From an uncultured Spirochaetaceae bacterium (lineage in GTDB: Bacteria > Spirochaetota > Spirochaetia > Sphaerochaetales > Sphaerochaetaceae): 64,000 nucleotides of DNA. Shown here in pieces: positions 1 through 64,000 of the stretch; the stretch's first letter is position 1; each line of letters begins with the position of its first letter. The notes under the pieces were generated by a model, which was not told the origin of the DNA, did no database searches, and saw only the letters and a program-made list of their open reading frames with translations. The stretch covers positions 1-64,000 of the forward strand of contig CALXOL010000008.1 in the NCBI GenBank assembly GCA_944390015.1, written 5' to 3'. A program made the position numbers and the translations under genes.

Positions 1-108
1 ACACCAGTAGAAACTACAACACCAGTAGAAACTACAACACCAGTAGAAACTACAACACCAGTAGAAACTACAACACCAGTAGAAACTACAACACCGGTAG
101 AGACTACA
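1..108 (+). repeat. 18-bp in-frame tandem repeat (TPVETT)
   Basis: Five identical 18-bp copies (1-90, unit acaccagtagaaactaca) are followed by a sixth with two substitutions (91-108). The period is a multiple of three, so copy-number change would lengthen or shorten the linker without breaking the frame. The array probably continues upstream of base 1. Confidence 0.95.
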
Positions 109-573
109 ATATCAGCAGAAAATTCAACACCAGAGGATGATGAACAAGACTACATCATAGAAAGTGAAAGAATACCTTTGGAATATACTTTCTTTGACAT
201 GAATGAGTTTCTCGCTCCTGGGCTGCCCCTCATGATAGACATGGGTTCAGCCTCCTGCGGGCCATGCCTAACGATGAAGAGTGATCTAGAGGCATTCTAT
301 AACGAGAGTTATGGAAAGGTTACTGTACGCTATGCGGATATCTGGAAAGATCCATCTTTGAGCGGAGGTTTTCCTGCTTTGGCTGTTCCAGTACAGTATT
401 TCTTCAACCCTGATGGCACACCATATAATCCATCAGAGGAAGTTTTAAGCCAGATCGGATTTTCCCTTTACTCACTTAGAGAGACAGGAGAGCACGTACT
501 TACAGGACATTATGGAATACTGACAAAAGATCAGATGTACATGATTTTCCGCGATATGGGAGTTGACTTATGA
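1..573 (+). CDS. Thioredoxin-like protein, 5' end outside the window
   Basis: The reading frame is open from base 1, so the gene starts upstream. The visible N-terminus is six TPVETT units, then an acidic linker, then a thioredoxin-like domain of about 130 residues with the redox motif SCGPC (near bases 250-267) and a cis-Pro-like stretch LAVPVQYFF. Thioredoxin-fold proteins exchange disulfides; the Thr/Pro repeat linker suggests an exported or surface-tethered form, but the signal peptide is not visible. The stop overlaps the start of the CcdA-type gene by four bases (ATGA), so the two are translationally coupled, and CcdA proteins commonly feed electrons to extracytoplasmic thioredoxins. 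That partnership is inference from context. Confidence 0.8.
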   Translation, partial: TPVETTTPVETTTPVETTTPVETTTPVETTTPVETTISAENSTPEDDEQDYIIESERIPLEYTFFDMNEFLAPGLPLMIDMGSASCGPCLTMKSDLEAFYNESYGKVTVRYADIWKDPSLSGGFPALAVPVQYFFNPDGTPYNPSEEVLSQIGFSLYSLRETGEHVLTGHYGILTKDQMYMIFRDMGVDL

Positions 574-1247
574 TAGAATCCGCATTAGAGAATTTCTCAC
601 ACCTCATCGGAGAGCCTTCAGCGCTCTCTCTTTTAATTGCATTCATATCTGGGGCACTGACATCGATCCTTCCATGCTCTCTTTCATCCCTTCCTCTGAT
701 AATCCTATACGTCTCAGGTGGAGCAAAGGACAGAAAGAGCGCACTTAAGTACTCCATTACCTTCGCTATTGGTTCAAGCATCACATTCGTTGTAATGGGA
801 ATCATAATAACAGCAATTGGTGGAATGCTCAGTCAGGCTGGCTCCTGGTATTACCTGCTTCTTGGTGCGATAATGGTCTTATTAAGTCTTCAATGCTTTG
901 GAGTGATAAACATAATCCCGGCGACAAACCTTGTTGCAAAGAACAAGAAGAGAGGATTCATCGGGGCGTTCATCACAGGAATACTATCCGCAATCTTCTC
1001 TTCCCCCTGCTCCACTCCGGTACTGATAGCGCTTCTCTTATCGCTCTCTGTCGGTTCAGACACGCTATATTCCATCCTGATGCTATTGCTATACAGCATC
1101 GGATACAGCCTGCTTTCCGTCATAATAGGAACAGCACTTGGAGCTGTGAAGGAATTAAAAAAAGGAGTACTGCCCCAAGTTGCGAATATCGTACTCGGGC
1201 TGCTAATACTCCTTTTAGCACTATATATGTTCTACTTGGGCTTTTAA
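570..1247 (+). CDS. CcdA/DsbD-type transmembrane electron-transfer protein
   Basis: A 225-residue, very hydrophobic protein with about six membrane segments. Two Pro-Cys motifs (ILPCSLSSLP near residue 36 and SSPCSTPVL near residue 147) match the paired membrane cysteines of the CcdA/DsbD family, which carry reducing equivalents from cytoplasmic thioredoxin across the membrane. The length is normal for stand-alone CcdA. The start overlaps the stop of the thioredoxin-like gene by four bases, pointing to that protein as its partner. Its 3' end overlaps the convergent YhhN-family gene by four bases. The partner and the final substrate are inferred. Confidence 0.8.
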   Translation: MIESALENFSHLIGEPSALSLLIAFISGALTSILPCSLSSLPLIILYVSGGAKDRKSALKYSITFAIGSSITFVVMGIIITAIGGMLSQAGSWYYLLLGAIMVLLSLQCFGVINIIPATNLVAKNKKRGFIGAFITGILSAIFSSPCSTPVLIALLLSLSVGSDTLYSILMLLLYSIGYSLLSVIIGTALGAVKELKKGVLPQVANIVLGLLILLLALYMFYLGF

Positions 1248-1918
1248 AGCGCCATGACATCCAGAAGAGATATTGAAGAAAGGAGAAGGATGTTAGCTCC
1301 GATATAGGTAATCATTATCAATAGATCATCATCCCTCTTTTCTTCCTCTCCTGTATCCTTCGTCTGCCTTATGATTACAAGAGCATCTGAGAATGCAAAT
1401 GATAGAGTTCCAGCTACGGCAATCATCTTAGCAATCCAGTTTCCTCCGAAATTTGCAGCACCAACAGCGATTCCTAAAATCATGACGATGGATGCATAAA
1501 CGATATAGAGCGTTGAATTAGGCTTTGCATCCTTTATCTCCTGCTCAAAGAGGAAGATGTAGATAAACGCCCAGATTCCTATGAATAGGACTCCCATGGA
1601 GAGACTGAAGCCTCTCATCATGAAGAAAATCGCATAAAGAACATGACCGATGGAGAATGATATGCCACCGAGCATGAACGTGTTTTTCTTCTCCAGTTCT
1701 AAAAGAAGATCACCTAACGTATAGAAGATCAGAGCCGTCATTAAGAGACCCCTGTTGGGAACAATGAGACCAAAGCTCTCCGTAAAGACAAGGAAAGCAA
1801 GATAGAGGTAAGGAATGATGAATACCTTACTTATTGATTTCACGTACCTATTCTGCTTCTTTATCGCAATCAGGTGTACTGCTATAACTAGTATTGCTAT
1901 CAATATATAAATCGCCAT
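1244..1918 (-). CDS. YhhN family membrane protein (lysoplasmalogenase-like)
   Basis: A 224-residue protein with about eight membrane helices. The segment ALIFYTLGDLLLELEKKNTF followed by GGISFSIGHVLYAIFF fits the YhhN/TMEM86 pattern (small-residue-GD-LL, then G-x-x-x-F-x-x-x-H). Characterised members hydrolyse the vinyl-ether bond of lysoplasmalogens, and plasmalogens are known in anaerobic spirochaetes; that function here is inference from family. It is a single gene convergent with the ccdA-like gene. Confidence 0.65.
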   Translation of the reverse strand: MAIYILIAILVIAVHLIAIKKQNRYVKSISKVFIIPYLYLAFLVFTESFGLIVPNRGLLMTALIFYTLGDLLLELEKKNTFMLGGISFSIGHVLYAIFFMMRGFSLSMGVLFIGIWAFIYIFLFEQEIKDAKPNSTLYIVYASIVMILGIAVGAANFGGNWIAKMIAVAGTLSFAFSDALVIIRQTKDTGEEEKRDDDLLIMITYIGANILLLSSISLLDVMAL

Positions 1919-2000
1919 GGATAACTCCTGCTACTTAGTATAACAGCAATCGAGGGAAAATGTTTCATATTTTTCCTCAGCTGCAAAAGAAAATATTTAT

Positions 2001-2029
2001 TTGACAACTTTAGAAATAGGCCTTAGGCT
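2001..2029 (+). promoter_or_regulatory. Sigma70-like promoter for the small RNA
   Basis: A perfect TTGACA (2001-2006) is followed after 17 bases by TAGGCT (2024-2029), which matches TATAAT at three positions including the conserved TA and final T. No protein gene follows on this strand before the terminator at 2126-2160, so the promoter appears to serve a non-coding transcript. Confidence 0.5.
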
Positions 2030-2035
2030 ATAAAT

Positions 2036-2160
2036 AGATGAAATAAGTTCTTGTTTTCCTTTGCTAAAGAAAGAGCAAAGGCAATCCCCAAAGGAGAGGG
2101 ATAGTCCCTCTGCCTCCTCAAGATAGAACCCGCGGGCTGTCAGTTCACGGGTTCTTTTTT
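2036..2160 (+). ncRNA. Candidate small RNA of about 125 nt, family unknown
   Basis: The stretch lies between two minus-strand genes, preceded by a promoter-like sequence and ended by an intrinsic terminator. Three hairpins can be drawn: a perfect 8-bp stem CCTTTGCT/AGCAAAGG (2058-2065 with 2074-2081), a stem GAGGGA/TCCCTC closed by a 3-nt loop (2096-2101 with 2105-2110, extendable by GGAG/CTCC), and the terminator. It lacks the signatures of SRP RNA, RNase P RNA or tmRNA, and I cannot assign it to a family. The start is placed from the promoter and is approximate. Confidence 0.5.
2126..2160 (+). terminator. Rho-independent terminator
   Basis: Stem GAACCCG/CGGGTTC (2126-2132 with 2148-2154) is followed by six T (2155-2160). 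It ends the candidate small RNA. It abuts the Fic stop codon on the other strand, where the following bases are not T-rich, so it is oriented for the plus strand. Confidence 0.8.
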
Positions 2161-2929
2161 ATTCTGTGACGAGTGGGATTACCGCTTCTTCCAGTACGTC
2201 TATAAGCGGTTGATAGTCCCCGTCTATGGCTGCTATGTTTCCCTCCAGGTATCTGTCAGGATCTGTTGCGGACCATATGATATCATAACCGGCCTTACGT
2301 GCAAGATCGGTGAAGAAATAACGCGTAGTGCGTCCATTACCGTCCATGAATGGATGAAGTGCTTCCATCTCCCCCATGAAGTATGCGAGCTCGTTTATGA
2401 ATTCATCGATATCATCAAGTCCTTTTAAGAACTTCATGTTTCTAAGCTTATCGAAGATATCAGAGGACATCTTATCCAGATATATGCTTTTACAGTATTC
2501 GCTCCTTTTACTCTCATCCTTATTCCTGATCATTCCCGCAGAGGGATAGATATCACCGAAAATCCTGTTATGAAGTGCTTTAAGGTAATCAAAAGTGAAT
2601 CCCATATCAAGCGGATTAAGGAAAAGATCCGATATCCTTACTGAGGAAAGGAATATCTCTATCTTCTTAAGTTCCGCACGATCTTTTATATTGAAATAGT
2701 TCACTAGGCATCTTGAGCCTGGATATCTTCCAATCTCATCGAATGAGGCATCGTATTTAACATCAAGACCATGCGCCGAAATAAAGGAGGAGACTACATC
2801 ATCCGCACTCTCATCCCCCTCTAGAATCTTTCTCAGAACCTCTTCATCCATCTCGGGAAAATCGATTCCGTCGAAATCATACCCGAACTTAAGATAATTT
2901 ATGCATCCCTCTATAAGGGCTTCTTTCAT
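2159..2929 (-). CDS. Fic/DOC protein with VbhA-like N-terminal segment
   Basis: A 256-residue protein carrying the complete Fic motif HPFMDGNGRTTR (catalytic His at residue 192). Fic enzymes transfer AMP, or sometimes other groups, from nucleotides to hydroxyl side chains. Residues 1-60, with an early EALIEG helix and a GDESADDVVSSFI stretch, resemble VbhA-type antitoxins; the E-G part of the inhibitory motif is present but the upstream Ser/Thr is not obvious. The start was set at the ATG at 2929, which has GGAAGGAG four bases upstream; a TTG at 2944 is also in frame but lacks such a site. It is probably a self-inhibited AMPylator or toxin; the target is unknown. Confidence 0.8.
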   Translation of the reverse strand: MKEALIEGCINYLKFGYDFDGIDFPEMDEEVLRKILEGDESADDVVSSFISAHGLDVKYDASFDEIGRYPGSRCLVNYFNIKDRAELKKIEIFLSSVRISDLFLNPLDMGFTFDYLKALHNRIFGDIYPSAGMIRNKDESKRSEYCKSIYLDKMSSDIFDKLRNMKFLKGLDDIDEFINELAYFMGEMEALHPFMDGNGRTTRYFFTDLARKAGYDIIWSATDPDRYLEGNIAAIDGDYQPLIDVLEEAVIPLVTE

Positions 2930-3066
2930 CCTACTCCTTCCCAAGGTGACAGAAAATCAATCACCATCTCTTTTTAGCTTGGCTTATGATATCATAATCA
3001 AAATCACAGCTCAAGGCTAACTATTAAAAGAGAAAAGATTGATCGAAATCAGGCTATTTTATAATC

Positions 3067-3276
3067 ATGACAATAATAAGATTGATTAAAAATAGGCAAG
3101 TTAGAATTACTCTTACAGATGCTGAAATGCAGAGGGTTTATGAAGAAGTAAAAACAAAAGATATACTATCTTTTATAAATGAGAAATTAAAACATGAACA
3201 TAATGAAATATATGAGAATGAAGTAAAAAAGGAAGCATTTATTTCTTCTTTTTTTAAGTATATTAATTCATTATGA
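3067..3276 (+). CDS. Small AT-rich hypothetical protein, possibly frameshifted
   Basis: A 69-residue, Lys/Glu-rich protein with no recognised domain. The DNA is clearly more AT-rich than the flanking chromosome, like the adjacent DUF262 gene. It ends just after a run of seven T, and the next reading frame stays open for about 48 more codons, so this may be the first half of a longer broken gene. Its position between the Fic gene and the restriction-type gene suggests an accessory-island component. No function can be assigned. Confidence 0.35.
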   Translation: MTIIRLIKNRQVRITLTDAEMQRVYEEVKTKDILSFINEKLKHEHNEIYENEVKKEAFISSFFKYINSL

Positions 3277-3418
3277 CAGCACTGAGGATGAAGAAATTTC
3301 CAGTATCACTTTAAAAGATTTAGATCTCACAAAATGTGACAAGCAGAGATACAGTAAATCGCTAAAAGCACAGGGATATAAGTTATTAGATATGGAAATG
3401 CTGTTAATTTGCTTATAG
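3275..3418 (+). pseudogene. Probable remnant continuing the 3067 ORF in another frame
   Basis: Frame 2 is open across this stretch and encodes a plausible charged tail (starting DSTEDEEISS, ending MEMLLICL) with no start codon of its own in a good context. Together with the T7 run at about 3249-3255 this looks like the 3' half of a gene whose 5' half is at 3067-3276. The reconstruction is inference; resequencing or a homologue would settle it. Confidence 0.3.
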
Positions 3419-3474
3419 AATATGTATATATGAACTACTATAGAAATTGATAATCAAACAAAAAGGAGCAAAAA

Positions 3475-5556
3475 ATGGAAACATATAAAATAGAACCCCT
3501 GGCGCTAGATAAATTCATAAACGATAAAAACTATAAACTTCCTAGATATCAAAGAAAAGACACCTGGAAAAAGGATCAGTACTTTAAACTTTGTGTAAGC
3601 TTATTTCAAGGGTATCCTATCGGCGTCAGCATTGTAAATGCTAAAGATGGAACCTATTGGCTCCTTGATGGAAGGCAACGCAGAACCTGCCTAAAAAAAC
3701 TTGCAGAAGAACCCGCTACCGTATATGAATGGGCTAGAAAATTTTGTAAATTTAAATTCTCTTCAGATGTTTTAGATGTGAAAGAAAAGTTTTACTGCGA
3801 AGTAAAAAAATATTTAGGATCAGATATCGAGGACGAAGAACTCACAGAAGACAATGAAAACGAGGTTGAGAATACAGAAACCACTTCTTTAGATTTTGAT
3901 GATGGGAATGAAATTTTCAAAAATCTTAGTAAGCTATTGGATTATATCCTGATGGTACACCCTGGGAATACATCTGATAATGCATGGTTTAAAGCTTTTA
4001 ATTTTAAGGATTATTTTAGGCCTAAAAACATCTCTTATTTACAACAAAACATTAATAATCCTTCGCAATATGACATAAATCAATTTGAATTATGCAAATT
4101 CATACGTGATTCATATGAAGAAGTATATGATAGGGAAACGCATCAATTATCTATAGCAAATTTTATTTTATATATTGAAAAAAAATGGGATTTTAAAGGT
4201 GAAGAAGGATCTCAAGAAGAAAAAAAGAATAAAAAAGCTTTTGAACAAAAAGTCTTAAATGAGGTAAAGGATAAAATTCTAGATTCCTATTCTGCTATTA
4301 ATGAACTTGACAATGTATTAAGCAATGCTCGTATTGGAATGATTTATTTATCAAACGCCTCAACATTAGATGCTCAAAATATTTTTAGTAGAATTAACAA
4401 AGAAGGAACACAATTGAGTGCTTCTGAACTATTATCAGCAAAACCATATTGGAATATTAATGTAAGTTTAAACTCCAATGATAAACAAAAAATTAGAATC
4501 TTATATAAAAAACTGAATATTGATTTTGATGAACAAGGAGTAAGATGGGATATTCCAGCGACATTAGTTTCTCAAATAGACTCAAAGAATCATTTGTTCT
4601 ATTCTTCCAGTAATACAGAGGATAATGATATAAAATTTGATGTAAACGAAATCACTACAGGATTCAAACTTTTAAGTGCTTGCAAAGTAAAGGGAATCTC
4701 CAAAATATCACTTGACAAATTAGAAGAACCTGGAATTTTGCAATGGGAAGACAATCTTGAATCATTTATAGACCAAATGAGACAAATGATTGGAACTATT
4801 TTTGCTAAAATTCCAGAATTTCAAACGCTAAAGTTATGGAATAAGAATATACATCAACTATTAGGAGATGCCCCTACTTTCGAGTTATTATCTGTTGCAT
4901 ATGACTTTTATTCAAAGTTTCAAGATGACATGATAGAAGGAAACACTCGATTAAAGGAGTTTATATCAAATACAAAAAACCATTTTGATCGGTTAGTGTT
5001 TGAAAAAGTAACAGGAAAATGGAAAGGTTCTAGTGATTCATTGTTTGCTAGAAATGTTTCGGATCTTTATATTGCCTCAAGACGAGCACCTATAACATCA
5101 GAAGAGAATCAAGCATGGGAAAGAATGATTGAAGGGGCTATTGCGGGTAAAATTGATAATCAAGAAGTAAAACAGGAAAACATGGAAGTTTTATTATATT
5201 ATGAAAAAATGCTTTCTCAAGAGCACCCTTGGCAGGGGGATATAGCTTTTGATATTGATCATATATACCCACAATCTAATTTTAAAGCAAATGGAAACAT
5301 GAACCAAACTTTATGCAATGCATTAGGCAATCTTGCAATTTTGCCGAAATCAATTAATGAATCAAAAAAAGAAAAACTTTTGAAAGATGTAAAAGATGGA
5401 ATAAAACAAAAATTGTCCTATTATGAACAAATTCAAAATAATGATTTTGAAAAATATTCAAAACCTGAAAACTTTGAAAATCTTATTCTTGTAAGAAGTG
5501 ATACATACAAACAAATTCTTGTAGATTATCGTATCTCCTACTTGAAAAAAAGTTAG
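3475..5556 (+). CDS. DUF262/HNH (GmrSD-like) type IV restriction protein
   Basis: A 693-residue protein. The N-terminus has the DUF262 ParB-like nuclease features PRYQRKDTW (residues 23-31) and DGRQRR (65-70), which in this family bind or hydrolyse NTP. The C-terminus has an HNH/DUF1524-type centre, DIDHIYPQS (593-601), followed by N-rich LCNALGNLAILPKSINESKK. This arrangement matches single-chain relatives of GmrSD, BrxU and SspE, which cut phage DNA carrying modified bases or act beside DNA-modification defence systems. AGGAG precedes the ATG. The gene is markedly AT-rich with different codon use from its neighbours, suggesting horizontal transfer. No partner modification genes are visible. 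Modified-DNA targeting is inference from the family. Confidence 0.8.
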   Translation: METYKIEPLALDKFINDKNYKLPRYQRKDTWKKDQYFKLCVSLFQGYPIGVSIVNAKDGTYWLLDGRQRRTCLKKLAEEPATVYEWARKFCKFKFSSDVLDVKEKFYCEVKKYLGSDIEDEELTEDNENEVENTETTSLDFDDGNEIFKNLSKLLDYILMVHPGNTSDNAWFKAFNFKDYFRPKNISYLQQNINNPSQYDINQFELCKFIRDSYEEVYDRETHQLSIANFILYIEKKWDFKGEEGSQEEKKNKKAFEQKVLNEVKDKILDSYSAINELDNVLSNARIGMIYLSNASTLDAQNIFSRINKEGTQLSASELLSAKPYWNINVSLNSNDKQKIRILYKKLNIDFDEQGVRWDIPATLVSQIDSKNHLFYSSSNTEDNDIKFDVNEITTGFKLLSACKVKGISKISLDKLEEPGILQWEDNLESFIDQMRQMIGTIFAKIPEFQTLKLWNKNIHQLLGDAPTFELLSVAYDFYSKFQDDMIEGNTRLKEFISNTKNHFDRLVFEKVTGKWKGSSDSLFARNVSDLYIASRRAPITSEENQAWERMIEGAIAGKIDNQEVKQENMEVLLYYEKMLSQEHPWQGDIAFDIDHIYPQSNFKANGNMNQTLCNALGNLAILPKSINESKKEKLLKDVKDGIKQKLSYYEQIQNNDFEKYSKPENFENLILVRSDTYKQILVDYRISYLKKS

Positions 5557-5951
5557 TAAAATTAGGTGCTGTTGTATTGCGCAGAAACAATAGGAAGGTA
5601 AATAAATCCTTACAATAAAAGTGCCCATTGGGAATCGACCCCTCTGAGTGCCATGGCAGAATGATGTTTGAGGACATATCTATCATGAAAAAGCTTAACA
5701 CGAAACAGAGTTTTATGCTCTATTCCTTTCCCCTATACAAGGAGGAGAAGGAGAAAAATAGTGAACTCAGCTTTTGTGGATATGTACAAACACCTTTGGA
5801 AAGTCATCAACAAAACGATTGGGATCAATTGCTAACAATCAAAAATCCAGGTTTTATAACAAATTGAATAGAGATTCTTGAATTTACAGAGAGACACAAA
5901 TAGAGGCTGTATCAAAAGCCTAGACTTTTGCAAAACAGCCCCTTTTTCTCT
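5557..5951. other. Gene-free stretch after the restriction gene
   Basis: About 395 bases without a convincing gene. Short open frames exist on both strands but show no domain or good ribosome-binding site. The only clear element is the hairpin terminator near its right end. The stretch may be decayed mobile DNA at the island border, but no inverted or direct terminal repeats were found to prove it. Confidence 0.4.
5904..5950 (+). terminator. Hairpin terminator at the island border
   Basis: A nested stem GGCTGT/ACAGCC (5905-5910 with 5935-5940) enclosing AAAAG/CTTTT is followed by CCTTTTT. Hairpins of this form are common at ends of insertion sequences and at convergent gene junctions. Here it would stop plus-strand transcription before the convergent serine hydrolase gene. 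Confidence 0.65.
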
Positions 5952-7343
5952 TTAGCCGAGATTTCCTGTAAGAACTCCGCTATATCCATCGAACATCAGC
6001 TCTCCGAAGAGACGCATCCTCATGGAAATCCGCTCTCCTTTGATGCCAATCTCAAAGGTAAGTCCGCCCTGGCATTCCCCGATGAACTGCACCCATATGG
6101 ATATCGTTCCATCCTCGTTGAAGGATGCACTGGAAAGTGCAGGAGATGATGATTTCTCCATAAGCTCTATAAGCTTGTTCTTACCAAAAAGGAATGGATA
6201 GCTTTCCTCTCTGCCATCCTTCTTCAATGAAAGAATGCCACCCATTTCATCAAAAGAGATGGAAACATCTTCCACTTTGATACTGTTCTCATCCATTACA
6301 AAATGCATCGAAGAAAGTGCGCATTTTCCTTTATTAAACAGGGAAAGCACGTGCCTCTCTTTCTTCTCGCATTCATCCGAAGGATCAATTGACTCTGATA
6401 GCTCCAACAGCTTTTTAAGGATTATAGATGAATAAGAGTCATATACCTGGGTATCTGCGGTAGTAACGAACACCAGATCCTTTTCAGGAACTGCAAGTGC
6501 GAACTGACCGCCAAGCCCTACGAATGCATATGCTCCACCTCCTACGCACCATATCTGGTAGCCATAGCCCATGCGTCGCTCCCTCATGTTGCTTAAGGAT
6601 GCGATTGTGGTATCGGAAAGAGGACTTGCTGCCTCAGCTAGGTAAGAGCTATCTATGATACCAAGCCCGCCCTCTTTTACAAGATAGATGAGCTTTAGAA
6701 GATCAAGAGGTCTCATCATAAGCCCAGAGCCACCCTGAGGATTACCGGCTCTGTCGTGAAGAATATACGTATTCTCAGAGAAGCCTAGAGGAGAGAAAAG
6801 ATTCTCATTCATGAAAGACATGTAATCCTTACCGCTTATCTTCTCTATTATCTTAGCAAGTACCGTAGCGGCTCCCGTATCATAGGAGAAGAACGTATCT
6901 TCATCATGATCGGCTTTTTCAGTGAAGAATGATAAAATCCAATCATCTGGATATGTACTTACATTGTTTCCGTTCCTCACTCCGTTCTTGTAGCATGTCT
7001 TACTGAAAGGACTCTTCATCATCAGAAGATTTCTTATACTCGTCCTCTTTACCCTATCATCAGTTTTTTCCGTTATATACTCAGGAAAAATCGATGAGAG
7101 TTTATCATCCAAGGATAGTAGCCCTTTTTTCAGAAGGATTCCGATACCAAGGGCGTTAATGCTCTTTGTAACGCTGTACATCCTATGAAGCGTATCACGA
7201 TTAAAGGGCTGGTAATAACTCTCTGTTATGACCTCATCCTTATAGGCAATCAGAAGGCTGTGGATGGCAATGCCTTCACTATCGAAAAAATCGAGGGCCT
7301 CTTCGGCCTTTCTGTTAGATGTGTTTCTAATTTTTAATTTCAT
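5952..7343 (-). CDS. Serine hydrolase, beta-lactamase/class C PBP-like
   Basis: A 463-residue protein with the nucleophile motif SVTK in MYSVTKSINALG, typical of the beta-lactamase-related superfamily (esterases, DD-peptidases and class C beta-lactamases). A YDTGAA segment sits where the Y-x-N motif is expected, so the Asn is replaced; this favours an esterase or peptidase over a true beta-lactamase. No signal peptide is visible, suggesting a cytoplasmic location. The ATG at 7343 was preferred because upstream in-frame starts fall within or beyond the terminator of the preceding gene. It is 56 bases downstream of the solute-binding protein gene and probably receives only read-through. Confidence 0.7.
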   Translation of the reverse strand: MKLKIRNTSNRKAEEALDFFDSEGIAIHSLLIAYKDEVITESYYQPFNRDTLHRMYSVTKSINALGIGILLKKGLLSLDDKLSSIFPEYITEKTDDRVKRTSIRNLLMMKSPFSKTCYKNGVRNGNNVSTYPDDWILSFFTEKADHDEDTFFSYDTGAATVLAKIIEKISGKDYMSFMNENLFSPLGFSENTYILHDRAGNPQGGSGLMMRPLDLLKLIYLVKEGGLGIIDSSYLAEAASPLSDTTIASLSNMRERRMGYGYQIWCVGGGAYAFVGLGGQFALAVPEKDLVFVTTADTQVYDSYSSIILKKLLELSESIDPSDECEKKERHVLSLFNKGKCALSSMHFVMDENSIKVEDVSISFDEMGGILSLKKDGREESYPFLFGKNKLIELMEKSSSPALSSASFNEDGTISIWVQFIGECQGGLTFEIGIKGERISMRMRLFGELMFDGYSGVLTGNLG

Positions 7344-7359
7344 GGCTTTATAAAACATA

Positions 7360-7380
7360 AGGCCAGCACAAGGCTGGCCT
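7360..7380 (-). terminator. Hairpin terminator of the solute-binding protein gene
   Basis: An eight-base perfect stem (AGGCCAGC with GCTGGCCT on the minus strand) around a 5-nt loop, followed by TATGTTTT. It lies between the stop at 7400 and the next start at 7343. Confidence 0.7.
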
Positions 7381-7399
7381 GTTATGAAACTTAATAAGT

Positions 7400-8977
7400 T
7401 CAGTCGGCAACGACAAGGTTGTTTGCCCTTGCGTACTCGATTCCTTCCTCGTTCCAAGCAGCTCCACCGACACGCTCGAAATCGGAGAGGAACTTCTGCC
7501 AGTTCTCAGGTGTGAGCTCTTTCGTACCATTGAGGAACTCAGCGATTGACTGCTCATAGAACCTGGATACGTCGGCATTTGGTGTAGGCATCATTCCAGA
7601 ACCTACAGCCTCTGTCCATGGTGTCTGCTCCATTGCAGCAAGGAATCCGGTTGGAGAGATTGTCTTGCCGGAAGTAGCAGCGACATAATCCGGGAATCTT
7701 ACCCTTGTCTCCTCTGCGGTGTTGGTATAAACGAGGTTTCTAAGCTGTGTATATACCTGACCCTTCTGTCCTGTGTAAGACATATCTCCAAGTCCCTCTG
7801 TTGAAGGATCACCATTCTCATTGAGAACATAGTTAACGCCTTCTACACCATAACCGAGGAGGTAGTATCCCTCATCAGATCCCATCCATTCAAAGAGCTT
7901 TGCAATTGCTGGGAGCTTACCCTGGTCATATGCCTTCTGGCTTACTGCGTAGATTCTGTATGTCTTATCGAGAGCACCTGTTGACTGGTATCCATCTGGT
8001 CCAATAGGAGGATCGATGATGATCCACTCTCCATCTGGGAAGTTAGTATCGAATGGAGCATAGTTACTCTCAGCACCGAGGGCTGCCCACTGCTCGTACA
8101 TACATCCGAATCTACCCTGCTTCCAAGCTGCGCGGAAGTCATCCTTTCTGTATGAGAGCCAGTTAGGATCAACAACGCCATTCGCAATCATCATTCTGAA
8201 ATACTCTACGAAATCATAGAATCCATCCTTGTAGATTGTAAGACCGAGATCCGACTCATTGAATGACCAGAGACCAGCTACATCGAATGCACCCATGATT
8301 GGCCAGAGCCTTGATCCTGGATAACCCTTAAGTGTGGTGTTGCTCTCTACGAAAGCTCCGAATCCCCATGTATCGTCCCTACCGTTTCCATCTGGATCGT
8401 CATATGTGAATGCGTACATTACATCATAGAACTCATCAAGAGTGGTTGGAACTTCAAGTCCGAGATTATCGAGCCAGTCCTTCCTGATTGCAAGACCTTC
8501 AATAGGTGTCGTGCTGCTTGGAACTGCCATACCGAAGTTCTCACCATCGAACATCGTGTGGTTGATGGATGCGGCATCGTGATACTTAGCCGTTCTGTTA
8601 GGCATCATGTCGTAAATCTCATCGATAGCAGCAACAAGACCCTGCTTTACAAGGTTCTCAAGAACAGGGCGGCTTACGAAGAAAACGTCTGGAAGATCGT
8701 TTGCAGCACCTGCAGCCTGGATTCTGACATCCTGGTCGCTATCATTTGATGGAAGAGCTGTAATTGTAAGCTCGATTCCAAGCTCATCGCGGATGATGTC
8801 ATACCCCACCCAGTCCTCTGGGATAGGGCCGGCTTCTGTAACAGCAGCACCATACCACATGTTGATTGGTACGAGACCATCTTCCGTAGTCACTGTTTCA
8901 GCTTCTTTTGATCCGCCTGCGAAAACAAGGGAGCAAACAGAAAGTGTTATTAATAATGCAAGTAGAAATTTTTTCAT
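7400..8977 (-). CDS. Extracellular solute-binding protein (ABC sugar type), orphan
   Basis: A 525-residue exported protein with signal peptide MKKFLLALLITLSVCSLVFA followed by GGSKEAE, the same cleavage context as the other binding proteins here. The remainder resembles family 1 / LipO-like carbohydrate-binding proteins, including a DDPDGNGRDDTWG loop with calcium-binding character typical of that group. The ATG at 8977 has GGGAGGA directly upstream, so it is preferred to the in-frame ATG at 8989. No permease or ATPase gene is adjacent, so it must work with a transporter encoded elsewhere or act as a scavenging or sensing protein. Substrate unknown; oligosaccharide is a guess from the family. 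Confidence 0.8.
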   Translation of the reverse strand: MKKFLLALLITLSVCSLVFAGGSKEAETVTTEDGLVPINMWYGAAVTEAGPIPEDWVGYDIIRDELGIELTITALPSNDSDQDVRIQAAGAANDLPDVFFVSRPVLENLVKQGLVAAIDEIYDMMPNRTAKYHDAASINHTMFDGENFGMAVPSSTTPIEGLAIRKDWLDNLGLEVPTTLDEFYDVMYAFTYDDPDGNGRDDTWGFGAFVESNTTLKGYPGSRLWPIMGAFDVAGLWSFNESDLGLTIYKDGFYDFVEYFRMMIANGVVDPNWLSYRKDDFRAAWKQGRFGCMYEQWAALGAESNYAPFDTNFPDGEWIIIDPPIGPDGYQSTGALDKTYRIYAVSQKAYDQGKLPAIAKLFEWMGSDEGYYLLGYGVEGVNYVLNENGDPSTEGLGDMSYTGQKGQVYTQLRNLVYTNTAEETRVRFPDYVAATSGKTISPTGFLAAMEQTPWTEAVGSGMMPTPNADVSRFYEQSIAEFLNGTKELTPENWQKFLSDFERVGGAAWNEEGIEYARANNLVVAD

Positions 8978-9154
8978 TCTTCCTCCCATATAAGTCTCTA
9001 ATATAATAAAGCCACATGCATGCCTTAAACATTACAGATTTTGTCTTATTCAGACATGCATATATTGAAATTCTAAAATACAGGTGATGAGATTTGTCAA
9101 CAGAAAATTAGCGGAGCAAGACCAAGTGCCTCAATTTCCATTACAGCACTTTTA

Positions 9155-10543
9155 TCATCTTCTGTTTAGATCTTCTGCCACCTGTGCGTTTCTCTTGGCC
9201 TTCAGTTCCTTAAGATACGTGATGAAGAAATAGAGGCTTACAAGGAATGTGAGGATATCTGCAAGGCTTTGAGCGATCTCAACACCGGTAAGTCCTATAA
9301 AATGAGGTAGAGTCAGTACGATTGGAATGAAGAAGAATCCCTGGCGGCACATGGCAAGCAACGTCGCACGCCCCGCCTGCCCCGTTGATTGAAGGGCCAT
9401 GTTCGTAACCGTCGTTATTCCGGTAAGGGTAAGTGCCACGCATTGTGCCCTCAGTGTTACAACACCTATGCTTATAACCTCCAGGTCATCACGGCGGAAC
9501 AGCATTATCAGAGGTCGTGCGAAGACAAAACAGATTATCGCAATCATTACCATGAGGAAGGTGCTTATAGCGCTTGTGAACTTAGTGGCATCGTGGACTC
9601 TTGTGTATAACTTCGCACCATAATTAAACGCAGCCACAGGCTGGAAGCCCTGTCCAAGACCGAGCATGAATGAAAACAGGAAGAACGTGATCCTGTTTGC
9701 AATGCTCATCGCAGCAACCGCTGCATCCCCATAAGAGGCGGCCATGACGTTAAGGGCGATTGTAGCAATGCTTGCAAGCCCCTGTCTTGCCAGGGTCGGA
9801 AGGCCGGTGAAAATCATGTTACGGTAATACACAGGGCGGAATGAGACATACTTTACTGAGAGCTTCAGATTACTCTTTCCACTGAGGAACATCGCTAAAA
9901 GGATAATGAACGATATAAACTGTGAAAGGGCCGTGGCAATCGCAGCTCCCGCCGTTCCAAGAGAGAGTGCGAATATGAATATCGGGTCAAGTATGATATT
10001 AAGCACTCCGCCTATGGTTATGCCGACCATGCCGTAGACGGCCTTTCCCTCGGCACGGAAATAATTGTTCATTATGAACGAGAGGCACATCACTGGAGAG
10101 CCGAGGAGAATATAACGGGCATAATCCCTCGCATAAGGCAATATGGTCTCCGTAGCACCAAGCAGGCGCATTAAATCATCGATGAATATAGTTCCGAATA
10201 TAAGAAGGAGAAGAGAGAGAACAAGGCCTAGGAAGAACCCGGAAGAAGCGTATCTGTTAGCCTCCTCATCATCCTTTGCACCGAGCTTGCGGGAAGCGAT
10301 GTTGCCTGCTCCCATACCGATCGTAAACCCTATGGCCTGGATGATGGCCATTACCGAGAAGACGATACCTACAGCACCTGCGGCACTCGTTCCAAGTTGG
10401 GAGACGAAGAAAGTATCAGCCATGTTATAGATGCTTGAGACAAGCATCGATATTATCGTAGGAATGGCCAGACGAACGACGAGACGCCTTACCGGTGTCT
10501 CCGTCATCATCTTATAATGCTCTTCTCTGCTAACGCTATGCAT
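9155..10543 (-). CDS. MATE family efflux transporter
   Basis: A 462-residue, 12-helix protein. The N-terminal pattern PVRRLVVRLAIPTIISMLVS then YNMADTFFVSQLG is characteristic of MATE/NorM-type cation-coupled exporters of drugs and metabolites. The two six-helix halves are both intact and the length is normal. GGAG precedes the ATG. It lies 54 bases after the acyl-CoA synthetase gene on the same strand and could be the last gene of that long operon. It is one of three MATE genes in the window; the substrate cannot be inferred. Confidence 0.9.
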   Translation of the reverse strand: MHSVSREEHYKMMTETPVRRLVVRLAIPTIISMLVSSIYNMADTFFVSQLGTSAAGAVGIVFSVMAIIQAIGFTIGMGAGNIASRKLGAKDDEEANRYASSGFFLGLVLSLLLLIFGTIFIDDLMRLLGATETILPYARDYARYILLGSPVMCLSFIMNNYFRAEGKAVYGMVGITIGGVLNIILDPIFIFALSLGTAGAAIATALSQFISFIILLAMFLSGKSNLKLSVKYVSFRPVYYRNMIFTGLPTLARQGLASIATIALNVMAASYGDAAVAAMSIANRITFFLFSFMLGLGQGFQPVAAFNYGAKLYTRVHDATKFTSAISTFLMVMIAIICFVFARPLIMLFRRDDLEVISIGVVTLRAQCVALTLTGITTVTNMALQSTGQAGRATLLAMCRQGFFFIPIVLTLPHFIGLTGVEIAQSLADILTFLVSLYFFITYLKELKAKRNAQVAEDLNRR

Positions 10544-10597
10544 CAGGACTCCTTATTATCGCAATATGACAATTATAATATTCTGCGATGAGATTTT

Positions 10598-12511
10598 TCA
10601 AGCAAAGAGAGCGTCTATCTCCTTTTTGTACATCTCAAGGACGTCTTTTCTCTTAATCTCCTGCTTCAAAGAAAGCTCTTTACCAACCTCGAAACTCTTG
10701 GTAAGGATGCAAAAACGGTTAACCTGCTCAAAGAGTTTGAATCCCCTCTTAGATGAGACATACGTCTGTATCTCCCTTGAAATAAGGGCATTGACAGCCT
10801 CGGAATCTGAAAGGCTATCTCTGTTCATATAAGTGAAATTCATATCCTTGAGATACGTCTCAACATTCTTCACATCTATTACGATGAGTGCCGCCAGATA
10901 TTTCTTATCCTGGCCAACGACAACCGCACTCTCTATATACTCACTCTCTGAAAGCGCCTTCTCGATTGGAACGGGCTCGATGTTCTCTCCGCCAGAGAGT
11001 ACGATCGTATCCTTCTCTCTTCCACGTATTGAGAAGAGTCCACTTACAGTCATCACAGCAAGGTCTCCTGTGTTGATGTAACCGTCCTTATCGATGACGG
11101 AGGCTGTCAGCTCAGGATTCTTATAATAACCCTTCATGATCTGAGGACCCTTAAAATAGAGCACGCCCTTCTTTCCAGGTGGAAGGAGCTCCCCACTTTC
11201 GCCTACGATCTTTATCTCAGTACCTTTGAGCAGCTCGAGACAGCCCCTTACACGATGGGTGAAATCCTGTGCTGCTATCATGGGGGATGTCTCGGTAAGG
11301 CCATAACCATCCATGATCGTTAGCCCCATCGCATCAAAGAACGACTCAACATCCTTGCTTATCGTTCCACCACCGGAGATGCCCAAAACGAAATTTGGAC
11401 CGAGCTTAGAGAGAACCTGGGAGAATGCGACTTTTCTTCCAAGCGCATTCAAAGGCTTAAGCAGGATATATGGTATGATGCCTCTCAGGAAATCAAGAGC
11501 CCTGTTCCTCTTCTCATAATCGGGCATCCTTTTCTGTACTAAAGCAGAAGCTCTTGAGTAGCACTTACCAACGGAGAGGAAGAAATTGAACATCTTCCGC
11601 TCAATCGGCTTCTTGTTCTTCAGACTCTGATATACCCCGGCCTTGACAGTCTCCCAGATACGGGGGACGGAACACATGAAATGTGGTTTTACTGTAGCCA
11701 TGTCAACAAGCATGATCTTACCAATTGGCTTTGAATATGCAATCGTATTGTCATAACGGAGTATGAGGTAATTTATCATACGCTCAAACGCATGCCAGAC
11801 TGGAAGGACTGCAAGCCATATCATCTGAGGTTTGATTGCGGGGAAATACTGTATCATGCCATCCAGCTGAAAAAGGATTGCCTCATGGCTTATCATGACA
11901 CCCTTCGGCCGCCCTGTAGTACCGGATGTGAAGATTATCGTGGCTGTATCATCTGCTTTTCCCTTTGCAATCTCCCCTTCTATCTCTCTCAGCACTCCCT
12001 CATCTTTTATAAGGGAGAGACCTTCTTCAAGCAGCTTGTTATAAAACAACACCTCAAGCCCTGATGCTTCAAGCTCTTCAACGGATCCTATCTTCCTCTC
12101 ATCGATTATCACCAGACGCTTAAGAAGGGGAAGGCTGCCGCACATGGATGCAATTCTTTTCGCCATCTCATAGTTTTCTACGAACGCAAGCTCTGCATCC
12201 GTCTCCTTGAGGATGTACTCTATCTCATAATCCATGGCATCGCGGCCTCTTGGAGTATCGATGGCACCGAGGGCGAGAATAGCCATGTCAGAGACGAGCC
12301 ATTCGGCCCTGTTATCACTGATGATTGCTATGATATCCCCTCTTTTCACACCTATTCTTTTGAGGGACGCTGCAAGAGATCGAATCCTCTGCTGCAGCTC
12401 TATGTATGTGACAGGACGGAATTTAGATGCTCCATCCCTGCTAAGTTGAGCAACATATGATGGGTTCGCACCAACCCTCTCATCAAACATCTGAACAAGT
12501 GTGTCGTACAT
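10598..12511 (-). CDS. Long-chain acyl-CoA synthetase (AMP-binding)
   Basis: A 637-residue ANL-superfamily enzyme. The AMP-binding P-loop TIIFTSGTTGRPKGVMISH, the DGYGLTETSPM motif and the YINTGDLAVM hinge region are all present. It should activate free fatty acids to acyl-CoA (or acyl-AMP) in the cytoplasm. It follows the ECF S gene by 22 bases. In a run that also contains a PlsC acyltransferase, it would let the cell use exogenous fatty acids for phospholipid synthesis, a common need in spirochaetes; that role is inference. Confidence 0.9.
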   Translation of the reverse strand: MYDTLVQMFDERVGANPSYVAQLSRDGASKFRPVTYIELQQRIRSLAASLKRIGVKRGDIIAIISDNRAEWLVSDMAILALGAIDTPRGRDAMDYEIEYILKETDAELAFVENYEMAKRIASMCGSLPLLKRLVIIDERKIGSVEELEASGLEVLFYNKLLEEGLSLIKDEGVLREIEGEIAKGKADDTATIIFTSGTTGRPKGVMISHEAILFQLDGMIQYFPAIKPQMIWLAVLPVWHAFERMINYLILRYDNTIAYSKPIGKIMLVDMATVKPHFMCSVPRIWETVKAGVYQSLKNKKPIERKMFNFFLSVGKCYSRASALVQKRMPDYEKRNRALDFLRGIIPYILLKPLNALGRKVAFSQVLSKLGPNFVLGISGGGTISKDVESFFDAMGLTIMDGYGLTETSPMIAAQDFTHRVRGCLELLKGTEIKIVGESGELLPPGKKGVLYFKGPQIMKGYYKNPELTASVIDKDGYINTGDLAVMTVSGLFSIRGREKDTIVLSGGENIEPVPIEKALSESEYIESAVVVGQDKKYLAALIVIDVKNVETYLKDMNFTYMNRDSLSDSEAVNALISREIQTYVSSKRGFKLFEQVNRFCILTKSFEVGKELSLKQEIKRKDVLEMYKKEIDALFA

Positions 12512-12533
12512 AATGATCTCCCAAAAAACACGC

Positions 12534-13052
12534 TCACCATTTCAATTCATCAATCTTCCTGTATGCCTTATTGACAGAAAGAGAGAGAGGAAGCCCTAAA
12601 AGTACTCCTACCGCAGATTGCACGATATTCGCAGGAACCTCTGGAAGAGCCGCGCCAAAACCGACCAGGAACGCTCCTGTAAGCAGGAAATATCCTCCTG
12701 CGACGATAACGACTGCGACGAGGGCAGAGACTATCCTATAAAAAAGACTATCAGGGTTTATGCGTACAATCAAGGCAATAATCAGTGCCTCCAGTCCATG
12801 TACGACAAAAGAGACCGGTGCCCATTGTCCAAAACCTCCTACCAGGTCGGCTATCGCCGTGCCAAGGCCTCCCGCAATTAATCCAGTTATCGGACCAAAT
12901 GTATAACTGACGAACGTTACCGCCACATCACAGAGACTGACATAGCCTCCAAGCGGCGTAGGTATTCTGATTGCAATTGTGAAAACGGCAACAAGCGCCG
13001 TTGTAACAGCTACTATGCTCATCCTGATCGCAGGACTCTTTGCATTCTGCAT
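12534..13052 (-). CDS. ECF transporter S component (substrate-binding)
   Basis: A 172-residue protein with about six membrane segments. Features typical of ECF S components include GGYVSLCDVAVTF, GPITGLIAGGLGTAIADLVGG and a C-terminal VPANIVQSAVGVLLGLPL. S components bind one vitamin with high affinity and dock on the shared energy module. The T and A genes lie immediately upstream, so this is probably a dedicated (group I) ECF system. The sequence does not let me choose between thiamine precursor, cobalamin, riboflavin or another vitamin, and no riboswitch was recognised. Confidence 0.8.
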   Translation of the reverse strand: MQNAKSPAIRMSIVAVTTALVAVFTIAIRIPTPLGGYVSLCDVAVTFVSYTFGPITGLIAGGLGTAIADLVGGFGQWAPVSFVVHGLEALIIALIVRINPDSLFYRIVSALVAVVIVAGGYFLLTGAFLVGFGAALPEVPANIVQSAVGVLLGLPLSLSVNKAYRKIDELKW

Positions 13053-13058
13053 GACTGA

Positions 13059-13793
13059 TCATCTCCATATAATAAAGATTACTGGGATTATGACACTTAT
13101 AGCAATTTGTGTAAATATAAAGGCATTCATGTCCAGCTTTTTATAGGATGGAACCTCTTTAGAGGTAAAACCACGCTCCTCCAGCATCGACGCACTGTCA
13201 GGAATCATCTTTACAGCAGAGACAATCAGGGAAGAAAGAGGTGCCATCATCGCTCTCTTTCTTCCTTTAATCCCCCTTAGCGCCATTGCTTCCCTTATCT
13301 CCGAATATCTGTAGATCAGGGCGGGTATCAAAGAGAGCGTCATGGAGATTGTGATACTTACTCCATATGGTACTTTAAAATACCTTAAAGCACGGATGAG
13401 GTCCTCCATCCTCTCCGTCTCAAGAAGCAGGGAGAATATAAAAGAGATACCTATGAACTTCAAAAGAACCATAAGAGAGTAAAATGCCCCTTCATATGTA
13501 ATCAAGGTAAAGGAATGTAGAGTGACTAAAGGTCTTCCTGTGCGCATTGAAAGCGGAGAGAAAAGTATTATGAAAATGATAAGAAGGAGAATCCTCTTGA
13601 AATTCATGAGCGTCTCCCTCATTCCAAGTGATAAAAATGAGATGAGAACCATGATGGCTGCCATTGCCAGAGCATGATAGACAGAAGCTGATACTATCAA
13701 AGCGATGGAAAATAAAAGAGAAAACAGAAGCTTAGCCCTTGAATCAAACGCATGGTAAAAGCTCTTTCGGTATATGTACGATCCCATTTTCAT
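13059..13793 (-). CDS. ecfT: ECF transporter T component (EcfT)
   Basis: A 244-residue membrane protein of the CbiQ/EcfT family, with an FYHAFDSRAKLLFSLLFSIA N-terminus and a cytoplasmic coupling region containing ALRGIKGRKRA and SMLEERGFTS, which correspond to the two Ala-Arg-Gly-type coupling motifs that contact the ATPases. Its start overlaps the stop of the double ATPase gene (ATGA), and the S gene follows after six bases. It transmits ATP-driven movement to the S component. Confidence 0.85.
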   Translation of the reverse strand: MKMGSYIYRKSFYHAFDSRAKLLFSLLFSIALIVSASVYHALAMAAIMVLISFLSLGMRETLMNFKRILLLIIFIILFSPLSMRTGRPLVTLHSFTLITYEGAFYSLMVLLKFIGISFIFSLLLETERMEDLIRALRYFKVPYGVSITISMTLSLIPALIYRYSEIREAMALRGIKGRKRAMMAPLSSLIVSAVKMIPDSASMLEERGFTSKEVPSYKKLDMNAFIFTQIAISVIIPVIFIIWR

Positions 13794-15115
13794 GACAAAA
13801 GACCATCCTTCATCTGGTAGTGCACACCGCGAAACGATGAGATTATCCTCTCATCATGGCTTATCATCAGAACCCCCGCACCCTTTTCAAGGTAGAGGGA
13901 GAGTATGCGCATTGTATCTGCATAGCTTATAGCGCTATCCATCTCATCGAAGATGGCAAATGGACGGTTAAGGATATAATATATGGCGCTCTCAAGCAGT
14001 TTCGCCTTCCCGTATGAGAGCTCCTGGGTATAAGAGTCCAAAGAAAGGGAAAAGAGGGAAGCAACACGTATGGCCTCCTCTGAAGATGATGCAACGCTCA
14101 TCAGTTCATCACGCACTGTTGGAAGATAGAGCATTGAAAACGGATTCTGAAAAAGATATGAAACGACTCTTCTGCGCTCCTTTGCTCCAATTCTTCTGCC
14201 ATCATAGCGCATGGTGCCTTCATCCTCCTCCCTCAGCCCTGAGATAAGACGGGAGAGAGTACTCTTTCCAGATCCGTTATCACCTGTCAAAAGAGAGACT
14301 TCTCCGCTTCTAATGACCATTGATGGTGCCTTTAAAGTGAAGAGTCCACCGCGCTCCATCGCCTTATGCTCCTGTCTGAATGTGATGTTGCTAAGCTCAA
14401 TGGAGTGGGAAAGCGCATCTGGCTTAGCCTTTGGAAACGAGAACGAGATTGAAGGCTTCTCATAAGGAATCAGTCTTCCTCCCTTCAGCTCATATGATGA
14501 TGAGAAGAATCCATCATACTCTTTTAAATAATGGGAGCCGAGGACGATGACATACGCCTTCTCGCTAACATAAGAGAGCAGGCGCTTCCTCCATTTAGAT
14601 GATAGCTCATCAAAAGCCTCATCATAGATATAAAGCTTTGGATTTATAGCCTCAAGAACTGCCAGGTTAAGACGCCTTTTCTCTCCACCCGAGAGCTCGG
14701 AGGTATCGGCATCACAATATTGGGAGAGCCCGTACTTTCCTAAAATTGAAGAAAGTGTTGATTTCAGCTCAGATGGATCTAAAGAGCGCTGTTCCAAAGG
14801 GAAGGCCACCTCATCGGAGACGGTGGGAAAGAGAATCGCATCGTCTGTATTCTGTATGCTTCTTGCTACATAGCTCTTACGAATAGGGACTGATAGAGAG
14901 AAAAGATCAAGGCCATCATAACTGAATGTGCCGCTGTAGCTGGCGGCATAGAATTTATCAGCAACCCCTGTAAGAAGCTTTGCAAGGCTCGTCTTTCCTT
15001 CCCCGGGCTCGGAGATTATAAGAGTAGGCTTTCCCCTCTCTATATCCAAAGAAAGGGAAGAAAAAAGACTGTCTTCCCCTTCATAGTTCAAAGCGAGGTT
15101 CCTGATTGAGAACAT
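13790..15115 (-). CDS. ECF transporter duplicated ATPase (A-A' fused)
   Basis: A 441-residue protein made of two ABC ATPase domains. Domain 1 has Walker A EPGEGKTSLAK, signature LSGGEKRR and Walker B LYIYDEAFD. Domain 2 has Walker A GDNGSGKSTL, a weakened signature (ELSYGKAK) and FAIFDEMDS. The first P-loop is slightly atypical (GEGKTS) and the second signature lacks the canonical LSGGQ, so the two sites may be functionally unequal. It powers the adjacent T and S components. The start touches the stop of plsC by one base. Confidence 0.85.
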   Translation of the reverse strand: MFSIRNLALNYEGEDSLFSSLSLDIERGKPTLIISEPGEGKTSLAKLLTGVADKFYAASYSGTFSYDGLDLFSLSVPIRKSYVARSIQNTDDAILFPTVSDEVAFPLEQRSLDPSELKSTLSSILGKYGLSQYCDADTSELSGGEKRRLNLAVLEAINPKLYIYDEAFDELSSKWRKRLLSYVSEKAYVIVLGSHYLKEYDGFFSSSYELKGGRLIPYEKPSISFSFPKAKPDALSHSIELSNITFRQEHKAMERGGLFTLKAPSMVIRSGEVSLLTGDNGSGKSTLSRLISGLREEDEGTMRYDGRRIGAKERRRVVSYLFQNPFSMLYLPTVRDELMSVASSSEEAIRVASLFSLSLDSYTQELSYGKAKLLESAIYYILNRPFAIFDEMDSAISYADTMRILSLYLEKGAGVLMISHDERIISSFRGVHYQMKDGLLS

Positions 15116-15858
15116 TATCTCTTCCTGACTTCAGGCAGTGCATCGTATGCACTCCTGATGACAGTTTCCACCCTCTCAGGAAGTTCCTTCAGGCCTTCCT
15201 CATCCAGCGTGGATGTGTCGATAGGCTTCTGGATGCTTACGTAAACCGGTATTCTCTTAAACGTATATGCATTCTCAAAGAGGGCTCGGGTATTCTGTAT
15301 CGCCACGGGAACTATTATCGCCTTCGCCTTTGTCGCCATCTTAAGCGCTCCAGCCTTGAAGGGTGCGATCTGTCCACTCTTGCTTCTCGTACCCTCTGGG
15401 TAAATCGCCATTGAAAGTCCGTTATTGAGGTTCTCCACTCCCTTTAAAATAGCCTTGAGCGACTGCCTCATATCCTTTCTATCGATATAAACACAGCCAA
15501 GCTCCTTCATAAGAATGTTCAAGCCGAAGACTTTTTTAAGCTCGATCTTCGCAATTATTCCACCCCAGAGCCCGGCTCCATAGAGTGCAGGAATATCCAT
15601 CATCGACTGATGGTTAGCAACATAGCAGACCTTGCTCCCTTTCTTAGGCAGGTTCTCCCTTCCCTGGACGATGAACTTGGCTCCGAAAGACAGCCAGATC
15701 CACCATATTGTTATCGACAGCCAGAAATACAGCCATGCACGCCCTATTCTCTTGAGCCTTAAAAGGAAGAACACCTCTGAGAGCATCGCAAGGATGACAG
15801 TTGGAACAAAAATAGGAATACAGATGATCAGAGATACGATTATTTTCAGTTTTTTCAT
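15115..15858 (-). CDS. plsC: 1-acyl-sn-glycerol-3-phosphate acyltransferase
   Basis: A 247-residue protein with an N-terminal membrane anchor, the catalytic NHQSMMD (H-x4-D) motif and the phosphate-binding IYPEGTRSKSG motif of PlsC/LPAAT enzymes. It converts lysophosphatidate to phosphatidate at the inner membrane. Its start overlaps the stop of the ABC exporter by four bases. It is co-oriented with an acyl-CoA synthetase 3 kb downstream, linking the run to membrane lipid synthesis. Confidence 0.92.
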   Translation of the reverse strand: MKKLKIIVSLIICIPIFVPTVILAMLSEVFFLLRLKRIGRAWLYFWLSITIWWIWLSFGAKFIVQGRENLPKKGSKVCYVANHQSMMDIPALYGAGLWGGIIAKIELKKVFGLNILMKELGCVYIDRKDMRQSLKAILKGVENLNNGLSMAIYPEGTRSKSGQIAPFKAGALKMATKAKAIIVPVAIQNTRALFENAYTFKRIPVYVSIQKPIDTSTLDEEGLKELPERVETVIRSAYDALPEVRKR

Positions 15859-17582
15859 GCGTTACTCCCCTTCTTATACAGGCGTGAATAGATTCCACCC
15901 TTCTCCATGAGGCTCTGATGGTTGCCGACCTCACTGAGCTTTCCGTCATCGATTACGAAGATTATATCACTATCTATCACGGTTGATAAGCGATGGGCTA
16001 TGACAATGGACGTCCTTCCACTTCTAAGCTTCAAAAATGACTCCTCGATAAGCGCCTCGCTCTCGGTATCCAGACTGCTCGTAGCCTCATCAAATACGAT
16101 TATTGGTGAGTTCTTTAAAAAACATCTTGCAATGCTCAGCCTCTGTTTCTGCCCGCCAGATAGCCTCGTGCCACGCTCTCCGACCTCGGTATCGAGCCCG
16201 TTTGGAAGGCTCTTGACGAAATCAAGAAGGTTCGCCTTCTCAAGGGCTACATACAGCTCCTCATCACTCGCATCGCTCTTTCCGTACCTGAGGTTCTCCC
16301 TTATGGAAGCATCAAAGAGGAACACATCCTGGCGAACAAATCCAATTGCCTCGTGCAGGCTCTTCTGGCTCACATGGGCTATATCCGTTCCATCGATGGT
16401 TATCCGACCTCCATCAAGCTCATAAAAGCGTGCCAGAAGATTTGCGATAGTGCTCTTTCCCGCACCGGACTCGCCGACTAAGGCCACATGGCTGCCTCCG
16501 GGGATGGTAAGGCATAGATTCTTTATAGTCTTCTCTTCACCATCATGCGTATAAGAGAATGATACATCGTCGAAAGCTATCTCTGCATCCGTAACCTTCA
16601 GCTCCACGGCATCCTCATCATCTTTGATCTCTGGCTCAGTCTCCATGACCTCCACGAAACGTTCAAAAGAGGCAACACCCTGAGAGAACTGCTCGGTGAA
16701 GTTTATCAGGCGGTCAATCGGAGGAAGAACTACCGACACAAAGAGGATGAACGACACAAGGTCTGATACGCTTACCGTGCCACGGCTGATGAGGAGAACA
16801 CCGCCTACAACGGTGATGAAATAGTACATCTCCCTCATGAAGCTTATACCACTCTGGTATGCCGCCATGACGGCGTAATACTTCTCCCTGGTCTCTTTGA
16901 GCCTGTTATTGGATTTATCGAATTTCTTCTCCTGGAACTTCTCCTGGCTATAACCCTTTACCTCTCTTATGCCCTGTATGGAATTCTCGACATCGACTGC
17001 GATATCGGCGACGGTACGCCTGACGGCACGGTTCTTCCTCTTGAGCCTTCCATTATAGATGACTCCGTATATGAGCATGATTGGAAGTGGAATAAGCGTT
17101 ACAAGCGCAAGAGGAACGGAGAACGAGAACATCGCCACATAGGCTGCAGCGATGGTGAGAATTGAGATGAGAAAATCCTCAGGGCAGTGGTGAGCGACCT
17201 CCGCTATGTTGAACAAATCGTTCGTGATACGGCTCATCAGAGTACCAGTCTTGGTCTTGTCATAGTAAGAGAAAGAGAGCACTTGGAGGTGGGAAAAGAT
17301 ATCACGACGCATGTCGTTCTCTATCCATACGCCGAGAATATGACCCCATTTGATACGTATCCAGGTGCATCCCATCTGCACAAGGTACACAAGGAGCATC
17401 AGTGCAAATATTATGAACATCATCTTATAATCAGATGATGGAATAACACTGTTAAGCAGATAGCGCGTAAGAGATGGGAAAACGACAGAGAGCAGCGATG
17501 CGATTGCCGCTGCCCCCATATCAAGTGCGAAAAGCCTCTTATAAGGCTTATAATAGGATGCAAAAAGTCTCAGCAGTTTCAC
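15855..17582 (-). CDS. ABC exporter, fused membrane and ATPase domains (MsbA-like)
   Basis: A 575-residue half-transporter. Residues 1-310 form six membrane helices of ABC type I exporter type. The C-terminal ATPase has Walker A GESGAGKSTIA, signature RLSGGQKQR, Walker B IIVFDEATSS and the switch His in VIAHRLST. As a homodimer it would flip lipids or expel drugs. Its neighbours (plsC, acyl-CoA synthetase) make lipid export plausible but not proven. It overlaps the helicase stop and the plsC start by four bases each. Confidence 0.9.
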   Translation of the reverse strand: MKLLRLFASYYKPYKRLFALDMGAAAIASLLSVVFPSLTRYLLNSVIPSSDYKMMFIIFALMLLVYLVQMGCTWIRIKWGHILGVWIENDMRRDIFSHLQVLSFSYYDKTKTGTLMSRITNDLFNIAEVAHHCPEDFLISILTIAAAYVAMFSFSVPLALVTLIPLPIMLIYGVIYNGRLKRKNRAVRRTVADIAVDVENSIQGIREVKGYSQEKFQEKKFDKSNNRLKETREKYYAVMAAYQSGISFMREMYYFITVVGGVLLISRGTVSVSDLVSFILFVSVVLPPIDRLINFTEQFSQGVASFERFVEVMETEPEIKDDEDAVELKVTDAEIAFDDVSFSYTHDGEEKTIKNLCLTIPGGSHVALVGESGAGKSTIANLLARFYELDGGRITIDGTDIAHVSQKSLHEAIGFVRQDVFLFDASIRENLRYGKSDASDEELYVALEKANLLDFVKSLPNGLDTEVGERGTRLSGGQKQRLSIARCFLKNSPIIVFDEATSSLDTESEALIEESFLKLRSGRTSIVIAHRLSTVIDSDIIFVIDDGKLSEVGNHQSLMEKGGIYSRLYKKGSNA

Positions 17583-19000
17583 TTTCCAAAAATCCTCTTT
17601 ATAAACGAGAAGAATCCCTTCTTCTCCTCCGTCTGAGGAATCGAATTGAGATTAATCCTCTTGACGTTCTTTCCCTCGACTTCCTTTTTCAAAAGCTCTT
17701 TGCCTGAAGCCTTATGTGCTTTCTTTGTCCTATCGGGCGAGCTCTTCCTATTCTTTGGAGCGCTTTTCCTTGTACCCTGACTCCTCTTAGATCTATCGCG
17801 ACTAGGTCTATCGGTCTTTCTGCTCTCAGCCTTCGCCTTCTTTATCTTTATGCCGCTGCTCTTGTCCTCAACCTCCTCAAGACCGCATTCATCCGGCCAG
17901 AGTACTGGTATTTTCATATGGATGAACTCCTCGATAGGCTCAAGTCCATAGATGTAGGTCTCATCGGCAAGCGTCACGGCCTTACCGCTCTTTCCTGCAC
18001 GAGCTGTCCTTCCGATTCGGTGGACGTAGTTCTCATAATCCTCAGGAATATCATAATTGACGACAAGCTCAAGGTCGTCTATCTGAAGACCACGGGCAGC
18101 AACGTCCGTTGCCACAAGGATTGTGATTCTTCCATCCTTGAAAGCGTCGAGCGTCTTAAGTCTCTTACTCTGCTGCATGTCCCCCATCAGATAAGAGGCC
18201 CTGTAACCGTTGAGTTTAAGACGCATTGCGACCTCTACCGCACCATCTTTCGTATTTGTGAAGATTATCGCGCTCTGTGGATTTATCTTCTTAAGAAGCG
18301 AGAGAAGAAGAGGGAACTTCTCATCCTTTGTGATGTGGAAAAGCTCCTGGGTAATCTCCTTGACGGTAACCTCCTCAGGACGAACCTCTATCTCCTCAGG
18401 CTCATTCATGAATGTCCAAGCGAGGTTTCTCACCTTCATTGAAAGGGTAGCGGAAAATAGCATGGTCTGCCTCTCCTCCCTCGCTCTCATCCTTGAGAAC
18501 ATCTTCTCGATATCAGGATAGAAGCCCATGTCGAACATCCTGTCCGCCTCATCGAGGACGACTATGTCGAATGCTTTGAAATCGAGCTTGCCGCTTAAAA
18601 GGAAATCCAGAAGACGACCGGGTGTTCCAACTGCAAGGTTTACACCCTCCTTTACTTCCTCAAGCTGCTTTGAATACCCCACTCCACCATAGAAGCAGCC
18701 AATCTGGTAGCCTTCAATCCCTTTAGAGAATGAGATGGCATCCTCCTCTATCTGTACCGCAAGCTCCCTGGTCGGAGCTACGATGAGGGCCTTACTGCTA
18801 TTATCCTTCAAATAGCGCTCGAATATGGTCAAAAGGAAGACGAGCGTCTTTCCGCTTCCCGTCTTCGACTGAACCATCACATCCTTTCCACTAAGGGAGA
18901 TGGGAAGGACCTTCTCCTGTACTTCCGTAGGTCTTTCAAAACCGTGCTCAACGACTCCAGCCAAAGACTTTGCCGAGAGTCCTAAATCATTAAAATCCAT
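17579..19000 (-). CDS. DEAD-box ATP-dependent RNA helicase
   Basis: A 473-residue protein with motif I SKTGSGKT, motif Ia PTRELA, motif II VLDEADRMFD, motif III SAT and motif VI HRIGRTARAG, preceded by a Q-motif region (EHGFERPTEVQ). The C-terminal 90 residues are strongly basic (many KK, RK and SR pairs), a typical RNA-binding tail. It should unwind structured RNA in ribosome assembly or mRNA decay. It is first in the minus-strand run, overlapping the ABC exporter by four bases, so the helicase promoter probably drives the lipid and vitamin genes as well. Confidence 0.92.
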   Translation of the reverse strand: MDFNDLGLSAKSLAGVVEHGFERPTEVQEKVLPISLSGKDVMVQSKTGSGKTLVFLLTIFERYLKDNSSKALIVAPTRELAVQIEEDAISFSKGIEGYQIGCFYGGVGYSKQLEEVKEGVNLAVGTPGRLLDFLLSGKLDFKAFDIVVLDEADRMFDMGFYPDIEKMFSRMRAREERQTMLFSATLSMKVRNLAWTFMNEPEEIEVRPEEVTVKEITQELFHITKDEKFPLLLSLLKKINPQSAIIFTNTKDGAVEVAMRLKLNGYRASYLMGDMQQSKRLKTLDAFKDGRITILVATDVAARGLQIDDLELVVNYDIPEDYENYVHRIGRTARAGKSGKAVTLADETYIYGLEPIEEFIHMKIPVLWPDECGLEEVEDKSSGIKIKKAKAESRKTDRPSRDRSKRSQGTRKSAPKNRKSSPDRTKKAHKASGKELLKKEVEGKNVKRINLNSIPQTEEKKGFFSFIKRIFGK

Positions 19001-19064
19001 ATATCAATCCTATAATGAAATCCAAATCAAACAATTAAAGTTAATGGATTTCCATATTTCATGT

Positions 19065-19856
19065 CTATTCCCATTGTCCGACATAATCGGAAAAACGCAG
19101 AACCATGGTATTCATGCTGCGACTGACGCTCTTTCCGTTTATGCTCCTTACGCTCATCGCCTTCATGCTGGTAGAGCTGATGAAAAGAGAGTCGAACGAA
19201 TACACATCCTTAACGTAGACGGGCTCATATACTACCTGGATGCCCATTTCCTTCGCAGCCTCCATGACACCTATTCTCGTCACACCCAATAGTACATCGC
19301 TATCCGGTGCGGTATAGAGCTTGTTCCCCTTGAGGGCATAGAAATTACTCCTTGTGCCCTCCGTGATATACCCATGCCTGTTTACAAATAGGGCCTCGAA
19401 GGCCCCCTTACTCTCTGCATCCTCAAGAGCAAGATAAGAGAGCAGAAGATTGCTGGTTTTATAATTAGGAAGGAACCTCTCACCCTCATAAAGCGTACAG
19501 TCCACCCCCTCGGTATAATATGAGTCAGGGTATTTTCTAGTCTCACTGTGCGTGATGAACAACAGGTTCTCATGCCCGATTAAAAGGATGCGGAAAGTCT
19601 CATTGAAGAGATTATCTGCATTTTTAAGAGCATCAAGCCATGAATAGATCTCCTCATCAGAATACTTAAGATCTATCTTAATACCTTTTGCGGACTCCCT
19701 TAGTCGGAAAAGGTGCTCTTTCAAGTGCACGAACTCCCCGTTTTTCAGCTTGAGAGCCTCATAAACGGAGTATGCGTACTGGACGCTTCTATCGGTAACG
19801 GGAAGTAGAGCATCCTTTTCTTCTATCAGGCAGCCGCATCTAATTGCATGTCTCAT
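19065..19856 (-). CDS. Class IV PLP aminotransferase / aminodeoxychorismate lyase-like
   Basis: A 263-residue protein of fold-type IV. RSVQYAYSVYEALKLKNGEF matches the family N-terminus, NYKTSNLL supplies the PLP-binding Lys, and YITEGTRSNFYAL and LLGVTRIGVMEAA match the cofactor phosphate-binding region. The family includes branched-chain aminotransferases, D-amino-acid aminotransferase and 4-amino-4-deoxychorismate lyase (PabC); I cannot separate these. The length, about 30 residues below typical IlvE, leans towards a D-amino-acid or PabC-like member. It stands alone, 64 bases upstream of the helicase. Confidence 0.8.
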   Translation of the reverse strand: MRHAIRCGCLIEEKDALLPVTDRSVQYAYSVYEALKLKNGEFVHLKEHLFRLRESAKGIKIDLKYSDEEIYSWLDALKNADNLFNETFRILLIGHENLLFITHSETRKYPDSYYTEGVDCTLYEGERFLPNYKTSNLLLSYLALEDAESKGAFEALFVNRHGYITEGTRSNFYALKGNKLYTAPDSDVLLGVTRIGVMEAAKEMGIQVVYEPVYVKDVYSFDSLFISSTSMKAMSVRSINGKSVSRSMNTMVLRFSDYVGQWE

Positions 19857-20014
19857 CTTTTATCTCCACCGCAACTATAATACAAACAGCAATTTACATG
19901 CAAGAAGATGGCAAAATGGCCAATGTTAACTATGTGGGAGTAATCACTTTTCCATCTATAAATGCCGGCATGGTTAATTTCTTTATTTGACATACTCATT
20001 TCAAGAACAATAAA

Positions 20015-21169
20015 ATGAAAACGATGAAAATACTTTGCACATATGTTTTAAGCGGTAACGGCCATCTGGTACCGGCAAGAACAGTTAAGATAGAATTAGA
20101 TAAAGCGGGACATGAGACGAGGCTCGAACAGGTGTTCGACATACTTAACATGAAATGGCTTGGAAGGCTAAACCGCATGATATGGCGCGAGATGCTTCGC
20201 CATTCCTCGATTGAGGAGAGCATCGTAGGTGGAGCGGACCAGTCCAATGCAATGTCTGCCTTGGTTAAATTCTGCGTGAGATTCAAATCAAAGACATTTA
20301 AAAGATATCTTGAGAAATTTCCCGCAGATGCGATCTTCGCAACTCACCCATACGGCTCGACCATATTCTCAGCAATGGTCAAACACCTCGGGCTTAACAT
20401 ACCCGTCTATTACTATGCAACAGATGTCTTCTTCTCCCCTTCTGCGGCAATATCAAATGATTTAAGAAGGTTCTTCATCCCAACTGAGGAAGGACGGAAT
20501 TACATAATCAGCAAAGGAGAAGATCCTCAGAAGGTAAGAATCTCTCCGTTTCCTTTGCAGCAGAATGTCAAGGAAAGCCCCGAGATGACAAAAGAAGAGG
20601 CAAGGGCTAAGCTAGGACTAGAGAACATCTTCACACTCCAGCTCAACATGGGTGGCGAAGGCCTTGGCTCCCTTTCCCTTCTTGAGGCTCTCGCAGTAAA
20701 GGAGTACGACATCCAGATCCTGATTGTCGGAGGAATTGACAATAAGCTGAAGAAAGAGGTTGAGAGAGTAAGAGAGAAGGCCAATAGGAACATCAGGATT
20801 ATTACAACCGGGTTTGTGAAGAACGTGAACGAATACCTCTACGCATCGGACATCGTCGCAGGCAGACTCGGCATCAATACGATTTTAGAGGCTTTCTATC
20901 TTAAGCGCCCGTTCCTCGTGACGGAGCTGGTATACTCTGTGAAACCCGCAGCCGACTACATCGAGAAATACCATGTGGGCTGGAACTGCAACAGGAACAT
21001 AGGAGATCAGGAGAAGGTGATCGACATGTATGCGACAATGACACCCCCCCCCCACGAGAGTCTCGAAGAGATGGAGAAGAACTTCTCAAGAATTCCAATC
21101 GAATACGATGCCGCATCCCTTGCAGAGATGCTCATCAGGGATACAGAGGAATTCAAGAGAGGAAATTAA
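20015..21169 (+). CDS. Glycolipid glycosyltransferase (MGDG synthase-like), copy 1
   Basis: A 384-residue GT-B enzyme of the diacylglycerol glycosyltransferase type. SGNGHLVPARTVKIELDKAG is the N-terminal membrane and acceptor region, and the donor site includes LNMGGEGLGSLSLLEAL and GRLGINTILEAFYLKRPFLV. It is clearly paralogous to the next gene over its whole length (shared EEARAKLGL and VNEYLYASD). Together they could make mono- then di-glycosyl-diacylglycerol for the spirochaete membrane. Codons 344-346 are three CCC in a run of ten C; slippage would replace the last 38 residues. The ATG at 20015 has no strong SD; a second ATG lies at 20024. Confidence 0.8.
   Translation: MKTMKILCTYVLSGNGHLVPARTVKIELDKAGHETRLEQVFDILNMKWLGRLNRMIWREMLRHSSIEESIVGGADQSNAMSALVKFCVRFKSKTFKRYLEKFPADAIFATHPYGSTIFSAMVKHLGLNIPVYYYATDVFFSPSAAISNDLRRFFIPTEEGRNYIISKGEDPQKVRISPFPLQQNVKESPEMTKEEARAKLGLENIFTLQLNMGGEGLGSLSLLEALAVKEYDIQILIVGGIDNKLKKEVERVREKANRNIRIITTGFVKNVNEYLYASDIVAGRLGINTILEAFYLKRPFLVTELVYSVKPAADYIEKYHVGWNCNRNIGDQEKVIDMYATMTPPPHESLEEMEKNFSRIPIEYDAASLAEMLIRDTEEFKRGN
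21044..21053 (+). repeat. C10 homopolymer inside the glycosyltransferase gene
   Basis: Ten consecutive C encode Pro-Pro-Pro near the 3' end of copy 1. Long C/G runs are hypermutable by strand slippage and serve as phase-variation switches in several bacteria, including Treponema pallidum. The current length keeps the frame. The equivalent position of the paralogue has no such run. Confidence 0.9.
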
Positions 21170-21199
21170 ATACAATATTTTTCAGAAAAGGAGGTGCGC

Positions 21200-22312
21200 A
21201 TGAAACCTGCTTTTCTGTATGTTAATGCGGGTAAAGGGCACTATATCCCCGCAAAAGCGATGTATGATACCTATCTTGACGGATATGGGGAAAGTGCGAT
21301 TCTAGCAAACCTGTTCGACATCATAAGCTCAAATTTCATGCAGCATGTGATACAGGAGAACTGGAGGCACTCATTAAAGCATACGGCGACACAGCCGTAC
21401 ACATACCCCGTGATAGATAATCCTGTAAATCGGTTCCTGCTCAGGCACATCATCAATAACAGGAAACACACCAAAGCATTGAAGGCATGGCTGGAGATGG
21501 AAAAACCCGATTTAATCGTATCTACGAATTTCATCGGTGGCCTGATATTACCAAATGCAATAGAGAAGCTCGGATATGACATCCCGGTCTTCCAGTATGC
21601 GGCAGACTGTGTAGCTACCCCTCGCACCGGAGTGAACAACAAGCTTAAATACATGTATCTCGCAACGGAGCGTGGCGTTGAGAATGCAATCGAGAACGGG
21701 ATGGAGAGAGCTAAGGTAAAGCTCTGCCCGTTCCCACTGCAGTATAAGATTGAGAACTCAGAGAGCATGAGCAAGGAGGAAGCGAGGAAAAAACTCGGCC
21801 TTGACGACATCTTCACAATCGCATTTTCAATGGGTGGAGAGGGGATCAGCAGGCTTGGTATTCTTGAGGAGGTGGATAAGAGGGGATTGAAGATACAGTT
21901 CGTACTCCTTGGAAATCTTACCGATGTCACAAAGAAGGAACTTGGTGATATCCTTCCGAGAATAAGGAATCTGAAAATAGTCGCTCCCGGATTCGTAAGC
22001 AATGTAAACGAGTACCTATATGCATCGGATATGACTATGGGCAAAGCCGGAGCAAACAGCGTCATGGAATCGATTTATCTAAAGCGCTTCACACTGGTTT
22101 CCGACCAGCTCTATCCGTTTGAGAACTCAAAACCACTTCTTGAGGAGCATAATATCGGAAGGGTCGAGAACAACATCAAAAGACAGGCGGAAATCATTGA
22201 ATCGCTATATAAGGATCCAGGGCAGATTAGAGATGAGAATTTCGAGAATCTTGGAATCACCTTCTCATGCCGTGCCTTCATCGAGATGCTCATAGCAGAT
22301 TATAATTCATGA
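21200..22312 (+). CDS. Glycolipid glycosyltransferase (MGDG synthase-like), copy 2
   Basis: A 370-residue paralogue of the preceding gene, starting MKPAFLYVNAGKGHYIPA. The donor-site region FSMGGEGISRLGILEEV and MGKAGANSVMESIYLKRFTLV are conserved; KAGANS is closer to the usual GKAG motif of MGDG synthases than the GRLGIN of copy 1. The start was moved to the ATG at 21200 because AAAGGAGG ends five bases upstream; a GTG at 21194 is in frame but lies inside that spacing. It is 30 bases downstream of copy 1 and surely co-transcribed. The sugar and order of action are unknown. Confidence 0.8.
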   Translation: MKPAFLYVNAGKGHYIPAKAMYDTYLDGYGESAILANLFDIISSNFMQHVIQENWRHSLKHTATQPYTYPVIDNPVNRFLLRHIINNRKHTKALKAWLEMEKPDLIVSTNFIGGLILPNAIEKLGYDIPVFQYAADCVATPRTGVNNKLKYMYLATERGVENAIENGMERAKVKLCPFPLQYKIENSESMSKEEARKKLGLDDIFTIAFSMGGEGISRLGILEEVDKRGLKIQFVLLGNLTDVTKKELGDILPRIRNLKIVAPGFVSNVNEYLYASDMTMGKAGANSVMESIYLKRFTLVSDQLYPFENSKPLLEEHNIGRVENNIKRQAEIIESLYKDPGQIRDENFENLGITFSCRAFIEMLIADYNS

Positions 22313-22338
22313 TTTTTCCATGAAACTATGGAAACAAG

Positions 22339-22377
22339 GCCCTTATCCATGCTAAAAGATAAGGGCTTTATTTTTAT
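22339..22377 (+). terminator. Rho-independent terminator after the glycosyltransferase pair
   Basis: Stem GCCCTTATC/GATAAGGGC (22339-22347 with 22358-22366) is followed by TTTATTTTTAT. It separates the glycosyltransferase pair from the queuosine transporter gene that begins 13 bases later, which must tolerate read-through or have a promoter overlapping the hairpin. Confidence 0.85.
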
Positions 22378-22389
22378 AGGAGAAACAAT

Positions 22390-23058
22390 ATGAACAAGGT
22401 ACCGGGAAACCCTTTAAAAAACCGGAAGGGAGACTTCTCTCCGCTCTTAGTAGTCTCTGCTCTTCTGGTAATGCTCTACATCACATCAAACGTCATGGCC
22501 ATCAAGATCATAAGCATAGGTGGGCTGTCACTCTTTGATGCTGGAACAATCACATTTCCTTTCGCCTACATGCTTGGTGACGTGCTTGCAGAGATCTGGG
22601 GCTATAAGACCGCGAAAAAAGTTATTTACATCACATTCCTATGCAATGTCGCATTCATAGCTTTCACCTCGATCGGAATAATCCTTCCATACCCCGATTA
22701 CATGGAGAGCACGCAAATGGCATATACCACGGTCTTCACGTACGTTCCGAGGATAGTGGTATCATCGCTCATCGCATTCCTATCGGGAGAGCTGGTGAAT
22801 GCGAAAATACTGGTCAAGATAAAAGAGAGGCAGAAAAGCGATAAACACCTTTTCATAAGGACGATTGGATCATCGCTTGTCGGCTATTTTTTTGATACCG
22901 TCTTATTCGTAATAATAGCATTCGCAGGGACTGTAACAATGCGTGACCTCATCTCGATGATCGTCGTACAGTATTTCGCAAAGGCCATAATCGAAGCGGC
23001 ACTTGGAACACCGCTTGCATATCTTTGCTGCAATTACATCAGGAAAAACTATGCTTAG
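22390..23058 (+). CDS. yhhQ: Queuosine precursor transporter (YhhQ/VUT family)
   Basis: A 222-residue membrane protein of about six helices. LYITSNVMAIKII and TITFPFAYMLGDVLAEIWGY are the hallmark of the YhhQ family, which imports preQ0, preQ1 or queuine for the tRNA wobble base queuosine. ATAGGAGAAACAAT precedes the ATG. It overlaps the following radical SAM gene by eight bases, so the pair is translationally coupled. No preQ1 riboswitch was seen upstream. Confidence 0.88.
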   Translation: MNKVPGNPLKNRKGDFSPLLVVSALLVMLYITSNVMAIKIISIGGLSLFDAGTITFPFAYMLGDVLAEIWGYKTAKKVIYITFLCNVAFIAFTSIGIILPYPDYMESTQMAYTTVFTYVPRIVVSSLIAFLSGELVNAKILVKIKERQKSDKHLFIRTIGSSLVGYFFDTVLFVIIAFAGTVTMRDLISMIVVQYFAKAIIEAALGTPLAYLCCNYIRKNYA

Positions 23059-23734
23059 ATATTCACTTATTGAAGAAGGACTTAAAAGAGAATTCCTCCT
23101 TTTGCAAGGAAAAGGATGCAAATGGAGGAGATGCACATTCTGCGACTACCATAGTGACTTTTCATCTACGCCTTTTGAGGTAAACAAGGCGGTTCTTGAG
23201 AAAGTAAGCGGCAAATACGGGATCCTTGATATCATAAACTCAGGATCCTGCTTTGAACTCGATAGCGCTACCCTTTCCCTCATAAGGGAAAAAGCAAATG
23301 AGAAGGGTATCCACACCATCTGGTTTGAGACACACTGGATGTATCGCAACCAGCTTGATAGAATGCGCTCCCTATTTCCTGGTATAAGGCTGAAGTTCCG
23401 CGTCGGAGTCGAATCCTTTAATGGAAAGCTCAGAAAAACCTGGGACAAGGGAATAGATGAAAGTGTAACGCCAAAAGAGATCGCATCATATTTTGACGGA
23501 TGCTGCCTGCTTGTAGGAGTAAAGGGAGAGACGAGGGAGGATATTCTCAGAGACATAGAACTGGCAAATAAGTATTTCGAGTACTTCTCCGTCAACCTCT
23601 TCTGCCCAAACAGCACAAGAGTAGAAGTCGATGATGATCTCGCACTCTTTGTAAAGAGTGAAGTAAGGAAAATGCTTGAAGGAAATACAAAGGCTGAACT
23701 TCTTATCGAAAATACCGATTTAGGAGTTGGCTAG
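23051..23734 (+). CDS. Small radical SAM-type protein, possibly QueL-like queuine salvage enzyme
   Basis: A 227-residue protein starting MLRYSLIEEGLK; the ATG at 23051 lies inside the 3' end of yhhQ. Its cluster motif is GCKWRRCTFCDYH, a C-x4-C-x2-C spacing rather than the canonical C-x3-C-x2-C. A central glycine-rich GILDIINSGSCFEL and a later FRVGVESF fit a radical SAM half-barrel. Queuine lyase (QueL), a radical SAM enzyme that releases queuine from queuosine, is described in gut bacteria near YhhQ-type transporters. The tight coupling to yhhQ makes that assignment attractive, but it rests on context; an archaeosine-type or other radical SAM role is possible. Confidence 0.5.
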   Translation: MLRYSLIEEGLKREFLLLQGKGCKWRRCTFCDYHSDFSSTPFEVNKAVLEKVSGKYGILDIINSGSCFELDSATLSLIREKANEKGIHTIWFETHWMYRNQLDRMRSLFPGIRLKFRVGVESFNGKLRKTWDKGIDESVTPKEIASYFDGCCLLVGVKGETREDILRDIELANKYFEYFSVNLFCPNSTRVEVDDDLALFVKSEVRKMLEGNTKAELLIENTDLGVG

Positions 23735-23818
23735 AAATTGACAGGGGCAATTCTTAAATGTTAGTCTTACTAAAGCTGTTTTTCCAGCAACAATAAAATA
23801 TAAAGGACAAAATAGAAA

Positions 23819-25306
23819 ATGAGTTCAGAGGACAATAAGACAATAACGTTCGATAAACCCAAGAAGCCGCACAATAAGAAATCAATCGGCTGGATTATCG
23901 GAGTTGTGGTGCTAATCCTTATTTCCATCACATTCATTCTGCCTACGACATTCCTAGCAGGAAACCATGAGATCGTATTCGGTTCAATCAAGGGAAAGGA
24001 TGTCGCATTGACAAACCAGTATTTCCAGACACAGGCTTCAATGCTTTCCTCCCAGTATGGAGCAGATGCTAATACACTTCAGGGTTCATACACGATTTGG
24101 AATCAGGCATTCTTATCAACTATAGCCAATATCGGGCTAAACGACATGGCAAAGAATGCCGGAGCTAAGACAACCGATAACTACGTAGACAGGGCAATCG
24201 TCAATTCAGGATTCTACGGCTCAGAAAACGGTACGTTCGACCCAGAGGTTTATAAGGATGCTTCCAGCTATGAGAAGAACACGTTCCGCTCATACATGGA
24301 GGAGAGCGTACCTGCGAACTTCGTTGTCTCAGATATCTCAAGAGCGCACTCTTCTAACGGGGAGATCGCACTCGTCAAGGATATCAGCGCAAAGGCAAGA
24401 GCGTTCGACTATGTGCTGATTGATTCTTCAATCTATCCTGAGGAGGATGTAATCGCATATGCGACGAACAACCCTCAGCCATTTTATCAGATATCATTCG
24501 TCTCCGTTACAGCAGCTAGTGCCGATGAAGCTTCCGCGATAGTCGAGGCGGCAGAAAGCGGAGAGACGACACTCATTGATGCATCAAATGAGAGTGCATC
24601 GACAAGTGACGGCGTAAGGGACGGGGTATTCTATTTCACACTCGAAAATGAGCTTATTAACGCTGAGGATCTTGAGTTTCTCTTCTCTGCCGCTCAGGGA
24701 GAGACCACGGAGCCACTTGAGACCATCGAAGGCTATACAGTCTATCAGATAACAGAGGCATCCCACCTTCCTTCTTCCCCGACAGAGGAGGAGTTTGACG
24801 AGGCAAGGTCATATATCGCAATCAATGAATCTGAGATGATGAATGCATACATCGATGAGAGAAGTGCCGAATTCTATTCCCGCATTGACAGCGGAGAGGA
24901 CTTCTTCAAAGTTGCAGAGGATATGGGGCTAAGCGTTAATAATGTTCAGGCAACTACTGCGAACCCCTCTGGTTACCCACTCTTCTCATCTTTCCAGATG
25001 ACGGATTCTGCATACGGATTGACCAACGCCACATATTTCAATCCTGATTACATGAGAGAGCTCTATCAGAGCGAGGAAGGAACCGTTCTTCCTGCGGAGA
25101 CCATCAGCTCTGGAGTCAGGGTTGTTACGAGAGTCGGCGCAGAGAGCGTGAATGAGGACTCATCCTCATATATCGACACCATGTATTCCTACCTGAAGCC
25201 TCAGATGATCTTGACCGATTTACAGGAGGCGATATTAAACGATCCTACTTTCGAGGATAATTTTGCTTCCGTATTCTTCACCCAGATAATGGGAAGCACG
25301 ATCTAA
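23819..25306 (+). CDS. Membrane-anchored SurA/PpiD-like periplasmic chaperone
   Basis: A 495-residue protein: cytoplasmic head, one membrane helix (residues 23-43, WIIGVVVLILISITFILPT), then a periplasmic region. The part after the anchor (VFGSIKGKDVALTNQYFQTQ) resembles the N-terminal helical domain of PpiD/SurA-type folding factors, and the middle has the spacing of a parvulin-like domain, but the usual parvulin motifs are weak, so catalytic activity is doubtful. The likely role is holding outer-membrane or secreted proteins. It is a single gene with its own terminator. Confidence 0.65.
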   Translation: MSSEDNKTITFDKPKKPHNKKSIGWIIGVVVLILISITFILPTTFLAGNHEIVFGSIKGKDVALTNQYFQTQASMLSSQYGADANTLQGSYTIWNQAFLSTIANIGLNDMAKNAGAKTTDNYVDRAIVNSGFYGSENGTFDPEVYKDASSYEKNTFRSYMEESVPANFVVSDISRAHSSNGEIALVKDISAKARAFDYVLIDSSIYPEEDVIAYATNNPQPFYQISFVSVTAASADEASAIVEAAESGETTLIDASNESASTSDGVRDGVFYFTLENELINAEDLEFLFSAAQGETTEPLETIEGYTVYQITEASHLPSSPTEEEFDEARSYIAINESEMMNAYIDERSAEFYSRIDSGEDFFKVAEDMGLSVNNVQATTANPSGYPLFSSFQMTDSAYGLTNATYFNPDYMRELYQSEEGTVLPAETISSGVRVVTRVGAESVNEDSSSYIDTMYSYLKPQMILTDLQEAILNDPTFEDNFASVFFTQIMGSTI

Positions 25307-25333
25307 GAATAATCTCTTAAGCAATACATCTTA

Positions 25334-25365
25334 GGGAGGCCCGCAAAGCCTCCCTTCTTTCTTTT
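25334..25365 (+). terminator. Rho-independent terminator
   Basis: Stem GGGAGGC/GCCTCCC (25334-25340 with 25348-25354) is followed by a T-rich tract TTCTTTCTTTTT. It ends the PpiD-like gene. Confidence 0.85.
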
Positions 25366-25393
25366 TAGATATTTTGCCTTTATAATTGAGAGC

Positions 25394-26413
25394 ATGGAAA
25401 AAGAGATTCTTAAGCCAATCAGTCTTATTGGAAAGGATGGGCACATAATAGAAGAAGGATGGTCCCGCCACCCTCTATGGAAATACGAGAGGAAGGCTCT
25501 TAAATACAGCCCTTACAGGATAAAGGAGTGGGATTACTACCAGATAAAGAACCCAAAGGAAGGGTATTTCATCAACATCACATTCTCCGACCTGGGGCTC
25601 TTCTCAATGATAAGCCTATCATATGTCGATATGCATAAAACAGCTTATGCGATGCAGTCTGCGCTCAAATTCTTTACAAAGAACCGCTCCGGCCTGGCAG
25701 AGAATCCCGAGGATGATTATGCTGTAACCTATGCCGATGAGAAGATAACAATCTCAATAATAAAGAAAAGGGAAAAACGTCAGATAATAGCAAACTGCCC
25801 TTCCCTCACTCTCCCGGATGGAAGGACTGGCCTTCTCGTAGATGCCGTCATAGTCGATGACTACAATGAAAGCATGAACATCGCCACAAGCTGGAAGGAG
25901 GACAGAAGAAAATTCTACTACAACGAAAAGAGGGGGCCGATGGCCACACATGGCACGATAATGCGTGATATGGATCTCTCTTCCTTAGATGGCTCTTACA
26001 GCCTCCTTGACTGGGGGAGAGGCGTGTGGCTCAGATCATCCACATGGCTATGGAGTGCCCTGATGGGAGGCGAGTACATGCTCAATCTCGGCTATGGTTT
26101 TACAGACAGGAGCCCTGCAAGTGAGAACTGCATCATCTACGAAGGGAAAGCTCACAAACTTGAAGAGATTGAAATCAAGATCCCAGAGAACCTCGATAGG
26201 GAAAAATGGACAGTAAAGGACAAAAACGGCCGTTTAATGCTTGAGATGAGTCCGACTGTCAACAGAAAGGATTATCAGGACTATAAGCTCATAGTCAGTA
26301 AACAGGACCAGGTATTCGGCCTCTTTGATGGGTATTTCATCCTTGATGATGGAAAGAGGATAGATGTAGAGAGCCAAGCGGGATTCATAGAACGCGTGTA
26401 TAATAAATGGTGA
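25394..26413 (+). CDS. DUF2804 family protein
   Basis: A 339-residue soluble protein. Features include a GxIxExGWSRHPLWKYER-type N-terminus, KRGPMATHGTI and LLDWGRGVWLRSSTWLWSAL, which I recognise from the DUF2804 family of beta-rich, lipocalin- or hydroxyneurosporene-synthase-like proteins. No catalytic function is established. It has no signal peptide. Its stop lies just before the SD-masking hairpin of the HD gene, so the two may be co-transcribed. Confidence 0.7.
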   Translation: MEKEILKPISLIGKDGHIIEEGWSRHPLWKYERKALKYSPYRIKEWDYYQIKNPKEGYFINITFSDLGLFSMISLSYVDMHKTAYAMQSALKFFTKNRSGLAENPEDDYAVTYADEKITISIIKKREKRQIIANCPSLTLPDGRTGLLVDAVIVDDYNESMNIATSWKEDRRKFYYNEKRGPMATHGTIMRDMDLSSLDGSYSLLDWGRGVWLRSSTWLWSALMGGEYMLNLGYGFTDRSPASENCIIYEGKAHKLEEIEIKIPENLDREKWTVKDKNGRLMLEMSPTVNRKDYQDYKLIVSKQDQVFGLFDGYFILDDGKRIDVESQAGFIERVYNKW

Positions 26414-26414
26414 G

Positions 26415-26468
26415 GCCTCCCCTATTGCTAAAAACAATGCAAAAGCATACATTTCTCAGCAAGGAGGC
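26415..26468 (+). promoter_or_regulatory. 5' leader hairpin masking the SD of the HD-domain gene
   Basis: GCCTCC (26415-26420) pairs with GGAGGC (26463-26468), which contains the whole Shine-Dalgarno core. Stacked inside, TTGCT (26425-26429) pairs with AGCAA (26458-26462), separated by a 4-nt bulge on one side. The loop holds a small ATGC/GCAT hairpin. The start codon is at 26475. Eleven pairs over the SD suggest translational control; no T tract follows, so it is not a terminator. Confidence 0.5.
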
Positions 26469-26474
26469 GTTATC

Positions 26475-27029
26475 ATGATTACAAGGGAACAGGCTGAAAC
26501 ACTTTTCAGGAAATACAATAAAAGCGAGAGCCTTTATCATCACGCACTGTCGGTAGAGGCTGTAATGAGGGAATTTGCAAAGAAACTGGGAGAGGATGAG
26601 GACTACTGGGGAATCGTAGGATTTTTACATGACATCGACTGGGAGATGTACCCGGATGAGCACTGCAAGAAAGCCCCGGAGCTTCTTAAAGAGATAGATA
26701 CCCCAGCTGACATGATTCACGCAATATGCTCACACGGATACGGCCTTGTCACGGATGTCAAACCAGAGCGTGAGATGGAGAAGATTCTCTTTGCCGTCGA
26801 TGAGCTTACAGGACTTGTAAACGCAACAGCCCTCATGCGCCCGAGCAGAATCGAAGGCATGGAAGTTAAGAGCGTAAAGAAGAAATGGAAGGATAAGAGA
26901 TTCGCAGCGGGCGTAAACCGTGAGGTCATCGAAAAGGGAGCCCAGATGGCGGGAATCGATATTACCGAGCTTATTCAGACCACCATTGATGCTATGACGA
27001 AGATCGCACCGCAGATTGGTCTTGCCTAA
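26475..27029 (+). CDS. HD-domain phosphohydrolase
   Basis: A 184-residue protein. SLYHHALSVEAVMREFA, GFLHDIDWEMYPDEH and the later ICSHGYG provide the His...HD...His metal ligands of the HD superfamily. Such small HD proteins hydrolyse nucleotides or phosphate monoesters in the cytoplasm, but the substrate cannot be read from the sequence. An AAGGAGG site seven bases before the ATG is predicted to be masked in a leader hairpin. Confidence 0.8.
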   Translation: MITREQAETLFRKYNKSESLYHHALSVEAVMREFAKKLGEDEDYWGIVGFLHDIDWEMYPDEHCKKAPELLKEIDTPADMIHAICSHGYGLVTDVKPEREMEKILFAVDELTGLVNATALMRPSRIEGMEVKSVKKKWKDKRFAAGVNREVIEKGAQMAGIDITELIQTTIDAMTKIAPQIGLA

Positions 27030-27040
27030 AATATGGGAAT

Positions 27041-27089
27041 TTGTATATAAAACTACAATTTTGTATACAAACTTCATTTTTGTATAAAA
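27041..27089 (+). promoter_or_regulatory. Three tandem GTATA operator-like sites upstream of the GntR gene
   Basis: TTGTATATAA (27041-27050), TTGTATACAA (27061-27070, perfect palindrome) and TTGTATAAAA (27080-27089) are spaced 20 and 19 bases, i.e. on one face of the helix. Similar TTGTATAC sites flank the second GntR gene at 61.4-61.6 kb. They probably bind the GntR proteins, giving autoregulation and control of kduI-kduD; binding is inferred. Confidence 0.6.
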
Positions 27090-27130
27090 TTTTTCTTTAC
27101 AACTCAACTTTTCAGAGTTATGCTAGAATC

Positions 27131-27817
27131 ATGGCAGGACAAAGAGACACAGCACAATACATCTTTGATACTCTTAAAAGTGAGATACTCTCTCTTGAAC
27201 TGAAACCGGCAGAGGAGATTTCGGAAGCTGACCTCTGCAGGAGATTCGATGCTTCCCGCACTCCGGTACGCACAGCCGTACAGCGCCTTTCAGACATAGA
27301 TTTAATCGAAATCGCACCCTACCAATATACAAGGGTAAGCCTGATAGACTTCTCTGCGGCCAGACAGATGATCTTCATGCGTATCGTAATGGAGAGCAAG
27401 ATTATTTCCGATTTCATAGACCGCGCTACAGATTTTTTAATCGAGGATCTGGAACACATAATCAGAAAACAGGATATACTGTTAAAGGGAAAGTTCGTAG
27501 CAGAAGATTTTTATAAGCTTGATGCCGAGTTCCACAGCATGTTCTTCTCTCAGATGGATCTGCTTGAGGTATGGCGCCTTCTACAGGAGAGTGTCCACTA
27601 TACGAGGCTCAGGATGCTGGACATCGTCGAGGTAAGGGATTTTCTTACCATCATCGAGGAGCACAAGAAGATACTCTCGATGGTAAGGGAAAAAGATAAG
27701 AAGGATATCCCTTCCCTTCTGGAGGTTCATTTCAATGGCGGACTGGAGAGGATCAGGGAAAGAAGCGGCGGTATGTATAAGAAATATTTTAAAAACTATA
27801 AGGAAGGAGAAATATAG
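27131..27817 (+). CDS. GntR family regulator, FCD (FadR) type
   Basis: A 228-residue regulator. Residues 1-70 form the winged HTH (EEISEADLCRRFDASRTPVRTAVQRL), and the remainder is an all-helical FCD ligand domain with metal-ligand-like positions (LDAEFHSMFF, EEHKKIL). Upstream in-frame starts at about 27041 lie inside operator-like sequence, so the ATG at 27131 was chosen. It is three bases upstream of kduI and most likely controls that operon in response to a uronate-derived acid. Its closest relative in the window is the GntR protein at 61692. Confidence 0.85.
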   Translation: MAGQRDTAQYIFDTLKSEILSLELKPAEEISEADLCRRFDASRTPVRTAVQRLSDIDLIEIAPYQYTRVSLIDFSAARQMIFMRIVMESKIISDFIDRATDFLIEDLEHIIRKQDILLKGKFVAEDFYKLDAEFHSMFFSQMDLLEVWRLLQESVHYTRLRMLDIVEVRDFLTIIEEHKKILSMVREKDKKDIPSLLEVHFNGGLERIRERSGGMYKKYFKNYKEGEI

Positions 27818-27819
27818 TT

Positions 27820-28662
27820 ATGGACATTCGTTATTCAACAGGTAAGGAGCCATTCAAGAGAATGACTACCGACGAGCTCAGGGATGAGTTCCTCGTAACA
27901 GGAATTTTCAAGGCAGACGACATCTCCTGCGTATACTCTCACATCGACAGGATCGTAGTCATGGGATGTATGCCTGTTAAGGAAGAAGTAAGTGCCGACA
28001 AGGGAATCGACACATGGAAGAACTTCGGAGCTCACTATCTTCTCGAGAGAAGGGAGATGGGAGTCATCAATATCGGAGAAGAGGGTTCCGTAAAGGTTGA
28101 CGGAACGGAATATAAGATGGGACATTTCGACTGTCTCTACATTCCTATGGGAACAAAGGAAGTCACATTCAAGAGCGTAGACGGAGATAAACCTGCGAAG
28201 TTCTACATCATCACGGTTCCAGCTCATAAGCCATGCCCACTCAAGCATATTCCATTTGAGAATGCAATCCACAAGCATCTTGGTTCCCAGGCTACAAGCA
28301 ACGAGAGGACAATCAACCAGTACATTCATCCAGATGTACTTGAGACATGCCAGCTCTCAATGGGCCTGACACACCTTGAAGAGGGATCTGTTTGGAACAC
28401 GATGCCTGTTCACACACATGAGAGAAGAATGGAGGTCTACTTCTACTTCGACATTCCAAACGACAACGTCGTATTCCATTTCATGGGTGAGCCAAACGAG
28501 AGCAGGCATATCGTAATGCATAACGATGAGGCCGTAATCAATCCAAGCTGGTCAATCCATGCAGGATGCGGTACATCAAACTACACATTCATCTGGGCAA
28601 TGTGCGGTGAGAACAGAGCTTATGACGATCAGGATTGGATCGCAACGAACGATTTAAGATAA
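27820..28662 (+). CDS. kduI: 5-dehydro-4-deoxy-D-glucuronate isomerase
   Basis: A 280-residue cupin enzyme. The N-terminal FLVTGIFKADDISCVYSHID and the zinc site VHTHERRMEVYFYF (H-x-H-x4-E) plus SWSIHAGCG identify KduI. It isomerises 4-deoxy-L-threo-5-hexosulose uronate to 3-deoxy-D-glycero-2,5-hexodiulosonate in pectin and glycosaminoglycan breakdown. An AAGGAGAAATATAGTT leader precedes the ATG. It forms an operon with gntR and kduD. Confidence 0.95.
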   Translation: MDIRYSTGKEPFKRMTTDELRDEFLVTGIFKADDISCVYSHIDRIVVMGCMPVKEEVSADKGIDTWKNFGAHYLLERREMGVINIGEEGSVKVDGTEYKMGHFDCLYIPMGTKEVTFKSVDGDKPAKFYIITVPAHKPCPLKHIPFENAIHKHLGSQATSNERTINQYIHPDVLETCQLSMGLTHLEEGSVWNTMPVHTHERRMEVYFYFDIPNDNVVFHFMGEPNESRHIVMHNDEAVINPSWSIHAGCGTSNYTFIWAMCGENRAYDDQDWIATNDLR

Positions 28663-28682
28663 AAATCAGGAGGAAAAGAATT

Positions 28683-29468
28683 ATGGACATGAAAGATTTC
28701 TCACTAGAGGGAAAAGTAGCATGGGTAACAGGTGCAAGCTACGGAATCGGATTCGCAATCGCATCCGCATTTGCTACAGCTGGTGCTAAGATCGTATTCA
28801 ACGATATCAAGCAGGAGCTCGTAGACAAGGGAGTCGCAGCTTACAAGGAAGAAGGAATCGAAGCAACAGGTTATGTCTGTGACGTTACGAACGAAGAGCA
28901 GGTTCAGGCAACAACCGAGGCTATCATCGAGAAGTTCGGCAAGATCGATATCCTCGTAAACAACGCAGGAATCATCAAGAGAATTCCTATGCTCGAGATG
29001 AAGGCTTCTGAGTTCAGGCAGGTAATCGATGTAGACCTCAATGCTCCGTTCATCGTATCAAAGGCTGTTATTCCTTCAATGATCAAGAACGGTCATGGAA
29101 AGATCATCAACATCTGCTCCATGATGAGCGAGCTCGGAAGAGAGACCGTAAGCGCATACGCAGCTGCTAAGGGTGGTCTCAAGATGCTCACAAGGAACAT
29201 TGCAAGTGAGTACGGACAGTACAACATCCAGTGCAACGGTATTGGACCTGGATATATCGAGACACCTCAGACAGCACCTCTGAGAACTCCAGGACATCCT
29301 TTCAACGAGTTCATCCTCGCTAAGACACCTGCAAACCGCTGGGGAAAGACATCTGACCTTCAGGGACCAGCCGTATTCCTCGCATCGGATGCATCCAACT
29401 TCGTAAACGGACATGTCCTTTACGTAGACGGTGGTATCCTCGCATACATCGGAAAGCAGCCTCAGTAA
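28683..29468 (+). CDS. kduD: 2-dehydro-3-deoxy-D-gluconate 5-dehydrogenase
   Basis: A 261-residue SDR oxidoreductase. TGASYGIGFAIA is the NAD(P) site, NNAG follows, and SAYAAAKGG supplies the Tyr-x3-Lys catalytic pair. Placed after kduI it fits KduD, which reduces 3-deoxy-2,5-hexodiulosonate to KDG; a gluconate 5-dehydrogenase role is the alternative. AGGAGG lies upstream of the ATG at 28683; an upstream in-frame start inside kduI is rejected. A strong terminator follows. Confidence 0.9.
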   Translation: MDMKDFSLEGKVAWVTGASYGIGFAIASAFATAGAKIVFNDIKQELVDKGVAAYKEEGIEATGYVCDVTNEEQVQATTEAIIEKFGKIDILVNNAGIIKRIPMLEMKASEFRQVIDVDLNAPFIVSKAVIPSMIKNGHGKIINICSMMSELGRETVSAYAAAKGGLKMLTRNIASEYGQYNIQCNGIGPGYIETPQTAPLRTPGHPFNEFILAKTPANRWGKTSDLQGPAVFLASDASNFVNGHVLYVDGGILAYIGKQPQ

Positions 29469-29487
29469 GAGAAGGAGAAAAACACAA

Positions 29488-29516
29488 CGGGCAGGTTTGA
29501 GATCTGCCCGTTTTTT
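29488..29516 (+). terminator. Rho-independent terminator of the kdu operon
   Basis: Stem CGGGCAG/CTGCCCG (29488-29494 with 29504-29510) followed by TTTTTT. It closes the gntR-kduI-kduD unit. Confidence 0.9.
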
Positions 29517-29548
29517 CTTGCCATCCAGCTCAAGGGCAATCAGAATAC

Positions 29549-30883
29549 TTACCTCTTCCCTTTCAGTCTTTGCATCATGTAGATATAACTCGGGATGACG
29601 ATTAAATCAGCACCAATCCATGCTAGTGGGGATGAAAAGACTACTCCAGCATACCCTATGACACTTGCCAGTATTATCGAGGAAGCAGAACGTGCGACAA
29701 GCTCCACAATACATGCGACGAAAGGTGCAATGGAATTGCCCATGGCCTGGACACTGGTCCTATATACGCATAAAAGACCGAGCATAGGATAAAAAGGAAG
29801 TGTTATCTTGAAGAAATCCCATGCGTAGCCATAAACAGCAGGAGAAGCATCTGAGACAAACATTGGAACAATGTACGGCTCAATAATGAGTATTATGGCT
29901 ATCATCAGGAAGTCAGTGATCTCCGTAATGGCCAAAGCATTCCATACACCTTTTCTTATCCTCTCATTATCGCCTGCACCAAAGTTCTGTGCGACATATG
30001 CGGCAATTGCCGTGATGAATGCATTATTAACCAAAACAGAGAGCTGATCCACCTTAGTCGCTGCCGTATATCCTGCAATCGCCTCCGTACCAATGCTGTT
30101 GACGGAGGTCTGCATGACAAGCTGGCCTATACACATGACGGACATCTGAAATCCCATCAGAAAGCCAAGACGGAGATTCGCCATGATCTTCCCCGCAGAG
30201 CAAGCCCAATCTTCCTTTCTCAATCGAAGAACATCATACCTTCTGATTGCTGAGGCAAAAGAAAGTATTCCAGCTATGAGCTGGGAGAGAACCGTTGCCA
30301 GCGCCGCTCCTCCAACCCCCATACCGAATGGAACTATGAATACGATGTCGAGCACGACATTCAGGACAGATGAAAAAACAAGATAGATTAATGGTAATCT
30401 GCTATCGCCAAGCGCCCTGAGGATGTTTGAAATCAGATTATAGAGAATCGTGGCGCCAGTGCCTGCAAGAACGACAACCAGATATACCGTAGCATCTTCT
30501 TTTATCTCAAGCGGCACTTCCATGATGTCTATTATCCATCCAGCCATGGCACAGGTTATTGATGTTATTACTACGGTACATACCAAAGATATATATATCG
30601 AAGCTGCGATGTTACGCCTGGCATCACTATAATCTCGAGCTCCTATGCTATGCGCAAGAATTATGGAAAATCCATTTGTCAGCCCTTGTATGAAGCAAAG
30701 GATGAAATACACGAAAACAGTGGTCGCCCCAACTGCGGCAAGGGCATCCTCACCTATCGTCTGCCCTACTATTATGGTATCTGCAAGAGTATATAAAAGC
30801 TGAAACAGATTACCGCCGATAATCGGTAAAGAGAACTTAAGTATGACTGAAAAGGGTCTACCCTTTGTAAGGTCTTCCGCCAT
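29549..30883 (-). CDS. MATE family efflux transporter
   Basis: A 444-residue, 12-helix MATE protein beginning MAEDLTKGRPFSVILKF and continuing with FQLLYTLADTIIVGQTIG, the DinF/NorM-type N-terminal signature. The ATG at 30883 was chosen over one 42 bases upstream because the family begins at this point and GGGAG lies upstream, though at a long spacing. It is convergent with kduD and is the second of three MATE genes in the window. Substrate unknown. Confidence 0.9.
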   Translation of the reverse strand: MAEDLTKGRPFSVILKFSLPIIGGNLFQLLYTLADTIIVGQTIGEDALAAVGATTVFVYFILCFIQGLTNGFSIILAHSIGARDYSDARRNIAASIYISLVCTVVITSITCAMAGWIIDIMEVPLEIKEDATVYLVVVLAGTGATILYNLISNILRALGDSRLPLIYLVFSSVLNVVLDIVFIVPFGMGVGGAALATVLSQLIAGILSFASAIRRYDVLRLRKEDWACSAGKIMANLRLGFLMGFQMSVMCIGQLVMQTSVNSIGTEAIAGYTAATKVDQLSVLVNNAFITAIAAYVAQNFGAGDNERIRKGVWNALAITEITDFLMIAIILIIEPYIVPMFVSDASPAVYGYAWDFFKITLPFYPMLGLLCVYRTSVQAMGNSIAPFVACIVELVARSASSIILASVIGYAGVVFSSPLAWIGADLIVIPSYIYMMQRLKGKR

Positions 30884-30988
30884 GTTATAAAACACTCCCA
30901 AAATTAAAATCGATTGTAGAAACATGTATTGGCTTGTTCAACAATTTTCTGTGCTTAAAACGGGGAAAAAAACGGCTATTTTAAAATC

Positions 30989-31321
30989 ATGGAACAACTA
31001 CAGCTATATCAGTTCTGCACATACCTTGGTAACGCAGAATCAAATGAAATGAGAATGCATATAAGAGAAATAGTGACGATAGTGCATGAAAAGGAGAGAG
31101 TACGTGTCATAAAACCCTGGTTTCCCTTACGCTATCATAATCATGCGCTCTTCTGGAAGGATACAACCATAAAATTCCCTCTCATGGACAGCTATAAGAA
31201 AAAAGAGCTGAGAAAGGACATGCATTTCCGCCTCAATCCAGTTCTAGGGAAGGCAGATGTCAAGTATAAGGAGGAGAGGCTCTATCTTCAAATCAAGATT
31301 GAGATTCCCGACACTCTTTAG
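30989..31321 (+). CDS. Hypothetical protein, 110 residues
   Basis: A basic soluble protein with no motif I recognise. It begins MEQLQLYQFCTYLG and is rich in aromatic and charged residues, with no signal peptide or membrane segment. It is divergent from the MATE gene and its stop overlaps the stop of the convergent ZIP gene by four bases. The preserved frame and tight packing suggest a real gene. Confidence 0.5.
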   Translation: MEQLQLYQFCTYLGNAESNEMRMHIREIVTIVHEKERVRVIKPWFPLRYHNHALFWKDTTIKFPLMDSYKKKELRKDMHFRLNPVLGKADVKYKEERLYLQIKIEIPDTL

Positions 31322-32076
31322 CCGAAAATGCCATCAAGAAGCATCATAGCGGCAAACCCGATTGCCGCTCCGACCGTCCCTATGTTGGAGTGCTCTCCCT
31401 CGGAGGCCTCAGGAATGAGTTCTTCAACGACTACATAGAACATGGCCCCGGCGGCAAGGGAAAGCAGGAACGGCAGAGCCACAGTAAGCACGGAGACAAG
31501 AAGGAACGCAATCAAGGCTCCTATCGGCTCAACAGCTCCCGATATAGCACCTTCAAGAAACGCCCTTCCCCTACTCTTCCCCTCCTTATAAAGAGGCATG
31601 GAGACGATAAGCCCCTCAGGAAAGTTCTGAAGCGCTATTCCAAAAGAAAGAGCCAAAGCAGATGCATATGAGATGTTTGAATAGGTTGAAAGCGAAGCGG
31701 CTGCGGCCGCACCGACAGCCATCCCTTCCGGGATATTATGTAACGTGACTGCGAGCATCAGAAGTGCTGACTTACTCAGCCCTGATGGTTTTCCTTCCGC
31801 AGCAGAAGCCGTCGCATGGATATGTGGAACAACCGTATCGAGAAGCAGAAGCAGGAGGATGCCGGAAAGAAAACCTAATGCCGCCGTATAATATGAGGAT
31901 GTCTCAATTGCAGGAAGAAGGAGCGACCATACGGAGGCTGCCACCATCACACCTGCGGCAAACCCTGTGATAGCCTTACCGCTCTTAACACCTATTTCCC
32001 CACGAAGGAAATAGACTGCAAGAGAACCGAGAAGCGTCCCAACAAAAGGAGTTAGAAAAATAAGTATTAGGCTCAT
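31318..32076 (-). CDS. ZIP family divalent metal transporter
   Basis: A 252-residue, 8-helix protein. LHNIPEGMAVGAA and GIALQNFPEGLIV are the two metal-binding helices of ZIP/ZupT transporters, which import zinc, iron or manganese. A His-containing variable loop (DTVVPHIHATASA) lies between helices 3 and 4. It is a single gene, convergent with the hypothetical protein gene. Metal preference cannot be deduced. Confidence 0.9.
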   Translation of the reverse strand: MSLILIFLTPFVGTLLGSLAVYFLRGEIGVKSGKAITGFAAGVMVAASVWSLLLPAIETSSYYTAALGFLSGILLLLLLDTVVPHIHATASAAEGKPSGLSKSALLMLAVTLHNIPEGMAVGAAAAASLSTYSNISYASALALSFGIALQNFPEGLIVSMPLYKEGKSRGRAFLEGAISGAVEPIGALIAFLLVSVLTVALPFLLSLAAGAMFYVVVEELIPEASEGEHSNIGTVGAAIGFAAMMLLDGIFG

Positions 32077-32253
32077 GTAGTCATGATACTACTACTGCAA
32101 CATACGCAAAAGAAGTATTTAGGCAAAAACATATAATAAGATAATTAGCCAAAAATTAGCCAAAATTAAGAAATTATTTGAATTACAACGAAAAAAACAG
32201 TACAATTTTAACAGAGAATATTCCGTTTGCAGGAACTAATTTGGAGCGTCAAC

Positions 32254-33354
32254 ATGATTTTAATGAATTTGAAAGCAAATAATCTTTATTCCTTTAATGA
32301 TTTTCATATAAACTTTGCCTACCCAAAAAAACTTTTAAATTCTACTGTTGCAGACGAATTCATAATTGCTCGTCCCAATTTCAGATACAAAAAAATCAAT
32401 ATATTGATGGGCTCAAATGCATCAGGAAAAACTACGTTAGGACGTTTGCTGATGGGTATTTTTAACTTTCTTGAAAATGGACAGAACTGGCCTTATTTAG
32501 AGGACGCTGTTTACGACAAAAATAAAACAGCATCTATATCACTGGATCTTGTTCTTGCTGATTTGTTCTTTTATCGAATAGATATACAAATCGAGACAGA
32601 AAACATAGGAGAAGACCAATCATATAAAATCTGTGTAAGAAAAACAAACATCAATACATATGATGACTATGAAAGCTGTGTAGAAAAAGTAGAAAAACAG
32701 CAACTAACCTACACGGACAAAATAAATGAAGAGCTATCAAAAATAAATAAAAAACTATTAGGATGGTCCTTTTCTTTTCCTTCTACCAATTTAAATGTTG
32801 ATACAAGTAATCTTAATAAGAACCTATATTGTAAAATCCTAGAAAACATTTTGAGAACATTGGATCCATCCATAAAAAAAGTTGAGCAGTTGAATACTGT
32901 TGAGGATTCATATATCATCTGGATGAAAGAAAAGAAACTATTAATGCAAGAAGGGAAACTGGCATTAAATAATATTCTCTCAAGTGGCACCTCTGCAGGT
33001 ATTGAAATTGCCGCAATGCTCACTGAAATCATAGAGAACAAAACCGGGTTTTACTATAGCGACGAAAGATTTTCATACGTCAACAGTGACATAGAGGTTG
33101 CTATTATCTCACTAATGATTGAAAAATTGGGAAATGATTCTCAACTATTTATAACCACACATAACAGCGACGTTCTTGATATGAATCTTCCAAAGCATTC
33201 ATTTACCTTTTTAAGAAAAGATTCGGAAGGGACAATAAAGGCGGCATATGCATCGGATTATCTAAAGAAAAATACCGCATCATTAAAGAATGCTGTTATT
33301 AATGATGTTTTCTCAACTGCGCCACGGTTAAATCTTCTCGATGAATTGGCATGA
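32254..33354 (+). CDS. AAA/ABC-type ATPase of a candidate two-gene defence system
   Basis: A 366-residue SMC/OLD-like ATPase. Walker A is GSNASGKTT (53-61, Lys59), the signature-like loop is SSGTSAG (243-249), Walker B-like YYSDE ends at D270-E271, and the switch His is in TTHNSDVLDM (H303). These match AAA_21-type ATPases of OLD, PARIS, AbiL and Septu defence systems. The ATG at 32254 is preferred, with GGAG upstream. The gene is AT-rich compared with its neighbours and is followed almost directly by a TOPRIM-like gene, indicating a transferred ATPase-effector pair. The exact system is not identified. Confidence 0.75.
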   Translation: MILMNLKANNLYSFNDFHINFAYPKKLLNSTVADEFIIARPNFRYKKINILMGSNASGKTTLGRLLMGIFNFLENGQNWPYLEDAVYDKNKTASISLDLVLADLFFYRIDIQIETENIGEDQSYKICVRKTNINTYDDYESCVEKVEKQQLTYTDKINEELSKINKKLLGWSFSFPSTNLNVDTSNLNKNLYCKILENILRTLDPSIKKVEQLNTVEDSYIIWMKEKKLLMQEGKLALNNILSSGTSAGIEIAAMLTEIIENKTGFYYSDERFSYVNSDIEVAIISLMIEKLGNDSQLFITTHNSDVLDMNLPKHSFTFLRKDSEGTIKAAYASDYLKKNTASLKNAVINDVFSTAPRLNLLDELA

Positions 33355-33365
33355 ATGAGGTGAAA

Positions 33366-33893
33366 ATGAACACGCGAATAGTATATTACGTCGAAGGAGA
33401 AACGGAAGAAACTTTCATTGGCTCGCTGAAAGGTGAGATGAGTCTGATATTGCCAGGGAGAATCAGAGTTTTTAATGTCGTCAATAAACCATTATCAAAT
33501 TTCATAAGAAGAGGTTTTTCGCAAAATGAAATTGCGGTTTTCGTTTTCGATACAGATACGGGCAAAATAGAGATTTTGGAACAGAATATCAGTATGCTGG
33601 AAATAGAAAAGAAACGCAAAAAACTAAAAGACTATCTATTCATATTGCAAGTACCTAATCTCGAAGGAGAACTGATAAGAAGTTGCTCGAAATTAAGCAA
33701 AATAAAAGATTTTTTCAGCAGCAACAAGGATTCGGATTTCAAGCCGATGATGGCACAGGCAAAGTCATTAAAAGTAACATTAGAAAGGCACGGCTTTGAT
33801 TTCGGAAAGCTTTGGATTTTTTCTCCTACCAATGAATTCGCCCGTTACAAAAATGGAAAGAAACAAATTGTACGGAAAAACAACGCAATATAA
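33366..33893 (+). CDS. TOPRIM-like (RloB/OLD-type) effector partner
   Basis: A 175-residue protein. YYVEGETEETFI (E10-G-E-T-E14) and FVFDTDTG (D62-x-D64) are the two acidic motifs of a TOPRIM fold, which coordinates metal in OLD-family, RloB and AriB nucleases. A later PNLEGELIRSC segment also fits that group. The protein is short, so it is close to a bare TOPRIM unit. GAGG lies five bases before the ATG at 33366; another in-frame ATG at 33351 overlaps the ATPase stop. It probably acts as a nuclease released or activated by the ATPase when a phage trigger is sensed; this is inference from the domain pairing. Confidence 0.65.
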   Translation: MNTRIVYYVEGETEETFIGSLKGEMSLILPGRIRVFNVVNKPLSNFIRRGFSQNEIAVFVFDTDTGKIEILEQNISMLEIEKKRKKLKDYLFILQVPNLEGELIRSCSKLSKIKDFFSSNKDSDFKPMMAQAKSLKVTLERHGFDFGKLWIFSPTNEFARYKNGKKQIVRKNNAI

Positions 33894-33899
33894 AGGCTT

Positions 33900-34250
33900 T
33901 CACATAGATACCTTCAAGTAATACCCTTCCCCAGATGAGAGCCCCCAGACAAGCCGTCCCCTACGTTTTGGAAATATTAGGCTCTCATTCCACTCAGGAT
34001 AGAGCTTCCTCAAAATCACCCCATCATAGGTCTCAAGCGCAACGAATGTAATATAGTCATCCTTTGTCATTGGATGATTAATGCTTACAAAAAGCTCATC
34101 ATCCTCAACTTTCAGAGCCAGAGAGGATGAATCTTCTGATGAGATAAGGCAAGGCTTGAGGGACTTGCTACAGCATGAGACGGAGACAGATGAGGATGAT
34201 ACGGTAACAGAGCCGCAATCAGGGCATACGAAATACGAAAAAGTTTTCAT
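33900..34250 (-). CDS. Desulfoferrodoxin-like protein with degenerate active site
   Basis: About 116 residues. The N-terminus, FVCPDCGSVTV and then SVSCCSKSLKP, has the C-x2-C...CC pattern of a desulforedoxin iron centre. The second half, LFVSINHPMTKDDYITFVAL, resembles the superoxide reductase domain (PHPM-x-x-x-HYI), but the second His is Asp and the C-terminal Cys-x-x-His pair is absent, so superoxide reductase activity is unlikely. It may be a rubredoxin-like electron carrier or a decaying gene. An ATG at 34274 is an alternative start. It is divergent from the chelatase gene. Confidence 0.55.
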   Translation of the reverse strand: MKTFSYFVCPDCGSVTVSSSSVSVSCCSKSLKPCLISSEDSSSLALKVEDDELFVSINHPMTKDDYITFVALETYDGVILRKLYPEWNESLIFPKRRGRLVWGLSSGEGYYLKVSM

Positions 34251-34310
34251 ATCTTTTAAATCTACAGAAAGCATAGAATCTTGTCAAAGACTATTGCCCG
34301 CCATCAGTCA

Positions 34311-35027
34311 ATGGTATACTGTTTTCTTGTGGGAAAGAGAATCATAATCGTAAGTTTTGGCTCAAATGATGGGGATGGAGCAAAGGATATTAAAAAGGCA
34401 GAAGAGAGTCTTGCGTTATTATCCCCCTATCCCGTCTCTTATGCCTACACATCACATCAGACCATTTGTGAAGATAGTACTCATAAGAGCCTTGAAGAGA
34501 CCATAAAAGCTGAAAAAGAGTGCGAGATCCTAATAATGCCGCTTCTTATCCAGAGAGGCTCTCAGTATGAGAAGCTTCTGGCTTTAAACAAGAGTTGTGC
34601 TCTTCCCCTACTTGGAAGTAAAGGCAATGCGGAAAGAGTGGCAGAGATCATAAATGAAAACCTTGAAAGAAGAGAAGGGCTTAGATACCTCATCATAGCT
34701 CATGGAAGTGAAGAGGTAAGCACAAGTGAATATAAGGTTCTAGAGTCTCTTCTTAGGGATGATATAAGCATAGCGACGCTTAAAGGAGATTTAAGCTACA
34801 AAGATGCACACATAGAAGAAAAGAGTGTGCACATCTTTCCATTTCTACTTACTTATGCCCATCATGCGAAAAATGAGATAGCAGGAGATGTCGTCTCGCA
34901 TTTTGAGGAGCAAGGAAAGGATGTAAGCCTTTCTGAGTGTGGACTGCTATCAAGTTTTCCTTCCTTGATAAAAATATTCGAGAAGAACCTTATGTCCCTT
35001 TTAGAAGAAGATGTACTTCCTTCCTGA
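34311..35027 (+). CDS. cbiK: CbiK-like sirohydrochlorin chelatase
   Basis: About 238 residues. IIIVSFGSN at the start of the domain, YLIIAHGSEE and FPFLLTYAHHAKNEIAGD match CbiK-type class II chelatases, with both metal-site His regions present. Such enzymes insert cobalt or iron into sirohydrochlorin for cobalamin or siroheme. The start is uncertain: ATG 34311, a TTG at 34281 and a GTG at 34329 are all in frame, and none has a clear SD. The 3' end overlaps the convergent ATPase gene by 27 bases. With a siroheme-type reductase nearby, iron insertion is a reasonable guess. Confidence 0.65.
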   Translation: MVYCFLVGKRIIIVSFGSNDGDGAKDIKKAEESLALLSPYPVSYAYTSHQTICEDSTHKSLEETIKAEKECEILIMPLLIQRGSQYEKLLALNKSCALPLLGSKGNAERVAEIINENLERREGLRYLIIAHGSEEVSTSEYKVLESLLRDDISIATLKGDLSYKDAHIEEKSVHIFPFLLTYAHHAKNEIAGDVVSHFEEQGKDVSLSECGLLSSFPSLIKIFEKNLMSLLEEDVLPS

Positions 35028-35711
35028 TGGGGTACTTATCATCTCCATCCTCAGATCAAAGTATTTTGAATACACCTCGTCTCTTATGAAATCCTCTTTT
35101 CCACCTTTGAAAACAAGCCTTCCTTGAGAGAGCACAATCAGCTCATCAGCAACGGAAAAAGCCCTGTTCAAGTCATGAAAAGAGGCAAGTACTATCTTTT
35201 TCCTCTCCTTAAGGGAGAGCATAGCCTCCGCACACATCCTCTTATAGCGCATGCCGAGACTCGCCTCCACCTCATCAAGCGCATAGAGAAGCACAGACCT
35301 GGAGAGTAATAGGGATAGGAACACCATCTCCTGCTCCCCTCCTGATAGCGTATTCACTCTGCGAGAGCTGAGGAGTTCCAGTCCATAGTCCTTAAGATAG
35401 CCCATGGCATCGGGGAATGAGGAGAGAAGACTTTCAACTGTCATGTCAGAGAGAGGGAGGCTCTGCGGAAGAATCGCATGAAGAGCCTCCCTATCCCTTC
35501 TTTTAAGAGATTTTAATTCTTTTCCAGAGTACAGAATGGATCCATCATAATCGGGATAGTAAGATGTCAGTGCCCTTAAAAGCGTCGTCTTACCACTTCC
35601 ATTTTCCCCTAAAAGCGCATAGATCCTCCCCTCCTTTAGCGTCATAGAGATATCAGAGAGAATATGATTTCCCCTTATTGCAATATTAAGATTACTCACG
35701 CTTACCATCAC
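35001..35711 (-). CDS. FecE/BtuD-type ABC transporter ATPase
   Basis: A 236-residue ATPase: Walker A GENGSGKTTLL, signature TLSGGEQEMV, Walker B LLYALDEVEA and switch region ASFHDLNRAF. The order binding protein, permease, ATPase on the minus strand is that of iron-siderophore, heme and cobalamin importers. The start overlaps the permease stop by four bases. Confidence 0.85.
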   Translation of the reverse strand: MMVSVSNLNIAIRGNHILSDISMTLKEGRIYALLGENGSGKTTLLRALTSYYPDYDGSILYSGKELKSLKRRDREALHAILPQSLPLSDMTVESLLSSFPDAMGYLKDYGLELLSSRRVNTLSGGEQEMVFLSLLLSRSVLLYALDEVEASLGMRYKRMCAEAMLSLKERKKIVLASFHDLNRAFSVADELIVLSQGRLVFKGGKEDFIRDEVYSKYFDLRMEMISTPSGRKYIFF

Positions 35712-36676
35712 TTCAGCCTCCTTAGAAGAAGAAAAATAAAGAAAGGCACTCCGATAACAGCCATGAAAATACCTGCGGGAAGTTCCGATGGACTAAGCAC
35801 TGTGCGACCAAGAAGATCTGAAAGCGTTACCAAGGCAGGGCCTATCAGGGAGGAGAGGATAAGGGATTGCCGACTCTTTCCCGAAGAGAGGAAGAAAGCG
35901 ATATGCGGTGTAACCAACCCTACAAACCCCAAAAGCCCGGAGAATGTGACGGCTGAGGAGGCCATGAGTGATGCCGTTAAAATCAATGTCATCCTGATTC
36001 TTGTCGGACGGTACCCCATTGAAGATGCCATCTCATCTCCGAGAGCCAGGACATCCATCCTCTTACAGAGGAAAAAAGATGCTGCAAACGAGAGTATTAT
36101 CAAAAGAGAAGGTATCTTAAGCTGAGAATAATATATGCCGGAGAAGCCTCCGATTGAAAAAGATGAGTATGTGGCCATGACATCCGGGTTTATGGAGCTT
36201 ATTGTGCTTATAACGGCATTGAAAAGCGCATTCACAGCAACCCCTGAGAGGATAAGGGAGATGGATGAATCAACCCTCTTTGTCAATAAAGAGATTGAAA
36301 ACACCATCACCAGGGCCAAAGTAGAACCGATGAAGGCAAATGCGGGCAACAGGGCAAAAAGGGATGGAAAGAAAGAGAGGGACAGCAGGACAGCAGCCCC
36401 GGCTCCTGAATTCACCCCTATTATATTTGGGCTGGAAAGAGCATTCCCCGTAGCCTTCTGGATTAGAAGCCCTGAGACTGAGAATGCAAGCCCGGAAAGA
36501 ATGGAAGCAAAGACTCTTGGAAGACGCAATGAGAAGAAGATGATGTTATCGAGACTGCCAGTAGTCAGAATCTTCGCGCTATCAATTGGGACACTGCCTA
36601 CGAACAGGGAGAGAAGAAGAACAGCAAAAAGAGCAAAAGCGGAGAGAAAGCAGGTGAACAAGAACCTCCTAGCCAT
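35708..36676 (-). CDS. FecCD/BtuC-type ABC transporter permease
   Basis: A 322-residue protein of about nine to ten helices. SLRLPRVFASILSGLAFSVSGLLIQKAT and LGFVGLVTPHIAFFL are diagnostic of the FecCD family, which imports ferric chelates, heme or corrinoids. It overlaps its ATPase and binding-protein neighbours by 4 and 8 bases. Substrate is open; the neighbouring chelatase and siroheme-type enzyme make a tetrapyrrole or iron plausible. Confidence 0.9.
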   Translation of the reverse strand: MARRFLFTCFLSAFALFAVLLLSLFVGSVPIDSAKILTTGSLDNIIFFSLRLPRVFASILSGLAFSVSGLLIQKATGNALSSPNIIGVNSGAGAAVLLSLSFFPSLFALLPAFAFIGSTLALVMVFSISLLTKRVDSSISLILSGVAVNALFNAVISTISSINPDVMATYSSFSIGGFSGIYYSQLKIPSLLIILSFAASFFLCKRMDVLALGDEMASSMGYRPTRIRMTLILTASLMASSAVTFSGLLGFVGLVTPHIAFFLSSGKSRQSLILSSLIGPALVTLSDLLGRTVLSPSELPAGIFMAVIGVPFFIFLLLRRLK

Positions 36677-37526
36677 ATAGCACCTCTTTCATCACCTCAT
36701 ATGATTCAAGCCATCTTCCATTCGGTTTAAAATGAAATAGCTCTTTATCAAGATAATATACAGAGCCCTCTCTTATGGCACGGACATCTCTCCATCCAGG
36801 CTGAGAAAAAAGATGTTCGATGTATTTTCTGCTCGCCTCCTCATCCCCCTGTGGCACGATGAGGATCTTATCGGGATCAGATGAGAGAACCGCTTCCAGG
36901 GATAGAGATTCAGTTAGAGCATCATACTCATCCGCAATATTGACAGCACCGAGATCCGAAATAATCGCAGCAGCGAAATGGTCGCCCTTTCTCTTGGCTT
37001 TCACATAAGAGAACGCACTGCCCGCCCTGAGAAAGAGGATCCTAGGTTTATCATCAAATGAGGCGGCCTCCTCAATTATCCTATCAATCCCCTCTTTTTG
37101 CATGATGCCGTATTTTAGATATAAATCGGGTCTTGAGGTAATATCGGTAAGTGTTTTGAAAACTGAAAGGAAGTCTTCAAAGCTGTCCTCTCTTATCAGC
37201 ATCATATCAAGGTCCAAATCATCCATTAAGGATTTAAGACGTACATGGCTTAATGTATCTACCGAGCCCAGCACCAGGTCTGGAAGGTTTGCCAGGAGTA
37301 CTTCGGCATTCACCATCCGTCCAGAACCATCATCAACAATAGAAGCATCGAACGATGCAAAGCCCCGTTCAACGGCCTCGCCAACACTTATATCGGCAGA
37401 TCCTCCTGCAAGAGTCCATAAGTCTGCAATTGATGAATTAAGACATGCGGTCTTTAAGGCAAACAATGGCATAGTTAAGCATAAGAGAGTGCAAAAAAAG
37501 AGAAAGAGCCTTCTTAACATGATCAT
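36669..37526 (-). CDS. Periplasmic binding protein, iron/tetrapyrrole type
   Basis: A 285-residue exported protein with signal peptide MLRRLFLFFCTLLCLTMPLFA. The body (ADLWTLAGGSADISVGEAV, LPDLVLGSVDTL, PDKILIVPQGDEEA) fits class III TroA/BtuF-type binding proteins. There is no lipobox Cys at the cleavage site, so it should be free in the periplasm. It is first gene of the three-gene transporter operon. Confidence 0.8.
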   Translation of the reverse strand: MIMLRRLFLFFCTLLCLTMPLFALKTACLNSSIADLWTLAGGSADISVGEAVERGFASFDASIVDDGSGRMVNAEVLLANLPDLVLGSVDTLSHVRLKSLMDDLDLDMMLIREDSFEDFLSVFKTLTDITSRPDLYLKYGIMQKEGIDRIIEEAASFDDKPRILFLRAGSAFSYVKAKRKGDHFAAAIISDLGAVNIADEYDALTESLSLEAVLSSDPDKILIVPQGDEEASRKYIEHLFSQPGWRDVRAIREGSVYYLDKELFHFKPNGRWLESYEVMKEVLYG

Positions 37527-37599
37527 AATCCTAAAAAAGATTCAGATTGTTTTAAGGCCCTTTCCTTACTATAAAGTCTGGCAAATCCAAAATCTTAAA

Positions 37600-40167
37600 T
37601 CAGCAGGTAGCCCCGCCAATTACATTTTTCTTCAAGATCTTCTCTTTGTCAATCTTGTTACTAAAGAGTTTATCCTCAGTGTATTCAAGACCGAGGCGGT
37701 TTACAGTATCTGCGAAACGCTCACCACTTATTCCCTCATCGCGGAAGAGGAGTATGGCGTTCTCAACGGTCTGGATTACCTCATCCTCACTCCTGAGTAT
37801 GCGTGATAGCCTCTTACCCATCTCGATCTTCTTGCCCCAGCGCCCACCTACATAGATTGCATAGCCTGTCGTGTAATTCATACTCACACCGAACGGGCAC
37901 TTATCAAGGCAACGTCCGCAATGATTGCATTCTGAATCATTTACAACAAGTTTTCCACCATCAAGATGAGCAATGTTAATAGGACATGCCTTCTCAACCT
38001 GGCAGATCTTACAGCCTTTGCATTTAGCCACATCGAAATCAATAATCCTCTGCCCTATGATTCCTATATCATTCAGGCTCGGCTTCACACAGTTATTCGG
38101 ACACCCTCCGACTGCGATCTTGAATTTATGAGGAAGGGATACGGAGTGCCATCCCTCATAGAATATGTGATGAAGCTTATTTGAAAGATCGAACGTATCT
38201 ATAAGTCCGTACTGGCATGTCGTTCCCTTACATGAGACTACTGGGCGAACCTTACTTCCCGTTCCTCCCGTCTCAAGCCCATTCTCTTTCAAATAGGCGA
38301 TCAGAGGCTCGATGTTGCGATAATGCACCCCCTGGATTTCAAGAGTAAGACGGGTGGTCATCGTGACTTCCCCGGATCCGTACATCTCTGATGCCTCTGC
38401 AATCTTCTTCTGCTCTGTTGCTGTTATCTTACCGTTGCGGGTGATTACACGTACGTTGAAGCAGTCAGGATTCCTCTTGTCCTGAAGACAGCCAAGCCCC
38501 TTTACCCTCTTTACCTCCTCAGCAGGGATAACAGAGCCGAAATCAGGACGAACATCATTGAACGTGATTCCCCCTTCAAGCACTCTCGTATTGGTATACC
38601 CGTAATGCTTTAGCCTGTTCTGGAGGAAATATCCCCTCTTTCCTCTGGCACATACCAAAAGAAGCTTCTCATCCTTTCCAAGTCCCTCTATAGGACCATC
38701 GACCTTTCCAAGATTGACCCATGTAGCTCCTGGGATTGTCTTTTCAGGCATCACATCAATGACCTTATACCCTTTTGCCATTCCTCTCATGTACTCAAGT
38801 GGAGTAACCGTCTCAAACTCACCGAGAATCTTATTCTCAAGGATGTTACATAGCTGTACGAATGGGGATATCGCGGTTGAGAAAGGAGGTGCGTATGAGA
38901 AATCAAGAGTATCCATCTCTTCAACTCTCATGCCCTTTGAGATGGCAACGACTGCGATATCGGTAAGCTTATCGACAGCACCGCTTCCAAGGACCTGGAA
39001 GCCGAGCATCCTATGGGTCTTTCTCTCTGCGATAAGCTTCATGATGAAAAATGATGAGCCCTCATAGTAGTGTGCCTTGTCATCGGTGACGGCAAGTGCG
39101 GTAACAACATCAAAACCTTCTTTTACCGCTGCTTCCTCTGTAAGACCCGTACGACCTGCATTCAGGTTATCAAGAAGCCTGACAACCCCGGTTCCTAATG
39201 CCCCTGGATAAACTGAGTCCTTACCTACGACATTCTTTGCAAGAACCCTTGCAGAGATGTTGGCGGTAGATCCCATTGCCGAATAAAGCCTTTTACCAGT
39301 AATCCTATGACTCACCAGCGCACAGTCTCCTGCTGCATATACATCGGGGATGTTTGTCCTCATATGCTCATCCACCAATATCGCACCTTTTTCCATTTCA
39401 AGCCCTGTATTCTCAAGAAACTTCGTGGAAGGACGAACGCCAAGAGCGAGAATGACCATATCAGCCTTGATTTCAAGCTTATCAGTTTTAAGAGCGGAGA
39501 CCTTGTCAGCCCCAAGAATCGCCTCAGCCCTCACCCCTGTCTGAATGCGTATGCCGGCCTCCTCCATCTTACGCTTGGCCCATCTTGCCATCTCCTCATC
39601 CATAGCACTGGGCATTATGTTATCCGCCATATCAATGACAGTAACGGAAAGCCCGATTCTCTTAAGATTCTCAGCGACCTCAAGCCCTATGAATCCAGCA
39701 CCGGCTATCACAGCGCTCCTCACATCATCTCTTTTTGCATATGCCTTGATAGCATCAGCATCATCAGGGGTGCGGAGGGTGAAAACTCCATCAAGTTCAT
39801 ATCCCTGGATATTAGGTACGATAGGAGAAGCACCAGTTGCGATTATGAGTTTGTCATAGGTCTCCTCAATGACATTTGAACTCCCTTTAATGTAAGAGAG
39901 ACTCTTCTTTTTGAAATCAACCTCAGCAACCAGAGCATCGGTAATGACCTCAACGCCGGTTAAAGCAGAGAATTTCTCAGGCGTGTTGACTATAAGCTCA
40001 TCACGGGAGGTGATAACATCTCCGATATAATATGGAAGCCCACATCCAGCATATGAGATATCATGGCCTCCTGTAATTATCTTCACATCAATAGACCTGT
40101 CTTCCCTCTTAAGTTTCGCAGCTGCCTTTGTCCCTGCGGCAACACCACCGATTACCAGAACTTTCAT
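37600..40167 (-). CDS. CoA-disulfide reductase / rhodanese / sulfite-reductase / ferredoxin fusion
   Basis: An 855-residue multidomain enzyme. Residues 1-445: FAD/NAD(P)H pyridine nucleotide-disulfide oxidoreductase of the CoA-disulfide reductase type, with GGVAAGTKAA and the redox Cys in SYAGCG (C42). Residues about 450-540: rhodanese with active-site CARGKRG (C506). Residues about 560-710: nitrite/sulfite reductase-like siroheme/4Fe-4S domain, with CKGTTC (646-651) and CPNNC (689-693). Then two 4Fe-4S ferredoxin motifs, CKGCKICQVEKACP and CNHCGRCLDKCPFG. It could pass NADH electrons through persulfide and Fe-S centres to sulfite, polysulfide or a related acceptor. The first Cys pair is C-x4-C, where C-x5-C is usual. 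The reaction is inferred from the domains. Confidence 0.85.
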   Translation of the reverse strand: MKVLVIGGVAAGTKAAAKLKREDRSIDVKIITGGHDISYAGCGLPYYIGDVITSRDELIVNTPEKFSALTGVEVITDALVAEVDFKKKSLSYIKGSSNVIEETYDKLIIATGASPIVPNIQGYELDGVFTLRTPDDADAIKAYAKRDDVRSAVIAGAGFIGLEVAENLKRIGLSVTVIDMADNIMPSAMDEEMARWAKRKMEEAGIRIQTGVRAEAILGADKVSALKTDKLEIKADMVILALGVRPSTKFLENTGLEMEKGAILVDEHMRTNIPDVYAAGDCALVSHRITGKRLYSAMGSTANISARVLAKNVVGKDSVYPGALGTGVVRLLDNLNAGRTGLTEEAAVKEGFDVVTALAVTDDKAHYYEGSSFFIMKLIAERKTHRMLGFQVLGSGAVDKLTDIAVVAISKGMRVEEMDTLDFSYAPPFSTAISPFVQLCNILENKILGEFETVTPLEYMRGMAKGYKVIDVMPEKTIPGATWVNLGKVDGPIEGLGKDEKLLLVCARGKRGYFLQNRLKHYGYTNTRVLEGGITFNDVRPDFGSVIPAEEVKRVKGLGCLQDKRNPDCFNVRVITRNGKITATEQKKIAEASEMYGSGEVTMTTRLTLEIQGVHYRNIEPLIAYLKENGLETGGTGSKVRPVVSCKGTTCQYGLIDTFDLSNKLHHIFYEGWHSVSLPHKFKIAVGGCPNNCVKPSLNDIGIIGQRIIDFDVAKCKGCKICQVEKACPINIAHLDGGKLVVNDSECNHCGRCLDKCPFGVSMNYTTGYAIYVGGRWGKKIEMGKRLSRILRSEDEVIQTVENAILLFRDEGISGERFADTVNRLGLEYTEDKLFSNKIDKEKILKKNVIGGATC

Positions 40168-40219
40168 AATTAACCTCTTAAAAACCCATTATAGCACACT
40201 TAAATTGTTTTCCAGTGAC

Positions 40220-41425
40220 CTACTCTCCAGCCTGTCTCACATTACTGTGAGCATGAGGATGGAGCTTCTTCTCACTCAAGACACCAGACGGTGCCAGTAT
40301 CAGTGAGCTATCCCCGTTAGCCCAACGGTTAAGGATGTCTTTTCCCTCATCCAGCAGGTTCTTACAACTGTTCTTGTCCCTGTCATGGTGCGTGCCACAA
40401 CTCTTGCACGTCCACTGTCTATCAGAGAGCTTCAGGCCGTGGTTTATCTCATGGCAAGAAGAGCACCTTTTACTTGATGTAAAGAACCTATCTACTTTCA
40501 CAAGCACCTTCCCCTTATCTTTCAGCTTGTAGGAAAGCATCTCCCTCAGCATCCCATATCCGTTGTCGTATACGCTCTTGCCGAAGTTCATGGCCTTGGA
40601 CATGTGCTGGAGGTTTATGTCCTCCACTATTACGGCATCAAATGTGTCGGAGACTTTCCTGGAGAGCTTATGGAGGAAGTCCTTCCTCCTTGCACTTGCC
40701 TTCTCATGAAGCTTCCCGATTCTGTGTTTCTGTTCCCAATAGTTAGCAGACCCGTACTGCATCCTAGAAAGCTTCCTCTGTTCCTTTGCAATCCTCTCCT
40801 CAAGGCTGCGGTACCAGCGGATGTCATCTTTCGTGATGTCGTTCTCCCCTGATGCGGAGACGACGAGGGATGGCATAGAGTAGTCGAAGGCCTCGACCTC
40901 CTCATCGCTTATCCCCTCAGGGTAGCTGATGACGGTGCTTCCATCCTTTGAATCTATGTTAACAGCGATTCCTGCGATGCTGAGGCTCTCCCTTATCTCA
41001 TCTTCTTCATTGGAGGTTGCCATTTCCGATACTGCGGAAAGCTCTTCTTCATCGCTTTTCTCTGATGCTGGTATTTCCTCGCTCCCACTATCTGTTATAG
41101 CGGTAACTGTCTCGGCTGAGGAGACTGTCAGTGCATCACCCGTCTCAGATTCGTCATTTGAACATGTTTTGAATAGGATTAACAATAAGATGATGATCAA
41201 GGCCAGGATTATGAAAAGAAACGCCTTTGATTTCTTCTTCTCTACTTTTTCTTCTGCTGCTGGAGCAGCTACGGGTGCTGGTGCTACCTCAGGCGCACCC
41301 CCCCCCACGACTGGTTTAACTTCTTCTGCCTTTAAAGGCTTAAGCTCTCTGCGGATTGGATCCTTCTTACGAGCTTTCTCACGCTTTACTGAGCGTAACT
41401 TAGGGCGCTTGTTATACTTACCCAT
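40220..41425 (-). CDS. Membrane-anchored protein fused to the RuvC/zinc-ribbon half of TnpB
   Basis: A 401-residue chimera. Residues 1-65 are Lys/Arg-rich then Pro/Ala-rich; 69-85 form a membrane helix (LFIILALIIILLLILF); 90-178 are acidic and Ser-rich. From about residue 178 it is an IS200/IS605 TnpB C-terminus: RuvC-I Asp in FDYSMP (D181), RuvC-II Glu in VEDINL (E268), zinc ribbon CSSC...CKSC (321-343) and RuvC-III HDRDKN (D350). The TnpB N-terminal DNA/RNA-binding region is missing. The catalytic residues are intact, so this may be a recent insertion-fusion that replaced the end of a membrane protein, or a domesticated nuclease. No tnpA or intact element is nearby. A G9 run occurs at codons 40-43. 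Confidence 0.75.
   Translation of the reverse strand: MGKYNKRPKLRSVKREKARKKDPIRRELKPLKAEEVKPVVGGGAPEVAPAPVAAPAAEEKVEKKKSKAFLFIILALIIILLLILFKTCSNDESETGDALTVSSAETVTAITDSGSEEIPASEKSDEEELSAVSEMATSNEEDEIRESLSIAGIAVNIDSKDGSTVISYPEGISDEEVEAFDYSMPSLVVSASGENDITKDDIRWYRSLEERIAKEQRKLSRMQYGSANYWEQKHRIGKLHEKASARRKDFLHKLSRKVSDTFDAVIVEDINLQHMSKAMNFGKSVYDNGYGMLREMLSYKLKDKGKVLVKVDRFFTSSKRCSSCHEINHGLKLSDRQWTCKSCGTHHDRDKNSCKNLLDEGKDILNRWANGDSSLILAPSGVLSEKKLHPHAHSNVRQAGE
41298..41306 (-). repeat. G9 homopolymer near the 5' end of the TnpB fusion gene
   Basis: Nine consecutive C on the plus strand (nine G in the gene) encode Gly-Gly-Gly within the Pro/Ala linker. Gain or loss of one base would truncate the protein shortly after residue 43, before the membrane helix, so the tract could switch the whole chimera off. 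Confidence 0.9.
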
Positions 41426-41716
41426 TTTTGTATTCTCCCAATTTTATAACCAAATAAACATGGTTTTGGGGCATAAAAATGGGCTTCAAGTAGAAAATCA
41501 GAGAAAAAATTAGCCCATTTATCCCCAAACCGGATAGGACTATATTACTAAAAGAAAAAAAATAAAACTACCTATTTATATTTTTTGTATACTAATTTCG
41601 TTATTTCTATACATTTAGAAAAACTGTCAAAAATAAAATTGTTTAAAATGGCTTTTTTAGTGGCTTAGAAAGAGCAAGGGGCCCTTTCGAGCCCCCTACT
41701 ACAGGTGAAAAACTTC
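41426..41716. other. AT-rich intergenic region with hairpin and weak terminator
   Basis: About 290 bases between the livJ stop and the TnpB-fusion start. It contains the large inverted repeat at 41462-41531, a GTATAC palindrome (TTGTATACTA, 41585-41594) and, next to livJ, a GC-rich minus-strand hairpin (about 41677-41697) that may end the liv operon. No ORF was found. Confidence 0.5.
41462..41531. repeat. Long imperfect inverted repeat upstream of the TnpB fusion gene
   Basis: A left arm of 24 bases (41462-41485) and a right arm of 20 bases (41512-41531) are near-perfect reverse complements: GGTTT(T)GGGG(C)ATAAA(AA)TGGGCT. The loop is 26 bases of AT-rich sequence. The arms differ only by short indels. 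It lies 37 bases before the start codon, so it could form in the leader RNA, or be a palindromic element end. Confidence 0.8.
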
Positions 41717-42973
41717 CTACTTGTATTCTGCTGGGTACTGAACCTCAGTACTTGATACTTCAAATGGCCATACGGTCTTATACTCTCCGTTCTGGATCTG
41801 TGCGATAGCGACGGATGCATAAAGATTGTTCTGGCTGTGAGATGTTCCATCGACCTCCATATCGCCGAACTTGATGCGGTCGTATGGGAGGATGATCTCC
41901 GGTCCGTTAGGGAATGATCCCTGGATGTCCATAGCAGCAAGAGCATCACGTACTGCTGGTCCGTCTGTTGTTCCAGCCTGCTCGAATGCAGTCTTGAGAA
42001 TCCAGATTGCAGTGAATGACTCAGCTGAGTGTCCGTTCATGTCAACACCATACTTCTCTTTGAATGCTGCGTTGATCTCCTGACCCTTTGTAAGATCCGG
42101 GTTCCACTCTACAACCGATGCGATTCCGTTTGAGATTCCAGGAGTTGCCGGGATGTAGCTTGGATCTGCAAATCCATTAGCCTTTGCAACTACGATTGGT
42201 GGCTGATAGCCCTGCTCGGCAAGTGTCTTTGTGAAGAGGATAGCGTCGTTGATGTAGCTCTCACAGAGAACGGCATCAGGATTTGCAGCCTTGATTGAGA
42301 GAACTTCTGAAGTAAGATCTGTTGCTCCGCTGCTGTACTGTACTTCAGCTACGATCTCCATTCCATACTTTGGAGCGAAGATGTGTGCACAGCGGATGAG
42401 CTCCTGTCCGATGTTGGAGTTATCAGCAAAGATTGCGATTCTCTTAATCGGTGTTCCCCTCTCATTTCCGAGATCCTCAAGATACATGAACTGGTTCTCA
42501 ACATAGATTGAGTTCATCGGGCACATGCGGAAGAAATACTTGAATCCGAATGTGGAGAGGTTATCTACTGTGGAGATAGCCGTAAGCTCAGGAATCTGAT
42601 ACTGCTCACATACCTGTGCTACGATCTGTGTGATTGTTGACTGATGGCAACCGAGGATAGCGTGTACCCCGTCCTGTGTGATAAGGCGTTCAGCAACTGA
42701 GCGACCTACCTTCGGATCTCCCTGCGTGTCCCCACGTACGATCTCGATTGGGCGACCGTTTACACCACCCTGCTCGTTGATCATCTCAACTGCGAAATCA
42801 ACACCTCTCATGATGTTGGTTCCGATAGCTGCGTTCGTGCCGGAGAGAGCATACATGGCTCCAATCTTGATCGGCTCTGTTCCATCCTCAGCCTTGCTCT
42901 CTGCAGATCCGCCTGCAAATACCATGGCTGATGCGATAATAGCGACTAAAGCAATTGAAAGTAATTTTCTCAT
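41717..42973 (-). CDS. livJ: Branched-chain amino-acid-type ABC binding protein
   Basis: A 418-residue exported protein with signal peptide MRKLLSIALVAIIASAMVFA then GGSAESK. The body (KIGAMYALSGTNAAIGTNIMR, GVNGRPIEIVRGDTQGDP) is the type I periplasmic fold of LivJ/LivK-like proteins. It is last in a five-gene operon, after livF. Ligands of this family include branched-chain amino acids, urea and short amides, so the amino-acid label is by analogy. Confidence 0.85.
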   Translation of the reverse strand: MRKLLSIALVAIIASAMVFAGGSAESKAEDGTEPIKIGAMYALSGTNAAIGTNIMRGVDFAVEMINEQGGVNGRPIEIVRGDTQGDPKVGRSVAERLITQDGVHAILGCHQSTITQIVAQVCEQYQIPELTAISTVDNLSTFGFKYFFRMCPMNSIYVENQFMYLEDLGNERGTPIKRIAIFADNSNIGQELIRCAHIFAPKYGMEIVAEVQYSSGATDLTSEVLSIKAANPDAVLCESYINDAILFTKTLAEQGYQPPIVVAKANGFADPSYIPATPGISNGIASVVEWNPDLTKGQEINAAFKEKYGVDMNGHSAESFTAIWILKTAFEQAGTTDGPAVRDALAAMDIQGSFPNGPEIILPYDRIKFGDMEVDGTSHSQNNLYASVAIAQIQNGEYKTVWPFEVSSTEVQYPAEYK

Positions 42974-42991
42974 CTACTTTCCTCCTTTATT

Positions 42992-43699
42992 CTATATGCC
43001 AAGATATGCTTTCTTGACATGTTCGTTCTTCTCAAGCTCCTCGGAAGTTCCCTCAAGGGTTATCTTTCCGTTTTCAACGACATAGCCCCTGTCGGCCATG
43101 CGGAGAGCCTTTGTTATATCCTGTTCTACTAGGATTACCGATATCCCCTGCTCCTTTGCCATGGAATGGGCAACAGAGAGGATGTCATCTACGATGTTCG
43201 GAGCAAGCCCCAATGACGGCTCATCGAGAATCAAGAGCTTAGGAAGCCCGATAAGAGCACGCCCTACTGCAACCATCTGCTGCTCACCGCCTGAGAGCGT
43301 TCCAGCAGCCTGGCCTCTCCTCTCCTTGAGCTTAGGGAACCACTTATATACGAACTCAAGGGACTCTGCGAGCTTTGCTTTCGTCTCCTTGCTGTAGGCT
43401 CCCATCTCAAGATTCTCATATACGCTCATCTCTGTGAAAAGCTGACGACCTTCAGGAACCTGTACTATCTTATGGTCGAGAATCGCGCGGCTTGATTTGC
43501 CTGCGAGCTCATCACCGTCGAATACGACCGAACCCTTCCATGGCCTTATCATACCGGTGATGGTCCTGACCAGTGTCGTCTTTCCGGCTCCGTTACTTCC
43601 TAAGATAGCAACCACCTCACCGTCATTTACAGAGAATGAGGCATCCCAGATAATCTGTACGTTTCCGTAACCAGAGCATAATCCCGATACATTAAGCAT
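42992..43699 (-). CDS. livF: Branched-chain amino-acid-type ABC ATPase LivF
   Basis: A 235-residue ATPase starting MLNVSGLCSGYGNVQIIWDA. Walker A GSNGAGKTTLV, signature LSGGEQQMVA and Walker B LLILDEPSLG are present. The ATG at 43699 lies eight bases inside the end of livG; a longer frame upstream has no family similarity. Confidence 0.92.
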   Translation of the reverse strand: MLNVSGLCSGYGNVQIIWDASFSVNDGEVVAILGSNGAGKTTLVRTITGMIRPWKGSVVFDGDELAGKSSRAILDHKIVQVPEGRQLFTEMSVYENLEMGAYSKETKAKLAESLEFVYKWFPKLKERRGQAAGTLSGGEQQMVAVGRALIGLPKLLILDEPSLGLAPNIVDDILSVAHSMAKEQGISVILVEQDITKALRMADRGYVVENGKITLEGTSEELEKNEHVKKAYLGI

Positions 43700-44441
43700 G
43701 CTGATCCCCCTTCTTTCCCAGATATACCTCCATGACATATGGATCGTTCATGACCTCTTCAGGCGTTCCTTCGGAAATCTTCTCTCCATGGTGAAGCACG
43801 ATTACACGTTCACAGAGGCTTACAACGGCCTTCATGATGTGTTCAATCAGGAATATCGTGACTCCCGAATCATTTATCTTCCTTATAAGTTCGATGGCAG
43901 ATTCGGTCTCTGCCGGGTTAAGGCCCGCCATTACCTCATCCAAAAAGAGCATCTCCGGCTTTGTAGCCAGAGCCCTTGCCATCTCAAGGCGCTTCTGGTC
44001 CGGTGTTCCCATGTCCTTTGCAAGAACCTTCCTCTTATCATAGAGGCCTGTGAAATGGAGCACCTCAAGGGCTATCTCCCTCGCCTCTTTGAGGGACTTA
44101 GCTCCATAGCGTCCGAAATAGGCGCTTGGAACGACGTTATCCACGACGGGGAGGTTTCCAAGTGGCTTCATGATCTGGAACGTACGGGCTATTCCCATCG
44201 CCGTATAATCGTACGGGTGCTTATGGGTTATCTCCTCTCCCTTATAGAAGATTCTTCCCTCAGATGGCGGGTAGAAACCGCATATCATATTGAAGGTCGT
44301 GGACTTGCCAGCCCCGTTCGGGCCGATCATGCCAGTAATCGCACCGCTTTTTATCTGGAAAGAGACATCTGAGACGGCCTTCAATCCCCTGAAATTCTTA
44401 GTTATTCCCTGTACTTCAATAATTGGATTATCCATGCTCAT
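43692..44441 (-). CDS. livG: Branched-chain amino-acid-type ABC ATPase LivG
   Basis: A 249-residue ATPase: Walker A GPNGAGKSTTFN, a divergent signature GTPDQKRLEMARAL in place of LSGGQ (common in LivG), Walker B MLFLDEVMAGL and a C-terminal LivG-type tail. GGAG sits three bases before the first ATG (44441) and eight before a second in-frame ATG (44435), which may be the real start. Confidence 0.92.
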   Translation of the reverse strand: MSMDNPIIEVQGITKNFRGLKAVSDVSFQIKSGAITGMIGPNGAGKSTTFNMICGFYPPSEGRIFYKGEEITHKHPYDYTAMGIARTFQIMKPLGNLPVVDNVVPSAYFGRYGAKSLKEAREIALEVLHFTGLYDKRKVLAKDMGTPDQKRLEMARALATKPEMLFLDEVMAGLNPAETESAIELIRKINDSGVTIFLIEHIMKAVVSLCERVIVLHHGEKISEGTPEEVMNDPYVMEVYLGKKGDQHA

Positions 44442-45460
44442 ATCTCCTCATCAGCCTCGCTCTTCTTGAGTACCTTCGTCTCAAGGAAATTCTTCAGCTT
44501 GCTTGTGCTGAACCATCCGAGCAGTCCTACTGGACGGAAACGGATTACGACAAGCAGCACCACAGCATAAAGTATCAGGTTGATACCAGGAAGGATCGCA
44601 CCGAACTCATTTCTGAGGAACTCAGAGAGCGTGATCAGAATCGCTCCTCCAACCAGTGGTCCTTCAACGAATGCCGCTCCTCCTACAATCGCAGGAAGAA
44701 CGAATTCAACAGAATATGACTGGAGCATCAGATCTGGATCTATATACCTGTTGTAGTATGCATAGAAGCTTCCTACCATGGCTGCGATCATCGAGCTTAC
44801 GATAAGCGCATACACCTTGTATCTCATCGGCTTGATACCGATTGCTGAGGCAACGTCCTCATCTTCTCTTATCGTCCTGAGGGCAAAACCGAACTTCGAG
44901 CGGCTAATCTTACGCATTACAAGGTAAACGCCTATTATCATGGCAAGGCCAATGTAGTAGTAAGGGGCCTTCCCCATGAAACGGAACTCTGCAAATGATT
45001 CAGCTCCGAACGGCAGTGAGATACCTGTTGCCTTTCCTGCGAAATCCCAGTTGATCACGAACTGCCTTATCGTCTCTCCGAATGCGATTGAAACGAGCGT
45101 GAAATATGGACCTTTAAGGAGGAAGCACGGGTAGAATATCACCCCAGCAAGACCGCCGACAATCAGCATGGAAAGCAGCATGCTCAGCCATGGATTCATT
45201 CCTGCTTTCGTTACAAACAGTGCAGCAACATATGCGCCAAGTCCCATGTATGCCGCATGCCCAAGGCTGTTCTGCCCAGTCATACCTCCCAGGAGGTTCC
45301 ATGCCATCGACATCGTGGATGTATAGAAAATCAGAATGAATACATTCATGATGTAAGGCTTATTTGAAAGCATGAGAGGAAGTGCGATAAGAAGAACAAG
45401 CAGAAGCGCTATGGCTATCCTCTTACGTATCTTATATGGTGTCAACTTACTTACTTTCAT
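44438..45460 (-). CDS. livM: Branched-chain amino-acid-type ABC permease LivM
   Basis: A 340-residue membrane protein. MAWNLLGGMTGQNSLGHAAYMGLGAY and GKKISR-like RTIREDEDVASAIGIKPMRYK are typical LivM features. It pairs with LivH to form the channel. Its stop overlaps livG by four bases and its start is one base from the livH stop. Confidence 0.92.
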   Translation of the reverse strand: MKVSKLTPYKIRKRIAIALLLVLLIALPLMLSNKPYIMNVFILIFYTSTMSMAWNLLGGMTGQNSLGHAAYMGLGAYVAALFVTKAGMNPWLSMLLSMLIVGGLAGVIFYPCFLLKGPYFTLVSIAFGETIRQFVINWDFAGKATGISLPFGAESFAEFRFMGKAPYYYIGLAMIIGVYLVMRKISRSKFGFALRTIREDEDVASAIGIKPMRYKVYALIVSSMIAAMVGSFYAYYNRYIDPDLMLQSYSVEFVLPAIVGGAAFVEGPLVGGAILITLSEFLRNEFGAILPGINLILYAVVLLVVIRFRPVGLLGWFSTSKLKNFLETKVLKKSEADEEI

Positions 45461-45461
45461 C

Positions 45462-46325
45462 CTATCTCCTCCTGAGCTTTATGACCTGGCGTACGACAAG
45501 AATGACTATGAACGTTACGAATACTGTCAGGTCACGGTATGTAGGTCCGACAATAAGGGAACTGAGCGTCTCAAGGAGCCCAAGGAAGATTCCTGCGAAG
45601 AACGCACCCTGGATGCTTCCGAAACCACCTACTACGACGACGATGAGGGCTTTGAAGCTGAAAGATGCGCCAACCATCGGGTATACCATGTAAAAGAGGG
45701 TTAAGAGCGCTCCCGCTATTCCTGCAAGGGCACAGCCGAGACCATATGTGATTATATAGATCCTCTTGGTGTTGATTCCAACGACCTCAGCTCCGATCGG
45801 GTTCTGGGAGACAGCCCTTATCTTCTTACCTGTCGGCGTGTACTTTAAGAACCAGAAAAGCGCTACCGTTACTATGATAAGTCCAATGAAGCTTATCATC
45901 TTCGGAAGAGACATGGTAACAGGGCCAAAGCTCAGCGTTTTTGAGCTATAGGATGTTGTAATCGTTCTATAGTTCGGTGAGAAGATTACCAAGGCAAGGT
46001 TCTGAAAGAGCATTCCAAGACCTACCGTGAGAAAGAGGAGGTTCGTAAAGCTCTTCGTACCAAGTGATGGCGTTATAAGAGTATGCTGAATCAGCGCACC
46101 GAGTGCGAACATGATAACTACGACAAGGGGTATCGAAAGATACGGATCCAGGCCGAAATAAGAGTTGAAGACGAATGTAAGGTACATTCCTATCATGAGC
46201 ATCTCACCATGACAGAAATTTATGATTTTCATTACGCCGAAAATAATGTTCTGCCCCATTCCCATCAGGGAATAGAAGCCTCCGATAAGGAGACCGTTAA
46301 CGCAGGCTTGTAAGAATATTTCCAA
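45462..46325 (-). CDS. livH: Branched-chain amino-acid-type ABC permease LivH
   Basis: A 287-residue membrane protein. ACVNGLLIGGFYSLMGMGQNIIFGVM and NFCHGEMLMIGMY are diagnostic of LivH. It is the first gene of the livHMGFJ operon; the promoter should lie in the 129-base gap to the divergent DctP-like gene. GGAGG lies upstream of the ATG. Confidence 0.92.
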   Translation of the reverse strand: MEIFLQACVNGLLIGGFYSLMGMGQNIIFGVMKIINFCHGEMLMIGMYLTFVFNSYFGLDPYLSIPLVVVIMFALGALIQHTLITPSLGTKSFTNLLFLTVGLGMLFQNLALVIFSPNYRTITTSYSSKTLSFGPVTMSLPKMISFIGLIIVTVALFWFLKYTPTGKKIRAVSQNPIGAEVVGINTKRIYIITYGLGCALAGIAGALLTLFYMVYPMVGASFSFKALIVVVVGGFGSIQGAFFAGIFLGLLETLSSLIVGPTYRDLTVFVTFIVILVVRQVIKLRRR

Positions 46326-46472
46326 GACTGACCTCCTCTGCCTAACCGTTTTGCCAGCTGGTTAAAAGGAAGTCAACAAATTGTTTTCCAATGGCAAGAA
46401 TTTGAAGAAGAAAAGCAATAATATCCTATTTCTCGTTTCAAAAAGAGAGGACTATTGGTTTATAATTATCGT

Positions 46473-47333
46473 ATGCGCTTAAAGTCCATAACCATCTTTC
46501 TTATGACAGTCATGCTCTTATCCTGCGGAGCAAAAGAGATAGGTGCGAAAGAGGATCTTACGCTGATGAGGCTATATGCATCGGAGGGTAAGATGCATCC
46601 TCATTTCAAGGCATCCGAATACCTGGCAAAACTCATAGAACGCCGTTCGGATGGAAAGATGCGCATGCAGGTAAAAACAACCTCTCCTGAGGGAAGAGCT
46701 GAGGGATTATTGGAGCAGCTCTCATTCGGAGGCATCACAATGACGCTGGCAGAGGGAGAGACGCTCCTTGCGATGATTCCAGAACTAAAAGATGTAATCG
46801 GTGAAGAAGATGGCATAAGCTATGAGAGCGTGCTTAAAAAGAGGGATGAGATCAACGATGTGCTCAAAGGTTATGGAATAATGATGCTCACATGCTATCA
46901 TCCTAAGGCAAGAGCGATATTCGCACGTTCAGAGGACTGGGAGCCGAGCCAGAATACGAAGCTCGCTTCGGTAGGAGAGATCTCACATCAGGGACACCCT
47001 CACATCTCAAGTTCAAGTTATATCGAGCTCTCAGATGCGGCAGGGCTGCTTGCAGACTACACTTTCGATGCAATTGAGGCACCGATTGTGGATTTTGCCT
47101 CTTCCGAAGCGTATGCGTTTGCAAAGAGCGTCTCAATATTCGAGGAGCCTCCCCTTCCCGCATTCCTACTCATGACGAGGAGAATATTCAGCAATTTAAA
47201 TGCCTCAGAGAAAGAGGTGATTTTAGAATCTGCAGAGCTTTCCCGTTATTATGCCGACTCACTTTTAAAGAGAGCCGAGGAGACTATTCTTATTCGGCTT
47301 GGGAAGGAAAAGAGATTGCTGGAGGGAAATTAA
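46473..47333 (+). CDS. DctP-like binding lipoprotein beside a two-component system
   Basis: A 286-residue lipoprotein starting MRLKSITIFLMTVMLLSCG; the lipobox LLSC gives a lipidated Cys. The body (LMRLYASEGKMHPHFKASEYLAKLIERRSDGKM) is the TRAP DctP ligand-binding fold, but the protein is shorter than transport DctPs (about 320-340) and lacks the usual C-terminal extension. No TRAP permease is adjacent; instead a histidine kinase starts four bases later. It probably serves as the ligand-sensing partner of that kinase. The ATG at 46473 is chosen as it begins the signal peptide. Confidence 0.7.
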   Translation: MRLKSITIFLMTVMLLSCGAKEIGAKEDLTLMRLYASEGKMHPHFKASEYLAKLIERRSDGKMRMQVKTTSPEGRAEGLLEQLSFGGITMTLAEGETLLAMIPELKDVIGEEDGISYESVLKKRDEINDVLKGYGIMMLTCYHPKARAIFARSEDWEPSQNTKLASVGEISHQGHPHISSSSYIELSDAAGLLADYTFDAIEAPIVDFASSEAYAFAKSVSIFEEPPLPAFLLMTRRIFSNLNASEKEVILESAELSRYYADSLLKRAEETILIRLGKEKRLLEGN

Positions 47334-47336
47334 GCA

Positions 47337-48800
47337 GTGAAAAACAGAATCCACATCTCAATATCCGCACTGATTACGTTCTCACTCTCTTTCCTTTTAA
47401 TATCGTTCTCGCTCTTTTCTGCGCTATCTCAGCTGAGCCGGTACGACAGTTACCAGCTTCAGAACAGGAACACGGAGACCCTGATGAACATCCAGGATTT
47501 CAAAAGGGCCATAGCAGAGAGCCAGGCTACGTTCAGCGACTATCTGAATACGGAGAACGCATATAAGCTGACAAGCTATCATCAGGCGCTTAGCACGGGA
47601 AAGACCGCCATCGCCGTTTTAGATGACCTTATAGGATACGGCGAGGAGGCATCATTTACCCTCTCATCGATGAAGGAGAGCTATAAATCATACATCAGCC
47701 AGTGCGAAAAGACATTCGAGCTCTTCGGACTTGGAAGAGAGGACTACTATCAAGAAAAGCAGAAGGCCGAGATGATCGCAGGCTATCTGAGCTTATACTC
47801 CGATGAGCTATTGTCCCTTACCATAGAAAACAACGTGGACAGCCTCTCAGAGGATCTGCGCTCATACAGCGTATTCCTCTCTCTGAACCTCGTCGTGCTC
47901 TTTTTATTCGCCCTCATGATAATCATCATATTAATCGTATTCACGATGAACATCAGAAGTCCACTTAAACTTCTAGCACAGACTGCCGAAAGGATTGCCG
48001 CAGGGGATCTCAACGCAAGGGCCACACCTTCATCCAGGGACAGGCAGGTAAACCTACTTACTGAGACGTTCAATGACATGGCTGACGACATCGTCAAAAT
48101 GATGGAGGAGATGAAGATGAAGGTGGATGCGGAGAAGATGCTGCTTGAAGAACAGAAGAAGAACCTGGAAGTCGAGGCACAGCTCGACAGGGCCACCTTC
48201 CTTGCCCTTCAGACGCAGACGAATCCACACTTCATGTTCAACACTCTTAATACCATCGACAGGACAATCCAGCTCGGCAAGACAGAGGATGCGAGACGTA
48301 TGCTGCACTCAATATCGACACTGATGCGCTATAACCTCTCAGACGGTAACGTTCCTGCCGTCCTGAGAGAGGAGATAGAGGTTACGAAAGAGTATCTTGC
48401 AATCCAGAAAGTGCGCTTTTCCGACCGTCTTAGCTACGCAATAGAAATTGGTGATTCTCTTTTAGATACGGTGTTCCTACCCCGTTTCACCCTTCAGCCG
48501 CTCGTAGAGAACGCCATCATCCACGGCATCGCAGGAAAAGAGGATGGAGGTACTGTTAAGATCAAAGCGGAGGAAAACGATGATGGAGTAATAATCCTTA
48601 CCATCGAGGATGATGGAATCGGAATGACGAAAAGTGCCATAAATGAGGCAATGAATAAGAGTTGGAGGGCATCAAAGCACATAGGAATCAGTAATACCCG
48701 GCATAGGATGGAACTCTTCATGCCATCTGAGGATGTATTCACAATAGACAGCACACCGGGGGACGGCACGAGAATCACGATAAGGCTTAGGAGGGGATGA
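47337..48800 (+). CDS. YesM/LytS-type sensor histidine kinase
   Basis: A 487-residue kinase with a GTG start. Membrane segment 1 (about 7-29), an extracytoplasmic helical sensor of about 150 residues, membrane segment 2 (about 185-207), HAMP (MNIRSPLKLLAQTAERIAAGDLNARA), then the His_kinase domain with QTNPHFMFNTLNTID (phosphorylated His) and an ATPase lid NAIIHGI, EDDGIGM, GDGTRI. The QxNPHFxFN form defines the YesM/LytS group. It is coupled to the downstream regulator by a four-base overlap. Confidence 0.9.
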   Translation: MKNRIHISISALITFSLSFLLISFSLFSALSQLSRYDSYQLQNRNTETLMNIQDFKRAIAESQATFSDYLNTENAYKLTSYHQALSTGKTAIAVLDDLIGYGEEASFTLSSMKESYKSYISQCEKTFELFGLGREDYYQEKQKAEMIAGYLSLYSDELLSLTIENNVDSLSEDLRSYSVFLSLNLVVLFLFALMIIIILIVFTMNIRSPLKLLAQTAERIAAGDLNARATPSSRDRQVNLLTETFNDMADDIVKMMEEMKMKVDAEKMLLEEQKKNLEVEAQLDRATFLALQTQTNPHFMFNTLNTIDRTIQLGKTEDARRMLHSISTLMRYNLSDGNVPAVLREEIEVTKEYLAIQKVRFSDRLSYAIEIGDSLLDTVFLPRFTLQPLVENAIIHGIAGKEDGGTVKIKAEENDDGVIILTIEDDGIGMTKSAINEAMNKSWRASKHIGISNTRHRMELFMPSEDVFTIDSTPGDGTRITIRLRRG

Positions 48801-49606
48801 TGGAAAAGAACTCATACACTGTTTTGATAGTCGATGACGAGCAGATTGAAAGAGAGGCAATCAGGATGATACTCGAGACCTCACACCTTCCAATCTCCTT
48901 CATTTACGAGGCAAACAGCGGAAGGAAGATGCTTGAGATGACAGCAAGCCACAGCGTGGACATAATCATCCTGGATATCAACATGCCGGGGCTCTCAGGC
49001 CTCCAGGCACTTGAGATGCTCCGCTCTGAAGGCAGGGAGACAAAGGTGATAATCTCCACAGCATACGATGAGTTCAATTTCGCAGTAAAAGCACTGCAAT
49101 CCGGGGCTGTCGATTTCCTTGTAAAGCCTGTTGATGACGAGACGCTCATTGAGAGTCTGAGAAAATCCATAGAACGCCTTGATGAGGAAAAAGCGAAAGA
49201 GGCAAAGATATCCAGGATAGAGGATTATCTGAGAATAAGCTCATCATCCCTTGCCCTGTCCGATGAGGATGCAAACAGCGTACTCGTAAAGCAGGTATGC
49301 TCATATATTGAATCCAATTACGATAAAAGAATAGGACTTGATGAGATTGCCGCAGACTGTTCATACAGTAAATTCCACATGGCCAGGATATTCAAAAGCG
49401 TGATGAACATGACTGTAATCGACTATCTGACGAAAGTAAGGATGGAGAAGGCAAAGGAACTGCTTGCCATTACAAAAGATTCAGTAAAGGTAATCGCATT
49501 CAGGACGGGATACAGCGATCCAAACTACTTCTCACTTACATTCCGCAAATACGAAGGGATTACGCCACTGCAATACAGAGCAAAGGCACTTAGTGCAAAA
49601 CGATGA
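48797..49606 (+). CDS. AraC-type response regulator (YesN-like)
   Basis: A 269-residue regulator: N-terminal receiver with DDE acidic pocket, the phospho-acceptor Asp in IIILDINMPG, conserved Thr/Lys (STAYDEF, FLVKPVDD), then a C-terminal AraC HTH pair (IAADCSYSKFHMARIFKSV and TGYSDPNYFSLTFRKYEG). It should bind promoters of a transport gene set, most simply the lrgAB pair that follows. Two adjacent ATGs (48797 and 48800) are possible starts. Confidence 0.92.
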   Translation: MMEKNSYTVLIVDDEQIEREAIRMILETSHLPISFIYEANSGRKMLEMTASHSVDIIILDINMPGLSGLQALEMLRSEGRETKVIISTAYDEFNFAVKALQSGAVDFLVKPVDDETLIESLRKSIERLDEEKAKEAKISRIEDYLRISSSSLALSDEDANSVLVKQVCSYIESNYDKRIGLDEIAADCSYSKFHMARIFKSVMNMTVIDYLTKVRMEKAKELLAITKDSVKVIAFRTGYSDPNYFSLTFRKYEGITPLQYRAKALSAKR

Positions 49607-49661
49607 AAAAGTTGTGGAAAAACTATATACGATATGGTAGATTTCAGCCGGTGGTGCAGTT

Positions 49662-50024
49662 ATGAAAATACTATATCAGATTGCGATAATATTCGGCTTA
49701 TGCCTTCTTGGGGAGATCATGAGCGCACTCCTAAGCTTTCCTTTCCCTTCTGCGATAAGTGCCATGATCCTCTTATCGATTGCCTTGTTCTCTGGCATTC
49801 TGAAGATCGACCACATAAAGGAAAAGAGTGATTTCCTCCTTTCCAACATGGCATTCTTCTTCATTCCCGCCGGGGTTAAGGTCATAGAGCATTTCGATCT
49901 CATAGCCTCTTTCTGGTGGCAGTTCATCGTAATAGCCATAGCCTCTACAATCGTGGTGTTTTTAGTAACGGCGGCAACCGTAACGCTTCTGATAAAAGTG
50001 GAAGAAAGGGGGAAAAGACAATGA
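49662..50024 (+). CDS. lrgA: LrgA/CidA family membrane protein
   Basis: A 120-residue protein of four helices. IFGLCLLGEIMSALLSFPFPSAISAM and MAFFFIPAGVKVI match the LrgA/CidA (DUF) holin-like family. Paired with LrgB these proteins are reported to carry pyruvate in Bacillus (PftAB) and to modulate autolysis in Staphylococcus. The stop overlaps the lrgB start (ATGA). It is 55 bases downstream of the response regulator, echoing lytSR-lrgAB order. Confidence 0.85.
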   Translation: MKILYQIAIIFGLCLLGEIMSALLSFPFPSAISAMILLSIALFSGILKIDHIKEKSDFLLSNMAFFFIPAGVKVIEHFDLIASFWWQFIVIAIASTIVVFLVTAATVTLLIKVEERGKRQ

Positions 50025-50707
50025 AGGAAGCAGTATTCTCATCACCATTTTTCGGTATCACAATCTCGATTGTGGCCTACAGCATAGGAGTATGGATCAA
50101 TAAAAAGACAAAACTTGCCATACTCAATCCCCTTCTGATCTCCTATCTGATAATAATCCCTGCTCTCATTATCCTTGAAATACCTCTTGAGTGGTATGAG
50201 AGAGGAGGAGACATCATAAACATGTTCCTCTCCCCTGCTACGGCAGTGCTTGCAATCACGATTTATAGGCAACGTGAGATACTAAGAAAACACATACTCT
50301 CGGTTCTCGGAGGAACAATAGCAGGCTCAATCACATCCCTTGCCGTTGTTTACCTGATGTGCCGTATGTTCATCCTTCCTGATGAGATCACGGCATCGAT
50401 GCTTCCTAAGAGCATCACAACACCGATGGCAATCGCAGTCTCAGAAAGCATTGGAGGAATCGAGGCTGTAACGGTTCTTGCCGTTATAATAACGGGAATA
50501 AGCGGAAACATCCTCTCTCCAATTCTCATAAGGATATTCAAAGTAAAGAACGAAATCGCACAGGGAATGGCGATAGGAGCCTCCAGTCATGCGGTAGGAA
50601 CAAGCAAGGCCATTGAGCTTGGAGAAGTACAGGGAGCCCTATCCTCAATCGCACTCGTAATGTCAGGGATCGTTACGGTAATTCTTTCTCTCATTTTGTT
50701 CATTTGA
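50021..50707 (+). CDS. lrgB: LrgB/CidB family membrane protein
   Basis: A 228-residue membrane protein. SPFFGITISIVAYSIGVWI, LLPKSITTPMAIAVSESIGG and GMAIGASSHAVGTSKAIELG are the signature regions of the LrgB family. It works with LrgA. The ATG at 50021 is chosen; an upstream in-frame start lies inside lrgA and is not family-like. Confidence 0.9.
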   Translation: MKEAVFSSPFFGITISIVAYSIGVWINKKTKLAILNPLLISYLIIIPALIILEIPLEWYERGGDIINMFLSPATAVLAITIYRQREILRKHILSVLGGTIAGSITSLAVVYLMCRMFILPDEITASMLPKSITTPMAIAVSESIGGIEAVTVLAVIITGISGNILSPILIRIFKVKNEIAQGMAIGASSHAVGTSKAIELGEVQGALSSIALVMSGIVTVILSLILFI

Positions 50708-50745
50708 ACAGAGGCTGAGCAGATTATCAGAAAGGAGGAGAAAAA

Positions 50746-52086
50746 ATGAACATTCTTGTAATCAATGGAAGTCCGAAAGGAAAAAATTCTATTACTCTTC
50801 AGAGCATGCTCTATCTTGAGAAGAAGAATATAGACCACCAGTTTAAATTTCTTCATATCGGACCAATTATAAGAAAACTGGAAAAGGATTTTTCTGAGGC
50901 AAAGAAAATGCTGGAGAAAGCCGATCTCATCATATTCTCCTACCCCGTCTACACATTCCTCGCCCCGTACCAGATGCACAGGTTCATCGAGCTTGTATAT
51001 GATAACGATGTGAATGTGAAAGATAAATGGGCCACACAGATTACAACAAGCAAACACTTCTATGACATCACAGCTCATCGTTTCATGAATGAAAACATGC
51101 TGGATTTTGGCCTTAAGGTACTTCCAGGACTTTCTCAGGACATGGAAGACCTTTTAAAGGAAATAGGCAGGAAAGAGCTGCTTGATTGGATGAAGATGAC
51201 AGAGTTCAGAATCGAAATGGGCATATTCAGAGCAAGAAAAGAAAGAGCCATTGAGTCTCAAAGAAAATATGAAGCAAAGCTTGATAACATCCCCAAAACA
51301 GGAAAAAAGAAGATATCCATAGTGACGAATGTGGAAGATAATGATAGCTCATTACAAAATATGATTGAAGATTTCAGGCGATCTATTCCGTATGAGGCTA
51401 CCGTTTTCAATATCGGCAAGTTCCCATTCTCTGGAGGATGCCTTGGTTGTTTCGGCTGCGCAAAAACTGGAAAGTGCGTGCATAAAGACGGCTTTGACTC
51501 TTATCTTAGAGAGCAGATTCAGAGTGCGGACAGCATCGTATATGCATTTCGCATCAAGCATCATTTCACAGCTTCAAGCATGAAGTGCTATGATGACAGG
51601 CAGTTCTGCAATGGACACCGCGCAGTCACTGCGGGAACCCCTACGGCATATATAATCGCAGGAGATCTTGGTGCGGAAGAGAATCTGAGAGACCTTATCG
51701 AGGCAAGGGCCTCCGTCGGTGGTAATTACCTCTCACAAATCGTTACGGATGAAGGAGAGGATGTATCCTCTTCAATAGAAAGTGCGGCAAAAGCCCTCAC
51801 ATTTGCCCTTGAGAACAACATCGCAGAGCCGAGGAATTTCTATGGGGTCGGAGGAAATAAGATTTTCAGGGACTTAATCTATGAGATGCGTGGCCTCATG
51901 AAAGCAGACCATAGGTTCTATAAGCGCAATGGATACTACTCAGATCTTCCACAGCGCCATATCTGTCGCATGATAGCAATGCAGTTTGTAGGCCTGCTTC
52001 TATCACTTCCTGGGGCAGAGAAAAAGAAGGGCATGATGATGAAAGGCATGCTCATGCCCTATAAGAAAGTTCTAGAACAAAAATGA
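50746..52086 (+). CDS. Tandem flavodoxin-fold FMN oxidoreductase
   Basis: A 446-residue protein of two flavodoxin-like domains. Domain 1 (1-180) begins MNILVINGSPKGKNSIT, the FMN phosphate loop of NAD(P)H-dependent FMN reductases, and has ADLIIFSYPVYTFLAP. Domain 2 (from about 188) lacks the GSPxG loop but has GGCLGCFGCAKTGKCVHKDGF, a Cys-rich motif of iron-sulfur flavoprotein-like reductases. The fused pair is less usual than single-domain members. AAAGGAGGAG precedes the ATG. The substrate is unknown; quinone or disulfide reduction would fit. Confidence 0.75.
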   Translation: MNILVINGSPKGKNSITLQSMLYLEKKNIDHQFKFLHIGPIIRKLEKDFSEAKKMLEKADLIIFSYPVYTFLAPYQMHRFIELVYDNDVNVKDKWATQITTSKHFYDITAHRFMNENMLDFGLKVLPGLSQDMEDLLKEIGRKELLDWMKMTEFRIEMGIFRARKERAIESQRKYEAKLDNIPKTGKKKISIVTNVEDNDSSLQNMIEDFRRSIPYEATVFNIGKFPFSGGCLGCFGCAKTGKCVHKDGFDSYLREQIQSADSIVYAFRIKHHFTASSMKCYDDRQFCNGHRAVTAGTPTAYIIAGDLGAEENLRDLIEARASVGGNYLSQIVTDEGEDVSSSIESAAKALTFALENNIAEPRNFYGVGGNKIFRDLIYEMRGLMKADHRFYKRNGYYSDLPQRHICRMIAMQFVGLLLSLPGAEKKKGMMMKGMLMPYKKVLEQK

Positions 52087-52090
52087 GTGA

Positions 52091-52573
52091 TCAGTTCCAG
52101 AAATCGATATGATCCTTGCAAATCTGTTCCAAGAGCTCATCATCATCCGTTGGCCCTTCGATTACTATGTCCTTCTGTCCATGTGCGACAACATCCCGAG
52201 AAGAGAGGGAGAATGTAGGATTTTCTTCATTATCCCCCGTGAACTTCAATAGATCCTTTTCCGTCGCACCATAGACAAGACAGCCCACATTGGTCCAGTA
52301 CAGAGCACCAGTGCACATGCAGCATGGCTCGAAGTTCGAATAGAGCGTACACTGCTTAAGGAACTCTGGAGAGTACTTCTTAGCCGCTTTAAGCAGCAGA
52401 AGCGTCTCCGCATGATATGCACTTCCGCCTGCTTGGAACTCGTTGCCCTGTTCCATCAGGATATTCCCATTCTTATCTGCAAGGAGAGCGCCAAATGGAT
52501 GGTTGCCCTTCTCCATCGCCTCATGTGCGATTTGAATCGTTCTTCTAAGTAGCCTCTTATCTGCGTCAGTCAT
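52091..52573 (-). CDS. Nucleoside/guanine deaminase (CDA superfamily)
   Basis: A 160-residue enzyme. NHPFGALLADKNGNIL, the zinc and catalytic motif AYHAETLLL and EPCCMCTGAL define the cytidine deaminase-like fold. Length and the GALYWTNVGCLVYGA region suggest a guanine or nucleoside deaminase (GuaD-type) rather than TadA. It is a lone gene convergent with the flavodoxin-fold gene. Confidence 0.85.
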   Translation of the reverse strand: MTDADKRLLRRTIQIAHEAMEKGNHPFGALLADKNGNILMEQGNEFQAGGSAYHAETLLLLKAAKKYSPEFLKQCTLYSNFEPCCMCTGALYWTNVGCLVYGATEKDLLKFTGDNEENPTFSLSSRDVVAHGQKDIVIEGPTDDDELLEQICKDHIDFWN

Positions 52574-52647
52574 ACCAAGATTCTATATTATCGGGGAAAA
52601 AAGCTGAATAGGATTTTCCATGCTATAATCATACAAAAGGAGGATGC

Positions 52648-53451
52648 ATGATAAAAAGAATTACACTGCTTTTGTTTACCATCCTCTTTTTCTCATCATG
52701 CACGGATCCGAATGTTTATACGGCGCTGAATCTTTATGATCCTCTTAAGGAGAGCAAAGGAGAGGTAAGCACCATCGAAATAAAAGGCGGAGAGGATTTC
52801 AATCTTCTTACTCTCTCTGATGATTATCAGGGGACAATCAGGCTGACTTATAAAGCAAAAGAGAGCTATGAAATCTTAAAAGAGCTGGATGAAGAGGAGG
52901 TTGATCTTCTCATACAGAGCCTTTATTACCTGAGACACTATGGGAATCTCAGAGAGTATCTAGATACCCCACTCGATGAGAGAACAAAGGAGATATGCGA
53001 GAATACAAAAGCATTCGCATACGAGATAATCGAAGAAATAGATAGCCTGATTCTTAAAATCCTTGAGGAGACAAACAAGGTCTATCCGAATCTGGATACG
53101 TCTGCCATCACCTCGTTCTTTTCTGAGATCAAGAAAATACTCGATCCTGGAAATGGGTGCTCCTCGATAGAGGACTACATCGCGATACAGCTGACGCTTG
53201 ACATGGTTGCATCCACAATAGACATGCTCTGCCAGATACTGATTTGCCTGCCGGGGGAAGTGGCTGAGTACCTTTGGACCGAGCTGACAGAAATGAGCTT
53301 CTGGTCAGAAGAGACTACGGCAAAGATAATCCGGGACAATGCGGTTTCCCTTATAAAAGTATTCCTGGCTTCAGCCTCTGAGCTTGACCAGGTCGCTGGA
53401 GCTATCCCATCGTTTATAAACCTCTCAACAATCATAGGAGCATTCCTATGA
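52648..53451 (+). CDS. Hypothetical lipoprotein
   Basis: A 267-residue protein with a lipoprotein signal MIKRITLLLFTILFFSSC (lipobox FSSC). The mature part is mostly helical and acidic with no recognised domain. AAAAGGAGG precedes the ATG. Its stop overlaps the start of a barrel-like exported protein by four bases, so the two are co-made and probably act together at the outer membrane. Confidence 0.65.
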   Translation: MIKRITLLLFTILFFSSCTDPNVYTALNLYDPLKESKGEVSTIEIKGGEDFNLLTLSDDYQGTIRLTYKAKESYEILKELDEEEVDLLIQSLYYLRHYGNLREYLDTPLDERTKEICENTKAFAYEIIEEIDSLILKILEETNKVYPNLDTSAITSFFSEIKKILDPGNGCSSIEDYIAIQLTLDMVASTIDMLCQILICLPGEVAEYLWTELTEMSFWSEETTAKIIRDNAVSLIKVFLASASELDQVAGAIPSFINLSTIIGAFL

Positions 53452-54476
53452 AGAGATTTCTTGTTTTACTCATGATTATCATGATGGCCCTTCCCGCCTC
53501 TTCATCTTCACTTAGAGCAAGAGCGCGCTCTAATGCGGTGCTTACAAGCAACGATGTGTATTTCTCGTTTTCGCATAACCCTGCATTCCTTTCGGCAAAA
53601 GACTATTCAGTAAGTCTTCCTATAAGCGCAAGAGTCAACAACGTCTCTACCTTACTTAAAAGTGATCTCATCAATGATATAAAAGACCTCTCTTCGATGG
53701 ATGAGCAGAGGATGATGGCAAGTCTTCTGGATCTGCTTAGGGATTTTAATGGAACCATGCCGCTTTTAACCCTCTCAGAGTCCATATCATTCACGAAGAA
53801 CGGCTTTGGCATGAGCCTTAGAGTGGAACAAGAGGTTATTACAGACGGCGGCTCCGTCGGGGCCAGTCTCTCTGCCGCCATAAAGGGAGAGATGGCAACA
53901 GGCATCGGATTCTCATACGACTGGAAGGACTACTACCTGGCTCTCGCAATTGCACCTAAGTTCTCATTCCGTCTCTCTACAGGTCCGGTAGGAATAGATA
54001 CCGCTGTTGCAATCATGCTCGATAACAACCTCTTTGATAACGTTGAAATCTACCAGGAGATCGCTCTGAGTGCGGACGCCGGACTTTATGCTTCATTCCC
54101 ATACGGCTTCAAAGCCTCCCTTGTTTTAAGGAATCTGGGATACGCCATCGATGGCACTGCGAGCCTTGATCTGGCAACCGGATGGGGTAATAAGTGGGGC
54201 ATCATCTCCCTGGATACGGAGATAGGACTCAAGGATGTCACACATCTCAGGACGAATGTGGATCTGATGAGGAGTTTCAATGCATCAGTAAGCCTCTCCA
54301 TAACTGATTTCATCACCTTTGATGCGGGACTAAGCGGTGGCTATCCAAGCCTCGGCATAGAGGCGGACATCTTCTTTATTAACCTCACTCTTGCCTACTA
54401 CTTTGAGGACTACGGAATCGTATACGGACTCTCACCAAGGGATACATTCGCAATAGAGATTTCACTCCTGCTCTGA
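53448..54476 (+). CDS. Predicted outer-membrane beta-barrel-like protein
   Basis: A 342-residue exported protein with signal peptide MKRFLVLLMIIMMALPASSS. The mature part alternates hydrophobic and polar residues in many short strands (GIGFSYDWKDYYLALAIAPKF, LTLAYYFEDYGIVYGL) and ends in IAIEISLLL-like aliphatic strand, as expected for a barrel. It resembles PorV/UPF0164-type spirochaete outer-membrane proteins only in general style. It forms a two-gene unit with the lipoprotein. Confidence 0.55.
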   Translation: MKRFLVLLMIIMMALPASSSSLRARARSNAVLTSNDVYFSFSHNPAFLSAKDYSVSLPISARVNNVSTLLKSDLINDIKDLSSMDEQRMMASLLDLLRDFNGTMPLLTLSESISFTKNGFGMSLRVEQEVITDGGSVGASLSAAIKGEMATGIGFSYDWKDYYLALAIAPKFSFRLSTGPVGIDTAVAIMLDNNLFDNVEIYQEIALSADAGLYASFPYGFKASLVLRNLGYAIDGTASLDLATGWGNKWGIISLDTEIGLKDVTHLRTNVDLMRSFNASVSLSITDFITFDAGLSGGYPSLGIEADIFFINLTLAYYFEDYGIVYGLSPRDTFAIEISLLL

Positions 54477-54481
54477 TAAAG

Positions 54482-55570
54482 TTAGAACCAGCACTCATCC
54501 TCTTTCACAGGGCGTGTGAATATCCTTGCCTCATCCTCACTGTTCTTAGCCTGATGGAACTTGAAAAGAAGCTCAGACCCAACTCTTCCTATTATCTCTA
54601 TCTTACCTTTTGGATGGGAGAGAGCATACCTGAACGCCTTTGCCGGTCCGCTTAATGAGCTCTTTGCCTCATCAACTATCTCAGCTCCCTTTACCAATGG
54701 CACCTGGAATTGGTTCTTAACCCCCTCCACAGGACGGCATTGGAAAAGATAATACGGCATCACACCGATTGCTATCAGGCGGTTAAAAAGAGTGGAAAGC
54801 ACTTTGGGAGAATCATTAACACCTTTAAGGAGCACAGTCTGGTTACGAATCGTACATCCTGCTAAGTGAAGAAGCGAAACGGCTTTTTCAGCCTCATCCG
54901 TTATCTCCCTCGGATGATTGAACTGTGTTACTATTGCTATCCTCTTCTTTTCCCCATACTCCTTGAGTATGCTGATAAGCTCATCATCCTCCGTTATACG
55001 GTATGGAAATGAGACAGTGGTTCTCGTGCCGAACCTTATGAACTCGATATTATCAAGAGCGGTGAAAGCATCCAGGTACCTTTTTATGACCTCATTGGAG
55101 TTTAAAAACGCATCACCTCCTGAAATCAGGACATTATTGATTTCTTTGTGAGAGCTGACGTATTCAACCATCTCGGGCAGATGCGCGGCTATCTCCTCGG
55201 ATGAAAGCCCTACCAGGCGCTTTCTGAAACAATGCCTGCAATACATGGCACACTGGTTGGTGGAAAGGATTAAAGTGGTCTTGGCATACTTATGCTGCAT
55301 GCCCTGCACTACCGTATTCTCGGCCTCCCCGCTTGTATCCTTCTGGCCTCCCAAAGAGAACTCCATTGCATCAGGTATGCACATCTTGCGTATGGGATCA
55401 TTACGATCTGAGAAATCAATCAGATTCAGGTAATAATCAGGTATGCATACCGGATACTTCTCTTCAATCTCCTTTAGTTTTTCAATCTCCCCAGCTGAGA
55501 AATCGAATTTACCTTTTAATTCCTCAATGCTTCTATAGCATTCATCAAGTCTTTTCTGCCATTTATTCAA
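54482..55570 (-). CDS. KamA-family radical SAM protein (lysine 2,3-aminomutase-like)
   Basis: A 362-residue enzyme. CAMYCRHCFRKR is the C-x3-C-x2-C cluster motif in the KamA-specific context, followed by NNVLISGGDAFL and RFGTRTTVSFPYRI. True lysine 2,3-aminomutases are about 410 residues, while EpmB is about 340, so this is an intermediate family member. It should need PLP and a 4Fe-4S cluster. Substrate (lysine, glutamate or an EF-P Lys) cannot be fixed, and no EF-P or lysine-fermentation gene is adjacent. Confidence 0.8.
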   Translation of the reverse strand: MNKWQKRLDECYRSIEELKGKFDFSAGEIEKLKEIEEKYPVCIPDYYLNLIDFSDRNDPIRKMCIPDAMEFSLGGQKDTSGEAENTVVQGMQHKYAKTTLILSTNQCAMYCRHCFRKRLVGLSSEEIAAHLPEMVEYVSSHKEINNVLISGGDAFLNSNEVIKRYLDAFTALDNIEFIRFGTRTTVSFPYRITEDDELISILKEYGEKKRIAIVTQFNHPREITDEAEKAVSLLHLAGCTIRNQTVLLKGVNDSPKVLSTLFNRLIAIGVMPYYLFQCRPVEGVKNQFQVPLVKGAEIVDEAKSSLSGPAKAFRYALSHPKGKIEIIGRVGSELLFKFHQAKNSEDEARIFTRPVKEDECWF

Positions 55571-55730
55571 ATCGCACCCTCCTTTGATTTTTACATTCTT
55601 GAAGCCTCCATCTTCAAATTCTTTGAATACTTAATTATATCACAAAAAAGAGCTGGACAAAACTTTTTCTCTATCGTAAAAACAGAGCAAGAGGATTATC
55701 AAAAATCAAAGAAAAAAGGAGAAACTTGTA

Positions 55731-56567
55731 ATGTCTTTGATTCAGTTCGATTTTGAGAGCCAATATCTAAATTCAAATACCACCATCGGAATAATAATAC
55801 CGGAGAAACCGCATTACATAGCAGCAGATAAATTCTATAACAGGAAAAAGAAATTCAAGGTGTTATGGCTATTGCATGGAACATATGGGGATTGGAGTGA
55901 CTGGGTAAGAAAAACGATGGTAGAGCTCTATGCCACGGAAAATGATTTCATGTGCGTCATGCCAAGCGCATTAAACTCAGATTATACATCCTGGCCATCG
56001 TTTTCATTAGGTTATGACATGGAATCACACCTGGTAAAAGAGCTTATGCCGCTCATCTACTCCTGGTTCCCCGCATCCAGTAAAAAAGAAGATAACTACA
56101 TAGTGGGGCTGTCGATGGGAGGACGTGGCGCTCTCTCATACATTCTGAAATACCCAAAGCTGTTCAATGCCGGAGGTATATTCTCCTATGTTCCAACTGA
56201 TTCATCCACATGGGACTGGGAAGGAACTAATCCAAAGCAGAGGATGGGCATGGCACATCTGAGATTTCAGAACAGGGTGAAAAACGCAGGCGGAAGGGAT
56301 GAATATCTGAAGAAGTATGACTCTTATAAGGAGTTCTTCAAGATGGAGAGAGCACATAAACTGCCTCCTCTCCTATTCACATGCGGAGATAGAGATCCAC
56401 TCTATTACAAGGAATTCTGTGATTTCAGGAAAGCCTGTGAGCTTAATAACGTAGATGTTGAATTCATGGAAGAAGAAGGATACGCACATGAATGGAGATT
56501 CTGGGACGACTCGATAAAAGAGGCATTCCGTTTCTTTGCAGAAATTAAAAATAAAGAGGAGCGCTGA
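55731..56567 (+). CDS. Esterase D-like alpha/beta hydrolase
   Basis: A 278-residue protein. VLWLLHGTYGDWSDWVRKT gives the oxyanion HG motif, GLSMGGRGAL the nucleophile Ser, CGDRDPLYYKEF the acid region and EGYAHEWRFWDD the catalytic His. This is the esterase D / tributyrin-esterase / feruloyl-esterase family. There is no signal peptide, so it is likely cytoplasmic, hydrolysing short acyl esters released from dietary polymers. Confidence 0.85.
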   Translation: MSLIQFDFESQYLNSNTTIGIIIPEKPHYIAADKFYNRKKKFKVLWLLHGTYGDWSDWVRKTMVELYATENDFMCVMPSALNSDYTSWPSFSLGYDMESHLVKELMPLIYSWFPASSKKEDNYIVGLSMGGRGALSYILKYPKLFNAGGIFSYVPTDSSTWDWEGTNPKQRMGMAHLRFQNRVKNAGGRDEYLKKYDSYKEFFKMERAHKLPPLLFTCGDRDPLYYKEFCDFRKACELNNVDVEFMEEEGYAHEWRFWDDSIKEAFRFFAEIKNKEER

Positions 56568-56588
56568 GCTCCCCTTTTTCCACTCCCA

Positions 56589-57542
56589 TCATGAATTTGC
56601 GACCGAATTGACTTTCTCAAGAGGAATCCCGAATTTCTCTGAGATGTCAGAAGCAGAGCTCTCTCTTAGTAGTATTTTGAGGAAATCACGTCTGCCTTCA
56701 ATCTTGCCCTCAGCCCTACCTTTGGCGATACCTTTCGCTATGCCTTCGGCTCTACCCTCTGCCAAGAACTGCTGCCTCATCTCAGCCTTTGCAATGGCAA
56801 CTTCCTCCTCGATAAGCTCATCCAATATATTGCTTGCCATATTAAGTCCTCCTCTTTTCTTTACATTCTCAACGCTCTTCCGAATTTCATTATAATACAT
56901 TTTCGACGGCTCCGCACACATCAGGTCATGATTCAGCATACCGTAGCAGTCATCTTCTGCATACGTCATGTTGACATATATGAACATCACGCTCCCGTCC
57001 CTTTCCACGCCGTTCTGATCCTTCATCGTCAGCGCATAATACGGAAGACCATCACCATAAGCGTCATAATGCAAGAATACGATATGCACCATTGACAATA
57101 GGGAGTAGTCACCTCCCTTTAGTATAAAAGAATTAATGATGTTGGCGCTGTATTGCCAGATTCTCTCGCTTATAGAGGGATCCGAACTCTTCTGCATATC
57201 GATATTGACGACCATCTTATCCGAAGATGCGTATACATCGAGCTTAGACGTTTTCGTAACAGCTCCAGGAATCTCATAGTTCGAAATCACCTCCTTTATG
57301 CTCCCCTTCTCATACCTAGGTACGAATAGCGAAAGGATCAAGTCGATTAACTCAACATTTTTGTGGAGAGTCATGCGAAAGAGTACGTCATCATCCAGTG
57401 CCATACTCTGGAGCCTTTCCCAGAGTCTCTCTATTTTCCTCTTACGGGCCTCTCCCCGATACTCCACCTTAACATCACAAAGGGGAGAGAAGTTAAAGTC
57501 AAGGTTACGATAGTGCAAAGAGCATTCATTCATTACATTCAT
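56589..57542 (-). CDS. Rpn-family PD-(D/E)XK nuclease / putative transposase
   Basis: A 317-residue protein. DDVLFRMTLHKNVELIDLIL, TSKLDVYASSDKMVVNIDMQK (the D...D/E-x-K-like core) and ERIWQYSANIINSFILKGGDY are typical of the PF12784 family of recombination-promoting nucleases. The tail contains AEGRAEGIAKGIAKGRAEGK, a short Gly/Lys/Ala repeat common to the family. GAGG precedes the ATG. These genes are mobile-like and often multicopy; no terminal repeats were seen. Confidence 0.85.
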   Translation of the reverse strand: MNVMNECSLHYRNLDFNFSPLCDVKVEYRGEARKRKIERLWERLQSMALDDDVLFRMTLHKNVELIDLILSLFVPRYEKGSIKEVISNYEIPGAVTKTSKLDVYASSDKMVVNIDMQKSSDPSISERIWQYSANIINSFILKGGDYSLLSMVHIVFLHYDAYGDGLPYYALTMKDQNGVERDGSVMFIYVNMTYAEDDCYGMLNHDLMCAEPSKMYYNEIRKSVENVKKRGGLNMASNILDELIEEEVAIAKAEMRQQFLAEGRAEGIAKGIAKGRAEGKIEGRRDFLKILLRESSASDISEKFGIPLEKVNSVANS

Positions 57543-57587
57543 AGGTTTTCCTCTTCACCTATTAATGTTCAAAACCCTTTAATATGT

Positions 57588-57614
57588 AAAAGCGGACGCC
57601 GTTTAAGCGTCCGC
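57588..57614 (-). terminator. Terminator of the aldolase-TRAP operon
   Basis: On the minus strand an eight-base perfect stem GCGGACGC/GCGTCCGC is followed by TTTT. It lies 26 bases beyond the aldolase stop. Confidence 0.8.
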
Positions 57615-57639
57615 AAGAGGGATATATGTGTCAGGCAAA

Positions 57640-58425
57640 TCACCCTTTTCTAACTTCATCGACCTCGTTTTTCACAAGATCTCTTAGGGCTTTCTGGAAG
57701 TGCCACATATCATTACCAAGGATAATCATCGTGTACCCGTCCTCTATGGCCTCCCTCAAGTTCTCCTTCGTTGGAGGAACTACAGGGCCAAGCACTCCGA
57801 TTTTCTTCTCCTTTGCCTTTGCAACCAATGTTTTAAATGCCTTTTTAACATCATCGCCCATCGTATAGCCGATCTTAAGTCCTTTTGATACGGCGTAATC
57901 GATAGGCCCGAAATTAACAGCATCAACCCCCGGAACGGAGAGAATCTCATCGATGTTATCCGTAAACTCGAAATCCTCATCCATAGGAATTACAAGAGTA
58001 TTCTCATTCTGACTGTCGATATACTTATTCCAGTCAAAATCCTTATAACCGAAACCAGCGGCACGTACGTTTGTCTCACCGCCACGTCTGCCAAGAGGAT
58101 AGAACTTCGCACCCTCAACGGCACGTCTGGCCATCTCAGCCGTCTTACAATGAGGAATGACGACTCCGTCCGCTCCCCACTCAAGTACCTTCCTGATTGC
58201 GACCTCATCATCATCGGCCATCCTTACAAGAACTCCGATGTCATGAAGCTTCGCAGCCATGATCTGTTTCTCAAAATCCTCACCGAGCATCCAATTGGTG
58301 TGCTCTAAATCGAGGTAGATGAAATCAAGACCGGACATCGCGATGCTCTCAATAACACAGGTTGCCCCCGTGAAACAAGCCATACCGAAGACAGGTCCTT
58401 TCTTCATTTTCTCCTTCAGTGTCAT
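57640..58425 (-). CDS. HpcH/HpaI family class II aldolase
   Basis: A 261-residue enzyme. FIYLDLEHTNW, RMADDDEVAIRKVLEWGADGVVIPHCKT and LVIPMDEDFEFTDNIDEI match the HpaI/GarL/RhmA family of metal-dependent 2-keto-3-deoxy acid aldolases. It cleaves 2-dehydro-3-deoxy sugar acids or similar to pyruvate plus an aldehyde. Being last in the TRAP operon suggests it acts on the imported acid. Exact substrate open. Confidence 0.85.
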   Translation of the reverse strand: MTLKEKMKKGPVFGMACFTGATCVIESIAMSGLDFIYLDLEHTNWMLGEDFEKQIMAAKLHDIGVLVRMADDDEVAIRKVLEWGADGVVIPHCKTAEMARRAVEGAKFYPLGRRGGETNVRAAGFGYKDFDWNKYIDSQNENTLVIPMDEDFEFTDNIDEILSVPGVDAVNFGPIDYAVSKGLKIGYTMGDDVKKAFKTLVAKAKEKKIGVLGPVVPPTKENLREAIEDGYTMIILGNDMWHFQKALRDLVKNEVDEVRKG

Positions 58426-58437
58426 TTTCTTCCTCCT

Positions 58438-59730
58438 TTAAATGCTGTATCCGAAAAGAAGAGGTAGTCCCGTGGTAAGCGGTTCCCAGAGGCTGATTGC
58501 GATGAGAACAACGACGTTACAGCAGAGATACGGAGCTGCACCCTTGAAAATCTCTATGATAGGCATCTTCATAATCTTATTGCATACGTTAAGGCACATT
58601 CCTACAGGAGGCGTGCAAAGACCGATTGCAAGACCGGTAATCAGCATCGCTCCGAACTGAAGGGATGAGAATCCATAGGCCTCAAGTACCGGCTGCATTA
58701 TAGGAGTCAGAAGAAGTATTGCAGGACTTACGTCGATGAAACATCCGATGAGAAGAATCATGATATCGAAGATGATCGCTATTGCCCAACGTGGCATGGC
58801 AAGACCAGCAAAGAACGCACCTACCTGGTTTGGAACACCCTGCATGGTCAGGATGAATGTGAAGATCGAAGTAAATCCGATAATGATCATGACGGAAGCG
58901 GAAGATACGAAAGTGTTCTTTACAGCTTCCCAGACATCCTTCCAGGTAAGCTCCTTATAGATGAAGAAACCGACGATCAAGGCATAGAAAACAGCGGCTC
59001 CAGCACTCTCAGATGCAGTACAAATACCTGTGGATACCACGAGGATGATGAAAAGCGGCATCAATATGGCAGGAATACCACCGAGGATATCATGCCAGAA
59101 CTCTTTAGCATTGAATTTCTCCCTCTCAGGGTGCCAATGATTCTTAACAGACATGAATACAACGAAGATCAACTGACACACACCGACAAGGATTCCAGGA
59201 ATCGCTCCAGCGAGGAAGAGAGCGCCAACAGATGCGCCTGAGATCATTGAATAGACAATCATAGGCGTTGATGGAGGAATAATCATACCCATCGTTGAGG
59301 ATGCGACCGTTATACCGGCTGCAACCTTTCTTGGATATCCATCTGCCTCCATGGCAGGGATGATGATACTACCGAGTGCCGAAGTGTCTGCGACAGAAGA
59401 TCCTGAAATACCACCGAAGATCATCGAGTCAACGATGTTGACCTCACCGAGTCCACCGTGAATAGGCCTGAGAATCTGCTTACAGAAACTGATAATCCTC
59501 TTTGTCAGTCCACCGCTGCTCATGATATCCCCGGCAAGCATGAACAGAGGCATTGCGATCATAAGGTCGCTATAAGAGCCTGTCCAGAGCTTCTGAGGAA
59601 CCATCAGAAGAAGATTAGGGTTGGTAAAGAGAAGATACGTAATACAGGATGCACCGATTGCAAATGCAAGTGGTACACCGATTATTACGAATAAAATCAG
59701 CAATATAAGAAGAATTACCATTGTAATCAT
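58438..59730 (-). CDS. dctM: TRAP transporter large permease (DctM)
   Basis: A 430-residue protein of about 12 helices, including FMLAGDIMSSGGLTKRIISF, FGGISGSSVADTSALGSIIIP and MIIPPSTPMIVYSMISGASV, which are diagnostic of DctM. It is coupled to the DctQ stop by a four-base overlap and imports an organic acid driven by sodium or protons together with DctP and DctQ. Confidence 0.93.
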   Translation of the reverse strand: MITMVILLILLILFVIIGVPLAFAIGASCITYLLFTNPNLLLMVPQKLWTGSYSDLMIAMPLFMLAGDIMSSGGLTKRIISFCKQILRPIHGGLGEVNIVDSMIFGGISGSSVADTSALGSIIIPAMEADGYPRKVAAGITVASSTMGMIIPPSTPMIVYSMISGASVGALFLAGAIPGILVGVCQLIFVVFMSVKNHWHPEREKFNAKEFWHDILGGIPAILMPLFIILVVSTGICTASESAGAAVFYALIVGFFIYKELTWKDVWEAVKNTFVSSASVMIIIGFTSIFTFILTMQGVPNQVGAFFAGLAMPRWAIAIIFDIMILLIGCFIDVSPAILLLTPIMQPVLEAYGFSSLQFGAMLITGLAIGLCTPPVGMCLNVCNKIMKMPIIEIFKGAAPYLCCNVVVLIAISLWEPLTTGLPLLFGYSI

Positions 59731-60266
59731 TTTGCGTCTCCTCCTTCCCCATCCTTATCTTTTTTATAGTAGACGGGTGCGAATTCTGAGATATCCGCGG
59801 TTATGAACCCGACAATCTTTATAATCGTACAGATTGCGCAGAGGATTCCTGACACAGGCATTATTCCATACATGTACTTCATCGGGATTCCCATTCCCTG
59901 GCTGATCTGAATACCTGCCGTCTTTACATAGGTAAAACCATAGCAGGTGAATACGAGTACCACACCAAGCACGATAACATAATCCAATACGGCAACCCAA
60001 CGCTTGATTGATGGCTTAATCCTGTCGTATACGATATCGATTATCACGTGGTCATTTCTTAAAAGACATACACCCATTCCCCAGAATGTGGTGAAGGCAA
60101 AGAGTGTGGTGATGAACTCAGCCAGCTCCTTCCAGCTGTGGGCAAAGAAGTATCTTGCAATAACGGTAAAGGCTACGAGAACAGCCAGAAGAGCCATTGC
60201 AATTGCACCAATCGTAAAATAGATGTTGTATAATTTCTTTCCCACATTTTCCAATGTGCTATTCAT
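59727..60266 (-). CDS. dctQ: TRAP transporter small permease (DctQ)
   Basis: A 179-residue, four-helix protein. FAHSWKELAEFITTLFAFTTFWGMGVCLLRNDHVIIDIV carries the W-x-E-E/A-like and RNDHVIID motifs of the DctQ family. It is the middle gene of dctP-dctQ-dctM. Confidence 0.9.
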   Translation of the reverse strand: MNSTLENVGKKLYNIYFTIGAIAMALLAVLVAFTVIARYFFAHSWKELAEFITTLFAFTTFWGMGVCLLRNDHVIIDIVYDRIKPSIKRWVAVLDYVIVLGVVLVFTCYGFTYVKTAGIQISQGMGIPMKYMYGIMPVSGILCAICTIIKIVGFITADISEFAPVYYKKDKDGEGGDAK

Positions 60267-60338
60267 TAGTTTTCTCCTAAAAGCTAAGAAAAATACCCCT
60301 GAAGGACTCCTCCAGGAGTATCAAGAAAAGTTTATAAA

Positions 60339-61379
60339 TCAGTTGTTTGCTACGATTTCCTGGAGCTCTGCAAGCTCTGCAGCAGAGAGTATTCCAGAAT
60401 CGATGCACTGCTGATAGACAACCTGTACCGCATCCTTGAAAGCCTGAAGCTCTTCTTCTGTAGGAACGTAGATATCTCCACCTGCATCAACAACGGCCTG
60501 TCTTGCATCATTCTGAAGCTCATCTACGAGCTGGTCGTTATATGTACCCATCTCTGTAGCACACTCGCGGATGATTGTCTGGAATTCCTCTGGAAGGCTG
60601 TTCCACCATGTACCATTTACATAGAACGGATCTGGATGGAACTGATAATTAACCTCAGTAAAGTACTTCTGGACCTCATAGAACTTCATGCTTGAAACGT
60701 TTGTCCATGGGTTCTCCTGTCCATCGGCTACTCCTGTCTTGAGTGCCATATAGAGATCGGAATATGGAACTGGTGTTGTAGTAGCACCAAGTGCCTTGAA
60801 TGTCCTGTCGATTGTCTCCATGCCAGCTGTTCTCATCTTAAGGCCCTGAAGATCCTCAGGCTTTGTAATAGGACGTCTGTTGTTTGAGAACTGTCTGAAT
60901 CCTCCCGCATCGCATAGGTTGATAATGACTGTTCCCGTAGTAGCTTCAGCCTCTGCACAGACTTTTTCTGCAAGATCGCTATGGAGAAGCGCGGTAACCT
61001 CCTCTCTTGTCTGGGCAAGGAATGGAAGTGTGAACATCAAAAGCCTCGGAGTGAAGTCGAACTGGCCTCCTCTCATACCCTGAAGAGTTCCTGCTACTAC
61101 CTGCTCAAGCATCTCCTTTTCAGTTCCAAGCTGACCGTTTCCGATAACCTGTACCTTGACATGGCCGTTTGTCCTCTCTTCTACATCAGTTACAAACTTC
61201 TCAAGGGAAATCGACCTTGGATTGTCTGCCGGCTGTGAGTGACCAATCATCATCGTATATTTTCCAAGTGCTGCATATGGATCATCTGCACTTGCTGTAG
61301 CAGTCTCATTACTTCCACCTGCGAAAAGAGCGAAAGAAGCAACAAGCAATACCAATAGAACTGATAACGCTTTTTTCAT
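60339..61379 (-). CDS. dctP: TRAP transporter binding protein (DctP)
   Basis: A 346-residue exported protein with signal peptide MKKALSVLLVLLVASFALFA then GGSNETA. TMMIGHSQPADNPRSISLEKF, VQVIGNGQLGTEKEMLEQVVAG and PVPYSDLYMALKTGVADGQENP are classic DctP features, including the Arg region (GLKMRTAGME) that binds the ligand carboxylate. It supplies substrate to DctQM. Expression is probably controlled by the divergent GntR gene. Confidence 0.93.
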   Translation of the reverse strand: MKKALSVLLVLLVASFALFAGGSNETATASADDPYAALGKYTMMIGHSQPADNPRSISLEKFVTDVEERTNGHVKVQVIGNGQLGTEKEMLEQVVAGTLQGMRGGQFDFTPRLLMFTLPFLAQTREEVTALLHSDLAEKVCAEAEATTGTVIINLCDAGGFRQFSNNRRPITKPEDLQGLKMRTAGMETIDRTFKALGATTTPVPYSDLYMALKTGVADGQENPWTNVSSMKFYEVQKYFTEVNYQFHPDPFYVNGTWWNSLPEEFQTIIRECATEMGTYNDQLVDELQNDARQAVVDAGGDIYVPTEEELQAFKDAVQVVYQQCIDSGILSAAELAELQEIVANN

Positions 61380-61410
61380 TACATAACCCTCCTATACGTT
61401 ACATCCAAGA

Positions 61411-61608
61411 CTGTATACAGATTTAATTATTTATATTAAGATAAGTTGTATTATTCATTAATAAATATTATTTAAACTTGTATACATCTCAATATCTAGG
61501 CTAACACTCTTTTTTCCATAGCGCAACAAAAATTTTCAAATTTTAATCTTTTTGATTGATTTTACCAACTTTGGCTGTTTATAATCTTATAAACATACCT
61601 GTATACAT
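61411..61608. promoter_or_regulatory. GTATAC operator-like sites between dctP and gntR
   Basis: The 312-base divergent gap 61380-61691 has no gene and is AT-rich. It holds CTGTATACAG (61411-61420, perfect palindrome), TTGTATACAT (61478-61487) and CTGTATACAT (61599-61608). The core is the same as upstream of the kdu GntR gene. The first lies beside the dctP start and the last nearer gntR, as expected for a regulator controlling both directions. Confidence 0.6.
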
Positions 61609-61691
61609 GAGCCATATAACTGTTTAAATCGTATGAGATTAGACATTTATTCTCTCATAAAGTGTTTTAGCCTTATAAGGAGAGTACGTCG

Positions 61692-62390
61692 ATGGGATTG
61701 AAAAGCCAATTAAGCGTTAATGAAATATATAAGATTTTGGAAGACGAAATCGTATCCCTCCTTGTAAAGCCTAACGAGATGCTTGGAGAGAACGCACTTT
61801 CCTCACGGTTCGGAGTATCGCGAACCCCGGTCAGAAGCGTACTGCAGCGCCTTCAGGAGAATGGATTCGTAAAAATAATACCGGGAAAAGGAACATTTGT
61901 AGAGCCAATCGACATTGAAATAGCCTCCGAACTCATATACCTGCGAGTATCGGTGGAATCCCGCGTTCTCTGTGATTTCATAAGAACTGCATCCCCTACG
62001 GACATAGAAAGCGTAAGATACTCGTATCAAATGCTTTTAGAGGCTGCAAAAGGTACTGAGAATCTTGATTCTTTCGATATCAACAACTTTCTTGAAAAAG
62101 ATCTGGACATGCATAGGATCTGGTTTAAAACCATGAAAAAGATGTATCTCTGGGAGCTTTTGACGAAGCCTCATCCCGATTATTCCAGATTCATAAGACT
62201 AGATATCGTAGGGGCGAAAAACGTCGCGGATGTAATCAGGGAACATGGCAGAATCATGGAGATGATCGATGCTAAGCAGACAAGCGGAATCGAAGACCTT
62301 ATGGGAGCACACCTCAGCGGAGGAATAAGAAGACTTGGCAGCAAGCTCTTTACCGATGAATACAAGAACTACTTCCAGGCTTCTTTTTAG
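61692..62390 (+). CDS. GntR family regulator, FCD type
   Basis: A 232-residue regulator. The winged HTH (ENALSSRFGVSRTPVRSVLQRLQENGFVKIIPGKGTFV) is canonical GntR, and the FCD domain carries metal-ligand-like DLDMHRIWF and IREHGRIMEMID. AAGGAGAG lies upstream of the ATG. It is divergent from dctP and is the likely repressor of the TRAP operon. It is similar in layout and operator type to the regulator at 27131, so cross-regulation is plausible. Confidence 0.9.
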   Translation: MGLKSQLSVNEIYKILEDEIVSLLVKPNEMLGENALSSRFGVSRTPVRSVLQRLQENGFVKIIPGKGTFVEPIDIEIASELIYLRVSVESRVLCDFIRTASPTDIESVRYSYQMLLEAAKGTENLDSFDINNFLEKDLDMHRIWFKTMKKMYLWELLTKPHPDYSRFIRLDIVGAKNVADVIREHGRIMEMIDAKQTSGIEDLMGAHLSGGIRRLGSKLFTDEYKNYFQASF

Positions 62391-62498
62391 CAGTTTTAAA
62401 TATTTCGCTCTCCGTTCATACAATATAAAAGATATTGACGACATCTCTTCGCATTATTATTTCATAATCATAATCAACATTAACACCCGGAGGATGAA

Positions 62499-62948
62499 AT
62501 GAAAAAGTTAGTTGCCTATTTCTCCGCAAGCGGAGTGACAAGAAAAGCAGCAGAGGAGCTTGCAGCTGTTGCAAAAGCCGATATCTATGCAATAGAACCA
62601 GATGTACCATACACAAGAGAAGACTTGGACTGGAGGAACAAAAAGAGCAGAAGCTCACTTGAGATGCAGGATGAGACATCAAGACCTAAACTTCATGCAA
62701 GCATCCCTGATCTTTCTGAATATGACACCATCTACATCGGTTTTCCAATCTGGTGGGGCATCGCTCCCAGGGTAATAAACACGTTCATAGAGAATTCCGA
62801 TTTGCACGACAAGGATGTGATAGTATTCGCAACAAGCGGTGGCAGTGGACTTGAATATGCCGTCAATGACCTTAAGAAGCGCTATGCGAACTTGAAAATA
62901 AGAAGTGGAAAACTTGTAAAAGGGAAAGTAAAAGAAGACATGGCTTAA
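62499..62948 (+). CDS. Flavodoxin
   Basis: A 149-residue protein starting MKKLVAYFSASGVTRKAAEEL, the FMN phosphate loop of the flavodoxin_4 family. YDTIYIGFPIWWGIAPRVINTF and VIVFATSGGSGLE supply the other FMN loops. It carries low-potential electrons or acts as a small quinone/disulfide reductase in the cytoplasm. GGAGG is placed before the ATG. Confidence 0.9.
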   Translation: MKKLVAYFSASGVTRKAAEELAAVAKADIYAIEPDVPYTREDLDWRNKKSRSSLEMQDETSRPKLHASIPDLSEYDTIYIGFPIWWGIAPRVINTFIENSDLHDKDVIVFATSGGSGLEYAVNDLKKRYANLKIRSGKLVKGKVKEDMA

Positions 62949-62973
62949 GGTCGGCAAATAAAGAGAGATTTCT

Positions 62974-64000
62974 TTATTTGACAAAAGACCTTTCCCTCTT
63001 TTGTAAGTATCTGAGGCTTACAAGTGCAAGCAGGAAAATCCATGCGATTGCCTCAGCATATGCGATGACCATGTTGCCGAACATGTCATCTAAAGCATAT
63101 GAGCAGATTACCCTCACCACCAGAAATGATACTCCAGCAAGGCCCGAGAATAGCATGTCGCCACAACCTTCGAGATATCCTCTTATAGCCATGCTCAGAC
63201 CGAACACGATATAGAACGGGGCAATACCATAAAAGAATGCACGCCCTATCTCCACTGTATCTAAAGTCAGACCGAAAAGCGCGATTAGAGAAGAGCCGAA
63301 TATAAGTACGACCAAGGTGAGGAACACCGAAACGACAGCCATCATGGCAGCGCCCACCTTCAACACATTCCTTGCCCTCTCTGGATTGCCCGCCCCGATG
63401 TTCTGTGCCGCTACAGTAGCAATGCCAGATCCAAGATTCGTAATAGGTAGGAGTATCACGGTATCTATTCGGTAGGAAGTGGTTATCGCGGCAACAGTCT
63501 TTTCTCCAAAACCGTTCATGAACTGCTGGAGTATGACGTTCCCTATGGAGCTCGCACCTGACTGTAAGGCAGGAGGAAGACCGAAGGAGGCACCATCTTT
63601 CAATGAACGGCCAAAAGATATGGTGAAACTCAACATGGGATATCTCAAATGCGCATAGAAAATGATAAATAGACTCATCGCTGCCTGCGCCATCACAGTG
63701 GCGATTGCGGCCCCTTTTGCACCCAAATCACATCCGATTACGAAAATGAGATCAAGAAGTACGTTCGCAATCGAAGAAATTAAAACTGCAACAAATGGAG
63801 CACGGCTGTTTCCAATTCCCCTGAGAATTGCGGAATAAGTATTATAGACGGCAAGGAAGGGAATGCCGATTAGAATTATTCTAAGATAGTCCTTTGCACT
63901 GGAAAAGATGTTCTCAGGAGTCCTCATCAGATGCAATATGCTATCAGTTAAGGCTATTCCAGCTATTGAGAGAAGCAGAAATAAAAGACCGAGGAGGATC
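62974..64000 (-). CDS. MATE family efflux transporter, 5' end outside the window
   Basis: The reading frame runs to the right edge without a stop; codons up to 64000 encode a hydrophobic helix, so the gene begins beyond the window. The visible 342 residues cover most of a MATE protein (IPFLAVYNTYSAILRGIGNSRAPF, IGCDLGAKGAAIATVMAQ, AAQNIGAGNPERARN). It is the third MATE gene here and convergent with the flavodoxin. Substrate unknown. Confidence 0.88.
   Translation of the reverse strand, partial: ILLGLLFLLLSIAGIALTDSILHLMRTPENIFSSAKDYLRIILIGIPFLAVYNTYSAILRGIGNSRAPFVAVLISSIANVLLDLIFVIGCDLGAKGAAIATVMAQAAMSLFIIFYAHLRYPMLSFTISFGRSLKDGASFGLPPALQSGASSIGNVILQQFMNGFGEKTVAAITTSYRIDTVILLPITNLGSGIATVAAQNIGAGNPERARNVLKVGAAMMAVVSVFLTLVVLIFGSSLIALFGLTLDTVEIGRAFFYGIAPFYIVFGLSMAIRGYLEGCGDMLFSGLAGVSFLVVRVICSYALDDMFGNMVIAYAEAIAWIFLLALVSLRYLQKRERSFVK

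What the first reader, a model, noticed from the sequence alone, without database searches (positions are those of the whole stretch)
40220..41425. Catalytically intact TnpB RuvC half fused to a membrane-anchored protein
Seen: a continuous 401-codon frame joins a basic, Pro/Ala-rich, single-helix N-terminus to the C-terminal RuvC and zinc-ribbon part of TnpB, with all three acidic residues (D181, E268, D350) and four zinc Cys present. The guide-RNA and target-recognition part of TnpB is missing. Known: TnpB needs its N-terminal domains for omegaRNA-guided cutting. Inference: either a recent IS-fragment capture that replaced a native C-terminus, or a domesticated nuclease domain with a new role at the membrane.
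Basis: partly seen in the sequence, partly recalled or inferred. Interest (0 to 1): 0.7.

Follow-up and report, generated by a model that had tools for sequence, protein, structure and literature searches.

The report
Accidental fusion of surface-protein gene and transposon
In a gut spirochaete, a chance deletion seems to have joined the start of a membrane-protein gene, in frame, to the back half of a nearby transposon's TnpB nuclease gene; the joint looks recent, is seen in this genome only, and shows no sign of a new function.

Summary
ORF 40220-41425 (-) reads in frame from a basic tail and one transmembrane helix into the C-terminal RuvC/zinc-ribbon half of an IS200/IS605-type TnpB. D181, E268, D350 and four zinc cysteines are present. 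The guide-binding half is absent.

The TnpB half is a 5'-truncated remnant of an IS with several copies in this genome. It is 93% identical in DNA to a full-length copy, and its right end is intact at 40215. The N-terminus belongs to a genus-wide family of exported, repeat-bearing envelope proteins. Intact relatives are about 500 aa, end in a barrel-like domain and contain no TnpB.

Homology to that family runs to F180 and homology to TnpB starts at E175/V177, so the two overlap. They meet in a motif (EVEAF) that both parents have. This points to a microhomology-mediated deletion between the gene and an IS downstream on the same strand. The closest species has an empty site. No other genus genome searched has the junction.

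Topology would place the RuvC half outside the cytoplasm, the left end is lost, and a G9 tract makes the frame unstable. Domestication is not supported. The most likely reading is an ordinary chimeric pseudogene.

The parts
40220..41425 (-). chimeric ORF, 401 aa, stop TAG included
41225..41425 (-). codons 1-67: basic N-terminal tail MGKYNKRPKLRSV..., start of the envelope-protein family
   Evidence: 60-69% identical over 23-26 residues to starts of genes in other genus members
41162..41224 (-). codons 68-88: single hydrophobic helix; positive-inside rule predicts N-in, C-out
   Evidence: charge count; helix 59-89 in the model, the best-scored block of it
41298..41306 (-). G9 homopolymer on the coding strand, codons 40-43; probable slippage (phase-variation) tract
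   Evidence: C9/G9 tracts with frameshift in relatives L113 and L115
40898..41161 (-). codons 89-176: acidic linker and the first half of a family repeat ending D-E-E-V-x-A-F
40886..40899 (-). junction: AGGTCGAGGCCTTC (VEAF), likely microhomology shared by native gene and tnpB; the 11 nt before TTC are identical to full-length copy L002
40223..40885 (-). codons 181-401: C-terminal RuvC and zinc-ribbon half of TnpB with D181, E268, D350
40215..40251 (-). intact IS right end: hairpin CTCACAGTAATGTGAG and conserved ...GGAGAGTAGGTCAC terminus, probable 3' end of the omegaRNA scaffold
   Evidence: the same terminus followed by unique flank in over 20 copies; omegaRNA role is inference
41460..41534 (.). 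imperfect inverted repeat upstream of the start codon, role unknown
37600..40167 (-). downstream neighbour: CoA-disulfide-reductase-like protein (name is my reading of the sequence); adjacent to the binding-protein gene with no gene between in sister species G071
41717..42973 (-). upstream neighbour: ABC-transporter substrate-binding protein (name is my reading of the sequence), 97% identical in G071

Best explanation
This is a chimeric gene made by accident. A full-length IS200/IS605-type element carrying tnpB inserted downstream of, and on the same strand as, an exported repeat-bearing envelope-protein gene. A deletion through a short shared sequence (about 11-14 nt encoding VEAF) then removed the 3' part of the envelope gene, the DNA between, the IS left end and the 5' half of tnpB. 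What remains is an in-frame joint, the RuvC/zinc-ribbon half and the intact right end. The likely effect is loss of the envelope protein. If made, the product would be an anchored protein with a non-functional RuvC half outside the cytoplasm, and a G9 tract would let the frame slip. Shown: both parents, overlapping homology at the joint, the intact right end, the missing left end, the junction in one genome only. Inferred: the order of events, the deletion mechanism, topology and lack of function.
For: The genome holds a full-length copy of 431 aa with 93% DNA identity over 689 nt, plus partial copies. All homology ends at the same right terminus. No left-end sequence is present in the window. 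Intact relatives of the N-terminal family are about 500 aa and carry no TnpB. Family matches run to F180 in many species while TnpB matches begin at E175/V177, giving a shared stretch. None of the other 47 genus genomes has a DNA match across the joint. The nearest species G071 has the same flanks with 167 bp and no gene between. The window copy has 1 synonymous and 1 nonsynonymous private change, fewer than any other copy aligned, so the fragment is young. 21 K/R before and 26 D/E after the helix predict C-out topology. Right-end-only fragments also occur in other genus members.
Against: The native continuation of this strain's envelope gene is unknown, so the microhomology on the native side is inferred from the family motif. 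The RuvC half is open, and its pairwise dN/dS against other copies is 0.08-0.23; this mostly reflects the intact copies' history but does not show decay. G071 could have lost the gene rather than never had it. The frame is intact, which a random joint gives only one time in three.
Confidence: 0.83

Rival explanations
1. A domesticated nuclease domain: the RuvC/zinc-ribbon half was captured and kept for a new, guide-independent role at the membrane.
For: All catalytic and zinc residues are present and the frame is open.
Against: One genome only. Predicted outside the cytoplasm. No guide-binding half. P316T changes a residue that is proline in all 18 other copies aligned. A G9 tract in the frame.
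Confidence: 0.03
2. Assembly chimera: the joint of envelope gene and tnpB was made by the assembler of what is probably a metagenome-derived genome.
For: IS copies lie at contig ends of this assembly (C4, C15, C32), so the repeat did trouble the assembler.
Against: The shared stretch on the native side is probably about 14 nt, shorter than usual assembly k-mers (general knowledge). The copy is 7-8% different from the longer other copies. It lies in mid-contig with flanking synteny to G071 on both sides.
Confidence: 0.09
3. The remnant has no protein role but its intact right end still makes an omegaRNA whose guide (TGGAAAACAATTTAAG...) can be used by full-length TnpB made elsewhere in the genome.
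For: The right-end hairpin and terminus are identical to those of the full-length copy L002. A full-length TnpB is encoded at C1. Right-end fragments of 77-231 bp without a left end occur in mid-contig elsewhere. A paper reports that a frameshifted tldR locus may still give guides in trans (PMC13418256).
Against: No expression data. No Rfam match. The guide is simply the local flank, as in any IS copy.
Confidence: 0.05

Closest known systems
IS200/IS605-family TnpB (ISDra2 TnpB type)
   Same: RuvC triad and zinc ribbon; intact right end; 93% DNA identity to a full-length copy in the same genome
   Different: WED/REC and HTH half absent; left end absent; fused to an unrelated membrane segment
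TldR (TnpB-like nuclease-dead repressors)
   Same: TnpB-derived protein outside a complete transposon
   Different: TldRs keep guide and DNA binding and lose RuvC activity; here the RuvC half is kept and the guide-binding half is lost
Phase-variable outer-membrane or surface proteins with homopolymer tracts
   Same: exported repeat protein with a G9 tract in the N-terminal coding part; relatives frameshifted at C9/G9
   Different: the 3' part of the gene is replaced by tnpB here; no variation data

Membership tests
TnpB RNA-guided nuclease | RuvC catalytic D, E, D | tested here: met
   D181, E268 and D350 align with solved TnpB-type chains
TnpB RNA-guided nuclease | zinc ribbon with two CxxC | tested here: met
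   C321, C324, C340, C343; PF07282 E 1.2e-20
TnpB RNA-guided nuclease | N-terminal WED/REC and HTH part that binds omegaRNA and target | tested here: not met
   only positions 196-387 of 389 of NF040570 matched; PF12323 absent here but present in the full copy
IS200/IS605 element | left end | tested here: not met
   no match to the left-end region of L002/L038 in the window
IS200/IS605 element | right end | tested here: met
   conserved terminus ends at 40215
TldR | inactivated RuvC with guide binding kept | tested here: not met
   RuvC triad present, guide-binding half absent
MGKYN envelope-protein family of this genus | basic tail, helix, repeat with YP...(S/T)DEEVxAF motif | tested here: met
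MGKYN envelope-protein family of this genus | complete repeats and C-terminal barrel-like domain | tested here: not met
   truncated at about codon 180; no barrel-domain match in the genome with the one diverged query tried
Phase-variable gene | tract length varies between cells with on/off switching | not testable with these tools
   only consensus assemblies; frameshifted tracts seen in other species

The most novel reading that the evidence does not exclude
A newly captured, guide-free RuvC/zinc-ribbon domain displayed beyond the inner membrane under control of a phase-variable G tract, cutting DNA outside the cytoplasm (for example incoming phage or competence DNA).
Probability: 0.02. Interest if true: 0.75.

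Novelty: new member of a known kind. Interest (0 to 1): 0.17.

Why it matters
As a fusion it matters little: it shows how an IS200/IS605 remnant with intact catalytic residues can pass for a domesticated nuclease when the parents and the joint explain it. Its use is as a caution for screens of TnpB fusions. The side result, a family of exported repeat proteins with homopolymer tracts frameshifted in several species of one genus, is a possible surface phase-variation system in little-studied gut spirochaetes.

Tried and rejected
A structure model of the fusion was poor (mean pLDDT 44.8, five sequences), so no fold search was made. The left end was sought in the window and not found. The region upstream of the start codon has no other full copy in the genome. 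The native C-terminal barrel was sought elsewhere in the genome with one diverged query and not found (weak negative). Rfam gave nothing. The reading of a conserved fusion family was first raised by L020, which matched both halves, and was rejected when L020 proved to be an intact tnpB lying about 100 bp upstream of an intact native gene.

Full report
Observation. The 401-codon frame at 40220-41425 (-) exists as described. Residues 1-67 are basic, 68-88 form one hydrophobic helix and 89-178 are acidic. From residue 179 the protein matches OrfB_IS605 and Cas12f1-like_TNB and the last half, positions 196-387 of 389, of guided_TnpB. D181 aligns with residue 191 of chain 9yyg, and E268 and D350 with residues 278 and 361 of chain 8bf8 (that these three are the catalytic residues of ISDra2 TnpB is my own knowledge). 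The zinc cysteines are C321, C324, C340 and C343.

The TnpB parent. The genome has a full-length copy on contig C1 (431 aa), a 5'-cut copy at the edge of C4, and pieces at the ends of C32 and C15. The window piece is 93% identical in DNA to the C1 copy over 689 nt. The C1 copy has the HTH_OrfB domain and matches the whole guided_TnpB profile; the window piece does not. In more than 20 copies of the genus the element ends in ...GGAGAGTAGGTCAC (with small variation) and unique flank follows; in the window this end is at 40215, 5 nt after the stop codon. The left end seen in the C1 copy and in G063 (L038) is not in the window. Several relatives carry a tnpA upstream of tnpB (my reading of the sequence), and the genome has Y1 transposase genes elsewhere.

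The N-terminal parent. Genes starting MGK(Y/N)N(K/R)(K/R)PKLRS occur in seven other species of the genus. In G025 and G028 the gene is intact, about 500 aa, with repeats and a C-terminal domain that looks like an outer-membrane barrel (my reading; Pfam gives nothing above its cut-offs), and has no TnpB. A wider set of relatives, some with lipoprotein-like signal sequences, shares the repeat, whose motif is roughly YP-x-x-(S/T)-D-(D/E)-(D/E)-V-x-(A/S)-F. Related contigs are from uncultured Spirochaetales, among them Candidatus Ornithospirochaeta stercorigallinarum.

The joint. Matches to the native family run to F180, while matches to TnpB begin at E175/V177. The 11 nt before the TTC codon (AGGTCGAGGCC) are identical between the window and the C1 copy. 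Because the native motif also calls for V-x-A-F here, the joint most likely used 11-14 nt of microhomology. That also explains the kept frame, since both parents read the stretch in the same phase.

Where and when. In the nearest species, G071, the binding-protein gene (97% identical protein) and the reductase gene (83%) are neighbours with 167 bp and no gene between. No DNA match in the other 47 genus genomes searched crosses the joint; all long matches start at the TnpB side. The window copy has only one synonymous and one nonsynonymous private change (P316T, proline in the other 18 copies aligned; the script printed it as 315), so the piece is recent and too young to show selection or decay. 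Pairwise dN/dS against other copies is 0.08-0.23, which mainly records the history of intact copies.

Mechanism. I infer that an IS inserted downstream of the envelope gene on the same strand, and that a deletion through the shared stretch then joined the two. The charge pattern predicts N-in, C-out, so the RuvC half would lie outside the cytoplasm, away from the chromosome and any omegaRNA. The frame also passes a G9 tract (41298-41306), one of only two G/C runs of 7 or more in the window. Relatives G009 and G022 are frameshifted at a C9/G9 tract in the same gene and continue in another frame. Expression of the fusion would therefore be switchable at best.

Comparison with known systems. Exapted TnpBs (TldRs) keep guide and DNA binding and lose the nuclease (PMC13418256); this protein is the reverse and fails a defining feature of both TnpB and TldR. 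I file it as a chimeric pseudogene holding an IS remnant. What is not excluded is that the right end still makes an omegaRNA for the full-length TnpB on C1; that needs RNA data. An assembly chimera is not excluded without reads, but the copy is distinct from the others and sits between conserved flanks.

Noticed in passing
41298-41306; L113:1789-1797; L115:1276-1284; L111 near 945: The envelope-protein family carries G/C homopolymers in its N-terminal coding part (9 in the window, L113 and L115; shorter in L111). In three other species the frame breaks at the tract and continues in another frame, suggesting a phase-variable surface protein family.
   Followed up: partly
21044-21053: A C10 tract lies inside a glycosyltransferase-like ORF (20015-21169, +) near codon 344, another possible phase-variable gene.
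   Followed up: no
L039 (G071:C7), about 100-1905: The same IS appears inserted in frame into the middle of a different TnpB gene, giving one open frame of what looks like another TnpB's N-terminal half followed by a complete TnpB.
   Followed up: no
L119 (G020:C14) 960-1179; L122 (G027:C29) 1072-1352: Short non-autonomous derivatives with IS left-end and right-end sequence but no complete tnpB, PATE-like; right-end-only fragments in L118, L120, L125 and L126.
   Followed up: partly
41460-41534: Imperfect inverted repeat (GGTTTGGGGATAAATGGGCT / AGCCCATTTTTATGCCCCAAAACC) just upstream of the fusion start codon; no second copy found in the genome.
   Followed up: partly
L020 (G028:C2) 113-1390 and 1501-2997: An intact tnpB lies about 100 bp upstream of an intact envelope-protein gene on the same strand, so the two parents are neighbours in another species too.
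   Followed up: partly
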